From contig JAMPEQ010000001.1 in assembly GCA_023665085.1 (NCBI GenBank), forward strand, positions 124,001 through 188,000: a DNA stretch of 64,000 bases. The letters are read 5' to 3'. A model generated the notes under the pieces. The model did no database searches, had not been told where the DNA came from, and saw only the letters and a list, made by a program, of their open reading frames with translations. This document shows positions 1 to 64,000 of the stretch, piece by piece; the first letter of the stretch is position 1; every line of letters begins with the position of its first letter. A program made the translations under genes and the position numbers. This DNA is from Bacteroides sp. GTDB taxonomy: Bacteria; Bacillota; Clostridia; Oscillospirales; Acutalibacteraceae.

Positions 1-941
1 AAGCAAATGCAACAGGCAACGCTACCATTACAGCAAAATACAAAAAGAAAACATATAAGTGCAAAGTCACTGTAAAAAAAGCAAAGCAAAAGGTTACGAA
101 GAAGACATTGTATTTAGGCGAAAAGTATACTCAATCATTGAAGAATGCAAAAAACAAAACAATTGATGCTTCAAAAATCAAGTGGTCAAGTTCAAATACA
201 TCTGTTGCAACAGTATCTTCAAAAGGAATTATCAAAGCAATCAAGAACGGTAAAACTAATATAACTGCGAAATATAAAGGAAAAAAATATGTTTCAACTT
301 TTACAGTAGGCAACAGCGTATCATCAAGCACAACCAACTCTACATTTGGCGTAAATGATACTAAAAAAGTGATAAAATTGACCATGAAAAATGGTAATAC
401 TTTGAAATTAAAATTCATATCTGGAGAAAATCTTGTTAATTATTCATGGGGAAATTGGAAAGGCAATGATACTAAATTAACTCTAACTAAGGTCAATGAT
501 AATTCTACTGGCACAGTAAAAATAAAGTTCTATTGTAAGGAATATCCACAAAACTATGTTATTGTTACAGTAAACATCGAAAGCAAATACAAACTTGTAG
601 TAAAAAACAAATTGCCAGATATTGTTTATTCTTATGAAAAAGGAACAACTCTTAACCCCAGTGGAATGTCCGAAGCTGTCATGATTAACAAAGTTACGAC
701 TACTAATTCAGGTACTACAATGTGTATTGATGTAGAATTTCAGGCTTACGATTCCATATACAAAGAGGGTAATTATTCAGCATTTTATAGAATATTAGAC
801 TCTAATGGTTATGTAGTGAAAGCATCCAGCATTATTTCAGAAAGAATGTATATAGGTGACAAGAGTAAAGCTAAAATATATCTGTTTGATATGAAGCCAG
901 GAACATATACTATAGAATTTATTGATCATTATGCAAAATAA
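1..941 (+). CDS. Secreted Ig-like (BIG2) repeat protein, 3' part only
   Basis: The reading frame is open from the left edge (first full codon at base 3), so the N-terminus and any signal peptide lie outside the window. The first ~35 codons look like the end of one BIG2 repeat (Thr-Gly-Asn-Ala-Thr followed by a Lys-rich strand). A second repeat follows at about codons 36-105, with the typical WSSSNTSVATV core and a later KNGKTNITAKYKGKK stretch. The remaining ~175 residues are not recognised and may be a binding or surface domain. BIG2 repeats usually sit in exported surface proteins. It ends at a strong bidirectional terminator shared with leuS. An internal TTG at 108 is not a likely start because the homologous repeat extends upstream of it. 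Confidence 0.75.
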   Translation, partial: ANATGNATITAKYKKKTYKCKVTVKKAKQKVTKKTLYLGEKYTQSLKNAKNKTIDASKIKWSSSNTSVATVSSKGIIKAIKNGKTNITAKYKGKKYVSTFTVGNSVSSSTTNSTFGVNDTKKVIKLTMKNGNTLKLKFISGENLVNYSWGNWKGNDTKLTLTKVNDNSTGTVKIKFYCKEYPQNYVIVTVNIESKYKLVVKNKLPDIVYSYEKGTTLNPSGMSEAVMINKVTTTNSGTTMCIDVEFQAYDSIYKEGNYSAFYRILDSNGYVVKASSIISERMYIGDKSKAKIYLFDMKPGTYTIEFIDHYAK

Positions 942-977
942 TAATTAAAAGGACACCTTTCGGTGTCCTTTTAATTA
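942..977. terminator. Bidirectional intrinsic terminator between the BIG2 gene and leuS
   Basis: A perfect 16-bp stem (942-957 paired with 962-977) closes a TTTC loop. The GC-rich core GGACACC/GGTGTCC is flanked by A and T runs, so each strand ends in a U-rich tract. It lies between convergent genes. Confidence 0.9.
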
Positions 978-1036
978 TTGTAGTGCTTCCAATTTTATTT
1001 CATATAGTGTTTTAATATTAATATAAAAATCTACAA

Positions 1037-3445
1037 TCAAACTGCAACTATATTTACAAGTTTTCCGGGTACATAGATTTCTTTTTTAATTGTCTTGCCT
1101 TCAATTGCTTCAGCTATACGTGAATCCTGCTTTGCAAGTACAATCGCATCTTCCTTTGAAATATCAACAGGCACTGTAATTCTAGAGCGAACCTTGCCCA
1201 TAATCTGAAGTGCTATTTCAACAGAGTTTTCCTTTGTCTTTTCTTCATCATACTCAGGCCATTCAGCTTCATTTACATATCCGCCGAAATTCATAGCTTC
1301 CCAAAGCTCTTCAGTAACATGAGGAGCAAAAGGATTGAGAAGAATGGTTAAAGTCTTTAACTCTGCCTTATTTACACCCTTTGAATACATTTCATTTACA
1401 AGGCTCATCATAGCTGCAATTGCAGTATTAGCCTTAAGATTATCAATATCTTCTGTAACCTTCTTAATAGTTTTATGCATCATTGCTTCAAGCTCAGATG
1501 AATAATTATCACCGTCTTTAACAATATCCTGCAAGTTCCAGAAACGTTCAATAAATCTCTTACAGCCTTTTATTGAATCACTGTTCCAAGGAGCCGCCTT
1601 TTCAAAATCACCAATAAACATTTCATAAAGACGCATTGTGTCAGCGCCATACTGGTCTACAATTTCATCAGGATTTACAACATTACCTCTTGACTTTGAC
1701 ATTTTTTCGCCGTTCTCACCTAAAATCATACCATGAGAAGTACGCTTTGCATAAGGCTCTTTAGTAGGAACAACACCGATATCATAAAGGAATTTGTGCC
1801 AGAAACGAGAATAGAGCAAGTGAAGAGTAGTGTGCTCCATACCGCCGTTGTACCAATCAACAGGGCCCCAGTATTTTACAGCCTCAGGATCAACAAGAGC
1901 ATTGTCGTTATGAGGATCCATATATCTTAAGAAATACCATGAGGATCCTGCCCACTGCGGCATTGTATCAGTTTCTCTCTTTGCAGGCTTTCCGCAGCAA
2001 GGACATGTTGTATTTACCCAGTCAGTCATCTTTGCAAGAGGTGATTCACCGGTATCTGTAGGCTCATAGCTGTCAACCATAGGAAGACGAAGAGGAAGCT
2101 CGCTTTCAGGAACAGCCACATAACCGCAGTCGTCACATTTAACAATAGGAATAGGCTCTCCCCAATATCTTTGTCTTGAAAACACCCAGTCACGAAGTTT
2201 GAAGTTTACCTTCTGATGACCTTTACCCTCTTTTGTAAGCCATTCAATAATAGCAGTCTTTGCTTCTTCAACGCTCATACCTGTTAAGAAAGAAGAGTTT
2301 ACAAGCTTGCCTGTATAACAGTCTGTAAATGCTTCGTTTTCAACACCAGCTGTTGAACCAGCAACAACTTCTATAATAGGAAGGTTAAATTTCTTTGCAA
2401 ACTCCCAGTCACGTGTATCGTGAGCAGGAACAGCCATAATAGCACCTGTTCCGTATGATGTAAGTACATAGTCAGAAATAAAAATAGGAATTTCTGTATC
2501 ATTTACAGGATTAATACCCATTACACCATCAAGCTTAACACCTGTTTTTTCTTTGTTAAGCTCTGTTCTTTCAAAATCAGATTTATGTGAAGCCTCCAGC
2601 TGATAAGCCTTAACCTCATCAATATTTTTGATTTTATCAGCCCACTTTTCGATATAAGGATGCTCTGGTGAAATAACCATATATGTTGCACCGAAAAGAG
2701 TATCCGGACGTGTAGTATAAACAGTGAGAGTATCTCCGGCAGTTGTGCCGAAATCAACCTCTGCACCTGTAGATCTGCCTATCCAATTCTTCTGCTGTAC
2801 CTTAACTCTGTCGATAAATTCAAGATCATCAAGGTCATCAACAAGTCTCTGAGCATATTCTGTAATTTTAAGCATCCACTGGCTTTGATTTTTTCTGACA
2901 ACTTCACTGCCGCAGCGCTCACATACACCATTTACAACCTCTTCATTTGCAAGAACGCATTTGCAGGATGTACACCAGTTTACAGCCATTTCTTTTTTAT
3001 ATGCAAGTCCCTTCTTGAAAAGCTGAAGGAAAATCCACTGAGTCCATTTGTAATATGAAGGATCAGTAGTATTAATCTCCCTTGTCCAGTCAAAAGAAAA
3101 GCCCAAAGCCTGAAGCTGTGACTTAAAATGAGCCACGTTGTTTTTTGTAACCTCTTCAGGATGAATATGATTTTTGATGGCAAAATTTTCAGTAGGTAAA
3201 CCGAAAGCATCCCATCCCATAGGGTATAGAACATTATAACCCTGAAGTCTTTTCTTACGAGCAACAACATCAAGTGCTGTATAAGAACGAGGGTGTCCTA
3301 CATGAAGTCCCTGTCCTGACGGATATGGGAATTCAACAAGACAATAGAACTTTGGCAGAGTATAATCCTGCTTTGCTGCAAATGTATTTTGGCTGTACCA
3401 GAAGTTCTGCCATTTTGTTTCGATTTTTTTAAAATTGTAATCCAT
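1037..3445 (-). CDS. leuS: Leucyl-tRNA synthetase
   Basis: Class I aminoacyl-tRNA synthetase that charges tRNA-Leu in the cytoplasm. The 802 residues match the usual bacterial length. The HIGH signature reads HVGH at residues 48-51 and the KMSKS loop is at about 579-583. The CP1 editing domain shows the threonine-rich TTRPDTLFG motif and the [10 protein letters not shown] aspartate region. Two pairs of CxxC motifs (about 157-181, and again before the catalytic half resumes) suggest zinc-binding insertions. It is the last gene of the long minus-strand housekeeping run, four bases after rsfS, and ends at the terminator at 942-977. No T-box leader is possible at this internal position. Confidence 0.97.
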
Positions 3446-3449
3446 TGTA

Positions 3450-3803
3450 TCAGTCCTCCAAATAATTTGTAATATCTATTTTCTGTCCATCCTCCCAAAG
3501 ACGCTCAAGCTGATAAAATTTTCTTTGTTCTTTGTAGAAAATGTGAATAACAACTGAATTATAATCAAGGCATACCCAAGGTGTCTTTTCGCCTTCAATG
3601 TGATGAGGCTTTAAGCCAGCTTCTCCAAGTTTAAACTCAACCTCATCTGCCAAAGCTGAAACCTGAGTAGAGCTGTTACCTGTTGCAATAACAAAATAAT
3701 CTGCAAGAATTGTTAAATCGGTTACACCGATAACTTCGATATCCTCGCCCTTTTTACTGTCAATTGCTTTAACAGCTGTTTTTAATATTTCCTGTACTTC
3801 CAT
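3450..3803 (-). CDS. rsfS: Ribosomal silencing factor RsfS (Iojap family)
   Basis: A 117-residue protein of the RsfS/Iojap/YbeB family, which binds ribosomal protein L14 and blocks subunit joining during starvation. The family core is visible: [20 protein letters not shown] near residues 30-50, then [15 protein letters not shown] and a C-terminal FYQLERLW segment. Length is normal. The order yqeK-rsfS-leuS is common in Clostridia; a LytR-CpsA-Psr gene often found between yqeK and rsfS in relatives is absent here. Confidence 0.93.
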
Positions 3804-3843
3804 TTAATCACTTTCCTTATAAAATGTAATAAATAAAATTATA

Positions 3844-4419
3844 TTAATCATTAAAATATTTTTCAAGTAAATAATTATACGCATTAACCGTATCAGGATG
3901 AAGTGCATCGCCTCTGTCTGCCACGGATTTTATAGTATAGCGTGTTGCATAAAGCAAACCGTATTCTTTTCCCTTTTCGGTTTCGTTTCTTATATTTTCG
4001 ATATCATCATAAGTCCTGTCAGCAGAAATAAAATCTGCAAGATAAATAATTTCCTCCAGCAAAGTCATATTATCTCTGCCTGTAGTATGATAGCGAATAG
4101 CATTTAAAATTTCTTCATCCTCAATTCCAAGCTCCGCCTTTGCGAAAGCTGCTCCTGATATCTGATGATAAAACTTTTTGTGCTTTATTTCAAAATCACT
4201 AATAGAAATACCTGCTTTTTTAATAAATTCAAGCTGTTCCTCTGCTGTGCTTTCTTTAGTCGCATCATGCAGTATTCCTGCTGTCTCAGCTTTGTTCACA
4301 TCTGCACCATAACGCTCTGCAAGCTCTTTTGCACTTTCAGCAACGCAGACAGAATGATAAAATCTATAGTCAGAAAGCTTTTCTCTTATTACCTTTGTCA
4401 GTTCTTCAATATTATACAC
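3844..4419 (-). CDS. yqeK: YqeK family HD-domain hydrolase (probable Ap4A hydrolase)
   Basis: A 191-residue HD-domain protein. The metal ligands expected of the family are visible: His near residue 22 (FYHSVCVAES), the HD pair in GILHDATKE at about 50, His in FYHQISG at about 83, and Asp in YLADFISADR at about 128. YqeK proteins hydrolyse diadenosine tetraphosphate symmetrically. It overlaps the end of nadD by 8 bases, which suggests translational coupling, and sits in the standard nadD-yqeK-rsfS order. Confidence 0.92.
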   Translation of the reverse strand: MYNIEELTKVIREKLSDYRFYHSVCVAESAKELAERYGADVNKAETAGILHDATKESTAEEQLEFIKKAGISISDFEIKHKKFYHQISGAAFAKAELGIEDEEILNAIRYHTTGRDNMTLLEEIIYLADFISADRTYDDIENIRNETEKGKEYGLLYATRYTIKSVADRGDALHPDTVNAYNYLLEKYFND

Positions 4420-5041
4420 GATACAGTCCCTTTTTCAAAATATATTCTTCTACCTCTTTAGGTACAAGTTCAGCAATACTTTCGCCCTTTTTGACTTTCT
4501 CACGAATATCGGTTGATGAAACAACCATAGGCTTTGTTACAACCACACCAACACGATTCTCAGGAAAAATATCTTTATTGTCTATCATATATTGCCTCAA
4601 GACATCGGCTTCGCCTTCTTCGCGTATTAAGCCAATAACATTAGTAAGCTTTAAGATTTTTTTATACTTATACCACTTAGTAAAATTTAAGAACTGGTCA
4701 GAACCCATAAACAGAAAAAAACTGTCAAAAGGATAAATCTGCTTCAGTGCTTTCAAAGTATTATAAGTATAGCTTTTGCCTTTCAGCTTAAATTCAATAT
4801 CACTGATTTCTATACGGTCAGTTACATCAAAATTGAAATTATCTTTATTATTCAATGCCATCTCAAGCATATTAAATCTATCCTGTGCATCTGCAAAATC
4901 CTCGTCAGATTTATGAGGAGGATCAGCAGTAGGAATAACCAAAAGCTTATCAATATTATTAATTCTGACAAGTAATTCCAATAAATTCAAATGCCCTTTA
5001 TGAACAGGATTAAAAGCACCGCCAAATATACCTATTCTCAT
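4412..5041 (-). CDS. nadD: Nicotinate-nucleotide adenylyltransferase
   Basis: Makes deamido-NAD from nicotinate mononucleotide and ATP. The nucleotidyltransferase signature GIFGGAFNPVHKGH starts at residue 3, with the catalytic HxGH at 15-18, and the C-terminal SSTDIRE motif is present. Its 209 residues are typical. The start codon is directly next to the yhbY stop. Together with nadE at the other end of the window this gives two steps of NAD synthesis, though they are far apart and not co-transcribed. Confidence 0.95.
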   Translation of the reverse strand: MRIGIFGGAFNPVHKGHLNLLELLVRINNIDKLLVIPTADPPHKSDEDFADAQDRFNMLEMALNNKDNFNFDVTDRIEISDIEFKLKGKSYTYNTLKALKQIYPFDSFFLFMGSDQFLNFTKWYKYKKILKLTNVIGLIREEGEADVLRQYMIDNKDIFPENRVGVVVTKPMVVSSTDIREKVKKGESIAELVPKEVEEYILKKGLYRV

Positions 5042-5467
5042 TTATCTGCCCCTGAATTTAGGTCTGTCATACTTAGCATAAGGATTTTTTGCTTCCTTTT
5101 CCCTCTGACGCTGTCTTTTACCCTTAATCTTAACCTTTTTCTTGGCTGTAGCTTTTGCTGAACCGGATCCTCTTTTCTTCTTCTTTTCAGCAATACGCTC
5201 CTCGTCGGCCTCACGATAAAGAACAATTATACCGCCTATTACCTGAATAACATCTGCACTCAAGGCATCTGCTAATTCCTGAGCAAGCTCCTTTGGTGTC
5301 TTAGGTGAAGTTTCAAGATGCACACGAATTTTTATAAGCTCTCTGGCATCAAGAGTATCATCAATCTGAGTAATCAGATTATCGCTTATTCCCTCTTTTC
5401 CGATTTGAATAATCGGCTCAAGAGGATTGGCTTTTGCTCTTAATGCTGCTCTTTCCTTTGATGTCAT
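5042..5467 (-). CDS. yhbY: YhbY family CRM-domain RNA-binding protein with a long basic tail
   Basis: Residues 1-95 form the CRM RNA-binding fold associated with pre-50S ribosomes: LRAKANPLEPIIQIGKEGIS at the start, then IKIRVHLETSPKT and VIQVIGGIIVLYRE. Normal YhbY proteins stop at about 95-105 residues. This one continues for about 45 residues of very Lys/Arg-rich sequence that looks disordered and nucleic-acid binding. The start ATG overlaps the rdgB stop in an ATGA arrangement, so translation is probably coupled. Confidence 0.9.
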   Translation of the reverse strand: MTSKERAALRAKANPLEPIIQIGKEGISDNLITQIDDTLDARELIKIRVHLETSPKTPKELAQELADALSADVIQVIGGIIVLYREADEERIAEKKKKRGSGSAKATAKKKVKIKGKRQRQREKEAKNPYAKYDRPKFRGR

Positions 5468-6051
5468 ATAAATTTCTCCAATTCCTTCGTAAGTTTTCTT
5501 AATGCATTTCCTCTGTGGCTGATTTTGTCTTTATCCTCAGCAGTATATCTTCCGAAAGCCTTTCCGTTTATCAAAAACAAAGGATCGTAACCAAATCCCT
5601 CGTTACCATCACGCTCAAAGCCGATATGACCATGGCATTCTCCACGGACAATTATTTCATTTCCGTCAGGAAATTCACAGCAGATCGCACATACATAATA
5701 TGCTGTACGCTCTTCCATAGGAACTCCTTCAAGCTTTTCCAGCAATAAATCATTATTGCGTTCGTCATTGCCGTGTTCACCTGAAAAACGTGCTGAAAAT
5801 ATGCCGGGTGCACCACCAAGATAGTCTACGCAAAGACCTGAGTCATCGGCAATTGCAGGCATATTAGTCGCTCTGCATGCTGCCACTGCCTTGATTTTTG
5901 CGTTTTCTTCAAAGGTATCGCCATCCTCTTCAACATCTTCAAGGGTTATACCCAGCATCTTGGCTGTAACAACATTTATACCAAGAGGTGATAAAATACG
6001 CTGCATTTCTGCAAGCTTTTTCATATTATTGGTTGCAAGAATAAAATCCAT
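5464..6051 (-). CDS. rdgB: XTP/dITP diphosphatase (RdgB/HAM1)
   Basis: House-cleaning pyrophosphatase that removes ITP, dITP and XTP. I place the start at 6051, giving 195 residues that begin MDFILATNNMKKL, the conserved family N-terminus. The frame stays open upstream to 6282, but that extension lies inside ftsY and has no family similarity. Visible motifs are FEENAKIKA and the active-site region DDSGLCVDYLGGAPGIFSAR. It follows ftsY after 7 bases and overlaps yhbY by 4 bases. Confidence 0.94.
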   Translation of the reverse strand: MDFILATNNMKKLAEMQRILSPLGINVVTAKMLGITLEDVEEDGDTFEENAKIKAVAACRATNMPAIADDSGLCVDYLGGAPGIFSARFSGEHGNDERNNDLLLEKLEGVPMEERTAYYVCAICCEFPDGNEIIVRGECHGHIGFERDGNEGFGYDPLFLINGKAFGRYTAEDKDKISHRGNALRKLTKELEKFI

Positions 6052-6058
6052 AATCTGT

Positions 6059-7033
6059 TCAGTTCTCCTCTTTGCTATCATTAGTGATAAAGTCAACAAT
6101 ATCCTTGTCATCCTCAGGAATGCTTGCATCAAATAAACCTGCTGCAAATGCATCAGCATCAAATGGCTGAAGATCATCAATCTTCTCACCAACGCCAACA
6201 AATTTAACAGGAACATCAAGTTCATTATTAATAGCAAGCACAACACCGCCTTTTGCAGTTCCGTCAAGCTTGGTAAGCACAATACCTGTTATGCCTGCAG
6301 CCTCTTTGAAATCCTTCGCCTGATTTACTGCATTCTGACCTGTTGTTGCATCCAATACCAGAAGTATTTCCTTGCTTGCGCCCGGAAGCTCTCTGTCAAT
6401 TACACGGCTTATTTTATTAAGCTCATCCATAAGATTTTTTTTATTGTGAAGTCTGCCGGCTGTGTCAATAATAATTACATCACAGCCTCTTGCCTTGCCT
6501 GCCTGAATTGTATCATATACAACTGCAGCAGGATCAGAGCCCTCGGCGTGTTTAACAAGATCTACATCTGCTCTGTCTGCCCATACCTGAAGCTGTTCTA
6601 TAGCAGCAGCACGAAAGGTATCGGCTGCACCGAGAATTACCTTACGGTTCTGTGATTTTAAACGCAGTGCAAGCTTGCCGATTGTTGTAGTTTTGCCTAC
6701 ACCGTTTACGCCAATCATAAGAATAACCGAAGGCTTTGAACGTAATCTTAAATAACTACCGCCCCATACTACACCTGAAACAATGTCTTTCATAGTTTCT
6801 CTGACTTGTTTAACATCGGTTATTTTGTCATTATCAATCTTATTTTTCAGATCACGAATAATTCTTTCGGCTGTAGGCATACCCACATCACCCATAATCA
6901 AGACTTCTTCAAGCTCATCAAAAAGCTCGTCGGTAATCTCCTCATAAGTCTCCATTATTTCATCCATTTGTGCTGTAATGCCTTCATCTCTTGTTTTTTT
7001 AAGACCTTTTTTAAATATAGAAAAAATACCCAT
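6059..7033 (-). CDS. ftsY: Signal recognition particle receptor FtsY
   Basis: SRP receptor GTPase that delivers ribosomes to the membrane translocon. The 324 residues form the N and G domains only; the long acidic A domain of enterobacteria is absent, as in most Firmicutes. Visible GTPase motifs are the P-loop [13 protein letters not shown] near residue 109, DTAGRLHNK near 192 and [10 protein letters not shown] near 255. It directly follows smc (17 bases), a conserved Firmicutes pairing. Confidence 0.96.
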
Positions 7034-7050
7034 CTAATTCACATCCTTTA

Positions 7051-10000
7051 TTATTCCAAGCCCATTTTTGCAGCCAGTTCAGCTGTTTGCAGTTCAATAA
7101 GCTTTGATACACCCTTTTCCTGCATGGTAACACCGTAAAGAACATCCGCCTCTTCCATAGTACCACGTCTGTGGGTAATAGAAATAAACTGAGTTTTATC
7201 GGTCATTTTTCGCATATACTTTGCAAAACGTTCAACATTAACATCATCAAGTGCAGCCTCAACCTCATCATATATACAGAATGGTGCAGGCTGAACCTTA
7301 AGCACACTAAAGAGGAGTGCCATTGCTGCAAGTGATTTTTCACCGCCTGAGAAAAGATTAATATTCTGTACTGATTTTCCGGGAGGCTGAATTTTAATTT
7401 CAATCGGTGATTCAAGACAGTTATCAGGCTGTTCTAGAACAATTTCACCCTTACCTCCGCCAAAGAAATCAGCAAATGAAATCTTGAATTCCTCATTAAT
7501 TTTATTGAACTTTTCAAGGAATTTTTCACTCATTGAAGAAGTTAAGTCTTCGATAATCTTAAGAAGCTCAGACTTTGACTTTTCGATGTCATCAATCTGC
7601 TCCTTCAAAAACTCGTAACGCTCGGAAACCTCTTTGTATTCTTCAATAGAACCTACATTGATTGAGCCTAAGCCTTTGATAGCAACTTTAATTTCATGAA
7701 GCCGTTTCTTAGCCTCTGTCATATTTTCAATCTCAATATTAAGCGCTTCAGCTTCTCTTCTTGTAAGCTCATACTGTTCAAAGAGCATGTCATTAAGTTC
7801 ATCATACTCCTTTTGCATATTTACCTTATGCTCTGTAAGTCTTACAATTTCACCTGAAAGCTTTTCTCTCTCCTGACTCTTATTACGTTCAAATGTTCGC
7901 AGTTCAGCAGAACGCTTTTCCAGTGAATTTCGCTCTTCAATTTTCTCGTCAGCATTATGAAGAGAGTCCTGTGCCTTTTTGCGATAATCATTTGCTGTTG
8001 CTTTTATCTTATTTATATCAATAAGATAAGCATCATTTTTTTCCTCTATTGAAGCAATTTCATCAGCAGTTGATTTAACTCTGTTTTTCTGTGTGTCCTT
8101 ACGCAGTGTAAGCTCTTCGACTGAAATCTTAAGTGCCTCAATATCCTTAGCTGTTGTAACGATATCAAGATTAATTTCCTGTATTCTTTGTCTGTAACTG
8201 TCACGCTTTGCATTAATTTCTTCTGCATTTACAGCAGTCTTATTAAGCTCATTTTCAGCATCAGCCATTTGCTTTTCTATTATATCTGCATCTGCCTGTG
8301 CTGCCTTATTTGCCTTTTCAAGCTGTGAAATTCTTTCGCCGGCATTTGTTTTTTCATCAATAAGCTGTTCTTTCTGGGCTTTGGCAGCATCAAGTTTTTC
8401 ACATATGAGAGTATGATTGCCCTGTGCCCTGATCTGCTCTTCTTTAGCCTGCTGTAAATCAGCTTCAACACCCTGCAAATTTGCACCTGCAAGGTTTGCA
8501 GCTTCTATTGCAGCTTTCAATTCTGCTTTCAGTGCTTCAGATTCTTTCTCAAGCTCACTCGCCTGACTGTTAAGCTCATCTATCATATTGCTGCGGGACA
8601 AAATACCTGCACCCTTTGACTGTGATCCGCCTGTCATAGCACCGCCCGGATTAATAACCTGACCATCAATGGTCACAATCTTAAATCTTGCACCGTACTG
8701 TTTTGAAATACCAATAGCAGAATCCATATCATCAACAATTACAACTCTGCCAAGGAGATTTGAAACAATATTTTCATACTCACTTTTACAATCAACAAGA
8801 TTTGATGCGATTGCCACAAACCCCAAGCAGTCATCAAGATTTTTTTCATCGAGCCTTCTTGGTTTTATTGCCGAAATAGGAAGGAAGGTTGCTCTGCCGA
8901 GCTTATTATTTTTCAGGTAATAAATTGCTCTTTTCGCATCAGCTTCATTTGTAGTAACAATATTTTGCATTGCCGCACCAAGTGCTACCTCGACAGCAAC
9001 CGAATATTCGTTATCAACAGTAATAAGCTGTGACAAAGGACCATGAATTCCTGAAAGAGACTTACTCTGTGATTGTTTCATAACAGCTCTTACAGCACCA
9101 GAAAATCCCTCCATGTTTTTTTCCAAATCGAGAAGCATTTTTGCTTTTGATCTTTTTTGAGAAAGATCATAATTAAGTTTTTCTAAACTCTCTTTAAGCT
9201 TTTCTGCCTTAGCTTTTTTGTTTTCATATTTAAGTCTGTAACCTGAAAGAGAGTTGCTATTTTCATTTATACGCTCTTCCAGAAAATCTAAGTTTTTCTG
9301 ACTTTCCTCCTGCTGAGCAATTGCAATATTCAGCTCCTTGTCGCAAACTGCAATGCTTTCATCAACAACGCTTTGACGTGCCTTTATTTCATCAATTGAT
9401 GATAAGGCTTGTGTGCACTTAACTCTGCATTCTGAAAGTGCTACTGTCAAGCTTGTAATTCTTTGATTTATCTCATTTGTAAGCTTTGAGTTTGTTTCAT
9501 TTGAAGAAACAAGGCTTTCCATTTTTTCACTTGTCTGTTTAAGTTCAAGCTGCTTGTCTGCAAGTGAGCTTTCACCTTCGGCAATAAGCTGATTTTTTTC
9601 CTCAATCTGTGTATCAATAGATTGATTTGCATCATCTGTCATATTGATTTCATCACGAAGCCTCTGAATAGTCTCGTTATTATGAGAAACTGTGCTTTCG
9701 AGCACCATTGCCTTACCGTCTTCACGAAGTGCCTCTTCCTCATTTGATTTAGCTATTGCTCTCAGCTGTTCAAGCTCAATATTAATTAGTCCTGATTTTT
9801 CAAGTGCTTCTTCGATTTCGTTTTCAATTTTTTTCAACTCATTTTCGCAAACCTGATAAGAAGCCTCAGCAGCATCAATTTTGTGTTCCTGCTCTCTTAA
9901 ATCATTTGTAAAGCGTTTTATTTTGTTTACCCAAACGCCTATTTCAAGAGTTTTCTTTTCTTGTGAAAGCTCAAGAAATTGTGCTGCTTTTTCGCTCTGC

Positions 10001-10620
10001 TTTTTTAAAGGACCTACTCTGTTTTCAAGCTCTCCGAGAATATCAAGAAGTCTTACGAGATTTTCCTGTGCCTGATCAAGTCTTCTTGTGGCATCAGTTC
10101 TTTTATGTCTGAAAAGAGAAATACCTGCCGCCTCTTCAAAAAGCTCTCTTCTGTCCTCATTTTTCTGTGAAATAATAGAGTCAATCTTACCCTGACCTAC
10201 CATTGAATATCCGTCAGAGCCGAGACCGGTATCCATAAACAGCTCATGGATATCCTTTCTTCTTACAGTTTCACCATCGATTTTGTATTCACTTTCGCCT
10301 GAACGATAGTATCTTCGGCTGACAGTAACAATTTCGCCTCTGTCCTTCAAAGCGCCGTCAGCATTATCAAGAGTAAGCTGAACCTGAGCAAAACCCAGCG
10401 CCTTTCGTGCAGATGTTCCGCCGAAAATAACATCTTCCATTTTTGAACCACGCAGTGATTTAGTGCTTGTTTCACCAAGCACCCATCTTACCGCATCAGA
10501 AATATTACTTTTGCCTGAGCCGTTAGGTCCTACAACAGCAGTAATACCCTTGCCGAAATTCAGCTCTGTTCTATCAGGAAAGGACTTAAAACCCTGCATT
10601 TCCAATGTTCTTAAAACCAT
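7051..10620 (-). CDS. smc: Chromosome segregation ATPase SMC
   Basis: A 1189-residue structural maintenance of chromosomes protein. It has an N-terminal Walker A GPNGSGKSNISDA near residue 32, a long heptad-rich coiled coil, a hinge at about 490-650 containing the NPGGAMTGGS glycine turn, a returning coiled coil, then the C-terminal ABC signature LFSGGEKSLAA and Walker B PFCIYDEVEAALDD. It dimerises and organises the origin region with ScpA/ScpB. It starts immediately after the radical SAM gene stop. Length and domain order are normal. Confidence 0.97.
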   Translation of the reverse strand: MVLRTLEMQGFKSFPDRTELNFGKGITAVVGPNGSGKSNISDAVRWVLGETSTKSLRGSKMEDVIFGGTSARKALGFAQVQLTLDNADGALKDRGEIVTVSRRYYRSGESEYKIDGETVRRKDIHELFMDTGLGSDGYSMVGQGKIDSIISQKNEDRRELFEEAAGISLFRHKRTDATRRLDQAQENLVRLLDILGELENRVGPLKKQSEKAAQFLELSQEKKTLEIGVWVNKIKRFTNDLREQEHKIDAAEASYQVCENELKKIENEIEEALEKSGLINIELEQLRAIAKSNEEEALREDGKAMVLESTVSHNNETIQRLRDEINMTDDANQSIDTQIEEKNQLIAEGESSLADKQLELKQTSEKMESLVSSNETNSKLTNEINQRITSLTVALSECRVKCTQALSSIDEIKARQSVVDESIAVCDKELNIAIAQQEESQKNLDFLEERINENSNSLSGYRLKYENKKAKAEKLKESLEKLNYDLSQKRSKAKMLLDLEKNMEGFSGAVRAVMKQSQSKSLSGIHGPLSQLITVDNEYSVAVEVALGAAMQNIVTTNEADAKRAIYYLKNNKLGRATFLPISAIKPRRLDEKNLDDCLGFVAIASNLVDCKSEYENIVSNLLGRVVIVDDMDSAIGISKQYGARFKIVTIDGQVINPGGAMTGGSQSKGAGILSRSNMIDELNSQASELEKESEALKAELKAAIEAANLAGANLQGVEADLQQAKEEQIRAQGNHTLICEKLDAAKAQKEQLIDEKTNAGERISQLEKANKAAQADADIIEKQMADAENELNKTAVNAEEINAKRDSYRQRIQEINLDIVTTAKDIEALKISVEELTLRKDTQKNRVKSTADEIASIEEKNDAYLIDINKIKATANDYRKKAQDSLHNADEKIEERNSLEKRSAELRTFERNKSQEREKLSGEIVRLTEHKVNMQKEYDELNDMLFEQYELTRREAEALNIEIENMTEAKKRLHEIKVAIKGLGSINVGSIEEYKEVSERYEFLKEQIDDIEKSKSELLKIIEDLTSSMSEKFLEKFNKINEEFKISFADFFGGGKGEIVLEQPDNCLESPIEIKIQPPGKSVQNINLFSGGEKSLAAMALLFSVLKVQPAPFCIYDEVEAALDDVNVERFAKYMRKMTDKTQFISITHRRGTMEEADVLYGVTMQEKGVSKLIELQTAELAAKMGLE

Positions 10621-11592
10621 TTATTTGATCCTCAATTCATCGACAGCCACACGGTTGTCGGTAATAATCTTTATATTATATCCGCTTTCAATAAGAAGAT
10701 ATATATTGCTTTTTCTGTTTCCTTTCAGCTTTGAAAGTGATTTTTCATTTACATACACCTGATAATCGCCGGGAGGATAATCAAGTATTTTATTTACCAA
10801 AATTCGTGATTTTACTATCTCACCAAAGGAGTCATGGAATCCGCCGGCGAGCATATTTTTCTTTATATCATCACTTGAATGAAGTCCGAGTCTTATAATT
10901 TTTATCCCTGCCTTTTCAAACATGGGAACTAATATTGAGCAAATATATGCCGAATCATCAACGCCAAAGGGTTTATATTTCTCAGCAAGATAAAGCTCAG
11001 CAAGATATGTATTTTTAAGCACAACTGTTGGATAAATTCTTACAGTTGACGGTGCAAGCTCAATTATCTTTTCGGCAGTGTCAATATCCTTTTCAAAGGT
11101 GTCCTTATAAAGACCTGTCATCATCTGAAGTCCCAGCTCAAAGCCGTTTTCTTTTATAAGCTTTGATGCATCTGCAACCGCCCGTGCACTGTGACCTCTT
11201 CTGTTTGCGATAAGCACCTCATCATCCATACTTTGTGCACCAAGTTCAATGCTTGTTACACCATAGCTTCTAAGTATATCAAGAATCTCCTGATCAATAC
11301 AGTCAGGTCTTGTAGAAATTCTTATGCCATTAACCTGTCCGCTTTTTACGTATGAATAAGCTGACTCAAGCAGAGTTAACATATAATCTCTGTCGATTGC
11401 AGTAAACGAGCCTCCGAAAAAAGCTATTTCATATTCATAATCTTTACGCTTTAAAGCCTTTTCTACTGTATTTTTTACATCCTCTGCAGTAGGCTGGTCT
11501 GCTTTGCCTGTAATAGTTTTCTGATTGCAGAAGGAACAAATACACGGACATCCGAGATGAGAAACAAAAATACTGATATTTCCTTTTTTCAT
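10621..11592 (-). CDS. Elp3-like radical SAM protein
   Basis: A 323-residue radical SAM enzyme. The cluster ligands are Cys15, Cys19 and Cys22 (C-x3-C-x2-C, in GCPCICSFCNQ), followed by a GGSFTAID glycine motif typical of Elp3-like radical SAM domains. No acetyltransferase domain is attached, so it is not a full Elp3. Genes of this type recur between rnc and smc in Clostridia, but a substrate is not established; tRNA or protein modification is a guess from the family. It overlaps rnc by 4 bases and abuts smc. Confidence 0.85.
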   Translation of the reverse strand: MKKGNISIFVSHLGCPCICSFCNQKTITGKADQPTAEDVKNTVEKALKRKDYEYEIAFFGGSFTAIDRDYMLTLLESAYSYVKSGQVNGIRISTRPDCIDQEILDILRSYGVTSIELGAQSMDDEVLIANRRGHSARAVADASKLIKENGFELGLQMMTGLYKDTFEKDIDTAEKIIELAPSTVRIYPTVVLKNTYLAELYLAEKYKPFGVDDSAYICSILVPMFEKAGIKIIRLGLHSSDDIKKNMLAGGFHDSFGEIVKSRILVNKILDYPPGDYQVYVNEKSLSKLKGNRKSNIYLLIESGYNIKIITDNRVAVDELRIK

Positions 11593-12263
11593 ATTCCCAT
11601 TAACCTTAATGCTTCTTTAGCTGCAGCTCTTTCAGCACCCTTTTTGCTTTTTCCTTTGCCTCTGCCGATAGTATTTGAATTAAGATAAACCTCTGCAACA
11701 AAGGTTTTATTATGATCAGGACCATACTGGTCAACTATTGCATATCCAAGAGTTTCATCAGGATTCTGCTGTACAATTTCCTGAAGTGTGGTTTTATAAT
11801 CAAAATGCTTCAGCTTGTGACTTTCGAGAACGGGCACAAGAAATTTCAATACAAATTTCTTTGCTTCCTCCATACCACCGTCAAGATAAATTGCCGCAAT
11901 AAGAGCTTCAAATGCATTTTCCAAAGTTGAATCCCTGTCATAGCCCTGCATATTAATCTCTCCTCTGCCGAGAAGAAGATAGCTGCCAAGATCCAATTCC
12001 CTTGCAAAACCCGAAAGACTTTCTGTGCAAATAAGCGATGATCTTATTTTTGTAAGGTCACCCTCCGGTGTTTTTGAAAAGCGTGTATATAAAAGTTCTG
12101 CAGATACAATTGAAAGCACTGCATCACCTAAAAATTCCAATCGTTCATTGCAGACTGATCCTTTATGCAAAGGCTCGTTGGCGTAGGATGAGTGTGTCAA
12201 TGCCTGCACAAGATATGACTTTTTTTTAAATTTATAACCTATTTTTTCCTCAAGTTTTTTCAT
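11589..12263 (-). CDS. rnc: Ribonuclease III
   Basis: Double-stranded RNA endonuclease for rRNA and mRNA processing. I choose the ATG at 12263 (224 residues, beginning MKKLEEKIGYKFKKK) because a GAAGGA ribosome site lies 6 bases before it. The frame runs 12 codons further into plsX without family similarity. The RNase III signature ERLEFLGDAVLSIV is at about 40-53, and a C-terminal double-stranded RNA binding domain ends in KGKSKKGAERAAAKEAL. In many Firmicutes acpP lies between plsX and rnc; it is missing here. Confidence 0.95.
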   Translation of the reverse strand: MKKLEEKIGYKFKKKSYLVQALTHSSYANEPLHKGSVCNERLEFLGDAVLSIVSAELLYTRFSKTPEGDLTKIRSSLICTESLSGFARELDLGSYLLLGRGEINMQGYDRDSTLENAFEALIAAIYLDGGMEEAKKFVLKFLVPVLESHKLKHFDYKTTLQEIVQQNPDETLGYAIVDQYGPDHNKTFVAEVYLNSNTIGRGKGKSKKGAERAAAKEALRLMGI

Positions 12264-12273
12264 TACATTTCCT

Positions 12274-13299
12274 TCAATCTGAATTACTGCCACTGTCACC
12301 AGAATTATTTTTAATATTTTCTAATTCTTTTTTTATTTCATCAATAAGGCTGTTTTCCAAAAACCATACAGCCTGCTTAACAGCATTTTTAAAGGTACGT
12401 GCATCTGCAGAGCCATGAGCCTTAATAACAGGCTTTTTTACCCCCAGCATCACTGCACCGCCGTATTCTTTATAATCGAATTGCTTCTTCATATCATCAA
12501 CACCTGACTTAACGCCAAGATATGAAATTTTTGATAATGTATTTTTCATAAATGCAGCCTTAATGCCGTTCATAAGCACCTTTGCTACACCCTCATATGT
12601 TTTTAAAATCAGGTTGCCGGCAAATCCGTCTGCAACAATAACATCAGCATCACCAAAAGGAATCTGTCTGCCCTCTATATTTCCGACAAAGTTATACGAA
12701 GCGTTTTTCATAACAGAATATGCCTCTTTGACTGCAGGAGTACCCTTAGTATCCTCTTCACCGATATTTGCAAGTGCAACTCTCGGGTTATCATATTTCA
12801 TGATATGCTTCATATAAAGACTTCCCATTAAGCCGAACTGATACAGATGCTCTGCTCTGCATTCCGCATTTGCACCGCAATCCATAAGCAGAATAGGCTT
12901 TTTCGCACTAGGCATTATAGAAGCAATAGCAGGTCTCTTAACACCTGATATACGCTTTACAATAAATGTTGAGCCTACGGTTACAGCACCTGTATTTCCG
13001 GCACTGACAAATGCATCACCTTTTCCGTCGCTAAGCATCCTGAAACCTACAGCCATAGATGAATCTTTTTTTGTTTTTCTGACAGACATAGGATCATCGT
13101 GCATAGTTATAACATCTTTAGCATCAACGATTTCGGTATTCTTTAATGTTATATTATTTTCCAAAGCACATTTTTTTATTACATTGATATCCCCGACAAG
13201 TATAATATCAACACCGTATTCATCAACAGCAAGCATTGAGCCTTTTATTATTTCAAGAGGTGCATTATCACCGCTCATAGCATCAACAATAATTTTCAT
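12274..13299 (-). CDS. plsX: Phosphate acyltransferase PlsX
   Basis: Converts acyl-ACP to acyl-phosphate, the donor for PlsY in phospholipid synthesis. The protein begins MKIIVDAMSGDNAP, the family signature, and contains GAVTVGSTFIVKRISGVKRPA and LMDCGANAECR. Its 341 residues are typical. It stops 10 bases before the chosen rnc start. No fabD, fabG or acpP follows, so its ACP partner must be encoded elsewhere. Confidence 0.95.
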   Translation of the reverse strand: MKIIVDAMSGDNAPLEIIKGSMLAVDEYGVDIILVGDINVIKKCALENNITLKNTEIVDAKDVITMHDDPMSVRKTKKDSSMAVGFRMLSDGKGDAFVSAGNTGAVTVGSTFIVKRISGVKRPAIASIMPSAKKPILLMDCGANAECRAEHLYQFGLMGSLYMKHIMKYDNPRVALANIGEEDTKGTPAVKEAYSVMKNASYNFVGNIEGRQIPFGDADVIVADGFAGNLILKTYEGVAKVLMNGIKAAFMKNTLSKISYLGVKSGVDDMKKQFDYKEYGGAVMLGVKKPVIKAHGSADARTFKNAVKQAVWFLENSLIDEIKKELENIKNNSGDSGSNSD

Positions 13300-13340
13300 A
13301 TTCTACCTCTGCATAAAAACATAAATTTCAAAATCAGCCC

Positions 13341-14645
13341 TTATTTTGTTTGACTGATTATCGACATTTTCAAAGATTTAACAGCCCTGTCAGCCAAAGC
13401 CGTATATCTTTCTTTTTTATCTCTTATCTTCGGCTCTATTGCAGGAAGAACACCGAAGTTTGCACCCATAGGCTGAAAATCAGTAACAGTTTCATCACTT
13501 ATATAATCGCAAAGAGCACCAAGCATTGTAATATTCTCAGGAATAAAAGGTGGTTTTCCCTCAGCCATTCTTACAGCGTTTATGCCAGCAAGAATACCGC
13601 TGCCTGCAGATTCCATATAACCCTCAACACCTGTTATCTGACCTGCAAAGAATATATTCGGATGAGTTCTCAGGCTGAAATCAGCATTAAGAAGCTTTGG
13701 TGAATTTAAAAATGAATTTCTGTGCATTACACCATAACGTACAAACTGTGCATTTTCAAGTCCGGGTATCATTGAAAACACTCTTTTCTGCTCGCCGAAT
13801 TTCAAATTTGTCTGAAAGCCTACAAGGTTGAACATCGTTCCCTTTGAATTCTCTCTTCTAAGCTGAACACATGCCCAAGGTCTGTGATTTGTATTGGGAT
13901 CAATAAGACCAACAGGCTTCATAGGTCCGAAACGCGGAGCATCAAAACCTCTTTTAGCAAGCTTTTCTATAGGCATACAGCCTTCGTAAACATCAAAGTC
14001 ATGAACTATTGCACTCTCAGCATTTACAAGCTCATTAATGAAATTTTCATATTCTGCTTTATTGAAAGGACAGTTTATATAATCACTTTCACCGCCTCTG
14101 TCATAGCGTGATGCACCAAAAGCCTTAGTCATATCGACACTTTCGGCAGTAACTATAGGCGCCGCTGCATCGTAAAAGGAAAGGTATTCACCTGTAATTT
14201 TACTGATGCTTTCTGCCAGTGCACCGTCAGTCAGAGGTCCCGTTGCAACAATTACAATTTCATCGTCGTTGCAATCCAGTTCTTCAACTACTTTGTTAAT
14301 TACGTTTATATTTTCATGTGATTTTATTTTTTTCGTTATATTTTCTGAAAAAATATCTCTGTCAACAGCCAGTGCACCGCCTGCCGCAACTGCACATTCT
14401 CTTGCTATCGGCACAGTCAGCGAACCGAGCATTGTCATTTCTTCTTTAAGAAGTCCTGCTGCACTTTCGATTCTTGATGCCTTAAGGGAATTTGAACAAA
14501 CCAGCTCTGCGAACAAATCTGTTTTATGGGCAGGCGAGCGCTTAATGCCTTTCATTTCAAACAAGTCAACATGATACCCGGCATTTGCTATCTGCCATGC
14601 CGCTTCAACACCTGCAAGTCCTGCACCGATTACTTTAAAATTCAT
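13341..14645 (-). CDS. trmFO: tRNA (m5U54) methyltransferase TrmFO, folate-dependent
   Basis: FAD enzyme that uses methylenetetrahydrofolate to make ribothymidine at position 54 of tRNA. The N-terminal FAD-binding motif GAGLAGVEAAWQIANAGY is at residues 7-24, followed by the family stretch RSPAHKT and LVCSNSLK. The C-terminal half carries the GQITGVEGYMESAGSG motif. 434 residues is the normal length. It directly follows topA (17 bases), a frequent Firmicutes order. Confidence 0.95.
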   Translation of the reverse strand: MNFKVIGAGLAGVEAAWQIANAGYHVDLFEMKGIKRSPAHKTDLFAELVCSNSLKASRIESAAGLLKEEMTMLGSLTVPIARECAVAAGGALAVDRDIFSENITKKIKSHENINVINKVVEELDCNDDEIVIVATGPLTDGALAESISKITGEYLSFYDAAAPIVTAESVDMTKAFGASRYDRGGESDYINCPFNKAEYENFINELVNAESAIVHDFDVYEGCMPIEKLAKRGFDAPRFGPMKPVGLIDPNTNHRPWACVQLRRENSKGTMFNLVGFQTNLKFGEQKRVFSMIPGLENAQFVRYGVMHRNSFLNSPKLLNADFSLRTHPNIFFAGQITGVEGYMESAGSGILAGINAVRMAEGKPPFIPENITMLGALCDYISDETVTDFQPMGANFGVLPAIEPKIRDKKERYTALADRAVKSLKMSIISQTK

Positions 14646-14662
14646 AGTTTAAAATCTCTTTA

Positions 14663-16771
14663 TTATTCTTCTGTTTTCTTTTTTCTTGGAACAGGTTTTG
14701 TAAAACCGCAATTCTCTGTATCAGGGCAATAGAGCACATTGCCTCTGCGTTTGAACAAAGATTTGCTGCAATTAGGACAAACCTCATCTGACGGTGCATC
14801 CCATGTCATAAAGTTGCAATTAGGATAATTGGAACAGCCAAAGAAGGAAGCACCTTTCTTTGTTTTCTTTTCAATAACATCACCGCCGCATTCAGGACAT
14901 TTTGCCTTTGTCTTAAACACAAGAGGCTTTGTATTTTTACAATCAGGATAACCCGGGCATGCAAGGAATTTTCCGAATCTGCCAACTTTGATAATCATAT
15001 TACGTCCGCACTTTTCACAGACAACATCGGTTTCCTCTTCCTTAAGCTTAATTTTCACACCCTGCATTTCTTCCTTAGCTTTTTCAAGCGGATCTTCAAA
15101 CTCATCATAATAGAGCTTGATCATTTCTTTATAATCCTTGTCGCCGCTGTCAATCTTATCAAGATCAGTCTCCATCTTTGATGTGTATTTAACATTTACG
15201 ATATTAGGAATTCTTTCCTTGAGAAGATTGGTTACAGCTTCGCCAAGCTCTGTTGGCACAAACTGCTTGCCCTCACGCTTAACATATTCACGGTTCAAAA
15301 TTGTTGAGGTAATTGTAACATATGTTGACGGACGGCCTACGCCGTTCTCTTCAAGTGCCTTTGTAAGTGATGCTTCAGTATATCTTGCAGGAGGCTGAGT
15401 AAAATGCTGATTGCCGAGAATGCTTTTCAGCTTAAGAATATCTCCCTTTTCCATAGGCGGAAGCGGTGATGCCGTATCATTCTTTTCTTCATCACCCTTT
15501 TCTTCGTAAAGAACAGTAAAGCCGTCAAATTTAACGGTATGCCCTGTAGCAATAAAGATATATCCGTTTGCTTCAATCTCAATCTTCATTGTTTCCTGCT
15601 GGCAGGCCTCCATAAGAGATGCGATAAAACGTTCCCAGATAAGTTTATAAATTTTGTACTGATCAGTAGTAAGATACTGTTTTACAGATTCAGGTGTTAC
15701 ATTAGGCATTGATGGTCTGATTGCCTCATGACCATCCTGAATATTGCTTTTTGATTTATAATATCTTGGTGTTTTCGGAAGATATTTCTCGCCATAGGTA
15801 TCAATAATATACTGATTTCCCGCTGCTCGTGCCTCTTCAGATATACGAAGTGAGTCAGTTCTCATGTAGGTAATAAGACCAACTGTTCCCATATCACCGA
15901 CATCGACACCTTCATAAAGCTCCTGAGCAGCTTTCATTGTCTTTCTTGCCTGAAAAGACAATCTTCTTGATGCTTCCTGCTGCAAGGTTGAGGTAATAAA
16001 CGGAGGTGTGGGATTTTTCTTTCTGCTTCCTTTTTTTACTCCTGAAACTACATATTCAGCATTTTCAAGATCTGAAAGTATTTTATCACTCTGTTCCTTG
16101 CTGATTATTTTGATTTTTTCACCATTCTGACTGTAAATGGCAGCTGCAAAACTCTTTCTGTCAGGAGGATTAGTAAACTTAGCATCAATTGACCAGTATT
16201 CTTCCGGATTAAATGCTCTGATTTCTTCTTCTCTGTCAACAATCAGGCGAAGAGCAACAGATTGCACTCTGCCTGCTGAAAGACCTCTTCTTATTTTCTG
16301 TGAAATAAAAGGTGAAAGCTTATATCCAATCAGACGGTCAAGAATTCTTCTTGCCTGCTGTGCATTTACAAAATCGATATCAATGGCTCTTGGTGATGCC
16401 ATACCATTTTTTACACCGTTTTTGGTTATTTCGTTAAATGTTACTCTGTTTTTATCATTCATATCAAGACCGAGAATAGTTGCAAGATGCCATGAAATAG
16501 CTTCTCCCTCACGATCAGGGTCAGTTGCAAGATATACATAATCGGCTTCGTCTGCTTTTTTCTTTAAATCTTTTACAAAATTTTCTTTACCTTTTATGAT
16601 AGCATATTTGGGTTCAAAATTATTTGAGATATCAACGCTGAGTCTTGCTGCAGGCAAATCTCTTACATGGCCCATAGAGGCAATAACATCATAACCTCTG
16701 CCCAAATAACCTTTTATATTCTTCGCCTTGGCAGGTGACTCCACAATTACCAATTTCGACATATTATTCAC
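14663..16771 (-). CDS. topA: DNA topoisomerase I
   Basis: Type IA topoisomerase that relaxes negative supercoils. The Toprim domain shows VIVESPAKAK near residue 7 and ATDPDREGEAISWH near 82. The active tyrosine lies in LITYMRTDSLR at about 302. Three C-terminal four-cysteine zinc ribbons occupy roughly residues 580-700. The first codons give MNNMSKL; the second ATG, three codons later, is the more conserved start in relatives, so the exact start is uncertain. Confidence 0.95.
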   Translation of the reverse strand: MNNMSKLVIVESPAKAKNIKGYLGRGYDVIASMGHVRDLPAARLSVDISNNFEPKYAIIKGKENFVKDLKKKADEADYVYLATDPDREGEAISWHLATILGLDMNDKNRVTFNEITKNGVKNGMASPRAIDIDFVNAQQARRILDRLIGYKLSPFISQKIRRGLSAGRVQSVALRLIVDREEEIRAFNPEEYWSIDAKFTNPPDRKSFAAAIYSQNGEKIKIISKEQSDKILSDLENAEYVVSGVKKGSRKKNPTPPFITSTLQQEASRRLSFQARKTMKAAQELYEGVDVGDMGTVGLITYMRTDSLRISEEARAAGNQYIIDTYGEKYLPKTPRYYKSKSNIQDGHEAIRPSMPNVTPESVKQYLTTDQYKIYKLIWERFIASLMEACQQETMKIEIEANGYIFIATGHTVKFDGFTVLYEEKGDEEKNDTASPLPPMEKGDILKLKSILGNQHFTQPPARYTEASLTKALEENGVGRPSTYVTITSTILNREYVKREGKQFVPTELGEAVTNLLKERIPNIVNVKYTSKMETDLDKIDSGDKDYKEMIKLYYDEFEDPLEKAKEEMQGVKIKLKEEETDVVCEKCGRNMIIKVGRFGKFLACPGYPDCKNTKPLVFKTKAKCPECGGDVIEKKTKKGASFFGCSNYPNCNFMTWDAPSDEVCPNCSKSLFKRRGNVLYCPDTENCGFTKPVPRKKKTEE

Positions 16772-16848
16772 ATAGCCTTTCTGCCCAAAATATATTTTTA
16801 AAATTTTTACGTCCTGTCGGGCAAACAGGATTCAAAAGGAAAAATCAA

Positions 16849-18054
16849 TTAAGATATTTTATATCTTCTGCCTGAGGCACTAACTGCAAGCCCGCGGATC
16901 TCAAGCTGTGTCAGAGCTGCCAGTACCTTTGAACTTGTAAGCTCTGTTTTGTTTATTATTTCATCAATATGAATGAAGCTGTCATCTAAAGCCTCATACA
17001 CCAAGCGTGTATCACCCTTAAGAGCTCTTGCATTCTCTTCATTTTTTAATCTTTTTTCTCTGCCTTTATCCAGATTGTCAAAGGAAAACGTATTCTTATT
17101 TTTACTTATATTAGCACTTTTATCAGATTGTTCATACATAAGCTCGTTAACACTTCTTACCTTCGACATATCAAGAGTATCAAATCTTACTGCATAGTTA
17201 GCAATTATGTGCTCCGGCTTTGTAACAACCATTGCACCATCATCAATAAGCTTGTTAGTTCCTGCAAAATCAAGTGACAAAACAGAACCGGGAATCGCAA
17301 ACACATCTCTCCCCTGTTCAAGTGCATAGTTAGCGGTTATAAGACTTCCGCTTTTAACCCCCGCTTCCACAACAAGAACACCTAACGAAAGTCCGCTGAT
17401 TATTCTGTTTCTCAAGGGGAATGTATAACGTGATGCCTTTGTGAAAGGAGGATACTCTGTAATCAAAGCACCATTTTCCTTTATTACATTGCGAAGAGAT
17501 TCATTTTCAATCAGATACTCAGTACCTAAACCGCATCCCAGCACGGCAATAGTTTTGCCCTTTGCCATAAGAGCACCCTTGTGTGCAGCAGTATCAACAC
17601 CAAGTGCACCGCCGCTTACAACTAAAGCACCTGCTTCCGTTATTCCCATACTCATTATGTGAGTAACTTTTACAGCATATTCGCTTGCCTTTCTTGTTCC
17701 GACAATACCGATAGTAACCATATTGTCAATGTCAGGTAAATTGCCGTCAACATACAAAACAGCAGGAGGATTACTGATTTCTTTTAATCTTTCAGGATAA
17801 CAAGCGTCATCATAGTCAATAATCTGCCAGTTATTTTGCTGACAGCTGTAAATTATCTCATCAACTTCATGTATATCTGTCATTTCGAGATGTGTAATCT
17901 GCTTTGCTGTTAAAGCCGAGCTCATACGAAGCATAATGGAATTAGCATTATATAGATTTTCTACACTGCCGAAATCCTGAATAATTTCTTTTATAAAAGC
18001 ACCTTCGCCGAGTGCTCTTTGAAGCCATAGCCAATATCTTAAATTCTCACTCAT
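16849..18054 (-). CDS. dprA: DNA-processing protein DprA (Smf)
   Basis: Single-strand DNA binding protein that loads RecA during natural transformation; it is widespread also in bacteria not known to be competent. The Rossmann-like core begins GIVGTRKASEYA near residue 114, with GGALGVDTAAHKGAL and GLGTEYLIE following. The C-terminal winged-helix region is joined by a charged, probably flexible linker at about 310-345. Its start overlaps the SpoU gene stop by 4 bases (ATGA). Confidence 0.94.
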   Translation of the reverse strand: MSENLRYWLWLQRALGEGAFIKEIIQDFGSVENLYNANSIMLRMSSALTAKQITHLEMTDIHEVDEIIYSCQQNNWQIIDYDDACYPERLKEISNPPAVLYVDGNLPDIDNMVTIGIVGTRKASEYAVKVTHIMSMGITEAGALVVSGGALGVDTAAHKGALMAKGKTIAVLGCGLGTEYLIENESLRNVIKENGALITEYPPFTKASRYTFPLRNRIISGLSLGVLVVEAGVKSGSLITANYALEQGRDVFAIPGSVLSLDFAGTNKLIDDGAMVVTKPEHIIANYAVRFDTLDMSKVRSVNELMYEQSDKSANISKNKNTFSFDNLDKGREKRLKNEENARALKGDTRLVYEALDDSFIHIDEIINKTELTSSKVLAALTQLEIRGLAVSASGRRYKIS

Positions 18055-18830
18055 CTTAACATTTCCCAGATTGTAATAGAGGCTGCCACAGATGCATTAA
18101 GACTTTCTGCTCTGCCGCGCATTTGTATTGTAATAAGGTTTGTGCATATATTCCTAACATCATCGCTGATACCATTTGCTTCATTTCCGATTACACAGAC
18201 ACTGCCTTTTGAAAAATCAATTTCCGTAATCTTATCCGCACTGCTGTCAGGCACAGTACCATAGATTTGCAAACCAAGCTTTTTTATATTTTCAAGATAG
18301 GCGGAAAGATTGCCTGTATTATAAATATTCATTCTGAGCATTGAACCCATAGAAGCACGAAGTGCCTTTGGATTATAAATATCGCATCCTCCGCCTACAA
18401 TTATACCATCAAGTCCAAGAGCCTCTGCAGTTCGCACAATTGTTCCGAGATTACCGGGATCCTGAACATTATCAAGAGCAATATATTTTCCGTCTGCCCT
18501 GAGGAGATTTTCATCGATATCAGGCATTTTGCAAACAGCAAATATCCCTTGTGAATTCTGAGTATCAGAAAGCTTGACTGATATCTCATCAGTAATAATA
18601 TATGACTTTTCACTGCGTTCAATCAAGCTGTCGGAATTATTCTTATATTTTTCATAAGCCTGTGAGGTTACAAGAAAAGCTTTCACCTCACAAAATGAAT
18701 TAAGGACATCAAAAACCAGTCTTGCCCCCTCTAAAACGAACAATGCTTGTGACTTACGCTCTTTAGAAGAAGAAAGAAGCTTTTTAACGCCCTTTATTAA
18801 ATCATTATTTTTACCTGTGATTTTTTCCAT
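18051..18830 (-). CDS. SpoU/TrmH-family RNA 2'-O-ribose methyltransferase
   Basis: SPOUT-fold methyltransferase acting on rRNA or tRNA. The three family motifs are visible: DNVQDPGNLGTIVRTAEA, CVIGNEANGIS and MRGRAESLNASVAASI. An N-terminal substrate-binding domain precedes them. I choose the ATG at 18830 (259 residues, MEKITGK) because a GGAG site lies 6 bases upstream; the ATG four codons earlier has no such site. This is the first gene of the long minus-strand run and has a clear promoter. Whether it modifies 23S rRNA or tRNA cannot be told from sequence. Confidence 0.92.
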   Translation of the reverse strand: MEKITGKNNDLIKGVKKLLSSSKERKSQALFVLEGARLVFDVLNSFCEVKAFLVTSQAYEKYKNNSDSLIERSEKSYIITDEISVKLSDTQNSQGIFAVCKMPDIDENLLRADGKYIALDNVQDPGNLGTIVRTAEALGLDGIIVGGGCDIYNPKALRASMGSMLRMNIYNTGNLSAYLENIKKLGLQIYGTVPDSSADKITEIDFSKGSVCVIGNEANGISDDVRNICTNLITIQMRGRAESLNASVAASITIWEMLR

Positions 18831-18926
18831 ACACAACTCCATAAGATAACTATCTTCAGCGTGCCAATAATTTACATTCGTTTAAAGAAATCACTGACTA
18901 TATATTATTAATTTATTTTATATTAC

Positions 18927-18955
18927 ATTATAAGGAATAAAAATCAAAATTTCAA
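18927..18955 (-). promoter_or_regulatory. Sigma-A-type promoter for the SpoU-dprA-topA...leuS run
   Basis: On the minus strand TTGAAA (18950-18955) and TATAAT (18927-18932) are 17 bases apart. Transcription would start near 18920, leaving a leader of about 90 bases before the SpoU start. Confidence 0.7.
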
Positions 18956-19036
18956 TAGTAAAAATAAAAAAGGTTTATAATAAATATTTTAGTATGAATA
19001 CCACAGCATTTATTTTTTAAAAATTATAAAGTAAGA

Positions 19037-19084
19037 TATAAATCAAAAGGACTATGACAAAAATCATAGTCCTTTTGATTTATA
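19037..19084 (-). terminator. Intrinsic terminator after rplT
   Basis: A perfect 21-bp stem (19037-19057 with 19064-19084) closes a 6-base loop. The core AGGACTATGA/TCATAGTCCT is followed on the minus strand by an AT-rich tract. It begins 10 bases beyond the rplT stop. Confidence 0.9.
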
Positions 19085-19094
19085 GATTTTACAA

Positions 19095-19448
19095 TTATAA
19101 TGCTGCTTTAGCTGCTTCAACAAGCTTTGTGAAAGCTGCTGGATCAGCAATAGCAATCTCTGAAAGCATCTTTCTGTTAAGATCGATTTCAGCCTTCTTG
19201 AGACCATTCATAAATGTTGAATAGTTCATGCCGTTTGCCTTACATGCTGCTGAAATACGAGCAATCCACATCTGTCTGAACTGTCTCTTCTTCTGCTTTC
19301 TGCCGATGTAAGCATACTGACCGCTCTTCATAACAGCCTGCTTAGCTGTTTTGAAAAGACGATGCTTTCCGCCGTAATATCCTTTAGCTGCTTTTAATAC
19401 TTTCTTTCTTCTCTTGCGAGTAGCCATAGCGCCTTTAATTCTTGCCAT
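19095..19448 (-). CDS. rplT: 50S ribosomal protein L20
   Basis: 117 residues with the family N-terminus [16 protein letters not shown] and the conserved [16 protein letters not shown]20 binds 23S rRNA early in 50S assembly. It is the last gene of infC-rpmI-rplT. In Firmicutes L20 also represses this operon by binding its leader, which fits the structured leader upstream of infC. Confidence 0.98.
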
Positions 19449-19499
19449 GATAATATACCTCCGTGTTTATGTTATTATGCCTGAAAGGCAGTTTAATTC

Positions 19500-19697
19500 T
19501 TATTTGTAAGGAATAAGTCTCTTGCACTGCTTCTGATTTGTTACGTCAGCAACAGATGTTTTACGAAGATTTCTCTTACGCTTTGTGGACTTCTTTGTAA
19601 GAATGTGTGAGGTATAAGCATGAGCACGCTTTACCTTGCCGCTTTTTGTTGTCTTGAAACGCTTTTTAGCGCCGCTGTGTGTCTTAATCTTTGGCAT
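19500..19697 (-). CDS. rpmI: 50S ribosomal protein L35
   Basis: 65 residues beginning [20 protein letters not shown], the L35 signature. The start at 19697 is set by this conserved N-terminus and a GGAGGG ribosome site 7 bases upstream; the longer open frame to 19802 overlaps infC and is not conserved. Standard middle gene of infC-rpmI-rplT. Confidence 0.98.
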
Positions 19698-19719
19698 GAT
19701 TAACCCTCCGTATTGTAAA

Positions 19720-20235
19720 TTATTTTCCTTTTGGGGACATAAACATAAGAATCTGTCTGCCCTCAAGCTTTGGTGCTTTGTCAACATTAGCTTCTTCTTC
19801 AAGCTGAGCAGCGAAACGCTTCATATTATCAACGCCAAGGTCTGAATGAGCCATCATTCTGCCCTTAAGTCTGATAGAAACCTTAAGCTTATGACCTGAT
19901 GCAAGAAACTTTTTTGCCTGATTAACTTTAGTGTTGAAATCACCGATGTCAATTGTAACAGAAAGGCGAATTTCCTTTGTTTCAATCTGCTTCTGGTTTT
20001 TGCGGTTTTCCTTTTCACGCTTTGCCTGTTCATAACGGTATTTTGAATAATCCATAATTTTGCAGACAGGCGGTTTTGCCTGCGGAGCAATCTTAACTAA
20101 GTCAAGATCATTATCCTCAGCTATTCTAAGAGCCTCTTTAGCACTCATAATGCCAAGCTGTTCACCGTCGGCAGAAATCACACGCAATTCCTTGTCCCTG
20201 ATTTCATCATTAATCTGTTGAGCTTCCTTGCTGAT
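19720..20235 (-). CDS. infC: Translation initiation factor IF-3, apparently starting at ATC
   Basis: IF-3 prevents premature subunit joining and proofreads the start codon. The conserved N-terminus [14 protein letters not shown] and C-terminal domain ([17 protein letters not shown]) are intact. No ATG lies at the 5' end. A GTG at 20244 opens the frame, but it is the last three bases of the sequence AAGAGGTG, which itself matches the anti-Shine-Dalgarno. Six bases after that site comes ATC at 20235, at ideal spacing. Non-AUG starts of the AUU/AUC class are known in infC of other bacteria, where IF-3 represses its own translation. I therefore prefer the ATC start (171 residues); GTG gives 174. 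Confidence 0.93.
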
Positions 20236-20244
20236 AAAAAACAC

Positions 20245-20395
20245 CTCTTATAAATTAATAACAAATAAAGTGCGAACGCATAAACGCCCGCACTTCAATA
20301 AATACAAATATATAAAAATAATTATTAGTAAATATTGCCCTTTTCGCCCAATTGCTGAAGGAGAGAACGGGTGCGTTCTTCTTTGTTGCGTAGAT
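20245..20395 (-). promoter_or_regulatory. Structured infC leader, candidate L20-binding leader/attenuator
   Basis: About 150 bases separate the infC promoter from its start. On the minus strand they contain a C-rich/GGGC-containing segment (20330-20380) and a 7-bp GTGCG-type hairpin (20268-20274 with 20289-20295) followed by a U-rich stretch, which looks like an attenuator just before the ribosome site. Firmicutes infC operons carry L20-responsive leaders in this place. Match to that RNA family is not verified. Confidence 0.5.
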
Positions 20396-20424
20396 ATACT
20401 AACACACTATGAATTATTTGTCAA
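20396..20424 (-). promoter_or_regulatory. Sigma-A promoter of infC-rpmI-rplT
   Basis: TTGACA (20419-20424) and TAGTAT (20396-20401) on the minus strand are 17 bases apart. The -35 box overlaps the last codons of the upstream acyltransferase gene, so there is no terminator between the two transcription units. Confidence 0.8.
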
Positions 20425-21522
20425 TAGTTTTTTTGAAGAACAAATACTTATCATTTTTGTGCATTTTATTGAATGCTGATAATAAGAAATCACAGACAAG
20501 CATACCTGCAAATCCCAAAACAACAGTCAGAACAAATGAGATAATAATATGCTCTTTTACAGAAAAATCAAAATGGCCTTGTCTTATTAATTCCCTTGCT
20601 GCACTCTGGCAAAGATAAAGCGGTAAGGACGCTTTACCCAAGAAATATGTAATTCTGTTATTATAAACCTTTGTTTCAAAATCTCTGCTGAAGCATATTG
20701 CAATAGCTAATGCATAAATAAATGTAACAAAAATTTCGTATTTTGATTTCAAATTGGAAAAAGTAAAATAAAGTCCGATTATCCAGCAAATGTTTTCGAT
20801 TAATATAAGTGATATTTTTCCAAGCTTTGTAAATTCAACGCTTCTGATTTTTTCAGAAACAATATAGCAGAATATACCAAGTGCAACACAACCTAAGGCT
20901 CTTAAATTACATACAAAAATATGTCCGTCAAATTCAGCTGTTCCCGGATAATTTGTGTAATTCTTTGCAATATAGCCGATAATCATTACTGACGATACAG
21001 GTGCAATAACTCTTGCTGTGAAATCAAAATTTTTAAGCAAGAGCGGATACATAATAACAAGCGCCAAAAGCATTGAACAAATATACCACTCGACTTGAAT
21101 AAACATCTTTTCGCTTATGCCTGTTTCAGATAAAAAGCAATACTGGGAAGTCTGTCAATAATATCAAAAACAAAACTCTCTCTGTTATGATAGAGAAATG
21201 TAAATACTGCAAAGGAACAAAATACAGCAAACAAGTGATAAGGTAAAATAGATACAATTTTATTTTTCATAAAATCATAAGTTGTTTTACCGATGTTTAT
21301 TTTGCTTTCCTTAAATTTCAATGCACTCTTTGCAGCGAGAAAGCCTGACAATAAAAAGAAAAATTCTACTGCAGCTCTTCCGTGAGCAAAAAATGACAAG
21401 TAAGCAGTAATCTCTTTAGATCCTGACATTGCATCCGAACCTATATGAAACACAATAACTATTATACAAAAAATAAATCTTAAAAGCTCAATTTTACCGT
21501 TTCTTTTTGATTTTGAAGCCAT
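20414..21522 (-). pseudogene. Acyltransferase family 3 membrane protein, split by a frameshift
   Basis: Two adjacent minus-strand frames make one protein. 21115-21522 (135 codons) has the family N-terminus IELLRFIFCIIVIVFHIG and FFFLLSGFLAAK. 20414-21106 (230 codons) has the later membrane helices starting VEWYICSMLLALVI. Restoring one T in the T5 run (plus-strand A5 at 21132-21136) joins them as ...SIAF-LSETGISEK-MFIQVEWY..., which reads as an intact ~370-residue acyltransferase with about ten membrane segments. Such enzymes O-acetylate cell-surface glycans. Either the gene is recently inactivated, phase-variable, or the base is a sequencing error. The 3' end overlaps the infC promoter. Confidence 0.8.
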
Positions 21523-21556
21523 TTTACTCCTCCGATGTCACTATCCGAAAATTTTA

Positions 21557-22612
21557 CTAATTAGTATTTGTACTGCCGAGTTTTGCCCATTCGGTCTGAA
21601 AATCATTATAATTATCAGTAAAGTAAAAATCTGCACCATTGTTATATGAGAAGAAATAGAAATAATCTGTATCATTATGATTTATAACTGCATCAATATT
21701 GGCAATACCCGGATTGCATATAGGACCGCTTGGCAGTGCTTTACATTTGTAGGTATTGTATGATGTAACAATATCATCACTGAAGCCAGCCTCGCGCAGA
21801 GCATTACCATAATCAATAGTAACATCGCTTTGTAACTGTTGTCCATTATTAAGTCGGTTTACAAATACTGATGCAATATTCTCTGCCACACCGTCACCGA
21901 GTGTTTCTTTTTCTACCACTGAAGCAAGAGTTATCAGTTCATACAGTGTCATATTGTTAGCCTCACAATATTCATTCCATGAGGCTGAGACACGGTTTGA
22001 AAATGCTGTAAGCATTTCACGAACAACCTCCTCAGCAGTGCTGTTTTCGCCCAAATCATATGTTGCCGGAAATAAGAAGCCTTCAAGTTCATATGCTACA
22101 GACGAAGAAGATGATACACTGTTTAAAAAGCCGAATTCATCGGCATACTTGTCAGCACTTTTGCATTCTGCAAGAAATTCATCAGATGAGCAGATATTAT
22201 TTTCCTGCATAACATCAGCAATCTTAAACACTGTATAGCCTTCAGGAATACAAACAGAAACGGTTGTATGGGAAATATCAGGATCCTGCAGCTTTTGAGC
22301 AATTTCCTCATAGCTCATAGCAGAATTAAGAGTATATTCACCATTTATATATTTAAAGTTCGGATAATTTTTATCCATCCATGCAGACCATATGGTATCA
22401 TTCTTTATGATATCATTCTGAACAAGCTTTTGTCCCACATCATACTGAAAGTCAGCAGATTCGATTTCAAGGTTATACTCTGTTTTATTATCTCTGTCAC
22501 CGTTAATATCACTCTCAGCATAATCATATCCAAAATATCCGACAGCAGCAATAACAGCAATCACAAGAAATACAAACAAAACTGCTATACCCTTATTTTT
22601 TTTCTTAGCCAT
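21557..22612 (-). CDS. mltG: Endolytic murein transglycosylase MltG (YceG-like)
   Basis: Membrane-anchored lytic transglycosylase that cuts nascent peptidoglycan and limits glycan chain length. A basic N-terminus (MAKKKNKG) is followed by one membrane helix (IAVLFVFLVIAVIAAVGYFG). The YceG domain has the catalytic glutamate in ASVVEKET and the family stretch SVFVNRLNNGQQLQSD. I use the ATG at 22612 (351 residues); an ATG 8 codons earlier overlaps the GNAT stop and is also possible. Downstream of pyk and a GNAT gene in one apparent operon. Confidence 0.93.
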   Translation of the reverse strand: MAKKKNKGIAVLFVFLVIAVIAAVGYFGYDYAESDINGDRDNKTEYNLEIESADFQYDVGQKLVQNDIIKNDTIWSAWMDKNYPNFKYINGEYTLNSAMSYEEIAQKLQDPDISHTTVSVCIPEGYTVFKIADVMQENNICSSDEFLAECKSADKYADEFGFLNSVSSSSSVAYELEGFLFPATYDLGENSTAEEVVREMLTAFSNRVSASWNEYCEANNMTLYELITLASVVEKETLGDGVAENIASVFVNRLNNGQQLQSDVTIDYGNALREAGFSDDIVTSYNTYKCKALPSGPICNPGIANIDAVINHNDTDYFYFFSYNNGADFYFTDNYNDFQTEWAKLGSTNTN

Positions 22613-22628
22613 AAAACACACAGCCTTT

Positions 22629-23087
22629 CTATTCATCGCCTAAGGTATCATCAAAATCCTTTTTTAATATAATCATAGGAATATGAGGAAGTCCTCTGTC
22701 ATATATTTCTGAACCATTCACAGTAAATCCAAGTTTTTCATAGAACGAAACAGCATAATTCTGAGCATCAACAAAAACCTTATCTGCTCCGAAACTAAAT
22801 GCTTTTTCGGTAACAGAATTAACTATAACAGCACCATATCCCTTGCCCCTGCATTCTTTAGACACAGCTATTCTGCCGATTTTGTATCCACAGGGTGTTT
22901 TTGCGATTCTTGCAGTTCCCACTGCTGTACCGTCTTCATAAAGAAGCGCAAATAAAGCAAACTCATCATATTCATCAAATTCCGTTTGAGAGTCTGCTCC
23001 TTGTTCATTTGTAAACACCGAAGTACGAATTTTTTTCACTTCGGCATAACGCTTGTCATTACAATAAAAAAACTCAATACTACTCAT
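22629..23087 (-). CDS. GNAT family N-acetyltransferase
   Basis: 152 residues with the acetyl-CoA binding motif IGRIAVSKECRGKGYGAVIV (Q/RxxGxG/A type) and the terminal YEKLGFTVNGSEIYD pattern. The pattern FTNEQG near the start is seen in ElaA/YjcF-type GNATs. The substrate is unknown. The ATG at 23087 overlaps the pyk stop by 8 bases, so translation is likely coupled to pyruvate kinase. A homologous-looking GNAT lies at 53653-54069. Confidence 0.85.
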   Translation of the reverse strand: MSSIEFFYCNDKRYAEVKKIRTSVFTNEQGADSQTEFDEYDEFALFALLYEDGTAVGTARIAKTPCGYKIGRIAVSKECRGKGYGAVIVNSVTEKAFSFGADKVFVDAQNYAVSFYEKLGFTVNGSEIYDRGLPHIPMIILKKDFDDTLGDE

Positions 23088-24522
23088 CAACTTTATGAAC
23101 CTTTAGCATATTTGTTGTTCCGGATATACCGAGAGGTATACCTGCTGTAATCACAACAATATCATCCTTATTTACTATATTTGCATTATGTGAAACCTCA
23201 ACAGCATGAGCAAAAAGCTCGTCAGTATTATTCTTAACCTCACACATAAGAGGAGTTACACCCCAGCTCAGACTAAGCTGTCTCCAAACCTTTTCATCAA
23301 TAGTAGCCCCGATAATTTTTATATTAGGTCTGAATTTTGAAATCATACGTGCGGTTGTTCCGCTTTTTGTAACAGTTATAATAGCCTTTGCACCTAAATC
23401 ATGAGCAGTTGTAACAGTTGCATGACTTATTGCTGATGTAATATCCTTAGCACCGCTTTTGGTATAAAAATTATTAAAACGCTTTATATAATCAATATCT
23501 TCCTCAGTCATTTTAGCTATAGATGTCATTGTCTGAACAGCTTCAACGGGATGTCTGCCGACAGCAGATTCGCCAGAAAGCATAATTGCACTTGTTCCGT
23601 CATAAATAGCATTGGCAACATCTGTAATCTCAGCCCTTGTAGGTCTTGGATTAGTAATCATCGACTCAAGCATCTGTGTAGCAGTTACTACAATCTTACC
23701 TGCATTGTAGCACTTGTGAATAAGTATCTTTTGAATAGCAGGAATCTTCTGGAAGTCAATTTCAACACCCATATCACCGCGGGCAACCATAATTCCATCA
23801 GATACATTAATGATATCATCAATATTATCAACACCCTGACTATTTTCAATCTTTGAAATTATTTTAACATTCTTCCAGCCGATAGCTTCAACATAGTTGC
23901 GAAGAATAGTTACATCTGTTGCACTGCGTACAAAAGAAGCAGCAATAAAATCAAAATCATTATCCTTACCAAACTGCAAATCAGCCATATCACGAGCAGA
24001 CAGATAAGGCATTTTCAAATCAACATTAGGAACATTTACACCCTTATGATTAGTAAGAAGCCCTCCGTCAACAACAGTGCAGTTAATATCTGTAGCGTTT
24101 ACAGACTCAACCACCATTGAAACAAGCCCATCGTTAATAAGAATTCTTGTACCTGCAGACACATCAGCAGGCAGTCCTTCGTAATTAATATAGCATTTTT
24201 CATTATTTCCAAGGCAGTTCACAGTAGTTAAAGTATACTTGTCACCTGCATTGATTGTAACACCGTCGGGATTTTCAAAATCACCAAGTCTTACCTCAGG
24301 TCCTTTAGTATCAAGAAGCGTTGCAATTGGCTGATTTAATTTTTTTCTGACCGCAATAACTTCATCAAGTCTTTTTTTATGGTCCTCATAACTGCCGTGG
24401 CTGAAATTAAATCTAGCCACATTCATACCCGAAATAATCATTTCCTCCAGCACCTTTGGATTATCAGTAGCAGGTCCAAGGGTACAGATTACTTTTGTTT
24501 TTGTATCCGCAATTTTTTTCAT
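23080..24522 (-). CDS. pyk: Pyruvate kinase
   Basis: Last step of glycolysis, phosphoenolpyruvate plus ADP to pyruvate plus ATP. The start at 24522 (480 residues, MKKIADTKTKVICTLGPATD) has GGAG 6 bases upstream; the ATG four codons earlier has none. Substrate and metal motifs are seen in ARFNFSHGSYEDH, GIMVARGDMGVE and VTATQMLESMI. It lacks the extra C-terminal PEP-utiliser-like domain found on some Firmicutes pyruvate kinases. It has its own promoter. Confidence 0.96.
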   Translation of the reverse strand: MKKIADTKTKVICTLGPATDNPKVLEEMIISGMNVARFNFSHGSYEDHKKRLDEVIAVRKKLNQPIATLLDTKGPEVRLGDFENPDGVTINAGDKYTLTTVNCLGNNEKCYINYEGLPADVSAGTRILINDGLVSMVVESVNATDINCTVVDGGLLTNHKGVNVPNVDLKMPYLSARDMADLQFGKDNDFDFIAASFVRSATDVTILRNYVEAIGWKNVKIISKIENSQGVDNIDDIINVSDGIMVARGDMGVEIDFQKIPAIQKILIHKCYNAGKIVVTATQMLESMITNPRPTRAEITDVANAIYDGTSAIMLSGESAVGRHPVEAVQTMTSIAKMTEEDIDYIKRFNNFYTKSGAKDITSAISHATVTTAHDLGAKAIITVTKSGTTARMISKFRPNIKIIGATIDEKVWRQLSLSWGVTPLMCEVKNNTDELFAHAVEVSHNANIVNKDDIVVITAGIPLGISGTTNMLKVHKVDE

Positions 24523-24593
24523 ATCTAACTCCATAGGTTATAAGTTTATTAATAAAAGCAAGTTTGAAATATGCCAAATCTTTCTCATTATGT

Positions 24594-24621
24594 ATGATAC
24601 CACAAAAGAATAAAAATGCAA
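24594..24621 (-). promoter_or_regulatory. Probable promoter of pyk
   Basis: On the minus strand TTGCAT (24616-24621) and TATCAT (24594-24599) are 16 bases apart, giving a leader of about 65 bases. A second possible -10 (CATAAT) lies slightly downstream. Confidence 0.5.
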
Positions 24622-24652
24622 TAAATATAATAAAATATTTTGCTTAAATATA

Positions 24653-24702
24653 AAAAACAGCATTTTGAAAAAGAGAATTCTCTTTTTCAGAATGCTGTTT
24701 TT
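24653..24702 (-). terminator. Terminator after the glycosyltransferase gene
   Basis: A nearly perfect hairpin with arms AAAAACAGCATT.TGAAAAAGAG (24653-24677) and the complement (24678-24702), centred on GAATTC. One mismatch sits near the middle. U-rich on both ends; eight bases past the glycosyltransferase stop. Confidence 0.85.
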
Positions 24703-24709
24703 ATTGATA

Positions 24710-25651
24710 TTATTTTTCCTTGCCTATATGCTCTTTAAGGATATATATAGGTCTGTTTTTTACCTGCACATATATTTTAGACAAATATTCACCGATTATT
24801 CCCATGCAAAACATCTGAACGCCGCCTACAAACAGTATAAGAACTACAGTCGTTGCATAACCCGGAACATTAATTCCAAAAAATAGTTTTTGTACAACAA
24901 CTACTACCAGATATATCACTGAAATAAGTGACGATATAAATCCAATATATGCTGATATTCTAAGCGGTGCAGTTGAAAAAGCACATATGCCCTCCAATGC
25001 ATATTTAATAAGCTTCCTTGTCCCCCACTTTGATGTTCCGTTCTCACGCTCTGCGACATCATATGAAATATACTCGTTTTTAAATCCTACCCAGCTGAAC
25101 ATACCTTTTGAAAAGCGATGGTATTCGCTCATACTAATCAAAGCATCAGCCATACATCTTCTCATTAATCTGAAGTCGGAAGCACCATTCACAAAATCCA
25201 CCTCAGCTATTTTGTTTATAAGCTTATAAAAAGCTGATTTTACAGATGACATCAGAATGTTTTCTTTTCTCTTTTTCTGATAGGCAGTTACACAATCAAG
25301 CTCGTTATTATTTTCAATAATTTCAAGCATCTGCAAAACCACTTCAGGTCTTTGCTGTAAATCAGCATCAATAAGGCAAATCAAATCTCCCTGAGCATTT
25401 TGCAGACCTGCAAAAATTGCAGCTTCCTTTCCAAAATTTCTGCTGAAGGAAAGCACTTGTATATTGCTGTTATCCTTATTCTCATTATACAATTTTTTCA
25501 ATTTTTCTAATGTTTTGTCGTGGCTTCCGTCATCTATGAATACATACTCATAAGCATCAATTTTACCTTTAAACACCTTTTCGGTTTCACGATAAAATTT
25601 TTCAACGTTATCCTCTTCATTATAACAAGGAACTACAAGTGATAATTTCAT
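24710..25651 (-). CDS. Membrane-anchored family 2 glycosyltransferase (GtrB/bactoprenol type)
   Basis: 313 residues. The GT-A domain starts LSLVVPCYNEEDNVEKFY and carries the metal-binding CLIDADLQQRPEVV. Two C-terminal membrane helices (about 230-250 and 265-290) are typical of polyprenyl-phosphate sugar transferases related to GtrB and YfdH. Such enzymes load glucose or another sugar onto undecaprenyl phosphate for surface decoration. The ATG at 25651 is preferred because GGAA lies 6 bases before it. It is monocistronic, preceded by a long structured leader and followed by a terminator. Confidence 0.9.
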   Translation of the reverse strand: MKLSLVVPCYNEEDNVEKFYRETEKVFKGKIDAYEYVFIDDGSHDKTLEKLKKLYNENKDNSNIQVLSFSRNFGKEAAIFAGLQNAQGDLICLIDADLQQRPEVVLQMLEIIENNNELDCVTAYQKKRKENILMSSVKSAFYKLINKIAEVDFVNGASDFRLMRRCMADALISMSEYHRFSKGMFSWVGFKNEYISYDVAERENGTSKWGTRKLIKYALEGICAFSTAPLRISAYIGFISSLISVIYLVVVVVQKLFFGINVPGYATTVVLILFVGGVQMFCMGIIGEYLSKIYVQVKNRPIYILKEHIGKEK

Positions 25652-25852
25652 ATTAATTTCCATAGCCTTTCTGGCTACAAATAGTTCATTAAAAATTTAT
25701 CCATAGCCTCATTGCAGCCAGACAAGGCGTATAATGGAAATTTAGCCATCTCAAATTATGACTATGGCATAATTTTGAGGGCAATATAATCAGAATAGTG
25801 TGATTTTCACACTATTCTCCTTATTTTTTGGCTTTTGCTTCAGTTATATTTC

Positions 25853-25882
25853 ATTTTAGCATATTGCAATATTTAAAGTCAA
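25853..25882 (-). promoter_or_regulatory. Promoter for the glycosyltransferase transcript
   Basis: TTGACT (25877-25882) and TAAAAT (25853-25858) on the minus strand are 18 bases apart. Confidence 0.6.
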
Positions 25883-25922
25883 TACAGGCATATTTTTGCA
25901 ATAAATATTGATTTTTAAACAA

Positions 25923-25967
25923 AATCAGACAATCAAATAAAAATTAATTTAATCTGACTGTCTGATT
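25923..25967 (-). terminator. Terminator of the SCP2/aminotransferase/transketolase operon
   Basis: A 9-bp stem AATCAGACA/TGTCTGATT (25923-25931 with 25959-25967) begins about 15 bases after the last stop. On the minus strand it ends in TTTTGTTTAAAAA. The loop is long (27 bases), so strength is uncertain. Confidence 0.6.
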
Positions 25968-25981
25968 CATGTTATATTTAA

Positions 25982-26779
25982 TTATTTTGCAAGATCGCCT
26001 ACAAGCATCATGTAATCGCCGATTTGAACGCCAAACTCAGGTGCACCCTCCATAATAAGCTGTTTATCAGCTGTCATCTGGAACATATCACCTGTTCCTA
26101 ACAAAATTTTTAATGCCGAGGTAGCACAGTCAAATTTCATACAGAAGAAAGGCTTTGATCTTTTATACTCGCCTCTTCCAGCTCTTGACTTTCCTGCCTT
26201 AACTCTCATATAAGCGGTACATTCAGGATGACCTTCAACTGCCCACTGATAGCAACGGTCAGGACTCTTTAAAGCCCATTCATGCACAGCAGGATGCCCC
26301 ATCTTATTAAGCTGGGAAATTCCCGAAGAAAGCAGATAGAAATACAGCTTGCATAAAAGCAGTGAAAGCTCTTCGTCATTTTCAGGCGGTTCTGAAATTC
26401 CAAGCAGAGATGACATTTTCAGAAGCACCATCATGAATTTAACAAACTTTCCAAACGACTTGATTTTCAGCTTTGGAAGAGAGGTCATTTTTCCTTTAAA
26501 AAATTCATTCATCTTTTCCATAGAAGAAAACTCAAGCTCTGCATCAATTTTCTTCTGCCCGAGATACTCACCGAGCTTAACACTCCACTCACCGTTTTCA
26601 ACGATAAAATGTGTTGCTTCTTTATCTTCGGCATTAGTCTTGGCAGAAACCTGATATATAGCATCAACGCCCTCAAACTTTTTTCTAAGCTCAGGAACAT
26701 CAGCAGCAATAGTTTTCATAAGCGGCAGTGCCCCTGCCATAAACACTTTATTAGTATAGCGTGTTTCATCACTTGCCAT
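25982..26779 (-). CDS. SCP2-like lipid-binding domain protein A (last gene of the operon)
   Basis: A 265-residue protein without signal peptide or clear membrane helix. Residues ~65-130 (ELEFSSMEKMNEFFKGKM, then a hydrophobic helix) and the C-terminal ~60 residues (ALKILLGTGDMFQMTADKQL, ending in a glycine turn) both resemble SCP2 sterol-carrier folds, which form a hydrophobic tunnel for lipids or acyl chains. The middle (about 170-215) is rich in Cys, His and Trp. It follows the transketolase C-subunit after 65 bases containing a hairpin. A second, diverged SCP2-like protein is the first gene of the same operon. Function unknown; lipid or hydrophobic substrate carriage is inferred. Confidence 0.6.
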   Translation of the reverse strand: MASDETRYTNKVFMAGALPLMKTIAADVPELRKKFEGVDAIYQVSAKTNAEDKEATHFIVENGEWSVKLGEYLGQKKIDAELEFSSMEKMNEFFKGKMTSLPKLKIKSFGKFVKFMMVLLKMSSLLGISEPPENDEELSLLLCKLYFYLLSSGISQLNKMGHPAVHEWALKSPDRCYQWAVEGHPECTAYMRVKAGKSRAGRGEYKRSKPFFCMKFDCATSALKILLGTGDMFQMTADKQLIMEGAPEFGVQIGDYMMLVGDLAK

Positions 26780-26818
26780 AATAATACACTCCTTTCAAAT
26801 TAGATAACCGTATGGAAT

Positions 26819-26846
26819 AATACAGCAATAGTCTTATTACTGTATT
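26819..26846 (-). promoter_or_regulatory. Hairpin between transketolase C-subunit and SCP2-like gene A
   Basis: AATACAG (26819-26825) pairs with CTGTATT (26840-26846) and further inner AATA/TATT pairs are possible. The right arm includes two bases of the transketolase stop codon. No U-tract follows, so mRNA processing or stabilisation is as likely as termination. Note the SCP2 gene lies downstream in transcription. Confidence 0.35.
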
Positions 26847-27855
26847 AAAATTCATCATCCCATGCATCATCTGCTTCAAAATCTGCATGCATCATTTCAG
26901 CAATCGCTTCATTGATACCATTAGCATCAATTTTAGCCATAGCTAGCAAATCTTCCTGCAAGCCGATAGTTGAGAAAGAATCCTGATGACCAAGCATTTT
27001 AAATGCGCAGGCCTTACCGCTCTTTGCAACAACTTCTGCAACTGCAGAGCCGAGACCTCCCATCACCTCATGATCCTCAACAGTGATAATTCTTCGGGTA
27101 TCCATGATGGCTGACATAACTGCCTCCTCGTCAAGAGGCTTGATTGTATGCATATTAAGCACACGCACTTTAAGACCTGCATCAGCTTCAGCCATACGAG
27201 CAGCCTGCATTGCCTCAAACACGCATGAGCCACAGGCAATAACAGTAATATCTGTTCCGTCATTCATAAGTGAAGCCTTTTTATAATCGAATTTGCAGTC
27301 ATCAAGATTTTTATATATAACCTGATCGAAACCGCGGTTAATTCTGATATAAACAGGGCCGGGAATATCATAAGCAGCTTTAACTGCATGATAAGTTTCT
27401 GTACCGTCACAAGGACAGATAACTGTCATATTAGGGAGAGTTCGCATACAAGCCATATCAATAAGAGAATGGTGAGTTGAGCCCGCCTGGCCGAATGAAG
27501 TACCTGCATGTGTTGCAATTATTTTTACAGGAACATTCTGATAGCATATATCTGTATGAATCTGATCTAACGAACGTGCTGCTGTAAAAATAGCAAATGT
27601 AGAGGCAAAAGGAACAAGTCCGTTTTTAGCCATACCTGCTGCAACGCTGAAAAGATTTTGTTCAGCAATACCTACATTAAAAAATCTATCAGGAAAATGC
27701 TCACCGAACATACCGATTTTAGTTGATTTAGCAAGGTCAGCAGTAAGAGCTACAACATCCTTATGTTCTTCACCAAGCTCACAAAGAGCAATACCATAGC
27801 ATTCAGCAGTTGAAAGCTTTGTAGTATCTGTCATTGTATATGTCATTCCACCCAT
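26845..27855 (-). CDS. Transketolase C-terminal subunit (split transketolase)
   Basis: 336 residues carrying the pyrimidine-binding and C-terminal transketolase domains: FFNVGIAEQNLFSVAAGMA with the cofactor-activating glutamate, then FASTFAIFTAARSLDQIHTD and THAGTSFGQAGSTHHSLIDM. It needs the adjacent N-terminal subunit to form an active thiamine diphosphate enzyme. Its ATG is 2 bases after the N-subunit stop, with an AAGGAGG ribosome site lying inside the end of that gene, so the subunits are made in step. Split transketolases transfer two-carbon ketol units and occur in both sugar metabolism and specialised pathways. Confidence 0.92.
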   Translation of the reverse strand: MGGMTYTMTDTTKLSTAECYGIALCELGEEHKDVVALTADLAKSTKIGMFGEHFPDRFFNVGIAEQNLFSVAAGMAKNGLVPFASTFAIFTAARSLDQIHTDICYQNVPVKIIATHAGTSFGQAGSTHHSLIDMACMRTLPNMTVICPCDGTETYHAVKAAYDIPGPVYIRINRGFDQVIYKNLDDCKFDYKKASLMNDGTDITVIACGSCVFEAMQAARMAEADAGLKVRVLNMHTIKPLDEEAVMSAIMDTRRIITVEDHEVMGGLGSAVAEVVAKSGKACAFKMLGHQDSFSTIGLQEDLLAMAKIDANGINEAIAEMMHADFEADDAWDDEF

Positions 27856-27857
27856 AC

Positions 27858-28751
27858 TTATGCCTCCTTCTCTGCTCTTTCGCAGCGTTCCTTATAGTAT
27901 TTATCAAGACTTGCATGAGCAGTCTTTATCATTTCATCATCAAGAGAACCGTAGTGCCACAGATAATTATCCTTCATAAAGTCAACGCCTTCGCCCTTGA
28001 AAGTATCCATAACAATAGCAGTTGGCTTGTCACCGCCATCCTGATGATTTTTAATTGCAGCTTCAATGGCATCATTGAGTTCTTTGAAGTTATGACCATC
28101 AACACGAATAACATTAAAGCCGAATGCTTCAAATTTCTTATCGACAGGCTCAACCTTCATTTCATCATCAACTCTACCGTCAATCATGCATTTATTTACA
28201 TCGGCAAAAACGACAACATTAGAAAGCTTAAACTGAGCAGCACTCATTGCAGCCTCCCAGTTTGAGCCTTCGTTAAGCTCACCATCACCTGTAACAACAT
28301 AGTTCATATAATCAATGCCGTTTACTCTGCCTGCAAGAGCAAAGCCGACAGCAAGCGAAATACCATGACCTAATGAGCCTGTAGAACAGTCACATCCAAC
28401 TACCTTATTACAGTCAAGGTGCATACCGATTTTAGCCCCGGTTAAGTTAAATATTTTAAGCTCATCAACAGGCATAAATCCGTAATCAACAAGTACAGGA
28501 GCATAGCCTACTGCAGCATGACCTTTTGAAAGAACAAAACGATCTCTGTCAGGCATTTCAGGATTATTAACATCAAGTTTCATGAAGCGATGATACAGAA
28601 TAGTCATAACATCCATAGCACTCATTGCTCCGCCGAGATGACCTGAACCACCCCAAACTGCTGTCTGAATAGACAGTCTTCTAAGTTCATCTGCCTTTTT
28701 CTCAAGGCGCAGCCATTCATTTTTATCAAACGGCTTGTAGTTAGCTGGCAT
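27858..28751 (-). CDS. Transketolase N-terminal subunit (split transketolase)
   Basis: 297 residues with the thiamine diphosphate and metal site of transketolase: GDGELNEGSNWEAAMSA (GDG...N motif) near residue 155, preceded by the histidine-containing GGSGHLGGAMSAMDV and SKGHAAVGYAPVL. The partner C-subunit follows after 2 bases. It starts 26 bases after the aminotransferase gene. Finding the pair beside an aminotransferase and two SCP2-like proteins rather than pentose-phosphate genes suggests a dedicated role. Confidence 0.92.
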   Translation of the reverse strand: MPANYKPFDKNEWLRLEKKADELRRLSIQTAVWGGSGHLGGAMSAMDVMTILYHRFMKLDVNNPEMPDRDRFVLSKGHAAVGYAPVLVDYGFMPVDELKIFNLTGAKIGMHLDCNKVVGCDCSTGSLGHGISLAVGFALAGRVNGIDYMNYVVTGDGELNEGSNWEAAMSAAQFKLSNVVVFADVNKCMIDGRVDDEMKVEPVDKKFEAFGFNVIRVDGHNFKELNDAIEAAIKNHQDGGDKPTAIVMDTFKGEGVDFMKDNYLWHYGSLDDEMIKTAHASLDKYYKERCERAEKEA

Positions 28752-28777
28752 AAAAATTCCCCCTAAAAGTTTTTATA

Positions 28778-30049
28778 TTACTTAAGATAAAGTTCAGGAT
28801 GATTTGCGGCAACTACTCCGAAAGCATCTTCTGCAATATCAACAGCAAGCTTAATATCATCATCAGTAACAGCGGCATTCATGAAATGATTGTGGTGAGA
28901 GGCAAGGAACAAGCCTCTTGAAACACACTCAGCAATCCATTCCTGATGAAGCATAAGGCTGTCATCATTTGCTATTCTGAGATAGAACAATGCCGGCTCA
29001 CCTGAAACAACAAGATTAAATCCATGCTCCTTAGCTGCTTCTTTTAATCCTTCAGTAAGCTTAATACCATTTTCTCTGAACATGGCAGGAGTATCAAGTC
29101 TTTTCATTTTTGGTATACATGCAAGGCAGGCAGCAAAGGGCTCTGCACTCATCCAATAAGAGCCTGTATAAACAACTGACGAAGCAGTATTTTTCATATG
29201 CTCCTGACCGCATACAGCAGACATATTATATCCGTTTGCAAGTGCTTTGCAGAAACAAATAAGATCAGCCTTAAATCCGTAATAATGGTCAGAGCCCTGA
29301 AGATCAAGTCTAAAGCCTGTACGTACGTCATCAATTATAAGCACCATTCCATGATCATCACAGAACTTGCGTACTTTAGCCCACTGTTCTTTAGTAGCAC
29401 ACTCATTATCTTTAAAATTACCATGATCATAAGGCTGAGCAATAAGACCTGCCACATCTCCGCCGCAGGCATCATAGGCCTCCTGCATTGCATCAATGTC
29501 AAACCACGGTACGACAATATTATTCTCTACCTCTTCAGGTAAAATTCCGGGATAGTCAATCTTTTGAGCCCACTGGAAATCACCATGATAATATCCCTTA
29601 AAGAACATCATCTTTTTCTTGCCTGTATGTGCTCTAGCACACATAACACTAAAGGTTGTAGCATCTGAACCGTTCTTCATGAAGAATGCCCAGTCAGCCA
29701 TGGCAACTGTATCCTTAAGAAGCTCAGCACATTCTACCATTTTGTAGGACGGAGATGTGGTGCAGTTGCCTATTTTAAGCTGTTCCATAGCGGCAGCATC
29801 TACATCATCATCACAGTATCCAAGAACATTAGGACCATATGCGCACATAAAATCAAGATATTTGTTTCCGTCAACATCCCAGAAATATGTACCCTTTGCT
29901 TTTTGAGACATTAAAGGCCATTTTGTGATAGGAAGAAAAAGACCCTCTGATGGTCCAAGATGACCATACACGCCTGACGGAATTGCATTCAGTGCTCTTG
30001 AAAACCATTCTGCACTTTTTTCATGTTTATATTCAGGATATTTACTCAT
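28778..30049 (-). CDS. Class III PLP aminotransferase, glutamate-1-semialdehyde aminomutase-like
   Basis: 423 residues of the class III (subgroup II) aminotransferase family. The PLP lysine is probably Lys268 in CFCKALANGYNMS, the cofactor aspartate is Asp240 in LIIDDVRTGFR, and the N-terminal TYFWDVDGNKYLDFM and FFMKNGSDATTFSV motifs match glutamate-1-semialdehyde aminomutase-like enzymes. No other haem or tetrapyrrole gene is nearby, so a true HemL is unlikely. Its place between an SCP2-like protein and a split transketolase suggests it aminates a ketone product. Substrate unknown. Confidence 0.88.
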   Translation of the reverse strand: MSKYPEYKHEKSAEWFSRALNAIPSGVYGHLGPSEGLFLPITKWPLMSQKAKGTYFWDVDGNKYLDFMCAYGPNVLGYCDDDVDAAAMEQLKIGNCTTSPSYKMVECAELLKDTVAMADWAFFMKNGSDATTFSVMCARAHTGKKKMMFFKGYYHGDFQWAQKIDYPGILPEEVENNIVVPWFDIDAMQEAYDACGGDVAGLIAQPYDHGNFKDNECATKEQWAKVRKFCDDHGMVLIIDDVRTGFRLDLQGSDHYYGFKADLICFCKALANGYNMSAVCGQEHMKNTASSVVYTGSYWMSAEPFAACLACIPKMKRLDTPAMFRENGIKLTEGLKEAAKEHGFNLVVSGEPALFYLRIANDDSLMLHQEWIAECVSRGLFLASHHNHFMNAAVTDDDIKLAVDIAEDAFGVVAANHPELYLK

Positions 30050-30062
30050 TTACCTTTCCTCC

Positions 30063-30827
30063 TTAACCAAGATAAACAGCAACTCTGCCAAGAATTCTGT
30101 TGATATTATCAACCATAGAAATCATACCGCTCATATAAATATTACCTGCGCAGAGCTCTGCCATTGTTGAGGCAGTGCCCGTAAATAAACCAAATGCAAG
30201 ATCAAGAGTATTGAATTCCATGATTGCTCGTGGTGTATCAGGTTTTTCCTTGATTGTTTCAAACTTATGGTCGCGTACTCTGATGGTTGCATAGCAAACA
30301 TCGGTTATACCAATCTGAACATCGCCGTCAACTGTATATAATGCCGACTGCTGTGAAATAGAATCTGCATTTGCAAGAGCAGAAATAGCACCGGCAATAG
30401 TATAGAATGTCAAAATTGTTGACTCTTCAAAAAATGCTCTGTTCTTTAAATCATCTTCACTTGGTCTGAGCAGCTTAGTAAGCCTGTCTGTCAGCTTAGT
30501 AAATGGACCAAGAAGAAAAGACAGAACCTGTGGAATATTTTTTACAGGCATGCCCGGTTTGCTGTCATCAATAAGAGCATTGAACTTTTCAGGTGAAGAA
30601 AAATTCATTTTGCAGGTACAGCCATAGCTTCCTTCACTTATTGTGCATCCTTTTGGCGAAAAATGAAATGTACGGCATGGACCATCAGCAACATCAAAGC
30701 AGAGAGATACAGGCTTTTTGATTTGTTCACAAATTCTTTTAGCCTCTTCATCTATTTCACAAAGATCTTCGAGAGTCGCAAGCACACCATACATATTTAC
30801 ATATGCTAAAGCTTTTGCTTCTTTCAA
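30063..30827 (-). CDS. SCP2-like lipid-binding domain protein B (first gene of the operon), TTG start
   Basis: 254 residues when started at TTG 30827, which has AGGAGG 7 bases upstream; the frame runs 22 codons further across the promoter and cannot be coding there. Residues ~75-125 (MNFSSPEKFNALIDD...) and the C-terminal ~55 residues (AIMEFNTLDLAFGLFTGTAS then MSGMISMVDNINRILGRV) have the SCP2 pattern. The first third is cysteine rich (Cys23, 33, 43, 51, 61, 70, 72), which may bind metal or a cluster. No signal peptide. It starts an operon with aminotransferase, split transketolase and SCP2-like protein A. Confidence 0.65.
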   Translation of the reverse strand: MKEAKALAYVNMYGVLATLEDLCEIDEEAKRICEQIKKPVSLCFDVADGPCRTFHFSPKGCTISEGSYGCTCKMNFSSPEKFNALIDDSKPGMPVKNIPQVLSFLLGPFTKLTDRLTKLLRPSEDDLKNRAFFEESTILTFYTIAGAISALANADSISQQSALYTVDGDVQIGITDVCYATIRVRDHKFETIKEKPDTPRAIMEFNTLDLAFGLFTGTASTMAELCAGNIYMSGMISMVDNINRILGRVAVYLG

Positions 30828-30881
30828 TATAATTCCTCCTAACAAATATGTAGTAAACACGCTAATAAAATGTACAAATTC

Positions 30882-30910
30882 ATTATAGCACACCTAAAAA
30901 AATATAGCAA
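30882..30910 (-). promoter_or_regulatory. Promoter of the SCP2/aminotransferase/split-transketolase operon
   Basis: A perfect TATAAT (30882-30887) lies 17 bases from TTGCTA (30905-30910) on the minus strand, about 55 bases ahead of the TTG start. Confidence 0.7.
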
Positions 30911-30942
30911 TATTTAATAAATAATTTATATTTTAATTCTAA

Positions 30943-30977
30943 AAAAACAGCTTCACAAAAATTGTAAAGCTGTTTTT
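30943..30977 (-). terminator. Terminator after the secreted transglutaminase-like gene
   Basis: An 11-bp stem AAAAACAGCTT/AAGCTGTTTTT (30943-30953 with 30967-30977) ends in a U-run on the minus strand, 15 bases past the stop. Confidence 0.85.
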
Positions 30978-30991
30978 AGACTACTTAATTC

Positions 30992-32536
30992 TTATTTTGT
31001 TTTTACTTTATATACCTTGCTGTATGTTCCATACAGCTTTGCATTGCCAAACTTCTTATAAGCTCTAATTTTAACATAATATGTTTTCTTTGATTTCAAA
31101 CCGCTGATAGTTTTGGAAGCAGTCTTAATGTTGTCAACATAAACAGATTTGCTTGATGAGAATTTGCTGTTTGTGCTGTACACAATTTGATAACCTTTGC
31201 CTGAACTTTGTGCAGTCCAATTTAATTTGAAACCCTTCTTTGCTGCCTTAACGCTTTTTACTGTAACTTTAGCAGGCTTTGCCTCGGAATAAACAAGACA
31301 GTTTTTGAAATCTACAAAATCCTGAATTCCGCTGTAATAAAACATGTAACCATCAAAAAGATACATTTTACTTTTCTGTGAACCGCGAAGAATTCCGAAA
31401 TAATCCGTACCTGTTTTTTTGCTTGTATAGCCCTGAAGTCTCGGATCAAAGATGTACGCAACACCTGAAATATAAAATACAGACCATTTATGCATTACAA
31501 CAGAGCCGTCGGCATTTTTGACATCACCTGCCGCAAGGAAAAGATATTTATCATATTTGTTACGGCTGTTTTGCATAAGAGCCTGTAAGCAACTATTAAA
31601 GTTCATATTGCAATCCATACAGCTCCAGCCGTAATCAGTATTATGTTTTGAATGCCAGTTGTAGATTGCCTTGATTCTATCATATGTAGTATCGTACTTT
31701 GCAATATCTACACCATTATCAGTCAAAGACTTAATCAGCTTTCTGCCTGCCGTATCTGTCTTGATACTATTAAGCATCGTTTTTAACGAAGCACCTTTTT
31801 TTATATTAACACTTTTAGCGTCAGAAAAATCACTGCAGAACTTGTTTGTGGCAGTAGTTTTATAAGTACAAACTTTTACATAATATTTTTTCTTTGCAAG
31901 GCCATTAATTGTTCTTGAAGTATTATTAGCACCCGATACAAGAATTGTACATGTGGCAGCACTGTCGTTAGTAATCTTTGAATTGGGAGAATACTTGATA
32001 ATGTAACCGCTTACGCCGCTTACCTTTTTCCAGGTAACCTTCATTTTGCCCGTTGAAACATATTTTACACTTTTAAGTGTAGTTGTCTTAGGAGCAGTTC
32101 TTACGGAAATTATTTTTGTATAACTGCCGAAAACCTTTTCGCCCTGTGAAACGCTGTATGCTCTTAATGCAAATTTGTATGTAGTATCAGCCTTAAGATT
32201 CAAAATACGATAGCTTTTTTGTGATGCTTCACTGTTTTTTACATAAGCCACATGAGAATATGTTTTACTTGAATCACTATACTTACAAATCTGCACACCT
32301 TCTTCAGTGTCACCATATGAAAATGAGTGAGCATACCACTGCAATGTTACATAATTTGTACCTGTCTTTGACACCACTATTTCCTCAGGCGGATCAGGCA
32401 CACCTACAGTAGACATTGTACCATCTTTATAATAGTGGTCAACATATTCGCCCCATGCCAATGCAGACAAATCAACACTTGCCACTACTGAAACAAGCAT
32501 AATAAGCGACATAATAAAGCTGATAGTTTTTTTCAT
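30992..32536 (-). CDS. Secreted fibronectin III / transglutaminase-like protein
   Basis: 514 residues from the ATG at 32536 (GAGGTG site 6 bases upstream). A signal peptide ends near DLSALA (residue ~27). Two fibronectin III domains (about 47-150 and 150-245) are followed by a transglutaminase-like cysteine protease fold (about 245-415) with candidate triad Cys316 (NFNSCLQAL), His349 (VMHKWSVFY) and Asp364 (YIFDPRLQGY). A third fibronectin III domain closes the protein. Likely a cell-surface or secreted peptidase or cross-linker acting on wall or glycan-bound proteins. The signal peptide resembles that of the CHAP protein at 42234-44251. Confidence 0.85.
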   Translation of the reverse strand: MKKTISFIMSLIMLVSVVASVDLSALAWGEYVDHYYKDGTMSTVGVPDPPEEIVVSKTGTNYVTLQWYAHSFSYGDTEEGVQICKYSDSSKTYSHVAYVKNSEASQKSYRILNLKADTTYKFALRAYSVSQGEKVFGSYTKIISVRTAPKTTTLKSVKYVSTGKMKVTWKKVSGVSGYIIKYSPNSKITNDSAATCTILVSGANNTSRTINGLAKKKYYVKVCTYKTTATNKFCSDFSDAKSVNIKKGASLKTMLNSIKTDTAGRKLIKSLTDNGVDIAKYDTTYDRIKAIYNWHSKHNTDYGWSCMDCNMNFNSCLQALMQNSRNKYDKYLFLAAGDVKNADGSVVMHKWSVFYISGVAYIFDPRLQGYTSKKTGTDYFGILRGSQKSKMYLFDGYMFYYSGIQDFVDFKNCLVYSEAKPAKVTVKSVKAAKKGFKLNWTAQSSGKGYQIVYSTNSKFSSSKSVYVDNIKTASKTISGLKSKKTYYVKIRAYKKFGNAKLYGTYSKVYKVKTK

Positions 32537-32584
32537 ATTATACACCTCGTTTATAAGAAAATATTAAAATAATATAGCAACTGT

Positions 32585-33598
32585 TTATTTTGCTAAAAAG
32601 CCGATTTTTTTCATCGCCTTATCAAGAGTACGCTGTGACACTCTTTGTGCCATTTCTGCACCCTGCTGCCATTTTTCCTGCAAAAATGCTTTATCGTTAA
32701 GCAATTCTTTATATTTTTTCTGCACTGGCTCAAGCTCAGCAACAACAGCCTCGCCAACAGCCTTTTTAAAATCACCATAGCCTCTGCCATCGAATTCCTT
32801 TTCAATAGCATCAAAATCTCTGCCTGTAACTACAGAATATATTGTCATTAGATTATTTATTCCGTCCTTACCCTCTGCATATCTTACAGACATTTCGCTG
32901 TCAGTAACGGCACTCTTAAATTTCTTCATTATTACATTAGGCTCATCACTTAAATAAACAGTACCCTTTGGATTAGGATCAGACTTGCTCATCTTACGCG
33001 TAGGATCGGCAAGGCTCATTACTCTTGCACCCGCTTTTGGTATATAAGGCTCAGGAACAGTAAAGACATTGCCGTAAATTCCGTTGAATCGCTCTGCAAT
33101 ATCTCTTGCTATTTCAAGGTGCTGTTTCTGATCTGCACCAACCGGAACAATATCAGCCTGATAAAGCAAGATATCTGCCGCCATTAAGCATGGATATGTA
33201 AACAAGCCGGCATTGACATTATCAGCATGCTGCTGTGACTTATCCTTGAACTGAGTCATTCTGTTAAGTTCGCCGAACTGCGTATAACAATTCAAAAGCC
33301 AGCCAAGCTGAGAATGCTGAGGTACATGTGACTGTACAAACAAAATACTTTTATCAGGATCAAGGCCAACAGCCATCAGCATTGCATACAGCTCCATTGT
33401 TTGCTTACGAAGCTTTTGAGGATCTTGTCTTACAGTAATTGAATGCAAATCCGCAACACCAAATACAGTATCAAAATCCTCCTGAAAAGAACTCCAGCCC
33501 TTCATTGCTCCAAGATAATTTCCAAGAGTAGGAACTGAGGTTGGCTGAATTAAAGAAAGGCTTCTTTTCTTTCTTTCAATTTTAATATCTTCAGGCAT
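32585..33598 (-). CDS. trpS: Tryptophanyl-tRNA synthetase
   Basis: 337 residues, class I. The HIGH-like region is PTSVPTLGNYLGAMKGW near residue 18, and the KMSKS loop reads RKMSKSDPNPKGT near 202. ILLYQADIVPVGADQKQHLEIARDI is intact in two adjoining parts. It lies downstream of the aminotransferase gene after 64 bases; the gap is too short for a T-box leader. Confidence 0.96.
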   Translation of the reverse strand: MPEDIKIERKKRSLSLIQPTSVPTLGNYLGAMKGWSSFQEDFDTVFGVADLHSITVRQDPQKLRKQTMELYAMLMAVGLDPDKSILFVQSHVPQHSQLGWLLNCYTQFGELNRMTQFKDKSQQHADNVNAGLFTYPCLMAADILLYQADIVPVGADQKQHLEIARDIAERFNGIYGNVFTVPEPYIPKAGARVMSLADPTRKMSKSDPNPKGTVYLSDEPNVIMKKFKSAVTDSEMSVRYAEGKDGINNLMTIYSVVTGRDFDAIEKEFDGRGYGDFKKAVGEAVVAELEPVQKKYKELLNDKAFLQEKWQQGAEMAQRVSQRTLDKAMKKIGFLAK

Positions 33599-33662
33599 AA
33601 TTTAACCTCCTATAGATTTGCGATAGTTATATATAACAGATAATAATCAAAACTTATTCAGA

Positions 33663-34850
33663 TTATTTATATTCCTTTGCAACCTCACCAAGAGCTTTAA
33701 TACCTTTGACAATGCCCTCATTTGTAGGGGTTGAAAAATTAAGTCTGATATATTGAGTGCTGTCAGTATCATTCATAAGAAATGCATTACCCGGAACTAC
33801 GGCAACCTTCTTTTCAACTGCTTTCTTTACAAATTCCAGCATGTCAACATTATCAGGAAGCTTGCACCAGATAAACAATCCGCCTTCAGGCTTTACATAT
33901 TCTACAAAATCTCCAAGCTCTTCATCAAGGCATTTGCACATAAGCTCAAGCTTTTCTCTGTAAATACCGCGAATTTTTTCAATGTGGGCATTAACATCAT
34001 ACTTTTTAAACCATTCGTTTACAATCATCTGATTAAGACAAGAGGTATGAACGTCAGAAGCCTGCTTGCCGACAGTCATTTTTGCAAGAACAGCTTTTGG
34101 TCCAATGCAATAAGCAACACGAATACCGGGAGCAAGAACCTTAGAAAATGAGCCTGCATAAATAACAATACCCTCATCATCTATAGATTTAATTGTCGGC
34201 AGAGATTCACCTGCAACTCTTAAATCACCATAAGGATTATCCTCAAGAATAATTACACCGTATTCCTTTGCAAGTGCATAAAGTCTCTTTCTTTTTTCAA
34301 GAGACATTGTCGCACCTGATGGATTTTGGAAATTAGGTATAGTATAAATAAATTTAACTTTATCAGTTGTTTTAAGTGCCTCTTCAAGAGCATCAATATT
34401 CATACCGTCTGCATCAACAGGAATTCCCTTAAGCTTACAGCCGTAAGAACGGAAGCAGTTAAGTGAACCTATGAATGACGGCTCTTCGCATATAACAGTA
34501 TCACCTTCGTTACAGAGGACCTTTGTTGTAAGATCCATAACCTGAGTTGCACCTGAAACAATAAGAATATCATCAAAATCTTTGCCGATATTCTCCCTGT
34601 CTTTCATCCAGCTTTTTATTGTATCCCTGAGAGGCTGATAACCCTCTGTTACACCATACTGCAAAGCCGTTATAGGATCATTTGCAAGAATATCCTTTGC
34701 AATTTCCTGTACTTCTTCAACAGGGAAGGCATCAGGTGCAGGATTACCTGCAGCAAGAGGAATAATTTCAGGATTTGAAGTTGCTTTTAAAATTTCTCTT
34801 ATAGCACTTGGCTGAAGAGATGATATTTTGTCAGAAAATTTATATTCCAT
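33663..34850 (-). CDS. PLP-dependent aminotransferase, fold type I (2-aminoadipate/MocR-like group)
   Basis: 395 residues. The N-terminal phrase IPLAAGNPAPDAFPVEE, the ALQYGVTEGYQPLR motif and the PLP lysine in AGSFSKVLAPGIRVAY place it with aminotransferases related to LysN and the MocR catalytic domain, without a DNA-binding domain. Substrates of this group are aromatic, branched-chain or aminoadipate amino acids; the sequence does not decide. It sits 22 bases downstream of the CDP-glycerol transferase gene and upstream of trpS. Confidence 0.88.
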   Translation of the reverse strand: MEYKFSDKISSLQPSAIREILKATSNPEIIPLAAGNPAPDAFPVEEVQEIAKDILANDPITALQYGVTEGYQPLRDTIKSWMKDRENIGKDFDDILIVSGATQVMDLTTKVLCNEGDTVICEEPSFIGSLNCFRSYGCKLKGIPVDADGMNIDALEEALKTTDKVKFIYTIPNFQNPSGATMSLEKRKRLYALAKEYGVIILEDNPYGDLRVAGESLPTIKSIDDEGIVIYAGSFSKVLAPGIRVAYCIGPKAVLAKMTVGKQASDVHTSCLNQMIVNEWFKKYDVNAHIEKIRGIYREKLELMCKCLDEELGDFVEYVKPEGGLFIWCKLPDNVDMLEFVKKAVEKKVAVVPGNAFLMNDTDSTQYIRLNFSTPTNEGIVKGIKALGEVAKEYK

Positions 34851-34872
34851 TTTTTACACCAGATTTCTTTAT

Positions 34873-37800
34873 TTATATAATTCCGTCTTTCTTAAGAAAA
34901 CTAATCAGTCTTTGAGTATTGCAGCCGTCATGATAAGCAACAATTTTCTGATATTTTTCTTTGTTTTCTTTAGTCTGCGGATTATAGTAATTTCTTTCTA
35001 TAGACTCGGTTAAGCCGTCTGTGTTATAGAAGAAATCACCATATACATTATTTTCATTAAGCATAAGCTTTGTTGTAGGTCCATACTGTGCCATACAAGC
35101 ATCCTTTTCTTCCCAGTAAAAGATTACTCTTGTACCACGGTAGAATGCATCATATGCTATTGAAGAATAGTCTGTTATAAGAATCCTTGCCTGACGCAGA
35201 ATTTCATCATACTTTGCATCCATCACAATAGTATCTGTAATTGCCTTCGGCAAATTCTTAAGCTCATTGATAATAAGAGGATGCGGAAGAATAAGAACCT
35301 TTTCCTTAAGCTCTTCGGGAACGCTGTTAAATATTCTCATTATCATCTTGAAATAGCTGGTTTCAAGAAAATCGTCACGTGCTGTATTAATTTCCCAAGG
35401 ACGCCATGTAGGCATAATTATAATCTTGTCAGCATCGTCGTTGAGAATGTTTTTATCAAATTTTGGAAGACCTGAAATATACAAATCCTCATATTCATGC
35501 CTGCCAAGCTCAACAAAATGATCCGCCTCAGCCTTAGAGGAAACAACAACTCTGTATTTTCCGTTAAGATTGCGTCTTCTGAATAGATATCTTGCCTCAC
35601 TGTCAAGTGAAACCATATACATTACACCGTGCTGCAAGAAAACATAATTGATGTTTTTATCAGCAACCTTTTTCAAGGCAAAAACATTAAACAGCTTCAA
35701 ATCAATTGAATGCACCATAGTTTCTGTTCCGATAAATGTCTTTGCTCTAAAGAAATACAAATAATGCTTAAAGGAATTCTTATAAACAATATTAGAAAGA
35801 TATTTCTTAGGAATAGAATCAAAATACTGATAATTTTTATCTACAATGAAATAAGCATTTTTATAGCCCTCATCAATCAGCTTTTCAAACAAAACGCTGG
35901 CACTTTCTTCGTACTTAGAAGAATTCTTTTCAAACAGCAGGACAAGACTCTTTGCCTTCTTGGTCTGCCATAAATATGAAATGCAGAATGCAAAAAACTG
36001 CTTAATTCTTTCTATAATCTTATCAGAGGTAATAAAAGATCTTACATACACATTAAGATTATTTCTTCTTGACTGACGGAATACAGCGATTGTATTTGTC
36101 TCTATATCACGAAGCATTGAGCTTCTTAAGCCAAGAAATCTTGAGCCTAACGGAGCAAAATAATACATGTGGCACTGAACAATTTTGCCATGCTTATTCT
36201 TATAGCACATCATTACCTTGCTGTTAGGAGGCATATCAATAATTTTTCCCACAGGAACTTCAAATGAAATAATGCCCAAGTGTTTTTTTGACGCCTTATT
36301 TTTATTACCGATTATCTTGAAATCGTATTCTTCATCACCTATATACAGGAAAGCATCCTTCATTGCAAGATCAATTGGTGTGTTAAAGCTGAAAAGGCTG
36401 ACACATTTAAGTCTTTTTGAAGATGACATATATATAGGAATTATATTTTTAAACTTTGAAAGCCTTCTGTATGAAGAATGAGCATATATTTCATCTGCAC
36501 TGCTTTCAATATAGTGCATATTCTCTTCAGCAAAATTATCAATTTCAGTAAATCCGCAGTTTCTTTCAAAATTCTTAATGAATTTCTCACTGTTTCTGTT
36601 ACGCTTGGATATTAAGAAGAAATCGCCATGCTTCACAAAGCTCTTTTTGCCGCTAAGCTTTGAAAGAATACCTGCTACAACAAAATTGCTGCTTACAAAA
36701 TCGACCACATTGACAGGCTTCATAGAATAAAAACGTCGTCTTGCCTCTTTTTCAAAGAAACTGTCGAGTGTCTTTGAAGAATCAGCCTTATGAAAAATTC
36801 TGTGCAGAACAATTGAAACCGCCTCACTAAAATTGCTCTGATACGCTGTAAGAAGTCCGTAAAATCCTGCTTTACCGTTAAGAGAATTAATGAACTCCTT
36901 TTTTTCATTGTTAAGCTTTTTGCCGTAAACAACTATATGATTATATTCAGGGTTTTCTTCAATATATCTTCTTATGCTGTCATAATATACAGAGCTTAAA
37001 GTTCCCGCATAGATCAGGCTGAGATTATCTGAAACACTGTGCTTTTCAGTCTCAAACTTATCTGTTGAGCCCTCAATCATCATTTTGAAAACATCACCGC
37101 ACTGAGTAGATGAGCCGTTAGGACAGTACTCTTCGATAAACTGAGAATAAGCCTGTACCGGCTTTTCCATTTCGACAATAGTAGCCTCAACACTTTCAGT
37201 GATAGGAAACGGCAAATCTTCAAAAGGTATATACACACCTCTCTGCTTGAAATAATCATTTTTATCATATGCAAGAAGAATGATTTTTCTGCCAGTAACG
37301 GCAAAATCAAAAAATACGCTTGAATAATCTGTAATCAAACCATCACAGGCATTAAGCACCTCATAGGTGTCGTAAGACTGATTAAAATACCTGATATGCT
37401 TAAATTTACTGCAGTCAATATTGCAGGCAAGCAGGAAATGAAGATTAACAAGAAGCACCTGATTATCCTTAAGCTTTTCATCAAACTGTTTAAGAATTTT
37501 CATGGTATCATTAATCTGCTTTTTAGTATTAGCAGTTCTTCCCGTACCACGCCATGTAGGCATATATGCAAATACGCATTTGCCGTCTAATCCAAGCTTT
37601 TTCTTCAGACTTTCGCCTTGTTCTTTGTTATAAAAAATATAGTTTCTGGGATAATTGGCAATCAGTGACTTATTGCTGAAAATATGCTTTAAATCATAAT
37701 CCTCCATGAATACTGATTTGGTAAAGCTGTTAGGAAACAAAGCATAGTCACTCATCAGATAATTCTTTTGAATATTTGAAGTACTTCCTCTAAAGGATTT

Positions 37801-38247
37801 ATCTGACTTACCGAGAGTTTTTAGCGGAGTTCCATGCCACGTGTTTAAAAACACTTGTTCATCACGCTTGTTAAAATACGGCGGAAAAGAATTATCCGTC
37901 ATAAGATACTTTGCAGTGGCAAGGTATTTACAATATTCATCAGAATTTCTTAATGAAATAACAACTCTTTCAAAGCCGTAAAAGCTCATTCTGGCCTTTG
38001 CTGCATCAGCAGTTTCTTCCGTAACCGAAAAAACTGCTTTATAATCCTTCCATTCAGGATTAGTCATAATTTCCTTAAGCATGGAAAACATATTTCCGTT
38101 GATATTTGTGCCCTGTCCGCCCTCCAGAAGAACAAGCTTGTCATTAACAGGCATCTGACTGTATTTTTGATAATTAGGCTTAATCGAGTCCTTTACTTTT
38201 TTTAGCTTTCTTGTAATTTTATTAAGCTTTTTTAACACAGTATTCAC
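34873..38247 (-). CDS. Large tandem CDP-glycerol glycerophosphotransferase family protein
   Basis: 1124 residues with two copies of the TagB/TagF-type transferase core. Copy 1 shows WHGTPLKTLG near residue 137, PTWRGTGR near 231 and LITDYSSVFFDF near 306. Copy 2 shows LQHGVMYMVS near 871, PTWRPWEINTARDD near 947 and LITDYSSIAYDAF near 1025. The middle (about 400-790) is not recognised. Such enzymes add or polymerise glycerol-phosphate in teichoic acids or related polymers at the inner membrane face. No membrane segment is obvious. It follows a second, single-domain transferase after 8 bases. No TagGH exporter or CDP-glycerol synthase gene is in the window. Confidence 0.88.
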   Translation of the reverse strand: MNTVLKKLNKITRKLKKVKDSIKPNYQKYSQMPVNDKLVLLEGGQGTNINGNMFSMLKEIMTNPEWKDYKAVFSVTEETADAAKARMSFYGFERVVISLRNSDEYCKYLATAKYLMTDNSFPPYFNKRDEQVFLNTWHGTPLKTLGKSDKSFRGSTSNIQKNYLMSDYALFPNSFTKSVFMEDYDLKHIFSNKSLIANYPRNYIFYNKEQGESLKKKLGLDGKCVFAYMPTWRGTGRTANTKKQINDTMKILKQFDEKLKDNQVLLVNLHFLLACNIDCSKFKHIRYFNQSYDTYEVLNACDGLITDYSSVFFDFAVTGRKIILLAYDKNDYFKQRGVYIPFEDLPFPITESVEATIVEMEKPVQAYSQFIEEYCPNGSSTQCGDVFKMMIEGSTDKFETEKHSVSDNLSLIYAGTLSSVYYDSIRRYIEENPEYNHIVVYGKKLNNEKKEFINSLNGKAGFYGLLTAYQSNFSEAVSIVLHRIFHKADSSKTLDSFFEKEARRRFYSMKPVNVVDFVSSNFVVAGILSKLSGKKSFVKHGDFFLISKRNRNSEKFIKNFERNCGFTEIDNFAEENMHYIESSADEIYAHSSYRRLSKFKNIIPIYMSSSKRLKCVSLFSFNTPIDLAMKDAFLYIGDEEYDFKIIGNKNKASKKHLGIISFEVPVGKIIDMPPNSKVMMCYKNKHGKIVQCHMYYFAPLGSRFLGLRSSMLRDIETNTIAVFRQSRRNNLNVYVRSFITSDKIIERIKQFFAFCISYLWQTKKAKSLVLLFEKNSSKYEESASVLFEKLIDEGYKNAYFIVDKNYQYFDSIPKKYLSNIVYKNSFKHYLYFFRAKTFIGTETMVHSIDLKLFNVFALKKVADKNINYVFLQHGVMYMVSLDSEARYLFRRRNLNGKYRVVVSSKAEADHFVELGRHEYEDLYISGLPKFDKNILNDDADKIIIMPTWRPWEINTARDDFLETSYFKMIMRIFNSVPEELKEKVLILPHPLIINELKNLPKAITDTIVMDAKYDEILRQARILITDYSSIAYDAFYRGTRVIFYWEEKDACMAQYGPTTKLMLNENNVYGDFFYNTDGLTESIERNYYNPQTKENKEKYQKIVAYHDGCNTQRLISFLKKDGII

Positions 38248-38255
38248 CTCACGCG

Positions 38256-39374
38256 TCAGAAATTCCTTAACTGCATCGAAATAAATTTTGCAAGTATTTC
38301 CGCATTATTATCATTTGTATTCTCAATATATTTAGACTTAAACGAATACAGCAAATTTAAGTCATAGCTTTTAAATTTGATTGCATTGCAAAGCTCAGCC
38401 GCATCTTCAAAAACAGCACCGGGAAGCTCGGAATACAAATCAATGTTAAGTCCTCGCTCCGAATTATATTCATTATAATCAGGCACGAAAAAGTAGAGTG
38501 GCTTCATCAGCAGACTTGCCTCAAAAGCACAAGCTGAGTAATCTGTAATAATTACATCTGCAACCTTCATTAAATCATAGGTAGAAAACTCACCTTTAAA
38601 TGAAAACCTATCATCCTTTTTAACCTTGGAAAACAATGGATGAGTGCTGACAATCAGATGATATCCAAGCATGTCGTCTGCAAATTCAACCTTAAGCTTC
38701 TGTGCAACATAAGCCTCTCTTTCTCTAAAGGTAGGAAGATAAAGCACAATCTTTTTTCCGGCTAAATCAGGATTTTCATTAAAGAATCTTGCAGCAACAT
38801 CATTATCACTTAATATCTCATCAACCCTTGGAAGTGAGCAAATCTTTATTTTTTCTACATTATAACCGAATGCATCCAAATAAATTTCTGCAGTTGCTTT
38901 GCTTGGTGCGAGAATATAATCATAATTCTTGTGCATACGCATTGCAGCACTGACTTTTTTGTCTCTGCCCTCTTTTGTGCCTATACTTTGAAAACCAAAT
39001 TTCTTTATAGCTCCCAAGGCATGCCACATTTGAATAACTCTCAGATCATCTTTATGCTTAAGGCATGATACTGCAATAGAATATGTATCAAGAATTGCTA
39101 CCTTGGACGTAGCAAGATAATACATATCTCCTATAACGTCAAAGCAATATTTTATTTTAGCTCCCAAGCCGTCTGGTATTGTTCTTAATCTGAAAATCTG
39201 CTCAGTATCAGGCAGAAATTTGTTGATTTGCTTTTCCAAAAGTATCATATCAAGACTTTTAGAATCACTCTGCCGTGATAAATACACAATCCTGTTTTCA
39301 GTTTTTAAACGCTTCATAGGTGCATAAATAGCAGCCATACCCAGTCTGAGCAATGTAATCAAAAATGCCTTCAT
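38256..39374 (-). CDS. CDP-glycerol glycerophosphotransferase family protein (TagB-like)
   Basis: 372 residues with one transferase core: MWHALGAIKKFG near residue 116, LYLPTFRERE near 206 and IITDYSACAFEASLL near 278. The short hydrophobic N-terminus (FLITLLRLGMAAIYAP) may associate with the membrane. By analogy with TagB it may prime the chain that the larger protein next door extends; this is inference. It begins 2 bases after glyA. Confidence 0.87.
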   Translation of the reverse strand: MKAFLITLLRLGMAAIYAPMKRLKTENRIVYLSRQSDSKSLDMILLEKQINKFLPDTEQIFRLRTIPDGLGAKIKYCFDVIGDMYYLATSKVAILDTYSIAVSCLKHKDDLRVIQMWHALGAIKKFGFQSIGTKEGRDKKVSAAMRMHKNYDYILAPSKATAEIYLDAFGYNVEKIKICSLPRVDEILSDNDVAARFFNENPDLAGKKIVLYLPTFREREAYVAQKLKVEFADDMLGYHLIVSTHPLFSKVKKDDRFSFKGEFSTYDLMKVADVIITDYSACAFEASLLMKPLYFFVPDYNEYNSERGLNIDLYSELPGAVFEDAAELCNAIKFKSYDLNLLYSFKSKYIENTNDNNAEILAKFISMQLRNF

Positions 39375-39376
39375 AA

Positions 39377-40630
39377 TTATTCATAAAGAGGGTATTTAGC
39401 ACAGATTTCTGCAACACCCTTTGTAATTTCTTCTTTTTTATTATCAAAATCAGTAACTGCAAAATAAATATATTCTGCAATCTTATCCATATCCTCTGTG
39501 TTAAGACCTCTTGTAGTAGCTGCAGGAGTACCGATTCGAACACCTGAAGTAACAAACGGAGAAAGAGGCTCGTTAGGAACAGTATTTTTGTTAAGTGTAA
39601 TATGAACCTCATCAAGTCTGTGCTCAAGCTCTTTACCTGTAACATCTGTTCCGCGAAGATCAAGAAGACAAAGATGATTATCTGTTCCGCCTGAAACAAG
39701 ATTAAGACCTCTGTCTGTAAGTCCCTTTGCAAGAGCCTTTGCATTTTCAACTACTCTCTTCTGGTATTCTGTAAATTCAGGCTTAAGAGCCTCGCCAAAA
39801 CAAACAGCCTTACCTGCAATAACATGCATAAGAGGACCGCCCTGGGTGCCCGGGAATACTGCTGAATTAAGCTTTCTTGCAAGATATTCATTGTTGCAGA
39901 GAATGAGACCGCCTCTTGGACCGCGAAGTGTCTTATGAGTAGTTGTTGTAACAACATCTGCATAAGGAATTGGTGACTGATGAACACCGGCAGCAACAAG
40001 ACCTGCAATGTGAGCCATATCCACCATAAACATAGCACCATTAGCATGAGCAATATCAGCCATTGTCTTGAAATCAATCTCTCTTGGATATGCAGATGCA
40101 CCTGCAACAACAAGTCGAGGCTTAACTCTGTTTACCTGCTTTGCAAATTCCTTAAGATCAATAAAACCATCATCATCAACACCATAAGGAACAAAGTTAA
40201 AATACTTACCGCTGATATTTGCAGGTGAGCCGTGTGTAAGATGACCGCCATTGTCAAGGCTCATACCCATAACTGTGTCACCCGGCTGAAGAAGTGCAAG
40301 ATAAACTGCAGTATTTGCCTGTGCACCTGAATGAGGCTGCACATTTGCAAACTTGCATCCGAAAAGCTCACATGCTCTTTTAATAGCAATATCCTCAACA
40401 ATATCAACATACTGGCAGCCGCCGTAGTAACGCTTTGCAGGCAATCCCTCAGCATACTTGTTTGTGAGTACTGAGCCCATAGCAGCCATAACCTGTGGTG
40501 AAACAAGGTTTTCAGAAGCAATAAGCTCAATGTTACCACGCTGTCTGTCAAGCTCAAGAGCCATAGCATTAGCTACCTCTTTATCAGTTTCAGCAACCTT
40601 GCTGATTGAATCATAATAATCCTTATACAT
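39377..40630 (-). CDS. glyA: Serine hydroxymethyltransferase
   Basis: 417 residues. Converts serine and tetrahydrofolate to glycine and methylene-tetrahydrofolate, which is also the TrmFO donor. The PLP lysine lies in [14 protein letters not shown] near residue 233; the N-terminal [18 protein letters not shown] and [14 protein letters not shown] motifs are intact. A GGAGGTAAATT ribosome site precedes the ATG. It leads an apparent run into the two CDP-glycerol transferases, and has its own divergent promoter opposite yebC. Confidence 0.97.
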
Positions 40631-40665
40631 AATTTACCTCCATAAATACAAATTTATACGGATAT

Positions 40666-40694
40666 ATAATATCATAAAAAAATATAATATACAA
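40666..40694 (-). promoter_or_regulatory. Promoter of glyA
   Basis: TTGTAT (40689-40694) and TATTAT (40666-40671) on the minus strand with a 17-base spacer. Confidence 0.6.
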
Positions 40695-40722
40695 CTATAA
40701 ATTTAAACTATTAATTTAGGTC

Positions 40723-40751
40723 TTGAAACAACTGTAAATATATGATAAAAT
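40723..40751 (+). promoter_or_regulatory. Promoter of yebC
   Basis: TTGAAA (40723-40728) and TAAAAT (40746-40751) with a 17-base spacer, about 35 bases before the ATG. Confidence 0.65.
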
Positions 40752-40789
40752 CTTTTGTGTTGAATTTAGTGTAAAAATGGAGTGATACT

Positions 40790-41533
40790 ATGAGCGGACA
40801 TAATAAATGGAGCACCATAAAAAGAAAAAAAGGTGCAAATGATGCTGCAAGAGCAAAAATATTTACAAAAATCGGAAGAGAGCTTGCTGTTGCTGTTAAA
40901 AACGGCGGACCTGATCCTAACAACAACGCAAAGCTTCGTGATGTTATCGCTAAAGCAAAGCAGAACAATGTTCCTAACGATAATATTGACAGAATGCTCA
41001 AAAAGGCTGCAGGTGACACTGACAGTGCTAACTTTGAAGAAATTGTATATGAGGGCTATGGTCCATCAGGCGTTGCAGTAGTTGTTGAGGCTCTTACTGA
41101 TAACAGAAACAGAACTGCATCCGAAGTACGTCACTATTTTGATAAAGCAGGCGGAAACATGGGTACTCCCGGATCTGTTACCTTCATGTTTGGCAGAGAA
41201 GGTGTTATCGTTATTGAAAAAGAGGATGTTGATGAGGATCAGCTTATGGAGGATGCTCTTGAAGCTGGTGCATCAGACTTTTTGACAGATGATGAGGATA
41301 TTTTTGAAATTAGAACAGAGGCAAACGATGTTGGTGTAATCCGTGATGATTTAGAGGCAAAGGGTTACAATATTATTTCTTCTGAGCCTGCATATATCCC
41401 GCAAACCTATACAAGATTAGAGTCTGAGGAAGATATGAAAAATATGCAGAGAATGATTGATATGTTTGATGAAAATGAAGACGTACAGAATATCTGGCAC
41501 AACTGGGAAAATGAAGACGAATACGAGGGATAA
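40790..41533 (+). CDS. yebC: YebC/PmpR family protein (transcription or translation factor)
   Basis: 247 residues with the family start MSGHNKWSTIKRKKGANDAA. The family includes DNA-binding regulators (PmpR) and, for some members, factors that relieve ribosome stalling. YebC is often next to ruvC, which is not the case here; it is a single gene with its own promoter and terminator, divergent from glyA. A GGAG site lies 7 bases before the ATG. Confidence 0.95.
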   Translation: MSGHNKWSTIKRKKGANDAARAKIFTKIGRELAVAVKNGGPDPNNNAKLRDVIAKAKQNNVPNDNIDRMLKKAAGDTDSANFEEIVYEGYGPSGVAVVVEALTDNRNRTASEVRHYFDKAGGNMGTPGSVTFMFGREGVIVIEKEDVDEDQLMEDALEAGASDFLTDDEDIFEIRTEANDVGVIRDDLEAKGYNIISSEPAYIPQTYTRLESEEDMKNMQRMIDMFDENEDVQNIWHNWENEDEYEG

Positions 41534-41538
41534 ACCCT

Positions 41539-41580
41539 ATATGAAAAAATGAGCTGTTTTTACAGCTCATTTTTTCATAT
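41539..41580 (+). terminator. Terminator after yebC
   Basis: A perfect 19-bp stem (41539-41557 with 41562-41580) with a TTTT loop; core GAGCTGT/ACAGCTC then a run of six T. Confidence 0.92.
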
Positions 41581-42187
41581 AAATTATTGTTTAGATTTGA
41601 TTTAAATTTTGCGTAATATATACAAACGTAGGGTGCGATGTCCTCGGCGTACCGAACAAATATTGTTTGCCAAATTGTTATTCTGTATATAAATTTATAG
41701 AATATATTTTAAATTAAATTTTATGTGCTGACGCACGGTCGTATCATTCTTTTGTGTCGCAAAAGAACAAGGCAAAGGCAACCAAAGCTGAGCACGGTTT
41801 AAAATGGCTGATTTATCCTTTATCTGCGTTAAAAATGCTCGGCATACGACAAGTATTCCTGTGCTTTTTGCCTTGCTTAAGAACAAATCAGCTCATTTTA
41901 AACTGCTTCGCACCAAAAACAATAGAATAAAAGATGAAATTTTCTGCTTTGAGATTGCAGCTTTGCTGACGCAAAGCAAAAACGAAAACAGAAAATATCG
42001 CTTTTAGGGTTTGTTTTTGGCGGCTTGGCTTTGATTGTCTTTGCCTGTAAGAAAACGAATCAAGGGGAAATTTGCAAGCAAATTCTTATTCCCCTTGATA
42101 ATCCCCTCTAAGCGTGTGCCGCGCGCACAATGCGCACAGCGGCACAGGATGCTAAACAATTATTTATTTTAATTTTATTGTACGCAA
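41581..42187. repeat. Gene-free mosaic of inverted repeats (candidate mobile intergenic element)
   Basis: 607 bases with no credible gene, mixing AT-rich stretches with unusually GC-rich islands. Main inverted repeats: 41798-41814 with 41885-41902 (17 of 18, one bulge) around ~70 bases; 41960-41966 with 41971-41977; 42059-42069 with 42089-42099, nested around 42070-42075/42078-42083; and 42115-42121 with 42140-42146. A segment at 41628-41655 (GTAGGGTGCGATGTCCTCGG) resembles short intergenic repeats scattered in gut Firmicutes, from memory only. No transposase or target duplication was found. Confidence 0.55.
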
Positions 42188-42226
42188 CTAAAGCTCCTTG
42201 GCTGTTTAATAGCTGAGGAGCTTTAG
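42188..42226 (-). terminator. Terminator after the CHAP/InlB surface gene
   Basis: An 11-bp stem CTAAAGCTCCT/AGGAGCTTTAG (42188-42198 with 42216-42226), extendable through AGCT/GGCT pairs, directly after the stop at 42234. Confidence 0.8.
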
Positions 42227-42233
42227 TGTTTAC

Positions 42234-44251
42234 TTATTTTTTAGTTGTAACAGACTTTGATTTCGACCATGAAGAATAAATTTTTGTATTCTTTCCGTTT
42301 ACTTTAACTGTTTTGTAAGTACGAATACGAACATAATACTTTTTCTTTGCGCTGAGCTTAGATATAGATTTTGAGGTTGTACTGTTCTTACTAACTGTTA
42401 CAGTTTTGTTGTTCTTTTTTAAGTTCTTGTCTGTCGAATACTGTATCTGATATCCTGTTGCTTGTGAAGTTAGCTTTTTCCATCTTACAGTAAACTTCTT
42501 CTTGCCTACTGTCAGCTTTGTTATACTTGTTGACTTCGGTATAATTGTAAATGTCTTTGTAACAGTTCCGCTGTAGTTGCCTTTAAATTTTATTGTTACA
42601 TTATACTTGCCGACAGCTTTTCTGCCTTTTGAATAAGTTACTGTATAATCAGTATTTTTCTTCAAGGTTTCGCCTTTGCTGTCCTTAACTGTTACACTTG
42701 GTGTATTCACCTTACCATTATATGTATAAGATGTTGCTGAAAGAGTAATTGTTTTTGTATAATAGATTGTTGTACTCTTAGAAACATTGCCACAAACAAC
42801 ACATTTTGTTTCTATACTTCCGTTTTTGCTTGTTGTTGCTTTTGTTGTATATGACTTATATGTATGCGACTTTTTTGCTATTGTTTCAGTCTTCTTCTGT
42901 CCACATAAAGTACAGGTATAGGTCTTTACACCTGTTGTTTTACAAGTAGCATTTTTACTAATTTTACCATTATTCCAAATACAAAAATGTTCTAAAGGTT
43001 GAGACACTTCAAATGCTTTGTTTTTTTCCCATACAGCATAAAGTATTTTTGTCTCATTTCCATAATATAAATCCGAAGTAATCTGAGATGGTACTAATTC
43101 ATTATTCTTATCAGAAAAAACTTTGTCACCATTTTTCGAAGTACTCCACCCTTTAAAAGTATATCCTTCTTTTACCAATCCAAAAGTTGTGCCATCATAT
43201 AATCCATATTTCTGAGGTGTATCATAGTTCCAATAATGTATTAGAATGCTATTATCATTCTTGGTGAAAATAGTACCATTATAACCATTGGAATAATTAG
43301 CATAATATGTAGCAGAATTAATTGTTCCTCCATTTACATTATACAATACACTCAATGTATTAGGTTCCCAAATTGCATATAAAGTTGTTGAACAATTTTT
43401 GTTTTTAACATCGGGATTAATATCTGTTGGAAGCAAAGAACTATCATCTTGGCTAAATATTTTTCCACCAGCAGATGTTGTTCCCCAACCTGCGAAACGA
43501 TATCCACCTCTACTTAGTCCAAAAGTAGTATAATTAAAAAGACCGTCTTTTTTAGCAGAATTATATGTCCATTGTTGTGAAAAAACTGTATCACTATTTT
43601 TTTGTAAACTAATCCGTTTTTAACTCGGTAATCTCCATCCATATTATAAGCAGCACCATTAGCATTATAACAAACTGATAATACATTGGTCGTACTTGCA
43701 CTGCTTGAATCATCAACATTATTATAGTGTGCAACGGTTACTGTTGAAGTATAGAATTTTCCATTTTGATAGATACTGCTTTCATTTATAGTGTAAGTTG
43801 AATTGCTAACACGCACTTTATTTGAATAAGCTCCTTCTGCTGTAATCAATTGATTTCCATTTCTTTTTAAAACTGCAATATAATGATTTGGAAACTTTAA
43901 AATATCACCAGATTTAATATTAGAAACTGTAGTATGAGAACTTTTTCCGTTAGGAGTATTATAATCATATACATATTTTGCAAAATCTGCCACATAAGCA
44001 CAACAGCCTTTACTTGAATATGGTGACAATTTTTGTGAAATTTGACTCCAAGAAGTACCATGCTTCCACCTAGCATCAGAAAGAAATGATTTTACTTTAC
44101 TTGCATAATCAGATGACAAATTTGAAATTGATATATTTCCTTCAGCAGCAGAAACTGTTATTGATGTTCCAGCATAAGCTGATAAATCAATCCCTGCTGT
44201 TATACTAAATAACATTACTAATGATAAAAATAAACTTAATGTCTTTTTCAT
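42234..44251 (-). pseudogene. Secreted CHAP-domain surface protein with InlB repeats, interrupted by a frameshift
   Basis: Two frames form one protein. 43514-44251 gives a signal peptide (cleavage near DLSAYA, residue 27) and a CHAP-type amidase/peptidase domain with Cys83/Cys84 (KGCCAYVADF) and His123 (FPNHYIAVL). 42234-43436 gives an InlB-type repeat, two CxxC pairs, a bacterial Ig-like domain (TYNGKVNTPSVTVKD) and a fibronectin III end. Adding one T to the T7 run at 43597-43603 (A7 on the coding strand) joins them through an uninterrupted first InlB repeat (SDTVFSQQWTYNSAKKDGLF), for ~670 codons. CHAP enzymes cut peptidoglycan peptides. The fault is a real inactivation, phase variation or sequencing error. 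Confidence 0.82.
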
Positions 44252-44260
44252 AATACACCT

Positions 44261-44285
44261 CTAATATTCATTATATGAATATTAG
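44261..44285. promoter_or_regulatory. 25-base palindrome, candidate operator between the CHAP gene and XRE regulator
   Basis: Arms CTAATATTCAT and ATGAATATTAG (11 bp each, perfect) around a 3-base centre. It covers the -10 box and start region of the CHAP gene promoter and lies 64 bases from the XRE gene, so repression by that regulator is plausible but unproven. Confidence 0.55.
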
Positions 44286-44309
44286 ATTCACAATAATAAT
44301 TAATGTCAA
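44281..44309 (-). promoter_or_regulatory. Promoter of the CHAP surface gene
   Basis: TTGACA (44304-44309) and TCTAAT (44281-44286) on the minus strand, 17 bases apart; the -10 box overlaps the palindrome. Confidence 0.6.
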
Positions 44310-44348
44310 GAATATTTTATGTACAATAAGAATATACGGGGTGATTGT

Positions 44349-44567
44349 ATGAAAAATATTAAGCTTATTCGTGTAATTAACGATTATACACAGCTAAAGG
44401 TACAAATGGAGACAGGTATAAGCCAGAGCATGCTCTCAAAATATGAAAACGGAGAACTCTTACCAACAACAGAAAATCTTATGATTCTTGCAGAGTTTTA
44501 TAACACAAGTCTTGATTATTTAATGGATTTAACTGACACAAAAGAAAAATACCCACCTAAACAATAA
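44349..44567 (+). CDS. Small XRE-family DNA-binding regulator
   Basis: 72 residues from the ATG at 44349, which has GGGGTG 5 bases before it. Almost all of the protein is one helix-turn-helix domain: a first helix MKNIKLIRVINDY, the turn region VQMETGISQSMLSKYENGE, and LMILAEFYNTSLDYLMDLTD. No ligand domain. The recognition helix SQSMLSKYENG is intact although the first helix is slightly shorter than usual. It faces away from the CHAP surface gene across a 25-base palindrome and ends in a bidirectional terminator, so it is an isolated regulator, probably local. Confidence 0.85.
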   Translation: MKNIKLIRVINDYTQLKVQMETGISQSMLSKYENGELLPTTENLMILAEFYNTSLDYLMDLTDTKEKYPPKQ

Positions 44568-44600
44568 AAGGTTCTGATTTACCAAATCAGAACCTTTTAT
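44564..44600. terminator. Bidirectional terminator between XRE and GNAT genes
   Basis: A perfect 17-bp stem (44564-44580 with 44584-44600) with an ACC loop; core AGGTTCTGATTT. It overlaps the XRE stop codon. Confidence 0.9.
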
Positions 44601-44601
44601 T

Positions 44602-45081
44602 TTATAACTCAATATAGTAAGGACAAATATTTGCATATGTTCCGTCCTTCATACGAAAACCGTTTTTTATTGTGCCAAGCTGGATAAATCCAAGCCGTTC
44701 ATACAAATGCCGTGCATGAATATTACTTTCTACAACGGCATTAAACTGCAGTATCTTAAAGCCGTTGGTTTTTCCCTGCTCAATACAATCAAGCACTAAT
44801 TTTTCACCGATATGTTGACCTCGGCAGGCCTTGTCAACTGCATAGCTTGCGTTGCATATATGACCGCATCTGCCGATATTATTAGGATGAAGAATATACA
44901 AACCCGCTATTTTACCCTCCAGCTCTGCAACTGCAGTATATGTTTGCGAGTTGAAAAAGTCAAATCCTGTTTTTTCATTCAGAAAATCCTCCTGCGGAAA
45001 AGCAATACCATCCGCAACAATATCGTTCCAGACTTTAATCATCTGAGGCACATCCAAATCCGTAAATTTTCTTATAATCAT
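44602..45081 (-). CDS. GNAT family N-acetyltransferase
   Basis: 159 residues. The fold is seen in the N-terminal IIRKFTDLDVPQMIKVWNDI, the central AVAELEGKIAGLYIL strand and the C-terminal NAVVESNIHARHLYERLGF. The acetyl-CoA loop reads ACRGQHIGEKLV, with Gln-His in place of the more usual Gly-X-Gly positions. Substrate unknown. It follows the YczE-like gene after 12 bases, probably on one transcript. Confidence 0.85.
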   Translation of the reverse strand: MIIRKFTDLDVPQMIKVWNDIVADGIAFPQEDFLNEKTGFDFFNSQTYTAVAELEGKIAGLYILHPNNIGRCGHICNASYAVDKACRGQHIGEKLVLDCIEQGKTNGFKILQFNAVVESNIHARHLYERLGFIQLGTIKNGFRMKDGTYANICPYYIEL

Positions 45082-45093
45082 AACAGTAAATTC

Positions 45094-45762
45094 TCAACTT
45101 TCAAAATATTTTGCCAACGGAAAGCGGTCAAAGAAATCAATATGCTTTTTAAACTGATTTGAGAAAAAAGCAATTATATTTCCGTTAAAAACAGCCATAA
45201 TCAATGTTCCCAAATTTATTCCGATAAACTTATGAAATAATATCAACGACAGAAGAACAGACAAAGCCAGCATGGAAAAATCGTATCCAAGCTTCCATTT
45301 GCGCATATCAAGCTTTTTTTCACTGCCAACCTCTCTTACAAAATAATCATATGCACAGGGTGCAAGATAGGTATTAAAAAACATGGCAACCGAAAAGCTT
45401 GTCAGCAACATCCCCAAGGCAAACAGAATAACACGAACAATCATATTATCTGCATTGATGCCACTTGTAATGTACCTTGCAAAATCAAGCAAGGCTCCAT
45501 AAATCAACGCACTTACAAAAGAAGTGAGATAAGATATTCTGAACTTCTTTATTATCACACACATCAGCACAAGAAAAAGTCCCTGCATGATCCACTCTGT
45601 CTGACCGTTAGTCAAAAATGAAACTTTTTCGCTGATTATATATGTAGGAGCGGCAATCATTGACATGCCCAAGTCAGCCTTAATTGTAAATGAAACTGCA
45701 AAAGGCATAACTATCATTCCAACAATATATGCAAGCTCTCTTGACATTTTAATTTTTTTCAT
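45094..45762 (-). CDS. YczE/YitT-like integral membrane protein
   Basis: 222 residues, five to six predicted membrane helices. The N-terminal pattern YIVGMIVMPFAVSFTIKADL followed by GMSMIAAPTYIISE is the signature of the YczE/YyaS membrane family (small residues around 'KADLG'). Function of the family is unknown; members often sit beside MarR or TetR regulators. A second member is at 56552-57217 in this window, where the same motif reads VTKADLGTSP. Confidence 0.8.
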   Translation of the reverse strand: MKKIKMSRELAYIVGMIVMPFAVSFTIKADLGMSMIAAPTYIISEKVSFLTNGQTEWIMQGLFLVLMCVIIKKFRISYLTSFVSALIYGALLDFARYITSGINADNMIVRVILFALGMLLTSFSVAMFFNTYLAPCAYDYFVREVGSEKKLDMRKWKLGYDFSMLALSVLLSLILFHKFIGINLGTLIMAVFNGNIIAFFSNQFKKHIDFFDRFPLAKYFES

Positions 45763-45779
45763 ACTTTACTCTCTATGTA

Positions 45780-45807
45780 AATATGCCCTCAAATATGAGG
45801 GCATATT
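45780..45807 (-). terminator. Terminator after the nucleoside permease operon
   Basis: A 12-bp perfect stem AATATGCCCTCA/TGAGGGCATATT (45780-45791 with 45796-45807), six bases beyond the permease stop and followed by AT-rich sequence. Confidence 0.85.
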
Positions 45808-45812
45808 ATTCT

Positions 45813-46811
45813 TTATCTTTCTTCACGGAAATAGGACAAGCCCAGAGACTGAGGTCCTTGATTTTCCTTTTTTTCTTTAATACTTACAAATATCAAAACA
45901 ATAATTGTAACAATATACGGAAGCATTTTGAAAAGCTCTTGTGTACGAAGGGCAAGGCCCGGGATAAATAGATAAACTATATAAAGTCCTCCAAAAATGA
46001 CAGCACCGAAGATACTGAAATTTGGTCTCCATATAGCAAATATTACTAAGGCAATAGCAAGCCATCCTCTGTCACCAAAGCCCTCGTTAGACCATACACC
46101 ACAGGCATAATCCATTACATAATAGAGACCGCCTAAGCCTGCGATAGCACTGCCGATAACTGTCGCAAGATACTTTGATTTTGTTACGCTTACACCTGCC
46201 GCATCCGCAGTTGCAGGGTTTTCACCAACAGCACGAAGGTGTAATCCCCCTCTGGTATGATTAAGGAAAAAGCTGCAGGCAATTGCTATAATAATTGCAG
46301 CATATGCAAGGAAGCCGTATGACAAAAATATCTTTCCGAAAGCTCCTGTAGATTCTGCTATAGGTAAAGTCTTTCTGAAGAAATTACTTGTAGTTGTAAG
46401 AGCAACAGACGGTACATCTGAGCCTGTAAGCTTAATCAAAGATCCGCCGAAAAAGTTACCGAAGCCGACACCAAATGTAGTCATTGCAAGACCTGTAACA
46501 TTTTGATTTGCACGAAGTGTTACTGTTAAGAAGCAATAGAGAACACCCATAAGAGCAGAGCCGAGAATACTGCAGATAAGCGGTATCATCACAGCAAGAA
46601 ATCCTACAGCATCTGCCGGATTTGCCAGAGAATTCTCATATAAGAAAGCACCTATAACACCGCTTATTCCGCCGACATACATAATACCGGGAATACCAAG
46701 ATTAAGGTTACCCGATTTTTCGGTCATAATTTCACCTGTTGAACCGTAAAGAAGAGGAATTCCCTGCATTACAGCTCGCTGAAGAAAAGTAACAATAGTT
46801 CCGGATATCAT
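45813..46811 (-). CDS. Nucleoside (BMP-type) ABC transporter permease, NupQ-like
   Basis: 332 residues with about nine membrane helices. The stretch GSTGEIMTEKSGNLNLGIPG followed by MYVGG, and RAVGENPATADAAGVSV, are typical of the second permease of purine-nucleoside/BMP transporters. It starts 1 base after the first permease, whose end carries an AAGGAGG ribosome site. Last gene of the transporter operon. Confidence 0.92.
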   Translation of the reverse strand: MISGTIVTFLQRAVMQGIPLLYGSTGEIMTEKSGNLNLGIPGIMYVGGISGVIGAFLYENSLANPADAVGFLAVMIPLICSILGSALMGVLYCFLTVTLRANQNVTGLAMTTFGVGFGNFFGGSLIKLTGSDVPSVALTTTSNFFRKTLPIAESTGAFGKIFLSYGFLAYAAIIIAIACSFFLNHTRGGLHLRAVGENPATADAAGVSVTKSKYLATVIGSAIAGLGGLYYVMDYACGVWSNEGFGDRGWLAIALVIFAIWRPNFSIFGAVIFGGLYIVYLFIPGLALRTQELFKMLPYIVTIIVLIFVSIKEKKENQGPQSLGLSYFREER

Positions 46812-46812
46812 A

Positions 46813-47919
46813 TTACTTTACCTCCTTATGTGACTTATTGGACTTAAGCTCATAATTAATGAAAAATTCTGATCCTATAATAAAGAAAAGAATTATACCT
46901 GTTATAATATCTGCCAAAGATTCATTTAATCCGAAAACAGTTGAAATCTCACCTGCTCCGCATTCCAGAAATGCAATCAAAAATGCAGTAAGCACCATAA
47001 CGATAGGATTAAACTTTGCAAGCCATGATACCATGATCGCAGTAAAACCTCTTCCGCCTGCCGTTGTTGTTGTAACCGTATGGTTTGTACCGCTTACCAA
47101 GAGCAGACCTGCAATACCGCATATCGCACCTGAAAGTGCCATTGTTCTTAAAATAACCTTTTTAACATTAACACCAATATATCTTGCAGTATTTTCACTT
47201 TCACCAACAACAGTAAGCTCATAGCCATGCTTGCTGTACTTAAGATATATATACATAAAGATTGTTAAAAGCAAAACAACTATGACGTTTAAAAGATAAT
47301 CATAATTGCTGATAACAGGAAGCCATCCGTCATGAGTAGCCTGATTAATAATACCAATATTGCTTGAACCCTTTGGATTTTCCCAGTACATTTCAAAATA
47401 TGAAACCAACTGAATACCAACATAGTTCATCATAAGAGTGAACAAGGTTTCATTAGTATTGAATCTGGCCTTAAACACTGCAGGAATAACTGCCCACAAA
47501 GCACCTGCTACTACACTTGAAACAAGCATAACAACAATCAAAAGGGCATTAGGAATCTTACCACCCAGGCAAATCATACATGCTGCTGTGGCAAGACCTC
47601 CCATAAGAACTTGTCCCTCAGCACCGATATTCCAAAAGCGCATTTTAAATGCAGGTGTAACCGCCAAAGATATGCATAACAGCATTGCCAAGCTCTGCAG
47701 CAGTTTCCATACTCTTCGTGACGAGCCAAAAGCACCTTTTATCATAGTTGCATATACACTGAAAGGATTTTCACCTGTCAAAAGCATTATTACTATACCT
47801 GAAAAAATCAGAGCTATAAGAATTGAGATAATTCTAATTGCCCATGACTTATACGCAGGAATGGCAGCTCTCTTTGCAACATGAAAAAGAGGCTGTCTTT
47901 TTTTTGACATATCGCTCAT
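46813..47919 (-). CDS. Nucleoside (BMP-type) ABC transporter permease, NupP-like
   Basis: 368 residues, about ten membrane helices, with SLAVTPAFKMRFWNIGAEGQ and VGESENTARYIGVNVKK, both characteristic of the first permease in BMP-dependent nucleoside transporters. Its start shares one base with the ATPase stop (TAATG). Imports purine nucleosides, judging by the adjacent xanthine phosphoribosyltransferase gene. Confidence 0.92.
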   Translation of the reverse strand: MSDMSKKRQPLFHVAKRAAIPAYKSWAIRIISILIALIFSGIVIMLLTGENPFSVYATMIKGAFGSSRRVWKLLQSLAMLLCISLAVTPAFKMRFWNIGAEGQVLMGGLATAACMICLGGKIPNALLIVVMLVSSVVAGALWAVIPAVFKARFNTNETLFTLMMNYVGIQLVSYFEMYWENPKGSSNIGIINQATHDGWLPVISNYDYLLNVIVVLLLTIFMYIYLKYSKHGYELTVVGESENTARYIGVNVKKVILRTMALSGAICGIAGLLLVSGTNHTVTTTTAGGRGFTAIMVSWLAKFNPIVMVLTAFLIAFLECGAGEISTVFGLNESLADIITGIILFFIIGSEFFINYELKSNKSHKEVK

Positions 47920-49454
47920 TATGCATCCTCCTTTTCAGTACTTTTTGTCATTAAGAAGCCGATTTCTTCTTTAGTAGCCGTCTTGCCGTCAACTATTCCT
48001 GTAATTTTACCCGAATTAATAACCATAATTCTATCACAAAGCTCAAGAAGTACATCAAGATCTTCACCGACAAAAATAATTGCCGTTCCGTTTTTCTTCT
48101 GCTCGGTAAGCAGATTATATATTGTGTAAGATGAATTGATATCCAGTCCTCTTACAGGATATGCCACCATAAGAACTTTAGGCTGAGCTGCAATCTCTCT
48201 GCCTACAAGCACCTTCTGAACATTACCGCCGGATAATCTTCTTACAGGTGTTGTGGCACTTGGTGTTACAACCTCAAGACCATTAATAATTTCATCGGCA
48301 AGCTTTTTTGGTGCCTTTCTGTCAAGAAAAGATGATTTACCTGATTTATATGAACGAAGCATCATATTATCAATAATGTCCATATTTCCTACAAGTCCCA
48401 TACCAAGCCTGTCCTCCGGTACGAAGGAAAGGGCTACACCAAGCTTACGGATTTCTCTGGGGCTTTTTCCGACAAGCTGCTGCGGACCTAAATCATCGGG
48501 TTTGTAAAGGATACTTGATTTTTTAGTAGTAATCTGAAGCCCTGCTATAGATTCAAGTAATTCCTTCTGACCGCATCCTGAAATACCTGCAACACCAAGT
48601 ATTTCTCCGCCAAAGGCATTGAAATTTACATTTTCCAGAGCAAGAGTACCATCTCTGTTTACAACAGTAAGATTTTCTACAACAAGGCGCTCAATCGGAT
48701 TTTCAGGGGCATCGCGCTTAATATTCAAATCAACTTTTGCTCCCATCATCATTTCAGTAAGTGACTGCTCTGTTGCCTGGTCAGTATCAACTGTTCCCAC
48801 ATATTCGCCCTTGCGGAGAATTGAAACTCTGTCTGAAATATCCAAAACCTCATGAAGCTTGTGAGTAATTATAATAATCGATTTATTATCTTCACGCATT
48901 CTGCGAAGCACATCGAATAATTTTCTTGTTTCCTGCGGTGTAAGTACAGCGGTAGGCTCATCCAGAATAAGAATATCCGCACCTCTATAAAGCACCTTAA
49001 TAATTTCAACTGTCTGCTTTTCAGATACAGACATTTCATAAATTTTCTTGTTCAAATCAATAGAGAATCCGTATTTTTCCGTAATCTCTTTAACCTTTTT
49101 TTCAGTTTCTTTAATATTAAATTTTTTACCGTCTTTAATTCCGAGAATTATATTTTGTGTGGCAGTAAAAACATCAACCAACTTGAAATGCTGATGAATC
49201 ATACCAATTTTGTATTGAAATGCATCTTTAGGTGACGCAATGACAACCTCTTTGCCATCAACAAAAATCTGCCCTTCATCCGGGAAATAAATACCGGATA
49301 CCATATTCATTAATGTAGTTTTACCCGAGCCGTTTTCGCCCAGTATTGCAAGAATTTCGCCTTTATTTACTTTTAAATCAACATTCTTATTAGCAACAAC
49401 ATTGCCAAACTTTTTTGTTATGCCTTTTAATTCTAACGCTAAAGTTTCAGCCAT
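47919..49454 (-). CDS. Nucleoside ABC transporter ATP-binding protein, NupO-like, two ATPase domains
   Basis: 511 residues from the ATG at 49454; a GGAGGGG site precedes it. Domain 1 has Walker A GENGSGKTTLMNM, signature MSVSEKQTVEIIK and Walker B DILILDEPTAVL. Domain 2 has a degenerate P-loop (GVAGISGCGQKELLES), a good signature LSGGNVQKVLVGREI, and a changed Walker B, VLMVAYPVRGLDIN, where relatives usually have QPTRGLD. One working and one degenerate site is normal for this family. The hairpin at 49480-49505 separates it from the binding-protein gene. Confidence 0.93.
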   Translation of the reverse strand: MAETLALELKGITKKFGNVVANKNVDLKVNKGEILAILGENGSGKTTLMNMVSGIYFPDEGQIFVDGKEVVIASPKDAFQYKIGMIHQHFKLVDVFTATQNIILGIKDGKKFNIKETEKKVKEITEKYGFSIDLNKKIYEMSVSEKQTVEIIKVLYRGADILILDEPTAVLTPQETRKLFDVLRRMREDNKSIIIITHKLHEVLDISDRVSILRKGEYVGTVDTDQATEQSLTEMMMGAKVDLNIKRDAPENPIERLVVENLTVVNRDGTLALENVNFNAFGGEILGVAGISGCGQKELLESIAGLQITTKKSSILYKPDDLGPQQLVGKSPREIRKLGVALSFVPEDRLGMGLVGNMDIIDNMMLRSYKSGKSSFLDRKAPKKLADEIINGLEVVTPSATTPVRRLSGGNVQKVLVGREIAAQPKVLMVAYPVRGLDINSSYTIYNLLTEQKKNGTAIIFVGEDLDVLLELCDRIMVINSGKITGIVDGKTATKEEIGFLMTKSTEKEDA

Positions 49455-49479
49455 AAGCCCCTCCAATAAATAAACTATG

Positions 49480-49505
49480 CCGTGACCGCATAAACACGGT
49501 CACGG
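49480..49505 (-). terminator. Hairpin between bmpA-like gene and its transporter, probable partial terminator
   Basis: A 9-bp GC-rich stem CCGTGACCG/CGGTCACGG (49480-49488 with 49497-49505). The following minus-strand sequence is only moderately U-rich. It would let the solute-binding protein be made in excess of the ATPase and permeases, as is usual in such operons. Confidence 0.6.
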
Positions 49506-49548
49506 TAAGCTTTTTCATCAATATCTGAATTTATAATATTATCAGCAA

Positions 49549-50760
49549 TTACTGAATAACAGAGATACCATCGATATCAATGTCAAAATATGGAGCTGAA
49601 CGATGTGTTGATTCCTCAAATACACCGTCTTTAATAGCCTCTGTGTCACCTTCAAAATTAGCATCTGTATTTACATCAGCCATATAAGTTGTAAGCTGTT
49701 TGCCGTCAACTGTAAAGTTAGCTGTATCAAATACGCTGATTTTGCCTGACTCAAGATCAGCCTTAGCAGCATCAACAGCTTCCTGTGTGCCTTTAGCTGC
49801 AGCCTGAGCATTAACCTCTGTAAGCTCTACAGAACCTGTAGCAAGAGTACCTGTCCAGTCTGCATCAATAGCAGTACCATCCTGCATACATTTAATCATA
49901 TATTCAAAATATGGAGCCCAGTTGATTCTTGAAGAAACAATGAAAGTGTTAGGGCATGCTGATACTGTTGAACCATTATAAGAAACATTTGGTACACCTG
50001 CTGCCTCACAAGCTGTAGGAGCACCCATTGAATCTGCATGCTGGCTGATAAGTACACAACCGTCTGAGATGAGCTTATTAGCAGCTTCCTTCTCAAGTGT
50101 TTCATCATACCAAGAGCCTGTAAAGGTTACTTCCATAGTAACTGAAGGGCAAACTGATTTTGCACCAAGATAGAATGATGTATAGCCTGATTTAACCTCT
50201 GCATAAGGGTGAGCACCTACGTAACCCATCTTAGCCTTATCAGCAGTAATCTCCTTAGCATCAATCATTTCATTGAGCTTCATACCAGCAGCAACGCCTG
50301 CAAGATAACGTCCCTCATAAATTGAAGCAAAAGCATTATGATAGTTTGCAATGCCCTCTGTGTGAGCCTTTGTACCTGTAGCATGGCAGAACTGAACATC
50401 AGGATTTGCCTTAGCTGCCTCAATCATAAAGTCCTCATGACCAAAGCTGTCTGCAAAAATTACGTTACAGCCCTGATCAACAAGATCAAGAGCAGCTTCT
50501 TTACAAGAGTCATCCTCATTGATGTTGGTCTTGTTTACCATTTCCACGCCCAATTTTTCGCAAGCTTCTTTTGCTGCAGTTAAGAAGTTATTATCATATG
50601 TTGAGTTTTCATCATGAAGATAGATAAAACCAACCTTAACCTTAGCAGCGTCTGCGTTGTTGTCATTATTATCATTAGCAGCAGATGAACAGCCTGCAAA
50701 ACAGCCTGCTACAAAAAGAACTGCAAGAAGAACGGCAACAATTTTCTTTGTGAGTTTCAT
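49549..50760 (-). CDS. BMP-family purine-nucleoside-binding lipoprotein
   Basis: 403 residues. Signal peptide with lipobox FVAGC (Cys20; Cys24 also possible), then an Asn/Asp-rich spacer and a periplasmic-binding fold of the BmpA/Med/PnrA type: KVGFIYLHDENSTYDNNFL, YLAGVAAGMKL, MGYVGAHPYAEVKSGYTSF. It is tethered outside the membrane and captures nucleosides for the NupOPQ-like transporter encoded next. It lies 59 bases after xpt in one operon. Confidence 0.92.
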   Translation of the reverse strand: MKLTKKIVAVLLAVLFVAGCFAGCSSAANDNNDNNADAAKVKVGFIYLHDENSTYDNNFLTAAKEACEKLGVEMVNKTNINEDDSCKEAALDLVDQGCNVIFADSFGHEDFMIEAAKANPDVQFCHATGTKAHTEGIANYHNAFASIYEGRYLAGVAAGMKLNEMIDAKEITADKAKMGYVGAHPYAEVKSGYTSFYLGAKSVCPSVTMEVTFTGSWYDETLEKEAANKLISDGCVLISQHADSMGAPTACEAAGVPNVSYNGSTVSACPNTFIVSSRINWAPYFEYMIKCMQDGTAIDADWTGTLATGSVELTEVNAQAAAKGTQEAVDAAKADLESGKISVFDTANFTVDGKQLTTYMADVNTDANFEGDTEAIKDGVFEESTHRSAPYFDIDIDGISVIQ

Positions 50761-50819
50761 TTGTTTTTTCCTCCGAAAATTTATTTATTATAATGGCAAA
50801 AGCCTTATAACCGCTATTA

Positions 50820-51398
50820 TTAATCTCTGAAATAAACTGTTGAATTTATATGATCCATACTTTCAACAATGGCAAGGGATTCTACTTTGACACCTTTCTC
50901 TCTGAGCTTGTCCCCGCCATGCTGAAATCCCTTTTCAATTACAACACCGCAGCCGATAAGCTCAGCTCCGCTGTCATTAACCAAATCAATCAAACCGTTA
51001 AGTGCATTACCTACCGCAAGAAAATCGTCGACAATAAGTACCTTGTCATTTTTATCAAGAAAACGCTTTGAAACAATTATGTCATATGTGGTACCATGCG
51101 TAAAGGATTCAACCTTAGAGGTATATACATCACCGGCAATATTTTTTGTTTTCGTTTTCTTTGCAAATACCAGCGGGCATTCAAACTCCTGAGCAACCAG
51201 AGCGCCAATTGCAATTCCTGAAGCCTCAATAGTTAAAATTTTATTAACACCCATATCTTTAAAGCGTCTGTGAAATTCTCTGCCGACTTCTTTCATAAAA
51301 GGAACATCTATTCTGTGATTAAGAAATCCGTCAACCTTGAGGATATTACCCTCATAAACCTCACCTTCACTGAGAATTTTTTGTTTTAGTAACTCCAT
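50820..51398 (-). CDS. xpt: Xanthine phosphoribosyltransferase
   Basis: 192 residues, the usual length. Converts xanthine and PRPP to XMP in purine salvage. The PRPP-binding motif is VLIVDDFLAVGNALNG at about 127-142, and the N-terminal GFLNHRIDVPFMKEVGREF is diagnostic of Xpt over adenine phosphoribosyltransferase. It heads the operon with the nucleoside transporter. In many Firmicutes xpt is controlled by a guanine riboswitch; none is visible in the upstream 180 bases. Confidence 0.95.
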   Translation of the reverse strand: MELLKQKILSEGEVYEGNILKVDGFLNHRIDVPFMKEVGREFHRRFKDMGVNKILTIEASGIAIGALVAQEFECPLVFAKKTKTKNIAGDVYTSKVESFTHGTTYDIIVSKRFLDKNDKVLIVDDFLAVGNALNGLIDLVNDSGAELIGCGVVIEKGFQHGGDKLREKGVKVESLAIVESMDHINSTVYFRD

Positions 51399-51532
51399 AA
51401 AAATATACCACCATTTTAAATTAATTTCATTTTATTACTAAACTGCATTTTTTGCAATAAGTTATTATATTTTGACATCAAATTTTAATAACTGACTTTA
51501 GTGGAATATAAAATTTTTATGCGTATATAGAC

Positions 51533-51561
51533 TGGACTAAATAAATATGATAGTGTAAAAT
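51533..51561 (+). promoter_or_regulatory. Promoter of the DUF523/HAD operon
   Basis: TGGACT (51533-51538) and TAAAAT (51556-51561) with a 17-base spacer, 24 bases ahead of the first ATG. Confidence 0.5.
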
Positions 51562-51584
51562 ATATTTATGGGTGATATGATATT

Positions 51585-51773
51585 ATGAATAATAAAAAAA
51601 TTGTACTTATCGTTACTGTATTTATAATTACATTGCTTATAATCATAGGTATTATTGCACTTGCAGAGCACATTCTTTTTTTAGGCAAACCTATTGTGTT
51701 TAGCTTTGCAATAATTCTTGTGATATTCACAATGGGATTTTTTGCTGTTGTTATCAGGAGGAAAAACAAATGA
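51585..51773 (+). CDS. Small two-helix membrane protein
   Basis: 62 residues forming two hydrophobic helices (about 5-28 and 36-56) with basic ends (NNKK at the start, RRKNK at the end). No family recognised. It overlaps the next gene by 4 bases (ATGA), which supports real translation and coupling to the DUF523 gene. Confidence 0.65.
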   Translation: MNNKKIVLIVTVFIITLLIIIGIIALAEHILFLGKPIVFSFAIILVIFTMGFFAVVIRRKNK

Positions 51774-52207
51774 AAATAGCTGTCAGTGCATGCCTGCTTG
51801 GCGAAAACTGCAAATATAGCGGAGGCAACAACAAATGTGATGAAGTACTTGAGCTTGGAAAAGAGCATACACTTATACCTATTTGCCCTGAATGCTTTGC
51901 CGGTTTGCCTATTCCAAGAGTCCCAAGTGAAATCAGAGACGGCAGGGTTTATTCCAAAATAGGCGATGACTTGACCGAAGCTTTTGCTGACGGTGCTGAA
52001 AAAGCACTTTATGTTGCAGAAGAAAAGGGCTGTCAAATAGCAGTGCTTAAAGAAAAAAGTCCAAGCTGTGGATTCGGTAAAATATACGATGGAACTTTCA
52101 GCGGACAGATTATTGACGGTAATGGAATTACTGCTCAGCTTTTTTATGACCACGGAATTATTGTGCTCGGAGAAAGCAAAACATATAAAATTAAGGACTA
52201 TGAATAA
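51770..52207 (+). CDS. DUF523 domain protein
   Basis: 145 residues of the DUF523 family. The conserved N-terminus is MKIAVSACLLGENCKYSGGN, followed by CPECFAGLPIPRVPSEI and LKEKSPSCGFGKIYDGTF. The conserved cysteines (SACLLG, CPEC, SPSCG) suggest metal or sulfur chemistry, but the biochemical role is not established. A GGAGG site lies inside the upstream small gene. The next gene starts 2 bases after its stop. Confidence 0.88.
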   Translation: MKIAVSACLLGENCKYSGGNNKCDEVLELGKEHTLIPICPECFAGLPIPRVPSEIRDGRVYSKIGDDLTEAFADGAEKALYVAEEKGCQIAVLKEKSPSCGFGKIYDGTFSGQIIDGNGITAQLFYDHGIIVLGESKTYKIKDYE

Positions 52208-52209
52208 TT

Positions 52210-52848
52210 ATGAATACTGTTATTTTTGATATGGATGGAGTTTTATTTGACACTGAAAAGGTCTGCATGCTGTCATGGGACAAAGCAGGTGAGCAAATGG
52301 GTATCGGCAAAGCAGGATACATGGTAATGAAAACTCTTGGAATGAACAAAGAATCTGCAATAAAAGTAATACAAGATGAATTTGGTGAGAATTTTGATGC
52401 TGAGGAATTTAAAGCTCTGGGTAAAAAATTCTCATATGAATACTTTGAAAAATACGGAGTTCCCGAAAAAGACGGACTTTATGAAATTCTGACCTATCTT
52501 AAAGAAAAAGGATATAAAATTGCTTTGGCATCCTCCACCGGTTCAAACAGTGTTTTTCATCATCTGCGGGAAAAAAACATTGAAAAATATTTTGACACAG
52601 TTGTGTGCGGTGATATGATAGCCAAATCAAAACCTGAGCCTGACATTTATCTGAAAGCATGTGAAAAGCTCAATGAAAATCCCGCTGACTGCTATGCAGT
52701 TGAGGATTCGAGAAATGGTATTATTTCAGCATTATCCGCCGGATGTAAAACCATTATGATACCTGACTTGTGGCAGGGAGTGACTGAAACAGATATTCGT
52801 CTCTTTGCAAAATGCAAAAGCTTAAATGAGCTGAAAAAAATCTTATAG
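52210..52848 (+). CDS. HAD-superfamily phosphatase (beta-phosphoglucomutase-like)
   Basis: 212 residues. The HAD motifs are complete: motif I FDMDGVLFDTE at residues 5-15, motif II SST near 112, motif III lysine in SKPEPDIY near 141 and motif IV acidic pair in VEDSRNGI near 165. The four-helix cap between motifs I and II is of the sugar-phosphate type. Likely substrate is a small sugar phosphate or nucleotide; not decided by sequence. Part of the plus-strand operon. Confidence 0.9.
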   Translation: MNTVIFDMDGVLFDTEKVCMLSWDKAGEQMGIGKAGYMVMKTLGMNKESAIKVIQDEFGENFDAEEFKALGKKFSYEYFEKYGVPEKDGLYEILTYLKEKGYKIALASSTGSNSVFHHLREKNIEKYFDTVVCGDMIAKSKPEPDIYLKACEKLNENPADCYAVEDSRNGIISALSAGCKTIMIPDLWQGVTETDIRLFAKCKSLNELKKIL

Positions 52849-52866
52849 AAAGGATCAATAAGCATA

Positions 52867-53601
52867 ATGAATATAATCTTAAAAAACTTAGCAGACGATA
52901 TTGAGGCTGTTGTTAAATTTGACGGCGAAAATGCAGGAAGTATATTCTCAATTCTGCCCGATGAAGAGAAGGAAATAACAATAATCAGTAATGAAATCTG
53001 TTTTGAGCTGGAATACAAAAGAGATTTTTCTGTTTATGCCGAAGGCACATACAAGCTTGATAAACTGCAGGATGCTTTTTCAAACTCAATCGGCAATGCA
53101 ATTGTGCAGATAAATAACATCTATACTGTTACTGATCTTACCGACGGAGATATTATAACATTAAACGATAAGGCTCATTATGTACCAACCACAAAAAGAG
53201 AGAGCAGATACAAATGTCTTCCTGCAATATATTATTTCGGTGAAGCAGAATGCGAAAGAGCAAAAATACAGGTTAATCATTCAATTTGCACCAACAGAAA
53301 TGAATTTTTAAAGCTTTACAAATGGATTTTCAGAGCAATAAACCTCAACGGATGGTTTAGAATTTTAAAATACATAAAACAGAATAAACGGCAGAAAACA
53401 ATTTCCGATGAAACAATACTAACAAGTACATTTCAAAAATTATATGAATTAGATTACAAGGAAAGAGCGTATCAATTCAAGCCTCTTCTTGTAATTACAG
53501 ACAAACTGATAGAAAACATATTGGCAAAACTGCCTAAAAAATTAAGAATCAAGGCAAAAGAAAAAATTAACAAATTCAAGACAGACTACGATTTAATTTA
53601 G
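52867..53601 (+). CDS. Unknown protein
   Basis: 244 residues, not recognised. No signal peptide. The first ~105 residues look beta-rich and acidic; a middle segment contains YKCLPAIYYFGEAECERAKI; the last ~90 residues are helical and strongly basic (IKQNKRQKTI, LPKKLRIKAKEKINKFK). A GAAAGG site lies upstream and it follows the HAD gene by 18 bases, so it is probably translated from the same message. A basic tail could contact membrane or nucleic acid, but this is only a description. Confidence 0.65.
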   Translation: MNIILKNLADDIEAVVKFDGENAGSIFSILPDEEKEITIISNEICFELEYKRDFSVYAEGTYKLDKLQDAFSNSIGNAIVQINNIYTVTDLTDGDIITLNDKAHYVPTTKRESRYKCLPAIYYFGEAECERAKIQVNHSICTNRNEFLKLYKWIFRAINLNGWFRILKYIKQNKRQKTISDETILTSTFQKLYELDYKERAYQFKPLLVITDKLIENILAKLPKKLRIKAKEKINKFKTDYDLI

Positions 53602-53652
53602 GTAAGTAATGGTAGAATAAAATAAATTACAGTTTGGTTAGGAGTTTAAAAT

Positions 53653-54069
53653 ATGATTATAAAAAGCTACAATGAATTGCCTGATGAGGCAAAATACATA
53701 AGAACTGCTGTGTTTGTTGAAGAGCAGGGATTTAAAGAAGAATTTGATACTGATGACAGCATATCAACTCACATTGTATTATTTGACGATAATAAGCCTG
53801 TTGCGACAGGAAGATTTTATTTTAACATCGAGAAGCAGGAATATATGATTGGCAGACTTGCTGTCATAAAAGAATACCGAGGCAAAGGACTTGGCAGTGA
53901 AATCGTTAAAGAAGCAGAAAAGCTAATAAAATCAGAAGGCGGAAAAGCTGTTTCGCTTCATTCACAATGCCGTGCACAGTCTTTTTATGAAAATCTTGGC
54001 TACACAGCTTTCGGTGAAAGTGATTTTGATGAAGACTGCCCTCACCAATGGATGAAAAAAGAATTATAA
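53653..54069 (+). CDS. GNAT family N-acetyltransferase (ElaA/YjcF-like)
   Basis: 138 residues with the acetyl-CoA motif IGRLAVIKEYRGKGLGSEIV near residue 75 and the terminal SFYENLGYTAFGESDFDEDC, followed by HQW. Residues IRTAVFVEEQGF near 18-29 match the N-terminus of the GNAT at 22629-23087, so the two are probably paralogues. AGGAG precedes the ATG by 8 bases. Last gene before a terminator. Confidence 0.88.
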   Translation: MIIKSYNELPDEAKYIRTAVFVEEQGFKEEFDTDDSISTHIVLFDDNKPVATGRFYFNIEKQEYMIGRLAVIKEYRGKGLGSEIVKEAEKLIKSEGGKAVSLHSQCRAQSFYENLGYTAFGESDFDEDCPHQWMKKEL

Positions 54070-54081
54070 TGACATAAAAAC

Positions 54082-54114
54082 AAGAGCAGAATATTTGAAA
54101 ATTCTGCTCTTTTC
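54082..54114 (+). terminator. Terminator of the DUF523/HAD operon
   Basis: An 11-bp stem AAGAGCAGAAT/ATTCTGCTCTT (54082-54092 with 54101-54111) followed by TTT. Confidence 0.88.
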
Positions 54115-54142
54115 TACTAATATCAAGTTAAATTAAAAAATT

Positions 54143-54171
54143 TTGCATTTTTGCAGACACATTTCTATTTT
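54143..54171 (+). promoter_or_regulatory. Possible promoter ahead of the repeat-protein/sigma-factor genes
   Basis: TTGCAT (54143-54148) and TATTTT (54166-54171) with a 17-base spacer. Transcription would begin only about 8 bases before the ATG at 54186, which weakens either this promoter or that start. Confidence 0.35.
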
Positions 54172-54185
54172 GAGCGTCTTAACAG

Positions 54186-54902
54186 ATGAGATCTCAAAAT
54201 AACAAAAAAAGGAGAACGATTATACCCTTGTTCAAAAGAAATATAAAAAAAACAATTAATTCATCCTGCTTTGATTTAAGGAATTACACGGCTGGTGCGC
54301 TGTCAAATATCAAACGTATTAATTCATCATTTCTGATACTGCCCAAATCGCCTGATGAGGAATTTATTACAGCTCTCTCTAATATAGAGCTTAACAATTC
54401 CAATGTAATCAGGCTTGAAAAGGAAATAAGCGTAGACTATATTAATGGTGAATGCGAACTCAGCAAAGCAGCATACAAAGAAAATTCTTTTTATATTGTC
54501 AATGGATGTATGTTAATAAAAAGAATTGACAATGAAAATCCTATCAAGCTTGTTGTAAACGGAATAGTTGCATACGATAAGCATACAAAAATAAATCCTT
54601 TTCAGGTAAATGGCGAATGCTTTGAAATCCCATTTGATGACGCCTATGAATCAAAAACATTCGGTAACCGTGTATGTTTGAACAATCAGTTTTTTGAAAA
54701 CATTTCAAAAAGCACTATTGTCTGCTGCGGCAACAAGCTGGAATTAGATACAGATGTTAAACTTGATACACTTAAATCAAAAAATATTTTACTGGTTGCA
54801 GGAAACAAAATAATATGTAGTAAAGAAATTATTGGCTATGTAAACCTTATAGGAAAAGTCGGAAACAGAATAGAAAGCTATGGAAAAGAAAAAAATCAAT
54901 GA
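54186..54902 (+). CDS. Unknown protein with repeated V-N-G strands, upstream of a sigma factor
   Basis: 238 residues, not recognised. After a basic N-terminus the sequence repeats a short beta pattern ending in Asn-Gly: YINGECELSK, YIVNGCMLIKR, LVVNGIVAYDK and QVNGECFEIPF. This spacing recalls right-handed beta-helix or polymer-forming proteins of the bactofilin type, but no specific match is claimed. No membrane helix. The ATG at 54186 lacks a ribosome site; a GGAG at 54211-54214 lies inside the gene with only ATT (54219) or TTG (54228) after it, so the start is uncertain. It overlaps the sigma-factor gene by 23 bases. Confidence 0.6.
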   Translation: MRSQNNKKRRTIIPLFKRNIKKTINSSCFDLRNYTAGALSNIKRINSSFLILPKSPDEEFITALSNIELNNSNVIRLEKEISVDYINGECELSKAAYKENSFYIVNGCMLIKRIDNENPIKLVVNGIVAYDKHTKINPFQVNGECFEIPFDDAYESKTFGNRVCLNNQFFENISKSTIVCCGNKLELDTDVKLDTLKSKNILLVAGNKIICSKEIIGYVNLIGKVGNRIESYGKEKNQ

Positions 54903-55344
54903 GCTTTTTGATGAATTTTACGATAAATATTCAAAATACATCTTCAACTATTTCAAAAAGGAATTCGGCAAGGAGGATGCTGAAGATTTAACTCAGCAGG
55001 TATTTCTTCAGCTATGGCAGTGGCTTCCGAACAGCTCTGTTATATCAAACAAAAAATCATTTATTTTTAAAATCGCAAAGAATGTTAAATATGACAAGCT
55101 GAGAAAAAATCTTACTGCACTCAGCACAACACCTCTTCTTGAAGAATTTATTTTGGAAGATATGAATAATTCGTACAATATTATTGACATAAAGCTTTCA
55201 ATAAACAAGCTGTCCCCTAAAGAACAGCAAACGCTTTACTTAAAACTGCATGGCTATAGCAGCAAGGAAATAGGCGAAACCTTTGACATCAGTCCATCAG
55301 CAGTCAGAACAAGGCTACAAAAAATCAGAAAAAAGTTATTATGA
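54880..55344 (+). CDS. ECF-type sigma-70 family RNA polymerase sigma factor
   Basis: 154 residues with sigma region 2 (FDEFYDKYSKYIFNYFKKEF, then EDAEDLTQQVFLQLWQWL) and region 4 (INKLSPKEQQTLYLKLHGYS followed by SKEIGETFDISPSAVRTRL). Regions 1 and 3 are missing, as in ECF factors. It overlaps the repeat protein upstream and a 29-codon membrane peptide downstream; no recognisable anti-sigma gene is present, so one of these neighbours may hold that role. Confidence 0.88.
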   Translation: MEKKKINELFDEFYDKYSKYIFNYFKKEFGKEDAEDLTQQVFLQLWQWLPNSSVISNKKSFIFKIAKNVKYDKLRKNLTALSTTPLLEEFILEDMNNSYNIIDIKLSINKLSPKEQQTLYLKLHGYSSKEIGETFDISPSAVRTRLQKIRKKLL

Positions 55345-55430
55345 TTAGTCTCATAATTAATCTTACTACAACTTTTGCAGCACTTATCATACTTTCATAT
55401 ACAATGATTGCAGAAGCGAATAATCAATAA
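55341..55430 (+). CDS. 29-residue hydrophobic peptide overlapping the sigma-factor stop
   Basis: The ATG uses the last base of the final sigma codon plus the first two bases of the stop (ATGA overlap), a layout typical of translational coupling. The peptide begins MISLIINLTT, has a continuous hydrophobic segment of about 20 residues and ends IAEANNQ. It would form a single membrane helix. There is no ribosome site of its own. A terminator follows five bases after its stop, so it fits exactly within the transcript. No homology known to me. Confidence 0.5.
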   Translation: MISLIINLTTTFAALIILSYTMIAEANNQ

Positions 55431-55434
55431 CACG

Positions 55435-55468
55435 AAAAACGTTAGGAATATGATTTCCTAACGTTTTT
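55435..55468. terminator. Bidirectional terminator between the sigma-factor unit and the membrane-protein gene
   Basis: A 14-bp perfect stem AAAAACGTTAGGAA and complement (55435-55448 with 55455-55468) with a 6-base loop, U-rich on both strands. The last base coincides with the stop of the minus-strand gene. Confidence 0.9.
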
Positions 55469-56022
55469 TAATGATAATTCGGATTATTATTCAGTAAATT
55501 ACCGTATCTGTCCCAGTTCGTATCAAACATATAATAATAAACTGTACCTGTACCGTCATAGCAGTATCCGCTTTCTTCATTGTATTTTATTATTCCTTTT
55601 TCATCGTAATAGAAATATCCTTCACTATCTATGTAACATTTATAATAGTCAAATTTTTCATTAGTAGTTTCATTTACAAGAAACGCAGAATCATCATTAC
55701 ACTCAACATGATATGCATTATCCTCCCTGTCATAATAAACCATATTGTTGACATCCTTAACAGGATTACCCTTCTTATCATGATAAGGTGCAATATGTCC
55801 GGAAATCTTTTCCGATATTGAAGCAATTATACCGCTGTTATTATTCACAAAGTCATAATCAGGATTAGCAAGCTGGTAAGTATCTATACCTATAAAAACC
55901 ACACAAATAACTATTGACAAAACAGTAGAAATCATATGTTTCGTTTTCTTTTTGGCAATAAAAACAATATCAATTACTATGATTACCGAAAAAACGATTA
56001 TAGAAATAATCTTTGGAATCAT
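55468..56022 (-). CDS. Membrane protein with a Tyr/Asp/Asn-rich extracytoplasmic domain
   Basis: 184 residues from the ATG at 56022 (GGAGGTG site). Two N-terminal membrane helices (about 4-23 and 32-50) are followed by ~130 residues containing repeated aromatic strands such as VYYDREDNAYHVEC, GYFYYDEKGIIKYNEE and GYCYDGTGTVYYYM. These resemble the short Tyr-Tyr-Asp strand repeats of YD/cell-wall-binding type proteins, but the match is loose. Divergent from the MarR gene with its own consensus promoter. Function unknown. Confidence 0.65.
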   Translation of the reverse strand: MIPKIISIIVFSVIIVIDIVFIAKKKTKHMISTVLSIVICVVFIGIDTYQLANPDYDFVNNNSGIIASISEKISGHIAPYHDKKGNPVKDVNNMVYYDREDNAYHVECNDDSAFLVNETTNEKFDYYKCYIDSEGYFYYDEKGIIKYNEESGYCYDGTGTVYYYMFDTNWDRYGNLLNNNPNYH

Positions 56023-56045
56023 AAAAGTCACCTCCGATTTATTTT

Positions 56046-56074
56046 ATTATACCATTGCAGATGTGCTGATTCAA
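56046..56074 (-). promoter_or_regulatory. Promoter of the membrane-protein gene
   Basis: TTGAAT (56069-56074) and a perfect TATAAT (56046-56051) on the minus strand, 17 bases apart. Confidence 0.75.
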
Positions 56075-56085
56075 GTAAAAAGCCA

Positions 56086-56114
56086 TTGACAGTTAGAATT
56101 CTAACTGATATAAG
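56086..56114 (+). promoter_or_regulatory. MarR-gene promoter with a perfect palindromic operator in its spacer
   Basis: TTGACA (56086-56091) and TATAAG (56109-56114) have a 17-base spacer. A perfect 16-base palindrome AGTTAGAATTCTAACT (56091-56106) fills that spacer, the classic place for MarR autorepression. One difficulty: transcription from this promoter would begin near 56121, after the AAGGAGG ribosome site at 56112-56118. Confidence 0.7.
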
Positions 56115-56127
56115 GAGGAAAAATAAG

Positions 56128-56571
56128 TTGTACCATGAACTAATGCTTGAAAATCAGACTATTTTTACAAAAATGGTGTTTGAAAGGCTTGCAGGTGAAG
56201 ATTTAACTGTAGGTCAGCCAAAAGTGCTTGAATACTTATTTTCACACAATGGAGCAATACAGAAAGACATTGCTGACGCATGCTTAATTGAGCCTGCAAC
56301 ACTTACAAGTCTGTTATCAAGAATGGAGAAAAATGATCTCATTGTAAGAAAAAACAAAAATGAAGACAAGCGGTATTCATGTGTTTATCTAACTGAAAAA
56401 GGGAAAAAAAGCGGTAAAATTGTTATCGAAAAGCTGAATGAACTTGAACAAAACGCTCTAATAAATTTTTCAAAAAAGGAGACTGAAATGTTTATATCTT
56501 TTCTAAAAAAAGCAAACAGAAATTTAAAAAACATAAAAGAGGCTGAAAAAAATGAAAGCAACGATAAATAA
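56128..56571 (+). CDS. MarR family transcriptional regulator
   Basis: 147 residues from TTG 56128 (AAGGAGG 9 bases upstream); an ATG at 56143 is the alternative. The longer open frame to 55936 runs through the divergent gene and is not coding. The winged helix is clear: VGQPKVLEYLFSHNGAIQKD, ATLTSLLSRMEKNDLIVRK and the wing NEDKRYSCVYLTEKGKK, with dimerising helices at both ends. It probably binds the palindrome at 56091-56106 and controls itself and the overlapping membrane-protein gene. Confidence 0.92.
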   Translation: MYHELMLENQTIFTKMVFERLAGEDLTVGQPKVLEYLFSHNGAIQKDIADACLIEPATLTSLLSRMEKNDLIVRKNKNEDKRYSCVYLTEKGKKSGKIVIEKLNELEQNALINFSKKETEMFISFLKKANRNLKNIKEAEKNESNDK

Positions 56572-57217
56572 AAACATAATAAAAAGATATTTAATTTTTC
56601 TTATAGGATTATTTATAAATTCACTGGGAGTAAGTATGGTTACAAAGGCTGATTTAGGCACATCCCCTATTTCGTCAATACCATATGTTTTAAGTCTTCA
56701 TTTTTCTATGACAATAGGTCAATTTACGATAATTTTCAGCATACTGCTAATTATTCTGCAGATTTTTATTCTAAGAAAAAATTTCAAATTAGAAAATTTA
56801 TTGCAAATTCCCGTATCAATTATATTCGGATATTTTATTGATTTTACGATGCTTTTACTGAAATTTGTTAATCCGCAAACTTATGTCACAAAAGCTATAT
56901 ATCTGCTGTTTGGATGTATAATACTTGGTATAGGTGTATATCTTGAAGTTTTGGCAAATGTAATAATGCTTCCCGGAGAATCCTTTGTAAGCGCAATAGT
57001 AGATACATGGAAAACAGAATTTGGAATTACTAAAATAATATTTGATGTGTCCATGACCGTTATTGCTGCCCTGCTGTCATTTGTATTTATACACGAGCTT
57101 AATGGTGTAAGAGAGGGAACAATTGTGGCAGCACTGCTTGTAGGGTTTATTTCAAGAACTATAGGAAAAATGGTCTCTAAATTGAATCATAAATCAAAAG
57201 ATACTGCAAATTCTTAA
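56552..57217 (+). CDS. YczE/YyaS-like integral membrane protein under MarR control
   Basis: 221 residues with five to six membrane helices and the family signature GLFINSLGVSMVTKADLGTS near residues 18-37. It overlaps the MarR gene by 20 bases, so the two are co-translated. YczE-like proteins are frequently paired with regulators and have been linked to export or resistance, but no substrate is known. It is the second member in this window (see 45094-45762). Confidence 0.85.
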   Translation: MKATINKNIIKRYLIFLIGLFINSLGVSMVTKADLGTSPISSIPYVLSLHFSMTIGQFTIIFSILLIILQIFILRKNFKLENLLQIPVSIIFGYFIDFTMLLLKFVNPQTYVTKAIYLLFGCIILGIGVYLEVLANVIMLPGESFVSAIVDTWKTEFGITKIIFDVSMTVIAALLSFVFIHELNGVREGTIVAALLVGFISRTIGKMVSKLNHKSKDTANS

Positions 57218-57238
57218 AAATAAAAATAATAAAGAAAA

Positions 57239-57267
57239 AAGCTCTATGGAACATATCCATAGAGCTT
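57239..57267. terminator. Bidirectional terminator between the YczE-like gene and PFOR gene
   Basis: A 12-bp stem AAGCTCTATGGA/TCCATAGAGCTT (57239-57250 with 57256-57267) with a 5-base loop, A-rich before and AT-rich after. Confidence 0.88.
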
Positions 57268-57286
57268 AAATTTTATCTATCTGTAA

Positions 57287-60200
57287 TTACTCAGCATCAG
57301 GTGCATAGTAATCAACGAGCTTAGCAAGCTTATTATACTTCTCAATTGAGTTTTCAGCTGCAATTGCGAAGAGCTCTTCAGCTTTACCCGGGAATGCTCT
57401 CTTAAGTGAAGAGTATCTAACCTCACCCTCAATAAACTCAACATAATCAGCTGTAGGAGCTTTACTGTCAAGTGTGAATGGATTTTTGCCTTCTGCAATA
57501 AGAGCAGGATTATATCTGAACAAGTTCCAGTAACCTGCAGCAACAGCCTTCTTCTGCTCTGTCTGGTTAAACGGCATCTTAATACCGTGGTTGATACAAG
57601 GAGCATAGCAGATAATGATTGAAGGACCATTATAAGCAGCAGCCTCCTGGAATGCTTTGAGACACTGATTTGCATTAGCACCCATAGCAACCTGAGCTAC
57701 ATATACATATCCATAAGACATTGCAATCTGAGCAAGATCCTTCTTCTTAACTACCTTACCTGATGCAGCGAACTTAGCAACAGCACCTGTTGGAGTAGCC
57801 TTTGAAGCCTGACCGCCTGTATTTGAGTAAACCTCTGTATCGAATACAACGATATTAACATTCTCGTTAGAAGCAATAACATGGTCAAGACCGCCGAAGC
57901 CGATATCGTAAGCCCAACCGTCACCACCAAAGATAAACTGATACTTCTTAGCAGCGTAATCTGCATCCTTAAGGAAGTCAGCAGCAGCATCTGCAGCATC
58001 ACCTTCAAGAGCAGTATTCTTAAGAGCATCAATAAGAGCAACAGCAGCAGCTTCATTTGTTTCTGCATCCTCATAAGTGTCAAGCCAAGCCTGAGCCTTA
58101 TCAGCAACAGCAGTGTTAAGAAGAACTTCTGCATCCATAGCAAGTCTTTCACGAATCTGCTTCTGAGCAAGCATCATACCATAACCAAACTCAGCATTAT
58201 CCTCAAAGAGTGAGTTTGACCAAGCAGGACCATGACCGTTTTTGTCAACAGTATATGGTGTTGAAGGAGCAGAACCACCCCAGATTGAAGAACAGCCTGT
58301 TGCATTTGCAATATACATCTTATCACCGAAGAGCTGAGTAGCGAGCTTAGCATATGGTGTTTCACCACAGCCTGCGCAAGCGCCTGAGAATTCAAGATAA
58401 GGTTTCTTATACTGAACACCGATTGTGTTATTAGCAAGAACCTCAGGTTTAATTGATGTATCAACAAGTGCATCATAAGAAATCTGTGAAGGAAGCTGTG
58501 AAGCGATTGGCTTCATTGTAAGTGACTTTGTAGGACAAACATTTGCACAAGAACCGCAGCCTGTACAGTCAAGAGTTGATACGATAAGGGCATACTTATA
58601 AGGAGCCCTCTTATGATCTACCATTTTTGTTCCTTCCGGAGCTGCAGCAGCCTCATCAGCGTTAAGACAGATAGGTCTGATTACAGCGTGAGGACATACC
58701 ATTGAACAAAGGTTACACTGAGCACATTTTTCAGGATTCCATTCAGGAACAGTAATAGCAATACCTCTCTTCTCAAATGCTGCTGAACCCTGTGGATATA
58801 CACCATCAGCACAGTCAACAAATGTTGAAACAGGAAGATCATCACCATGAAGTCTGCCGACCGGATCAAGAATATCCTTTACAAACTTCTTCATTTCAGG
58901 GCGCTCAGTAGGAATATCAAGTTCTACAGGCTCATCTGCTGCATCTTTCCAAGAAGCAGGAACGTCGATCTTAACAAGCTCTTTAGAACCTCTTTCGATA
59001 CCTGCATGGTTAGCATTTACGATAGCTTCACCCTTCTTTGAGAACTTCTTAACTACTGCAGCTTTCATAAGCTCAATAGCTTTTTCAACAGGAAGGATAT
59101 TTGAAATTGTGAAGAATGCAGACTGAAGAATTGTTGAAGCTCTTCCGGGAAGGCCAACTTCTTCTGCAATCTTGATACCATTAATTGTGTAAAGCTGAAT
59201 GTCATTTTCAGCAATATATCTCTTCATCTTTGCAGGAAGCTCTTTATCAAGTTCTTCAGGAGACCAGATACAGTTGAGGAGGAATGTACCGCCCGGAACA
59301 ATATCCTGTACCATATCATACTTAGTAACATATGAAGGATTATGACATGCTACAAAGTTTGCCTTATTGATGAGATAAGTAGATGTAATTGGAGAAGAAC
59401 CGAAACGAAGATGTGATACTGTAATACCGCCTGACTTCTTTGAATCATAGAAGAAGTAACCCTGAGCGAACATATCAGTATTATCACCGATAATCTTGAT
59501 AGAATCCTTGTTTGCACCTACTGTACCGTCTGAGCCAAGTCCCCAGAACTTACATGAGGTTGTGCCTGCAGGTGTTGTGTCAGGACTCTCTGTAACATCA
59601 AGAGAAAGATTTGTAACATCATCATGAATTGAAAGAGTAAAGCTCTTCTTTGGCTCGTCTGCGTTCATATTATTGTAAACTGAAATAATGTGAGCAGGAA
59701 GAGTATCCTTTGAACCAAGACCGTATCTACCGCCAAATACAGCAACATCTGCAAACTTAGAATCCTTAAGAGCAGCAACAACATCAAGGTAAAGAGGTTC
59801 GCCAAGTGAGCCTGGCTCCTTTGTTCTGTCGATAACAGAAATTGACTTAACGCTTTCAGGCATAACATCAAGAAGATGCTTAACTGAGAATGGTCTGTAA
59901 AGATGAACTTTAATCATACCAACCTTTTCGCCGCGTGCATTGAGATAATCTACTGTTTCCTGAATTGTATCACATACAGAACCCATAGCTACGATAACTC
60001 TTTCAGCATCAGCAGCACCATAGTAATTGAAGAGCTTATAATCAGTGCCAAGCTTTTCATTAACCATGTTCATGTACATTTCTGTTGTTGCAACAGCATC
60101 ATTATAGTACTTGTTGCAAGCCTCACGATGCTGGAAGAAGATGTCGCTGTTTTCAGCTGAACCGCGAAGAACAGGTCTTTCAGGATTCAATGCTCTTGCA

Positions 60201-60811
60201 CGGAATGCCTGAATATCATCCATATCTACCATTGACTTGAGATCTTCATAATCCCAGATATCAATTTTCTGAATTTCGTGTGATGTACGGAAACCGTCAA
60301 AGAAATGAAGGAACGGAACACGGCTCTTTAATGTTGAAAGATGAGCTACAGCACCAAGGTCCATAACCTCCTGAACATTTGCAGAGCAAAGCATTGCATA
60401 ACCTGTCTGACGGCAAGCCATAACGTCTGAATGGTCACCGAAAATATTAAGTGCATGAGTAGACACACAACGTGCAGATACGTGAATAACTGAAGGAATT
60501 AACTCACCTGCAATCTTATACATGTTAGGAATCATAAGAAGCAATCCCTGTGATGCTGTATAAGTTGTTGTTAAAGCACCGGCTGATAGAGATCCGTGTA
60601 CAGCACCTGCTGCACCTGCCTCAGATTCCATTTCTGCAACCTTAACAGTTTGACCAAAGATGTTTTTTACTCCTCTTGCAGCCATAGCATCAGTCTCTTC
60701 TGCCATGTTTGAGGAAGGAGTAATCGGATAAATTGCGGCAACTTCTGTGAACGCATAACTTACGTGTGCAGCAGCACTGTTACCGTCCATGGTTTTCTTT
60801 TTTCTTGCCAT
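57287..60811 (-). CDS. nifJ: Pyruvate:ferredoxin (flavodoxin) oxidoreductase
   Basis: 1174 residues, the single-chain homodimeric enzyme. It oxidises pyruvate to acetyl-CoA and CO2 with ferredoxin as electron acceptor, the core of anaerobic energy metabolism, downstream of pyruvate kinase. Domain order is normal: N-terminal thiamine-site domain (AAIYPITPSSNMAEETDA), gamma domain, two ferredoxin-type clusters CAQCNLCSMVCPHAV near 697 and CTGCGSCANVCPTKS near 750, a third cluster region CAGCGETPY near 813, and the thiamine diphosphate site GDGWAYDIGFGGLDHV near 964. Own consensus promoter and terminator; GGAGG site before the ATG. Confidence 0.97.
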   Translation of the reverse strand: MARKKKTMDGNSAAAHVSYAFTEVAAIYPITPSSNMAEETDAMAARGVKNIFGQTVKVAEMESEAGAAGAVHGSLSAGALTTTYTASQGLLLMIPNMYKIAGELIPSVIHVSARCVSTHALNIFGDHSDVMACRQTGYAMLCSANVQEVMDLGAVAHLSTLKSRVPFLHFFDGFRTSHEIQKIDIWDYEDLKSMVDMDDIQAFRARALNPERPVLRGSAENSDIFFQHREACNKYYNDAVATTEMYMNMVNEKLGTDYKLFNYYGAADAERVIVAMGSVCDTIQETVDYLNARGEKVGMIKVHLYRPFSVKHLLDVMPESVKSISVIDRTKEPGSLGEPLYLDVVAALKDSKFADVAVFGGRYGLGSKDTLPAHIISVYNNMNADEPKKSFTLSIHDDVTNLSLDVTESPDTTPAGTTSCKFWGLGSDGTVGANKDSIKIIGDNTDMFAQGYFFYDSKKSGGITVSHLRFGSSPITSTYLINKANFVACHNPSYVTKYDMVQDIVPGGTFLLNCIWSPEELDKELPAKMKRYIAENDIQLYTINGIKIAEEVGLPGRASTILQSAFFTISNILPVEKAIELMKAAVVKKFSKKGEAIVNANHAGIERGSKELVKIDVPASWKDAADEPVELDIPTERPEMKKFVKDILDPVGRLHGDDLPVSTFVDCADGVYPQGSAAFEKRGIAITVPEWNPEKCAQCNLCSMVCPHAVIRPICLNADEAAAAPEGTKMVDHKRAPYKYALIVSTLDCTGCGSCANVCPTKSLTMKPIASQLPSQISYDALVDTSIKPEVLANNTIGVQYKKPYLEFSGACAGCGETPYAKLATQLFGDKMYIANATGCSSIWGGSAPSTPYTVDKNGHGPAWSNSLFEDNAEFGYGMMLAQKQIRERLAMDAEVLLNTAVADKAQAWLDTYEDAETNEAAAVALIDALKNTALEGDAADAAADFLKDADYAAKKYQFIFGGDGWAYDIGFGGLDHVIASNENVNIVVFDTEVYSNTGGQASKATPTGAVAKFAASGKVVKKKDLAQIAMSYGYVYVAQVAMGANANQCLKAFQEAAAYNGPSIIICYAPCINHGIKMPFNQTEQKKAVAAGYWNLFRYNPALIAEGKNPFTLDSKAPTADYVEFIEGEVRYSSLKRAFPGKAEELFAIAAENSIEKYNKLAKLVDYYAPDAE

Positions 60812-60880
60812 TTATTATTTCCTCCTACATAAAAATAATTGTTTTTATACTTTTTCAGGGAAAAATCCCTAACCTTGCTA

Positions 60881-60909
60881 ATTATATCACTATCACAAAG
60901 CAAATTCAA
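60881..60909 (-). promoter_or_regulatory. Promoter of the PFOR gene
   Basis: TTGAAT (60904-60909) and a perfect TATAAT (60881-60886) on the minus strand with a 17-base spacer; leader about 65 bases including a small AGGGA/TCCCT hairpin. Confidence 0.78.
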
Positions 60910-60936
60910 TGAAAAGTTTAATTTTTAGAAAATAAA

Positions 60937-61623
60937 TTAATCGAGACCGCCATCCATCATTTCAATACCTGTAGCAAGTCTGATAAAAATATTATCCTCG
61001 TCAGCCAAAATTGTTCCTGTGTTCTGTGAAAGACTCTTTATTCCGTCAATTCTGACAATTACTTTTACATCACCCTTAAGCTTGCCGAGATCTACAATAT
61101 GCTCACTTCCGTCAAGAACAACTTCTTTAGTTTCGCCCTCTATATACTCTTTGTCGCCGGGGAGCTTATACCATACAGACATGTCATGAGTTTCATTATT
61201 GTAATATGGCAATTTTACCGTTACTGTAACCGCTCTCTTTTTTGGCTTTGCTGTAGTAGAAGGCTTAGTGGTTGTATTTTTCTTAGTAGTTTTTTCTTCG
61301 CTCATATTTTCTTTTTTTGTAGTATCTTTTTTATCTGTTTTCTTTTCAGTTGTTTTGCTGTTATTCTTGGTGCTTTTTTCAGTTGTATCTTTTTCAGATA
61401 CTGCTGAGGAAGCATTTTTTGACGTGCTTTCATTTTTACTGTTTCCCTCAGTTGTTGAAACAACCTCTGTAACAGGCTTACCGTCTTTATCGGTAACTTG
61501 CTTTCCGTCTTCGTCAGTTACAACAACAGTATCTTTATACTCTTTTTTTGAACAAGCAGAAAAAGAAACGGTAACCGATGCCATAACTGCAACTGCCATA
61601 ACCACTGATAATAGTTTTTTCAT
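60937..61623 (-). CDS. Lipoprotein with a Ser/Thr/Lys-rich linker
   Basis: 228 residues. The signal peptide ends at a lipobox-like SFSAC (Cys24). Residues ~30-125 are low-complexity Thr/Ser/Lys/Glu with repeats of TTEK, TTKK and DKDGKPV type, as in wall-spanning linkers. The last ~95 residues form a compact domain (VTVTVKLPYYNNETHDMSVW through FIRLATGIEMMDGG) that looks beta-rich. No family recognised. A surface lipoprotein that places a small domain outside the wall is the simplest reading. Confidence 0.75.
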   Translation of the reverse strand: MKKLLSVVMAVAVMASVTVSFSACSKKEYKDTVVVTDEDGKQVTDKDGKPVTEVVSTTEGNSKNESTSKNASSAVSEKDTTEKSTKNNSKTTEKKTDKKDTTKKENMSEEKTTKKNTTTKPSTTAKPKKRAVTVTVKLPYYNNETHDMSVWYKLPGDKEYIEGETKEVVLDGSEHIVDLGKLKGDVKVIVRIDGIKSLSQNTGTILADEDNIFIRLATGIEMMDGGLD

Positions 61624-61640
61624 AATAATCTACACCTTTC

Positions 61641-61670
61641 TGCCTGCCGAGAAATAGATTTTTGCAGGCA
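61641..61670 (-). promoter_or_regulatory. Weak hairpin between nadE and the lipoprotein gene
   Basis: TGCCTGC (61641-61647) pairs with GCAGGCA (61664-61670). No clear U-run follows on the minus strand, so its role, if any, is uncertain. Confidence 0.3.
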
Positions 61671-61687
61671 TATCAAAAATAATAAAC

Positions 61688-63574
61688 TTAAATAAATACA
61701 TTGAATGATGCATCACTCGGCATTCTCCAGTCACCTCTCGGACTTAGTGATACAGAGCCGACTTTTACTGAATCAGGAATACACGAACGCTTAAACTGGC
61801 TAATGAAGAATCGTTTTAAAAATACCTCAAGCCATTTTTCTATAGTTTCTTTATCATATTTTCCGTCAAAGGCCTTTTGAGCCAAAGCTGACAGCTTTTC
61901 TTTCGTAAAGCCAAAGCGAACAAAATGATAAAGATAAAAGTCGTGAAGCTCATACGGTCCGATATTATCCTCTGTTTTCTGTGCTATTTCACCATTTTCA
62001 TCAGGTGGTAAAAGCTCAGGAGATACAGGAGTATCTAAAATATCGTATAAAATATCCGCAGTCTTTTTGTCACTGTTATCTGCAACATACTGAACAAGAT
62101 ATCTCACCAATGTTTTCGGTACAGATGCATTGACGCCATACATACTCATATGATCACCATTATATGTGCACCATCCCATTGCAAGCTCGCTTAAATCACC
62201 TGTGCCGACAAGAAGCTTTCCATGCTTGTTTGCCATATCAAAAAGAATTTGTGTTCGTTCACGAGCCTGAGTATTTTCATAGGTAATATCCTTGATTTCT
62301 TCACTATGGTCAATATCCTTAAGATGCTGGATGCAGGCATCTTTGATACTGATTTCCTTAATTGTAACACCAAGGGACTTCATTAAGTCCAAAGCATTCT
62401 GATATGTTCTGTCAGTTGTACCGAATCCGGGCATTGTAATGCCGAGAATGTCACTGCTCTGCTTTCCCAAAAGTCTCATTGCCTCAACAGCAACAAGAAG
62501 TGCCAGTGTTGAATCAAGTCCGCCTGATATTCCGACTACTGCACCTGATGAGCCTATGTGCTCAATTCTCTTTGCAAGTCCTGCTGACTGAATGGCAAAA
62601 ATTTCCTGACAGCGTTCTTTACGTTTTTCATCATTTGCAGGAACGAAAGGACGAGGATCGACAAAGCGATACTTTAAGTCATTATCTTTATTTTCAAGAG
62701 GTATAAGCTCTTTACAATATCCGTCATCAGTTTCAAAGCTCATATTCTTTTGGCGCAGTGTATTAAGCTTTTCATAGTCAACATCTGCTATGGTTATAAC
62801 ATTTTCTCTGCTGAAACGCTTCCCCTCTGCCAGCACTGCTCCGTTTTCAGCAATAAGAGTAGCACCGCTGAACACCAAATCAGTTGTGCTTTCATAAACA
62901 GATGCACCCGCATAGATATACGCACACATACAGCGTGCAGACTGATTGGAAATCAAACTGCGTCTGTACTCTGCCTTTGACACATATTCATCACTTGCAG
63001 AAAGATTAACAATAATATTTGCACCCGCCAATGCCATTTTTGATGACGGCGGAGATGCCACCCACAAATCCTCGCAAAGCTCTATTCCGATGGTTATATT
63101 ATCATTTTCAAGCTCCACAAGATAATCATCAGACAAAAGGCAATTATACTTTTCAATAAAGCAATTCATCCCCTCACCTGAGGAAAACCATCTTTTCTCG
63201 TAAAATTCATTATAATTTGCAATATTTATCTTGGGAACAATTTTGATTATTGCACCATTGCTTATAACAAATGCGCAGTTATACAGCTTATTTTTAAACT
63301 CGCATATTGATCCTATAATAACAACAATATTTTTGCCCCTTGTGTATTCAACAATATCAAAAATTGCATCATCGGCAGAATTTTGCAGTGCTCGTGTAAA
63401 AAAAAGATCAGCACATGTATATCCTGTTACCGAAAGCTCAGGAGTAACAAGAAGTCTCACCTCTTCCTCCAAGGCTTTATCTATTGCTTTTATTATTTCG
63501 GTTTTGTTATATTCCGGATCCGCAACCTTAAGCTTAAGAGAAGCGGCTGCCACTCTGAACATTCCATAATTCAT
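61688..63574 (-). CDS. nadE: Glutamine-dependent NAD synthetase
   Basis: 628 residues, the long two-domain form. The N-terminal nitrilase-type glutaminase domain has its cysteine near residue 165 (IGIELCEDLWVASPP) and the glutamate in TPELSVTGYTC near 44. The C-terminal synthetase has the ATP-binding SGGLDSTLALLVA near 349. It amidates deamido-NAD, the product of NadD, using glutamine nitrogen. It starts 44 bases after the epimerase-like gene. Confidence 0.95.
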   Translation of the reverse strand: MNYGMFRVAAASLKLKVADPEYNKTEIIKAIDKALEEEVRLLVTPELSVTGYTCADLFFTRALQNSADDAIFDIVEYTRGKNIVVIIGSICEFKNKLYNCAFVISNGAIIKIVPKINIANYNEFYEKRWFSSGEGMNCFIEKYNCLLSDDYLVELENDNITIGIELCEDLWVASPPSSKMALAGANIIVNLSASDEYVSKAEYRRSLISNQSARCMCAYIYAGASVYESTTDLVFSGATLIAENGAVLAEGKRFSRENVITIADVDYEKLNTLRQKNMSFETDDGYCKELIPLENKDNDLKYRFVDPRPFVPANDEKRKERCQEIFAIQSAGLAKRIEHIGSSGAVVGISGGLDSTLALLVAVEAMRLLGKQSSDILGITMPGFGTTDRTYQNALDLMKSLGVTIKEISIKDACIQHLKDIDHSEEIKDITYENTQARERTQILFDMANKHGKLLVGTGDLSELAMGWCTYNGDHMSMYGVNASVPKTLVRYLVQYVADNSDKKTADILYDILDTPVSPELLPPDENGEIAQKTEDNIGPYELHDFYLYHFVRFGFTKEKLSALAQKAFDGKYDKETIEKWLEVFLKRFFISQFKRSCIPDSVKVGSVSLSPRGDWRMPSDASFNVFI

Positions 63575-63618
63575 TTAATCACCTGTTTTTATCATAATAA
63601 TATAATGTTGACAAACTA

Positions 63619-63999
63619 TTAAATTAGTGTAATTTTAAATTTAAAAGATATTGTTTCATTTGGATTAAGGATTGTCATACCACGTTTATTTTCAAATATT
63701 TCATCTTCATCAGAGCAATTGGAAATACCTGTCCATGACTCAAGAGCAACAAACGGTGCTCTGCCGACAGCAGACCATATAAGAAGATTATTCATATCCT
63801 GAAAATCAAGTCTTACTCCCTTTCCTTTCGGACCTGTAAGAGTTGCCGATTTCGCACAGCACTGTTCAAAAATGAGAGCATCATTTTCTTCAAACAAATC
63901 ATGTCTGAGCTTTAAAGTATCTCTGCCCTGCATAACATCATAATTTTTACTGATATCAACCAAGCCCGTATAATGATCAGGTCTCAGGCATGGTTTATT
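63619..63999 (-). CDS. Aldose 1-epimerase-like protein (LacX type), C-terminal part
   Basis: The minus-strand frame runs off the right edge, so only the last ~126 codons are present; a TTG at 63963 is internal, since the frame continues upstream as KPCLRPDHYTGL. The sequence VGRAPFVALESWTGISNCSD and the ending NPNETISFKFKITL match the C-terminus of galactose mutarotase-like proteins of the LacX group, whose exact sugar substrate is usually unknown. Confidence 0.8.
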   Translation of the reverse strand, partial: NKPCLRPDHYTGLVDISKNYDVMQGRDTLKLRHDLFEENDALIFEQCCAKSATLTGPKGKGVRLDFQDMNNLLIWSAVGRAPFVALESWTGISNCSDEDEIFENKRGMTILNPNETISFKFKITLI

Positions 64000-64000
64000 A

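Follow-up and report, generated by a model that had tools for sequence, protein, structure and literature searches.

The sphingoid head group is made or broken by the serine palmitoyltransferase and sphingosine-phosphate lyase routes. Hydrolysed fumonisin B1 is an analogue of sphinganine that carries a hydroxyl at C3; FumI moves its C2 amine to pyruvate, which leaves the 2-ketone (PMC2933618). UbiJ is an SCP2 protein proposed to hold the lipid tail on behalf of several soluble enzymes (PMC9499169). Wild-type transketolase is described as favouring hydroxyaldehydes, and donors hydroxylated at C3 and C4, and its D469T variant as propanal-accepting (PMC10787763); D469 and R91 form a salt bridge in the E. 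coli enzyme (PMC5073344). Among the papers listed from the literature searched, outside which lay preprints and most subscription papers, we found no transketolase/aminotransferase route to sphingoid bases or to their breakdown, no such pathway in work on the sphingolipids of Clostridia or the lipids of Eubacterium coprostanoligenes, and no example of a transketolase that naturally acts on lipids. Looking for additional enzymes in fumonisin gene clusters contributed nothing more, and neither did the passages of the review PMC4845651.

The locus studied here lies in a stretch of 64,000 nucleotides from a genome of the Acutalibacteraceae (Clostridia), referred to below as the window. The original prediction had described it as an operon of two SCP2-like proteins, a class III aminotransferase and a split transketolase, which would synthesize the sphingoid head group. 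Its features are as follows:

30882..30910, minus strand: promoter-like site TTGCTA-17-TATAAT with TG before the -10 (extended -10), 10/12 matches
30063..30827, minus strand: gene A, tandem SCP2-like protein of 254 aa, putative TTG start
28778..30049, minus strand: gene AT, class III aminotransferase grouping in one clade with FumI (aminopentol aminotransferase)
27858..28751, minus strand: gene TN, transketolase N subunit, catalytic His present, Asn at the R91 position
26845..27855, minus strand: gene TC, transketolase C subunit, Ala at the D469 position and Ala at the R358 position
25982..26779, minus strand: gene B, second tandem SCP2-like protein, 265 aa
25900..25975, minus strand: terminator-like hairpin 3' of B with a T-rich tail, -23.7 kcal/mol

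The observation is confirmed: the five genes are real, co-directional and closely packed in the order A, AT, TN, TC, B, with gaps of 13 (A-AT), 26 (AT-TN), 2 (TN-TC) and 65 (TC-B) bases, a promoter-like site before them and a hairpin behind. The promoter-like site is one of the two best among 15 sites, in a region where the number of such sites is not above that of shuffled sequences. The hairpin after B is absent from the list of the promoter/terminator scan that gave the promoter-like site. Gene A most likely starts at the TTG preceded by AGGAGG, and the longer frame proposed by the ORF lister contains a stop codon in several relatives.

We tentatively propose that this operon encodes a lipid-handling pathway dismantling long-chain 2-amino-1,3-diols (sphingoid bases), a possible reading to which we give less than an even chance. 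Protein A would hold the lipid while the FumI-type aminotransferase transfers its C2 amino group to a keto acid, leaving a 1,3-dihydroxy-2-ketone; protein B would then present this ketone to the split transketolase, which would cleave the C2–C3 bond, handing the two-carbon ketol fragment on to a sugar phosphate while releasing a long-chain aldehyde that the aldehyde dehydrogenase of relatives may oxidise. Gene order, protein families, active-site changes and partner genes are the observations from which we infer the lipid substrate, the carrier role of A and B, the sequence of steps and the direction. We consider it slightly more likely than not that the operon serves amino-diol lipid chemistry, whether as breakdown or as synthesis.

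The operon is present in many gut Clostridia and scattered relatives. Gene A occurs in 20 of the 40 nearest genomes (own genome counted), 20/25 of the same genus and 0/15 of other families; AT is likewise found in 20 of the 40, being full-length in 19 and partial in 1, and B in 18. One of the five same-genus genomes lacking the set is 97% complete and the other four 62 to 88%. Mean column identity inside the genus reaches 95% for TC and 92% for AT. Conservation is not confined to close relatives, as the original prediction required: in a survey of the best 80 loci of 554 AT relatives, retrieved from a scan of named genomes, 63 loci had the complete set of five with gene order and strand preserved, one of them that of Eubacterium coprostanoligenes ATCC 51222 (L095), the remaining loci being either cut by a contig end (7) or with A–AT only (10). 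The AT frame of L148, among the 63, is split in two pieces. Clustering of the neighbours in these best 80 loci recovered the operon's own five genes, each in 60 to 76 loci, and no further conserved neighbour, the next clusters reaching 19 (opposite strand), 15 and 14 loci. Profile searches found the five-gene order also in G197, whose proteins are 34 (A), 57 (AT), 53 (TN), 63 (TC) and 52% (B) identical to those of the window, in G353 and G435, and up to a contig end in G168. Even draws from the phylum contained A in 7/398 genomes and B in 5/398; therefore, the operon is scattered rather than universal.

Loci with incomplete gene sets help to assign partners. When 9 of the 10 A–AT-only loci were followed, 3 genomes proved to carry TN–TC–B elsewhere and 6 had neither B nor an operon-type TC, defined as one scoring 440 bits or more, and in 20 genomes compared B was present exactly where an operon-type TC was present. 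Thus, A goes with AT, and B with the transketolase. A–AT without transketolase and B was also found in G257 and, standing behind a short-chain dehydrogenase, in two further loci. L122 shows A–AT only in the stretch viewed.

The best solved relative of AT is FumI (275.4 bits vs 153.6 for the best HemL), and the profile score likewise is higher for FumI (405.6 bits) than for HemL (224 bits). A 28-sequence tree, in which FumI is represented by one sequence and, like some outgroups, sits on a long branch, unites the 20 operon-type aminotransferases with FumI in a clade apart from HemL (support 100/100, stem 2.83). Operon-type aminotransferases share 36.6–43.8% identity with FumI and 28–35% with HemL. 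The best NCBIfam match is GntE, another class III enzyme, at 195.4 bits (cut-off 525), and the HemL models score 183.4 bits (cut-off 527.3). Tree and scores rule out HemL as an identity for AT, upholding the earlier assignment of a different function, and by clade and scores AT is a FumI-type aminotransferase with predicted activity on long-chain substrates.

The transketolase combines an intact catalytic centre with an altered substrate pocket. Residues were counted over the best-80 loci, 76 for TC positions and 79 examined for TN positions. Positions carry E. coli numbers, for some of them as given in PMC7661550, PMC5073344 and PMC10787763. Glu411 is conserved in 76/76 loci, His26 and His66 in 79/79, His100 in 78/78 readable and His261 in 77/77 readable ones, so the residues expected of a functional transketolase are all present, as the claim of intact catalytic motifs held. 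These five we take to be the ThDP and catalytic residues. In the pocket, Ala replaces D469 in 76/76 operon loci, Asn replaces R91 in 77/77 readable ones (79 examined), and 75/76 have Ala, Ser or Gly at R358. G198 keeps R358. The D469–R91 pair reads a neighbouring hydroxyl and marks the pentose-phosphate type, from which the operon enzyme thus departs by lacking both members. It retains S385, H461 and R520, the sugar-phosphate-binding residues, as well as H100. The nine further B loci, from a family drawn around G288, have Ala at D469 in 9/9 and Asn at R91 in 8/8 readable cases, R358 being kept in 6 and S385 replaced by Thr in 4. Housekeeping-type split transketolases were compared from 16 genomes, some operon-bearing and others not, and R358, D469 and R91 are kept in 16/16; an odd seventeenth enzyme (L185) has Asn at both D469 and R91. 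A further split transketolase (L208), which belongs to what looks like a dehydrogenase operon lacking SCP2 genes, has Gly at D469 and Asn at R91, so that losses at these two positions are not unique to SCP2 partners. The genome of the window encodes an ordinary split transketolase elsewhere, on contig 28, and a further transketolase-type frame of 616 aa, presumably DXS. The loss of D469 fits a partner without a hydroxyl where sphinganine has CH2, the retention of H100 suggests that a ketol unit (with its C1 hydroxyl) rather than an acetyl unit is handled, and the conserved phosphate residues agree with the second substrate being a sugar phosphate, but also with an all-sugar reaction.

Ten of 18 relatives of gene A match Pfam SCP2, so the original SCP2 assignment stands in profile searches, B itself matching no Pfam family. 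A and B, alone or as genus profiles, gave no lead in Pfam, NCBIfam and PDB sequence searches, and a wider profile of A gave a best E of 0.73 against PDB. In hhalign, the narrow genus profiles reached a probability of 2.4 and the wider profiles 98.2. The structure prediction suggested earlier for both proteins gave modest models (pLDDT 69 and 62) with no Foldseek match reaching E 0.001; an SCP2-type fold is nevertheless supported by match to the SCP2 family model or to its fold. A and B may act as lipid carriers, one per enzyme.

The direction of the reaction is addressed by partner genes in relatives. The family around G288 contains A in 10/150 genomes and B in 9/350. In the stretches read of these nine B-bearing loci TC adjoins B in 9/9 and TN is found in 8, the ninth stopping at a contig end; A–AT is present too in 4. 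Six of the nine have an aldehyde dehydrogenase gene downstream within that stretch, following B by 3 bases in L248 and by 6 in L249, and six a zinc alcohol dehydrogenase. MerR or GntR genes adjoin 5/9, identified with Pfam for L247, L250 and L230 and by eye for L249 and L254. Besides an OYE-type oxidoreductase and a transporter, L247 has a FadB-like gene at a greater distance. In L230 an SPT-like gene (541.8 bits, below the cut-off of 640) lies near the transketolase, and A appears only as a 19.8-bit match. The nearest name for the aldehyde dehydrogenase is benzaldehyde dehydrogenase MdlD, below cut-off, and its C-terminal motif gives it a class-3 (fatty-aldehyde) look. Since aldehyde dehydrogenases normally oxidise, release of an aldehyde by the pathway is the most straightforward reading, with the aminotransferase acting first, the transketolase next in its reverse direction and the aldehyde dehydrogenase last. 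None stands beside the window operon, and none was noticed by eye in the 30 largest neighbour clusters of the best 80 loci. The best oxoamine-synthase matches are 20.7 bits in the genome of the window and 18.2 bits in that of E. coprostanoligenes (cut-off 535.4), in a search whose control gave matches in 13/14 control genomes, 2 of them above cut-off. Since the window operon has no aldehyde dehydrogenase beside it and its genome so weak an oxoamine-synthase match, a synthetic role must also be weighed.

In the synthetic direction, which the original prediction had favoured, the transketolase would extend a B-bound fatty aldehyde by a ketol unit and AT would aminate the resulting 1,3-dihydroxy-2-ketone to a sphinganine-like amino-diol, dispensing with serine palmitoyltransferase. 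The weak oxoamine-synthase matches, the strong conservation of TC and AT within the genus and the retention of H100 agree with this scheme, as does the proposed service of UbiJ in lipid synthesis (PMC9499169). The gut bacterium Flavonifractor plautii is reported to make phytosphingosine, in passages naming no biosynthesis gene (PMC11914097); given the sparse occurrence of A and B in the family around G288, the operon cannot be assumed in this species, and the report is a lead only. Against synthesis speak the aldehyde dehydrogenase in the operon of relatives and the regulators beside it, the coexistence in G197 of the full operon with two oxoamine synthases (567 and 398 bits), and the absence, by eye, of any lipid-building gene from the 30 largest neighbour clusters, so that we judge it unlikely. 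The sphingoid head-group prediction is partly supported, by the conserved five-gene set, the SCP2-type fold, the FumI-type aminotransferase, the altered pocket and the lack of an oxoamine synthase above 21 bits; its direction is not supported, since aldehyde dehydrogenases, regulators and one locus with fatty-acid-type genes in relatives point rather to breakdown.

A different substrate altogether, either a hydrophobic or a water-soluble alpha-hydroxyketone/amine pair such as a specialised metabolite or an unusual sugar, with the SCP2-like proteins as scaffolds or binding something else, is in our view only slightly less likely than breakdown. The retained S385, H461 and R520 would suit it, as would the similar residue losses in the non-SCP2 operon of L208 and the occurrence of A–AT without transketolase and B in 6/9 A–AT-only genomes tested, G257 and two further loci; FumI kinship and the SCP2 fold, however, both point to long-chain substrates, and inspection by eye of the 30 largest neighbour clusters revealed no kinase, isomerase or transporter for sugars. 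It is highly improbable that AT is HemL, the transketolase an ordinary pentose-pathway enzyme and their adjacency accidental: both proteins come from large families and NCBIfam does list HemL models, far below cut-offs, yet tree and scores, the presence of a separate, ordinary split transketolase in the genome and the persistence of the five-gene order from family to family all contradict it.

A broader proposition, whose chances we regard as evenly balanced, is that Bacillota including gut Clostridia possess a transketolase-based sphingoid-base pathway, in which a FumI-type aminotransferase and a split transketolase with an emptied sugar-hydroxyl pocket would exchange two-carbon head units between sphinganine-like lipids and the pentose phosphate pool, each enzyme served by a tandem SCP2 carrier, for degradation (with aldehyde dehydrogenase) or for synthesis without serine palmitoyltransferase depending on the clade. 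Eubacterium coprostanoligenes is a cholesterol reducer, and such a pathway would link gut Clostridia including this species to intestinal sphingolipid turnover. Each of its parts belongs to a known family. The same type of head group as in the serine palmitoyltransferase and phosphate lyase routes would be made or broken, in a genome with no oxoamine synthase above 21 bits and by five genes without a lyase, which would add a further way of doing so. FumI of Sphingopyxis (PDB 6hbs) belongs to the same class III clade and is 36.6% identical to the AT of the window; its substrate is likewise long-chained with a C2 amine next to a C3 hydroxyl but has no C1 hydroxyl, and its role is fumonisin degradation, the passages on it mentioning no transketolase or SCP2 partner (PMC2933618). 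UbiJ and other SCP2-domain proteins have their fold in common with A and B, which differ in their tandem two-domain form and in occurring as a pair of paralogues in each operon, one for each enzyme. The split transketolase of Carboxydothermus hydrogenoformans (PDB 6yaj/6yak) has the same two-chain architecture and like catalytic His/Glu positions, but keeps R358, D469 and R91 where the window enzyme has Ala, Ala and Asn. Finally, an engineered E. coli transketolase (D469T, R520Q, S385Y) is substituted at D469 like the natural Ala described here and differs in that S385 and R520, changed there, are unchanged in the operon enzyme, which would represent a natural transketolase acting on lipids and an enzyme of the kind that biocatalysis groups had to engineer.

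Six cysteines of protein A, the tandem SCP2-like product of the operon, are invariant among the 17 genus sequences (C24, C44, C52, C62, C71 and C73; columns 24-73 of alignment A1), whereas in the wider alignment A7 C24 is kept and the other five are not. Protein B, the second tandem SCP2-like protein, carries a strongly conserved basic stretch, RVKAGKSRAGRGEYKR (residues 192-207; window 26159-26206), for which model confidence is low in part, and it can be speculated that this stretch is a contact site for the transketolase or for phosphate.

In two further loci (L227:6474-9373 and L228:4171-6974) the genes for A and the aminotransferase are immediately preceded by a short-chain dehydrogenase gene, the transketolase module being outside the view of the stretches read. 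A serine palmitoyltransferase-like gene, scoring 541.8 bits, below the 640 cut-off, occurs in genome G571 (L230:11096-12274), with a GntR gene between it and the nearby TN–TC–B–ADH–ALDH genes.

Elsewhere, the window's own genome encodes a pair of long class III aminotransferases that resemble HemL, of 494 and 496 aa:

L195:163-5525, contig 17, stretch that includes a HemL-like class III aminotransferase
L194:5558-7048, contig 31, HemL-like class III aminotransferase

Both fall outside the FumI clade in the tree; one adjoins a class II aldolase, and further neighbours there were judged by eye to be a regulator of the TetR type and a sugar kinase of the FGGY type.

A membrane acyltransferase-like gene in the window (20414-21522, minus strand) was seen by eye as two adjacent frames of 230 and 135 aa, possibly, on the same by-eye judgement, a single gene broken by a frameshift or stop.

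An additional split transketolase is encoded in G168 (L208:7647-11283), in an apparent operon that has no SCP2 genes; its other members, identified by eye, are one alcohol dehydrogenase, one short-chain dehydrogenase and a regulator of the GntR type. The transketolase has Gly and Asn at the positions of D469 and R91 of E. coli transketolase, and is perhaps one more non-pentose transketolase.
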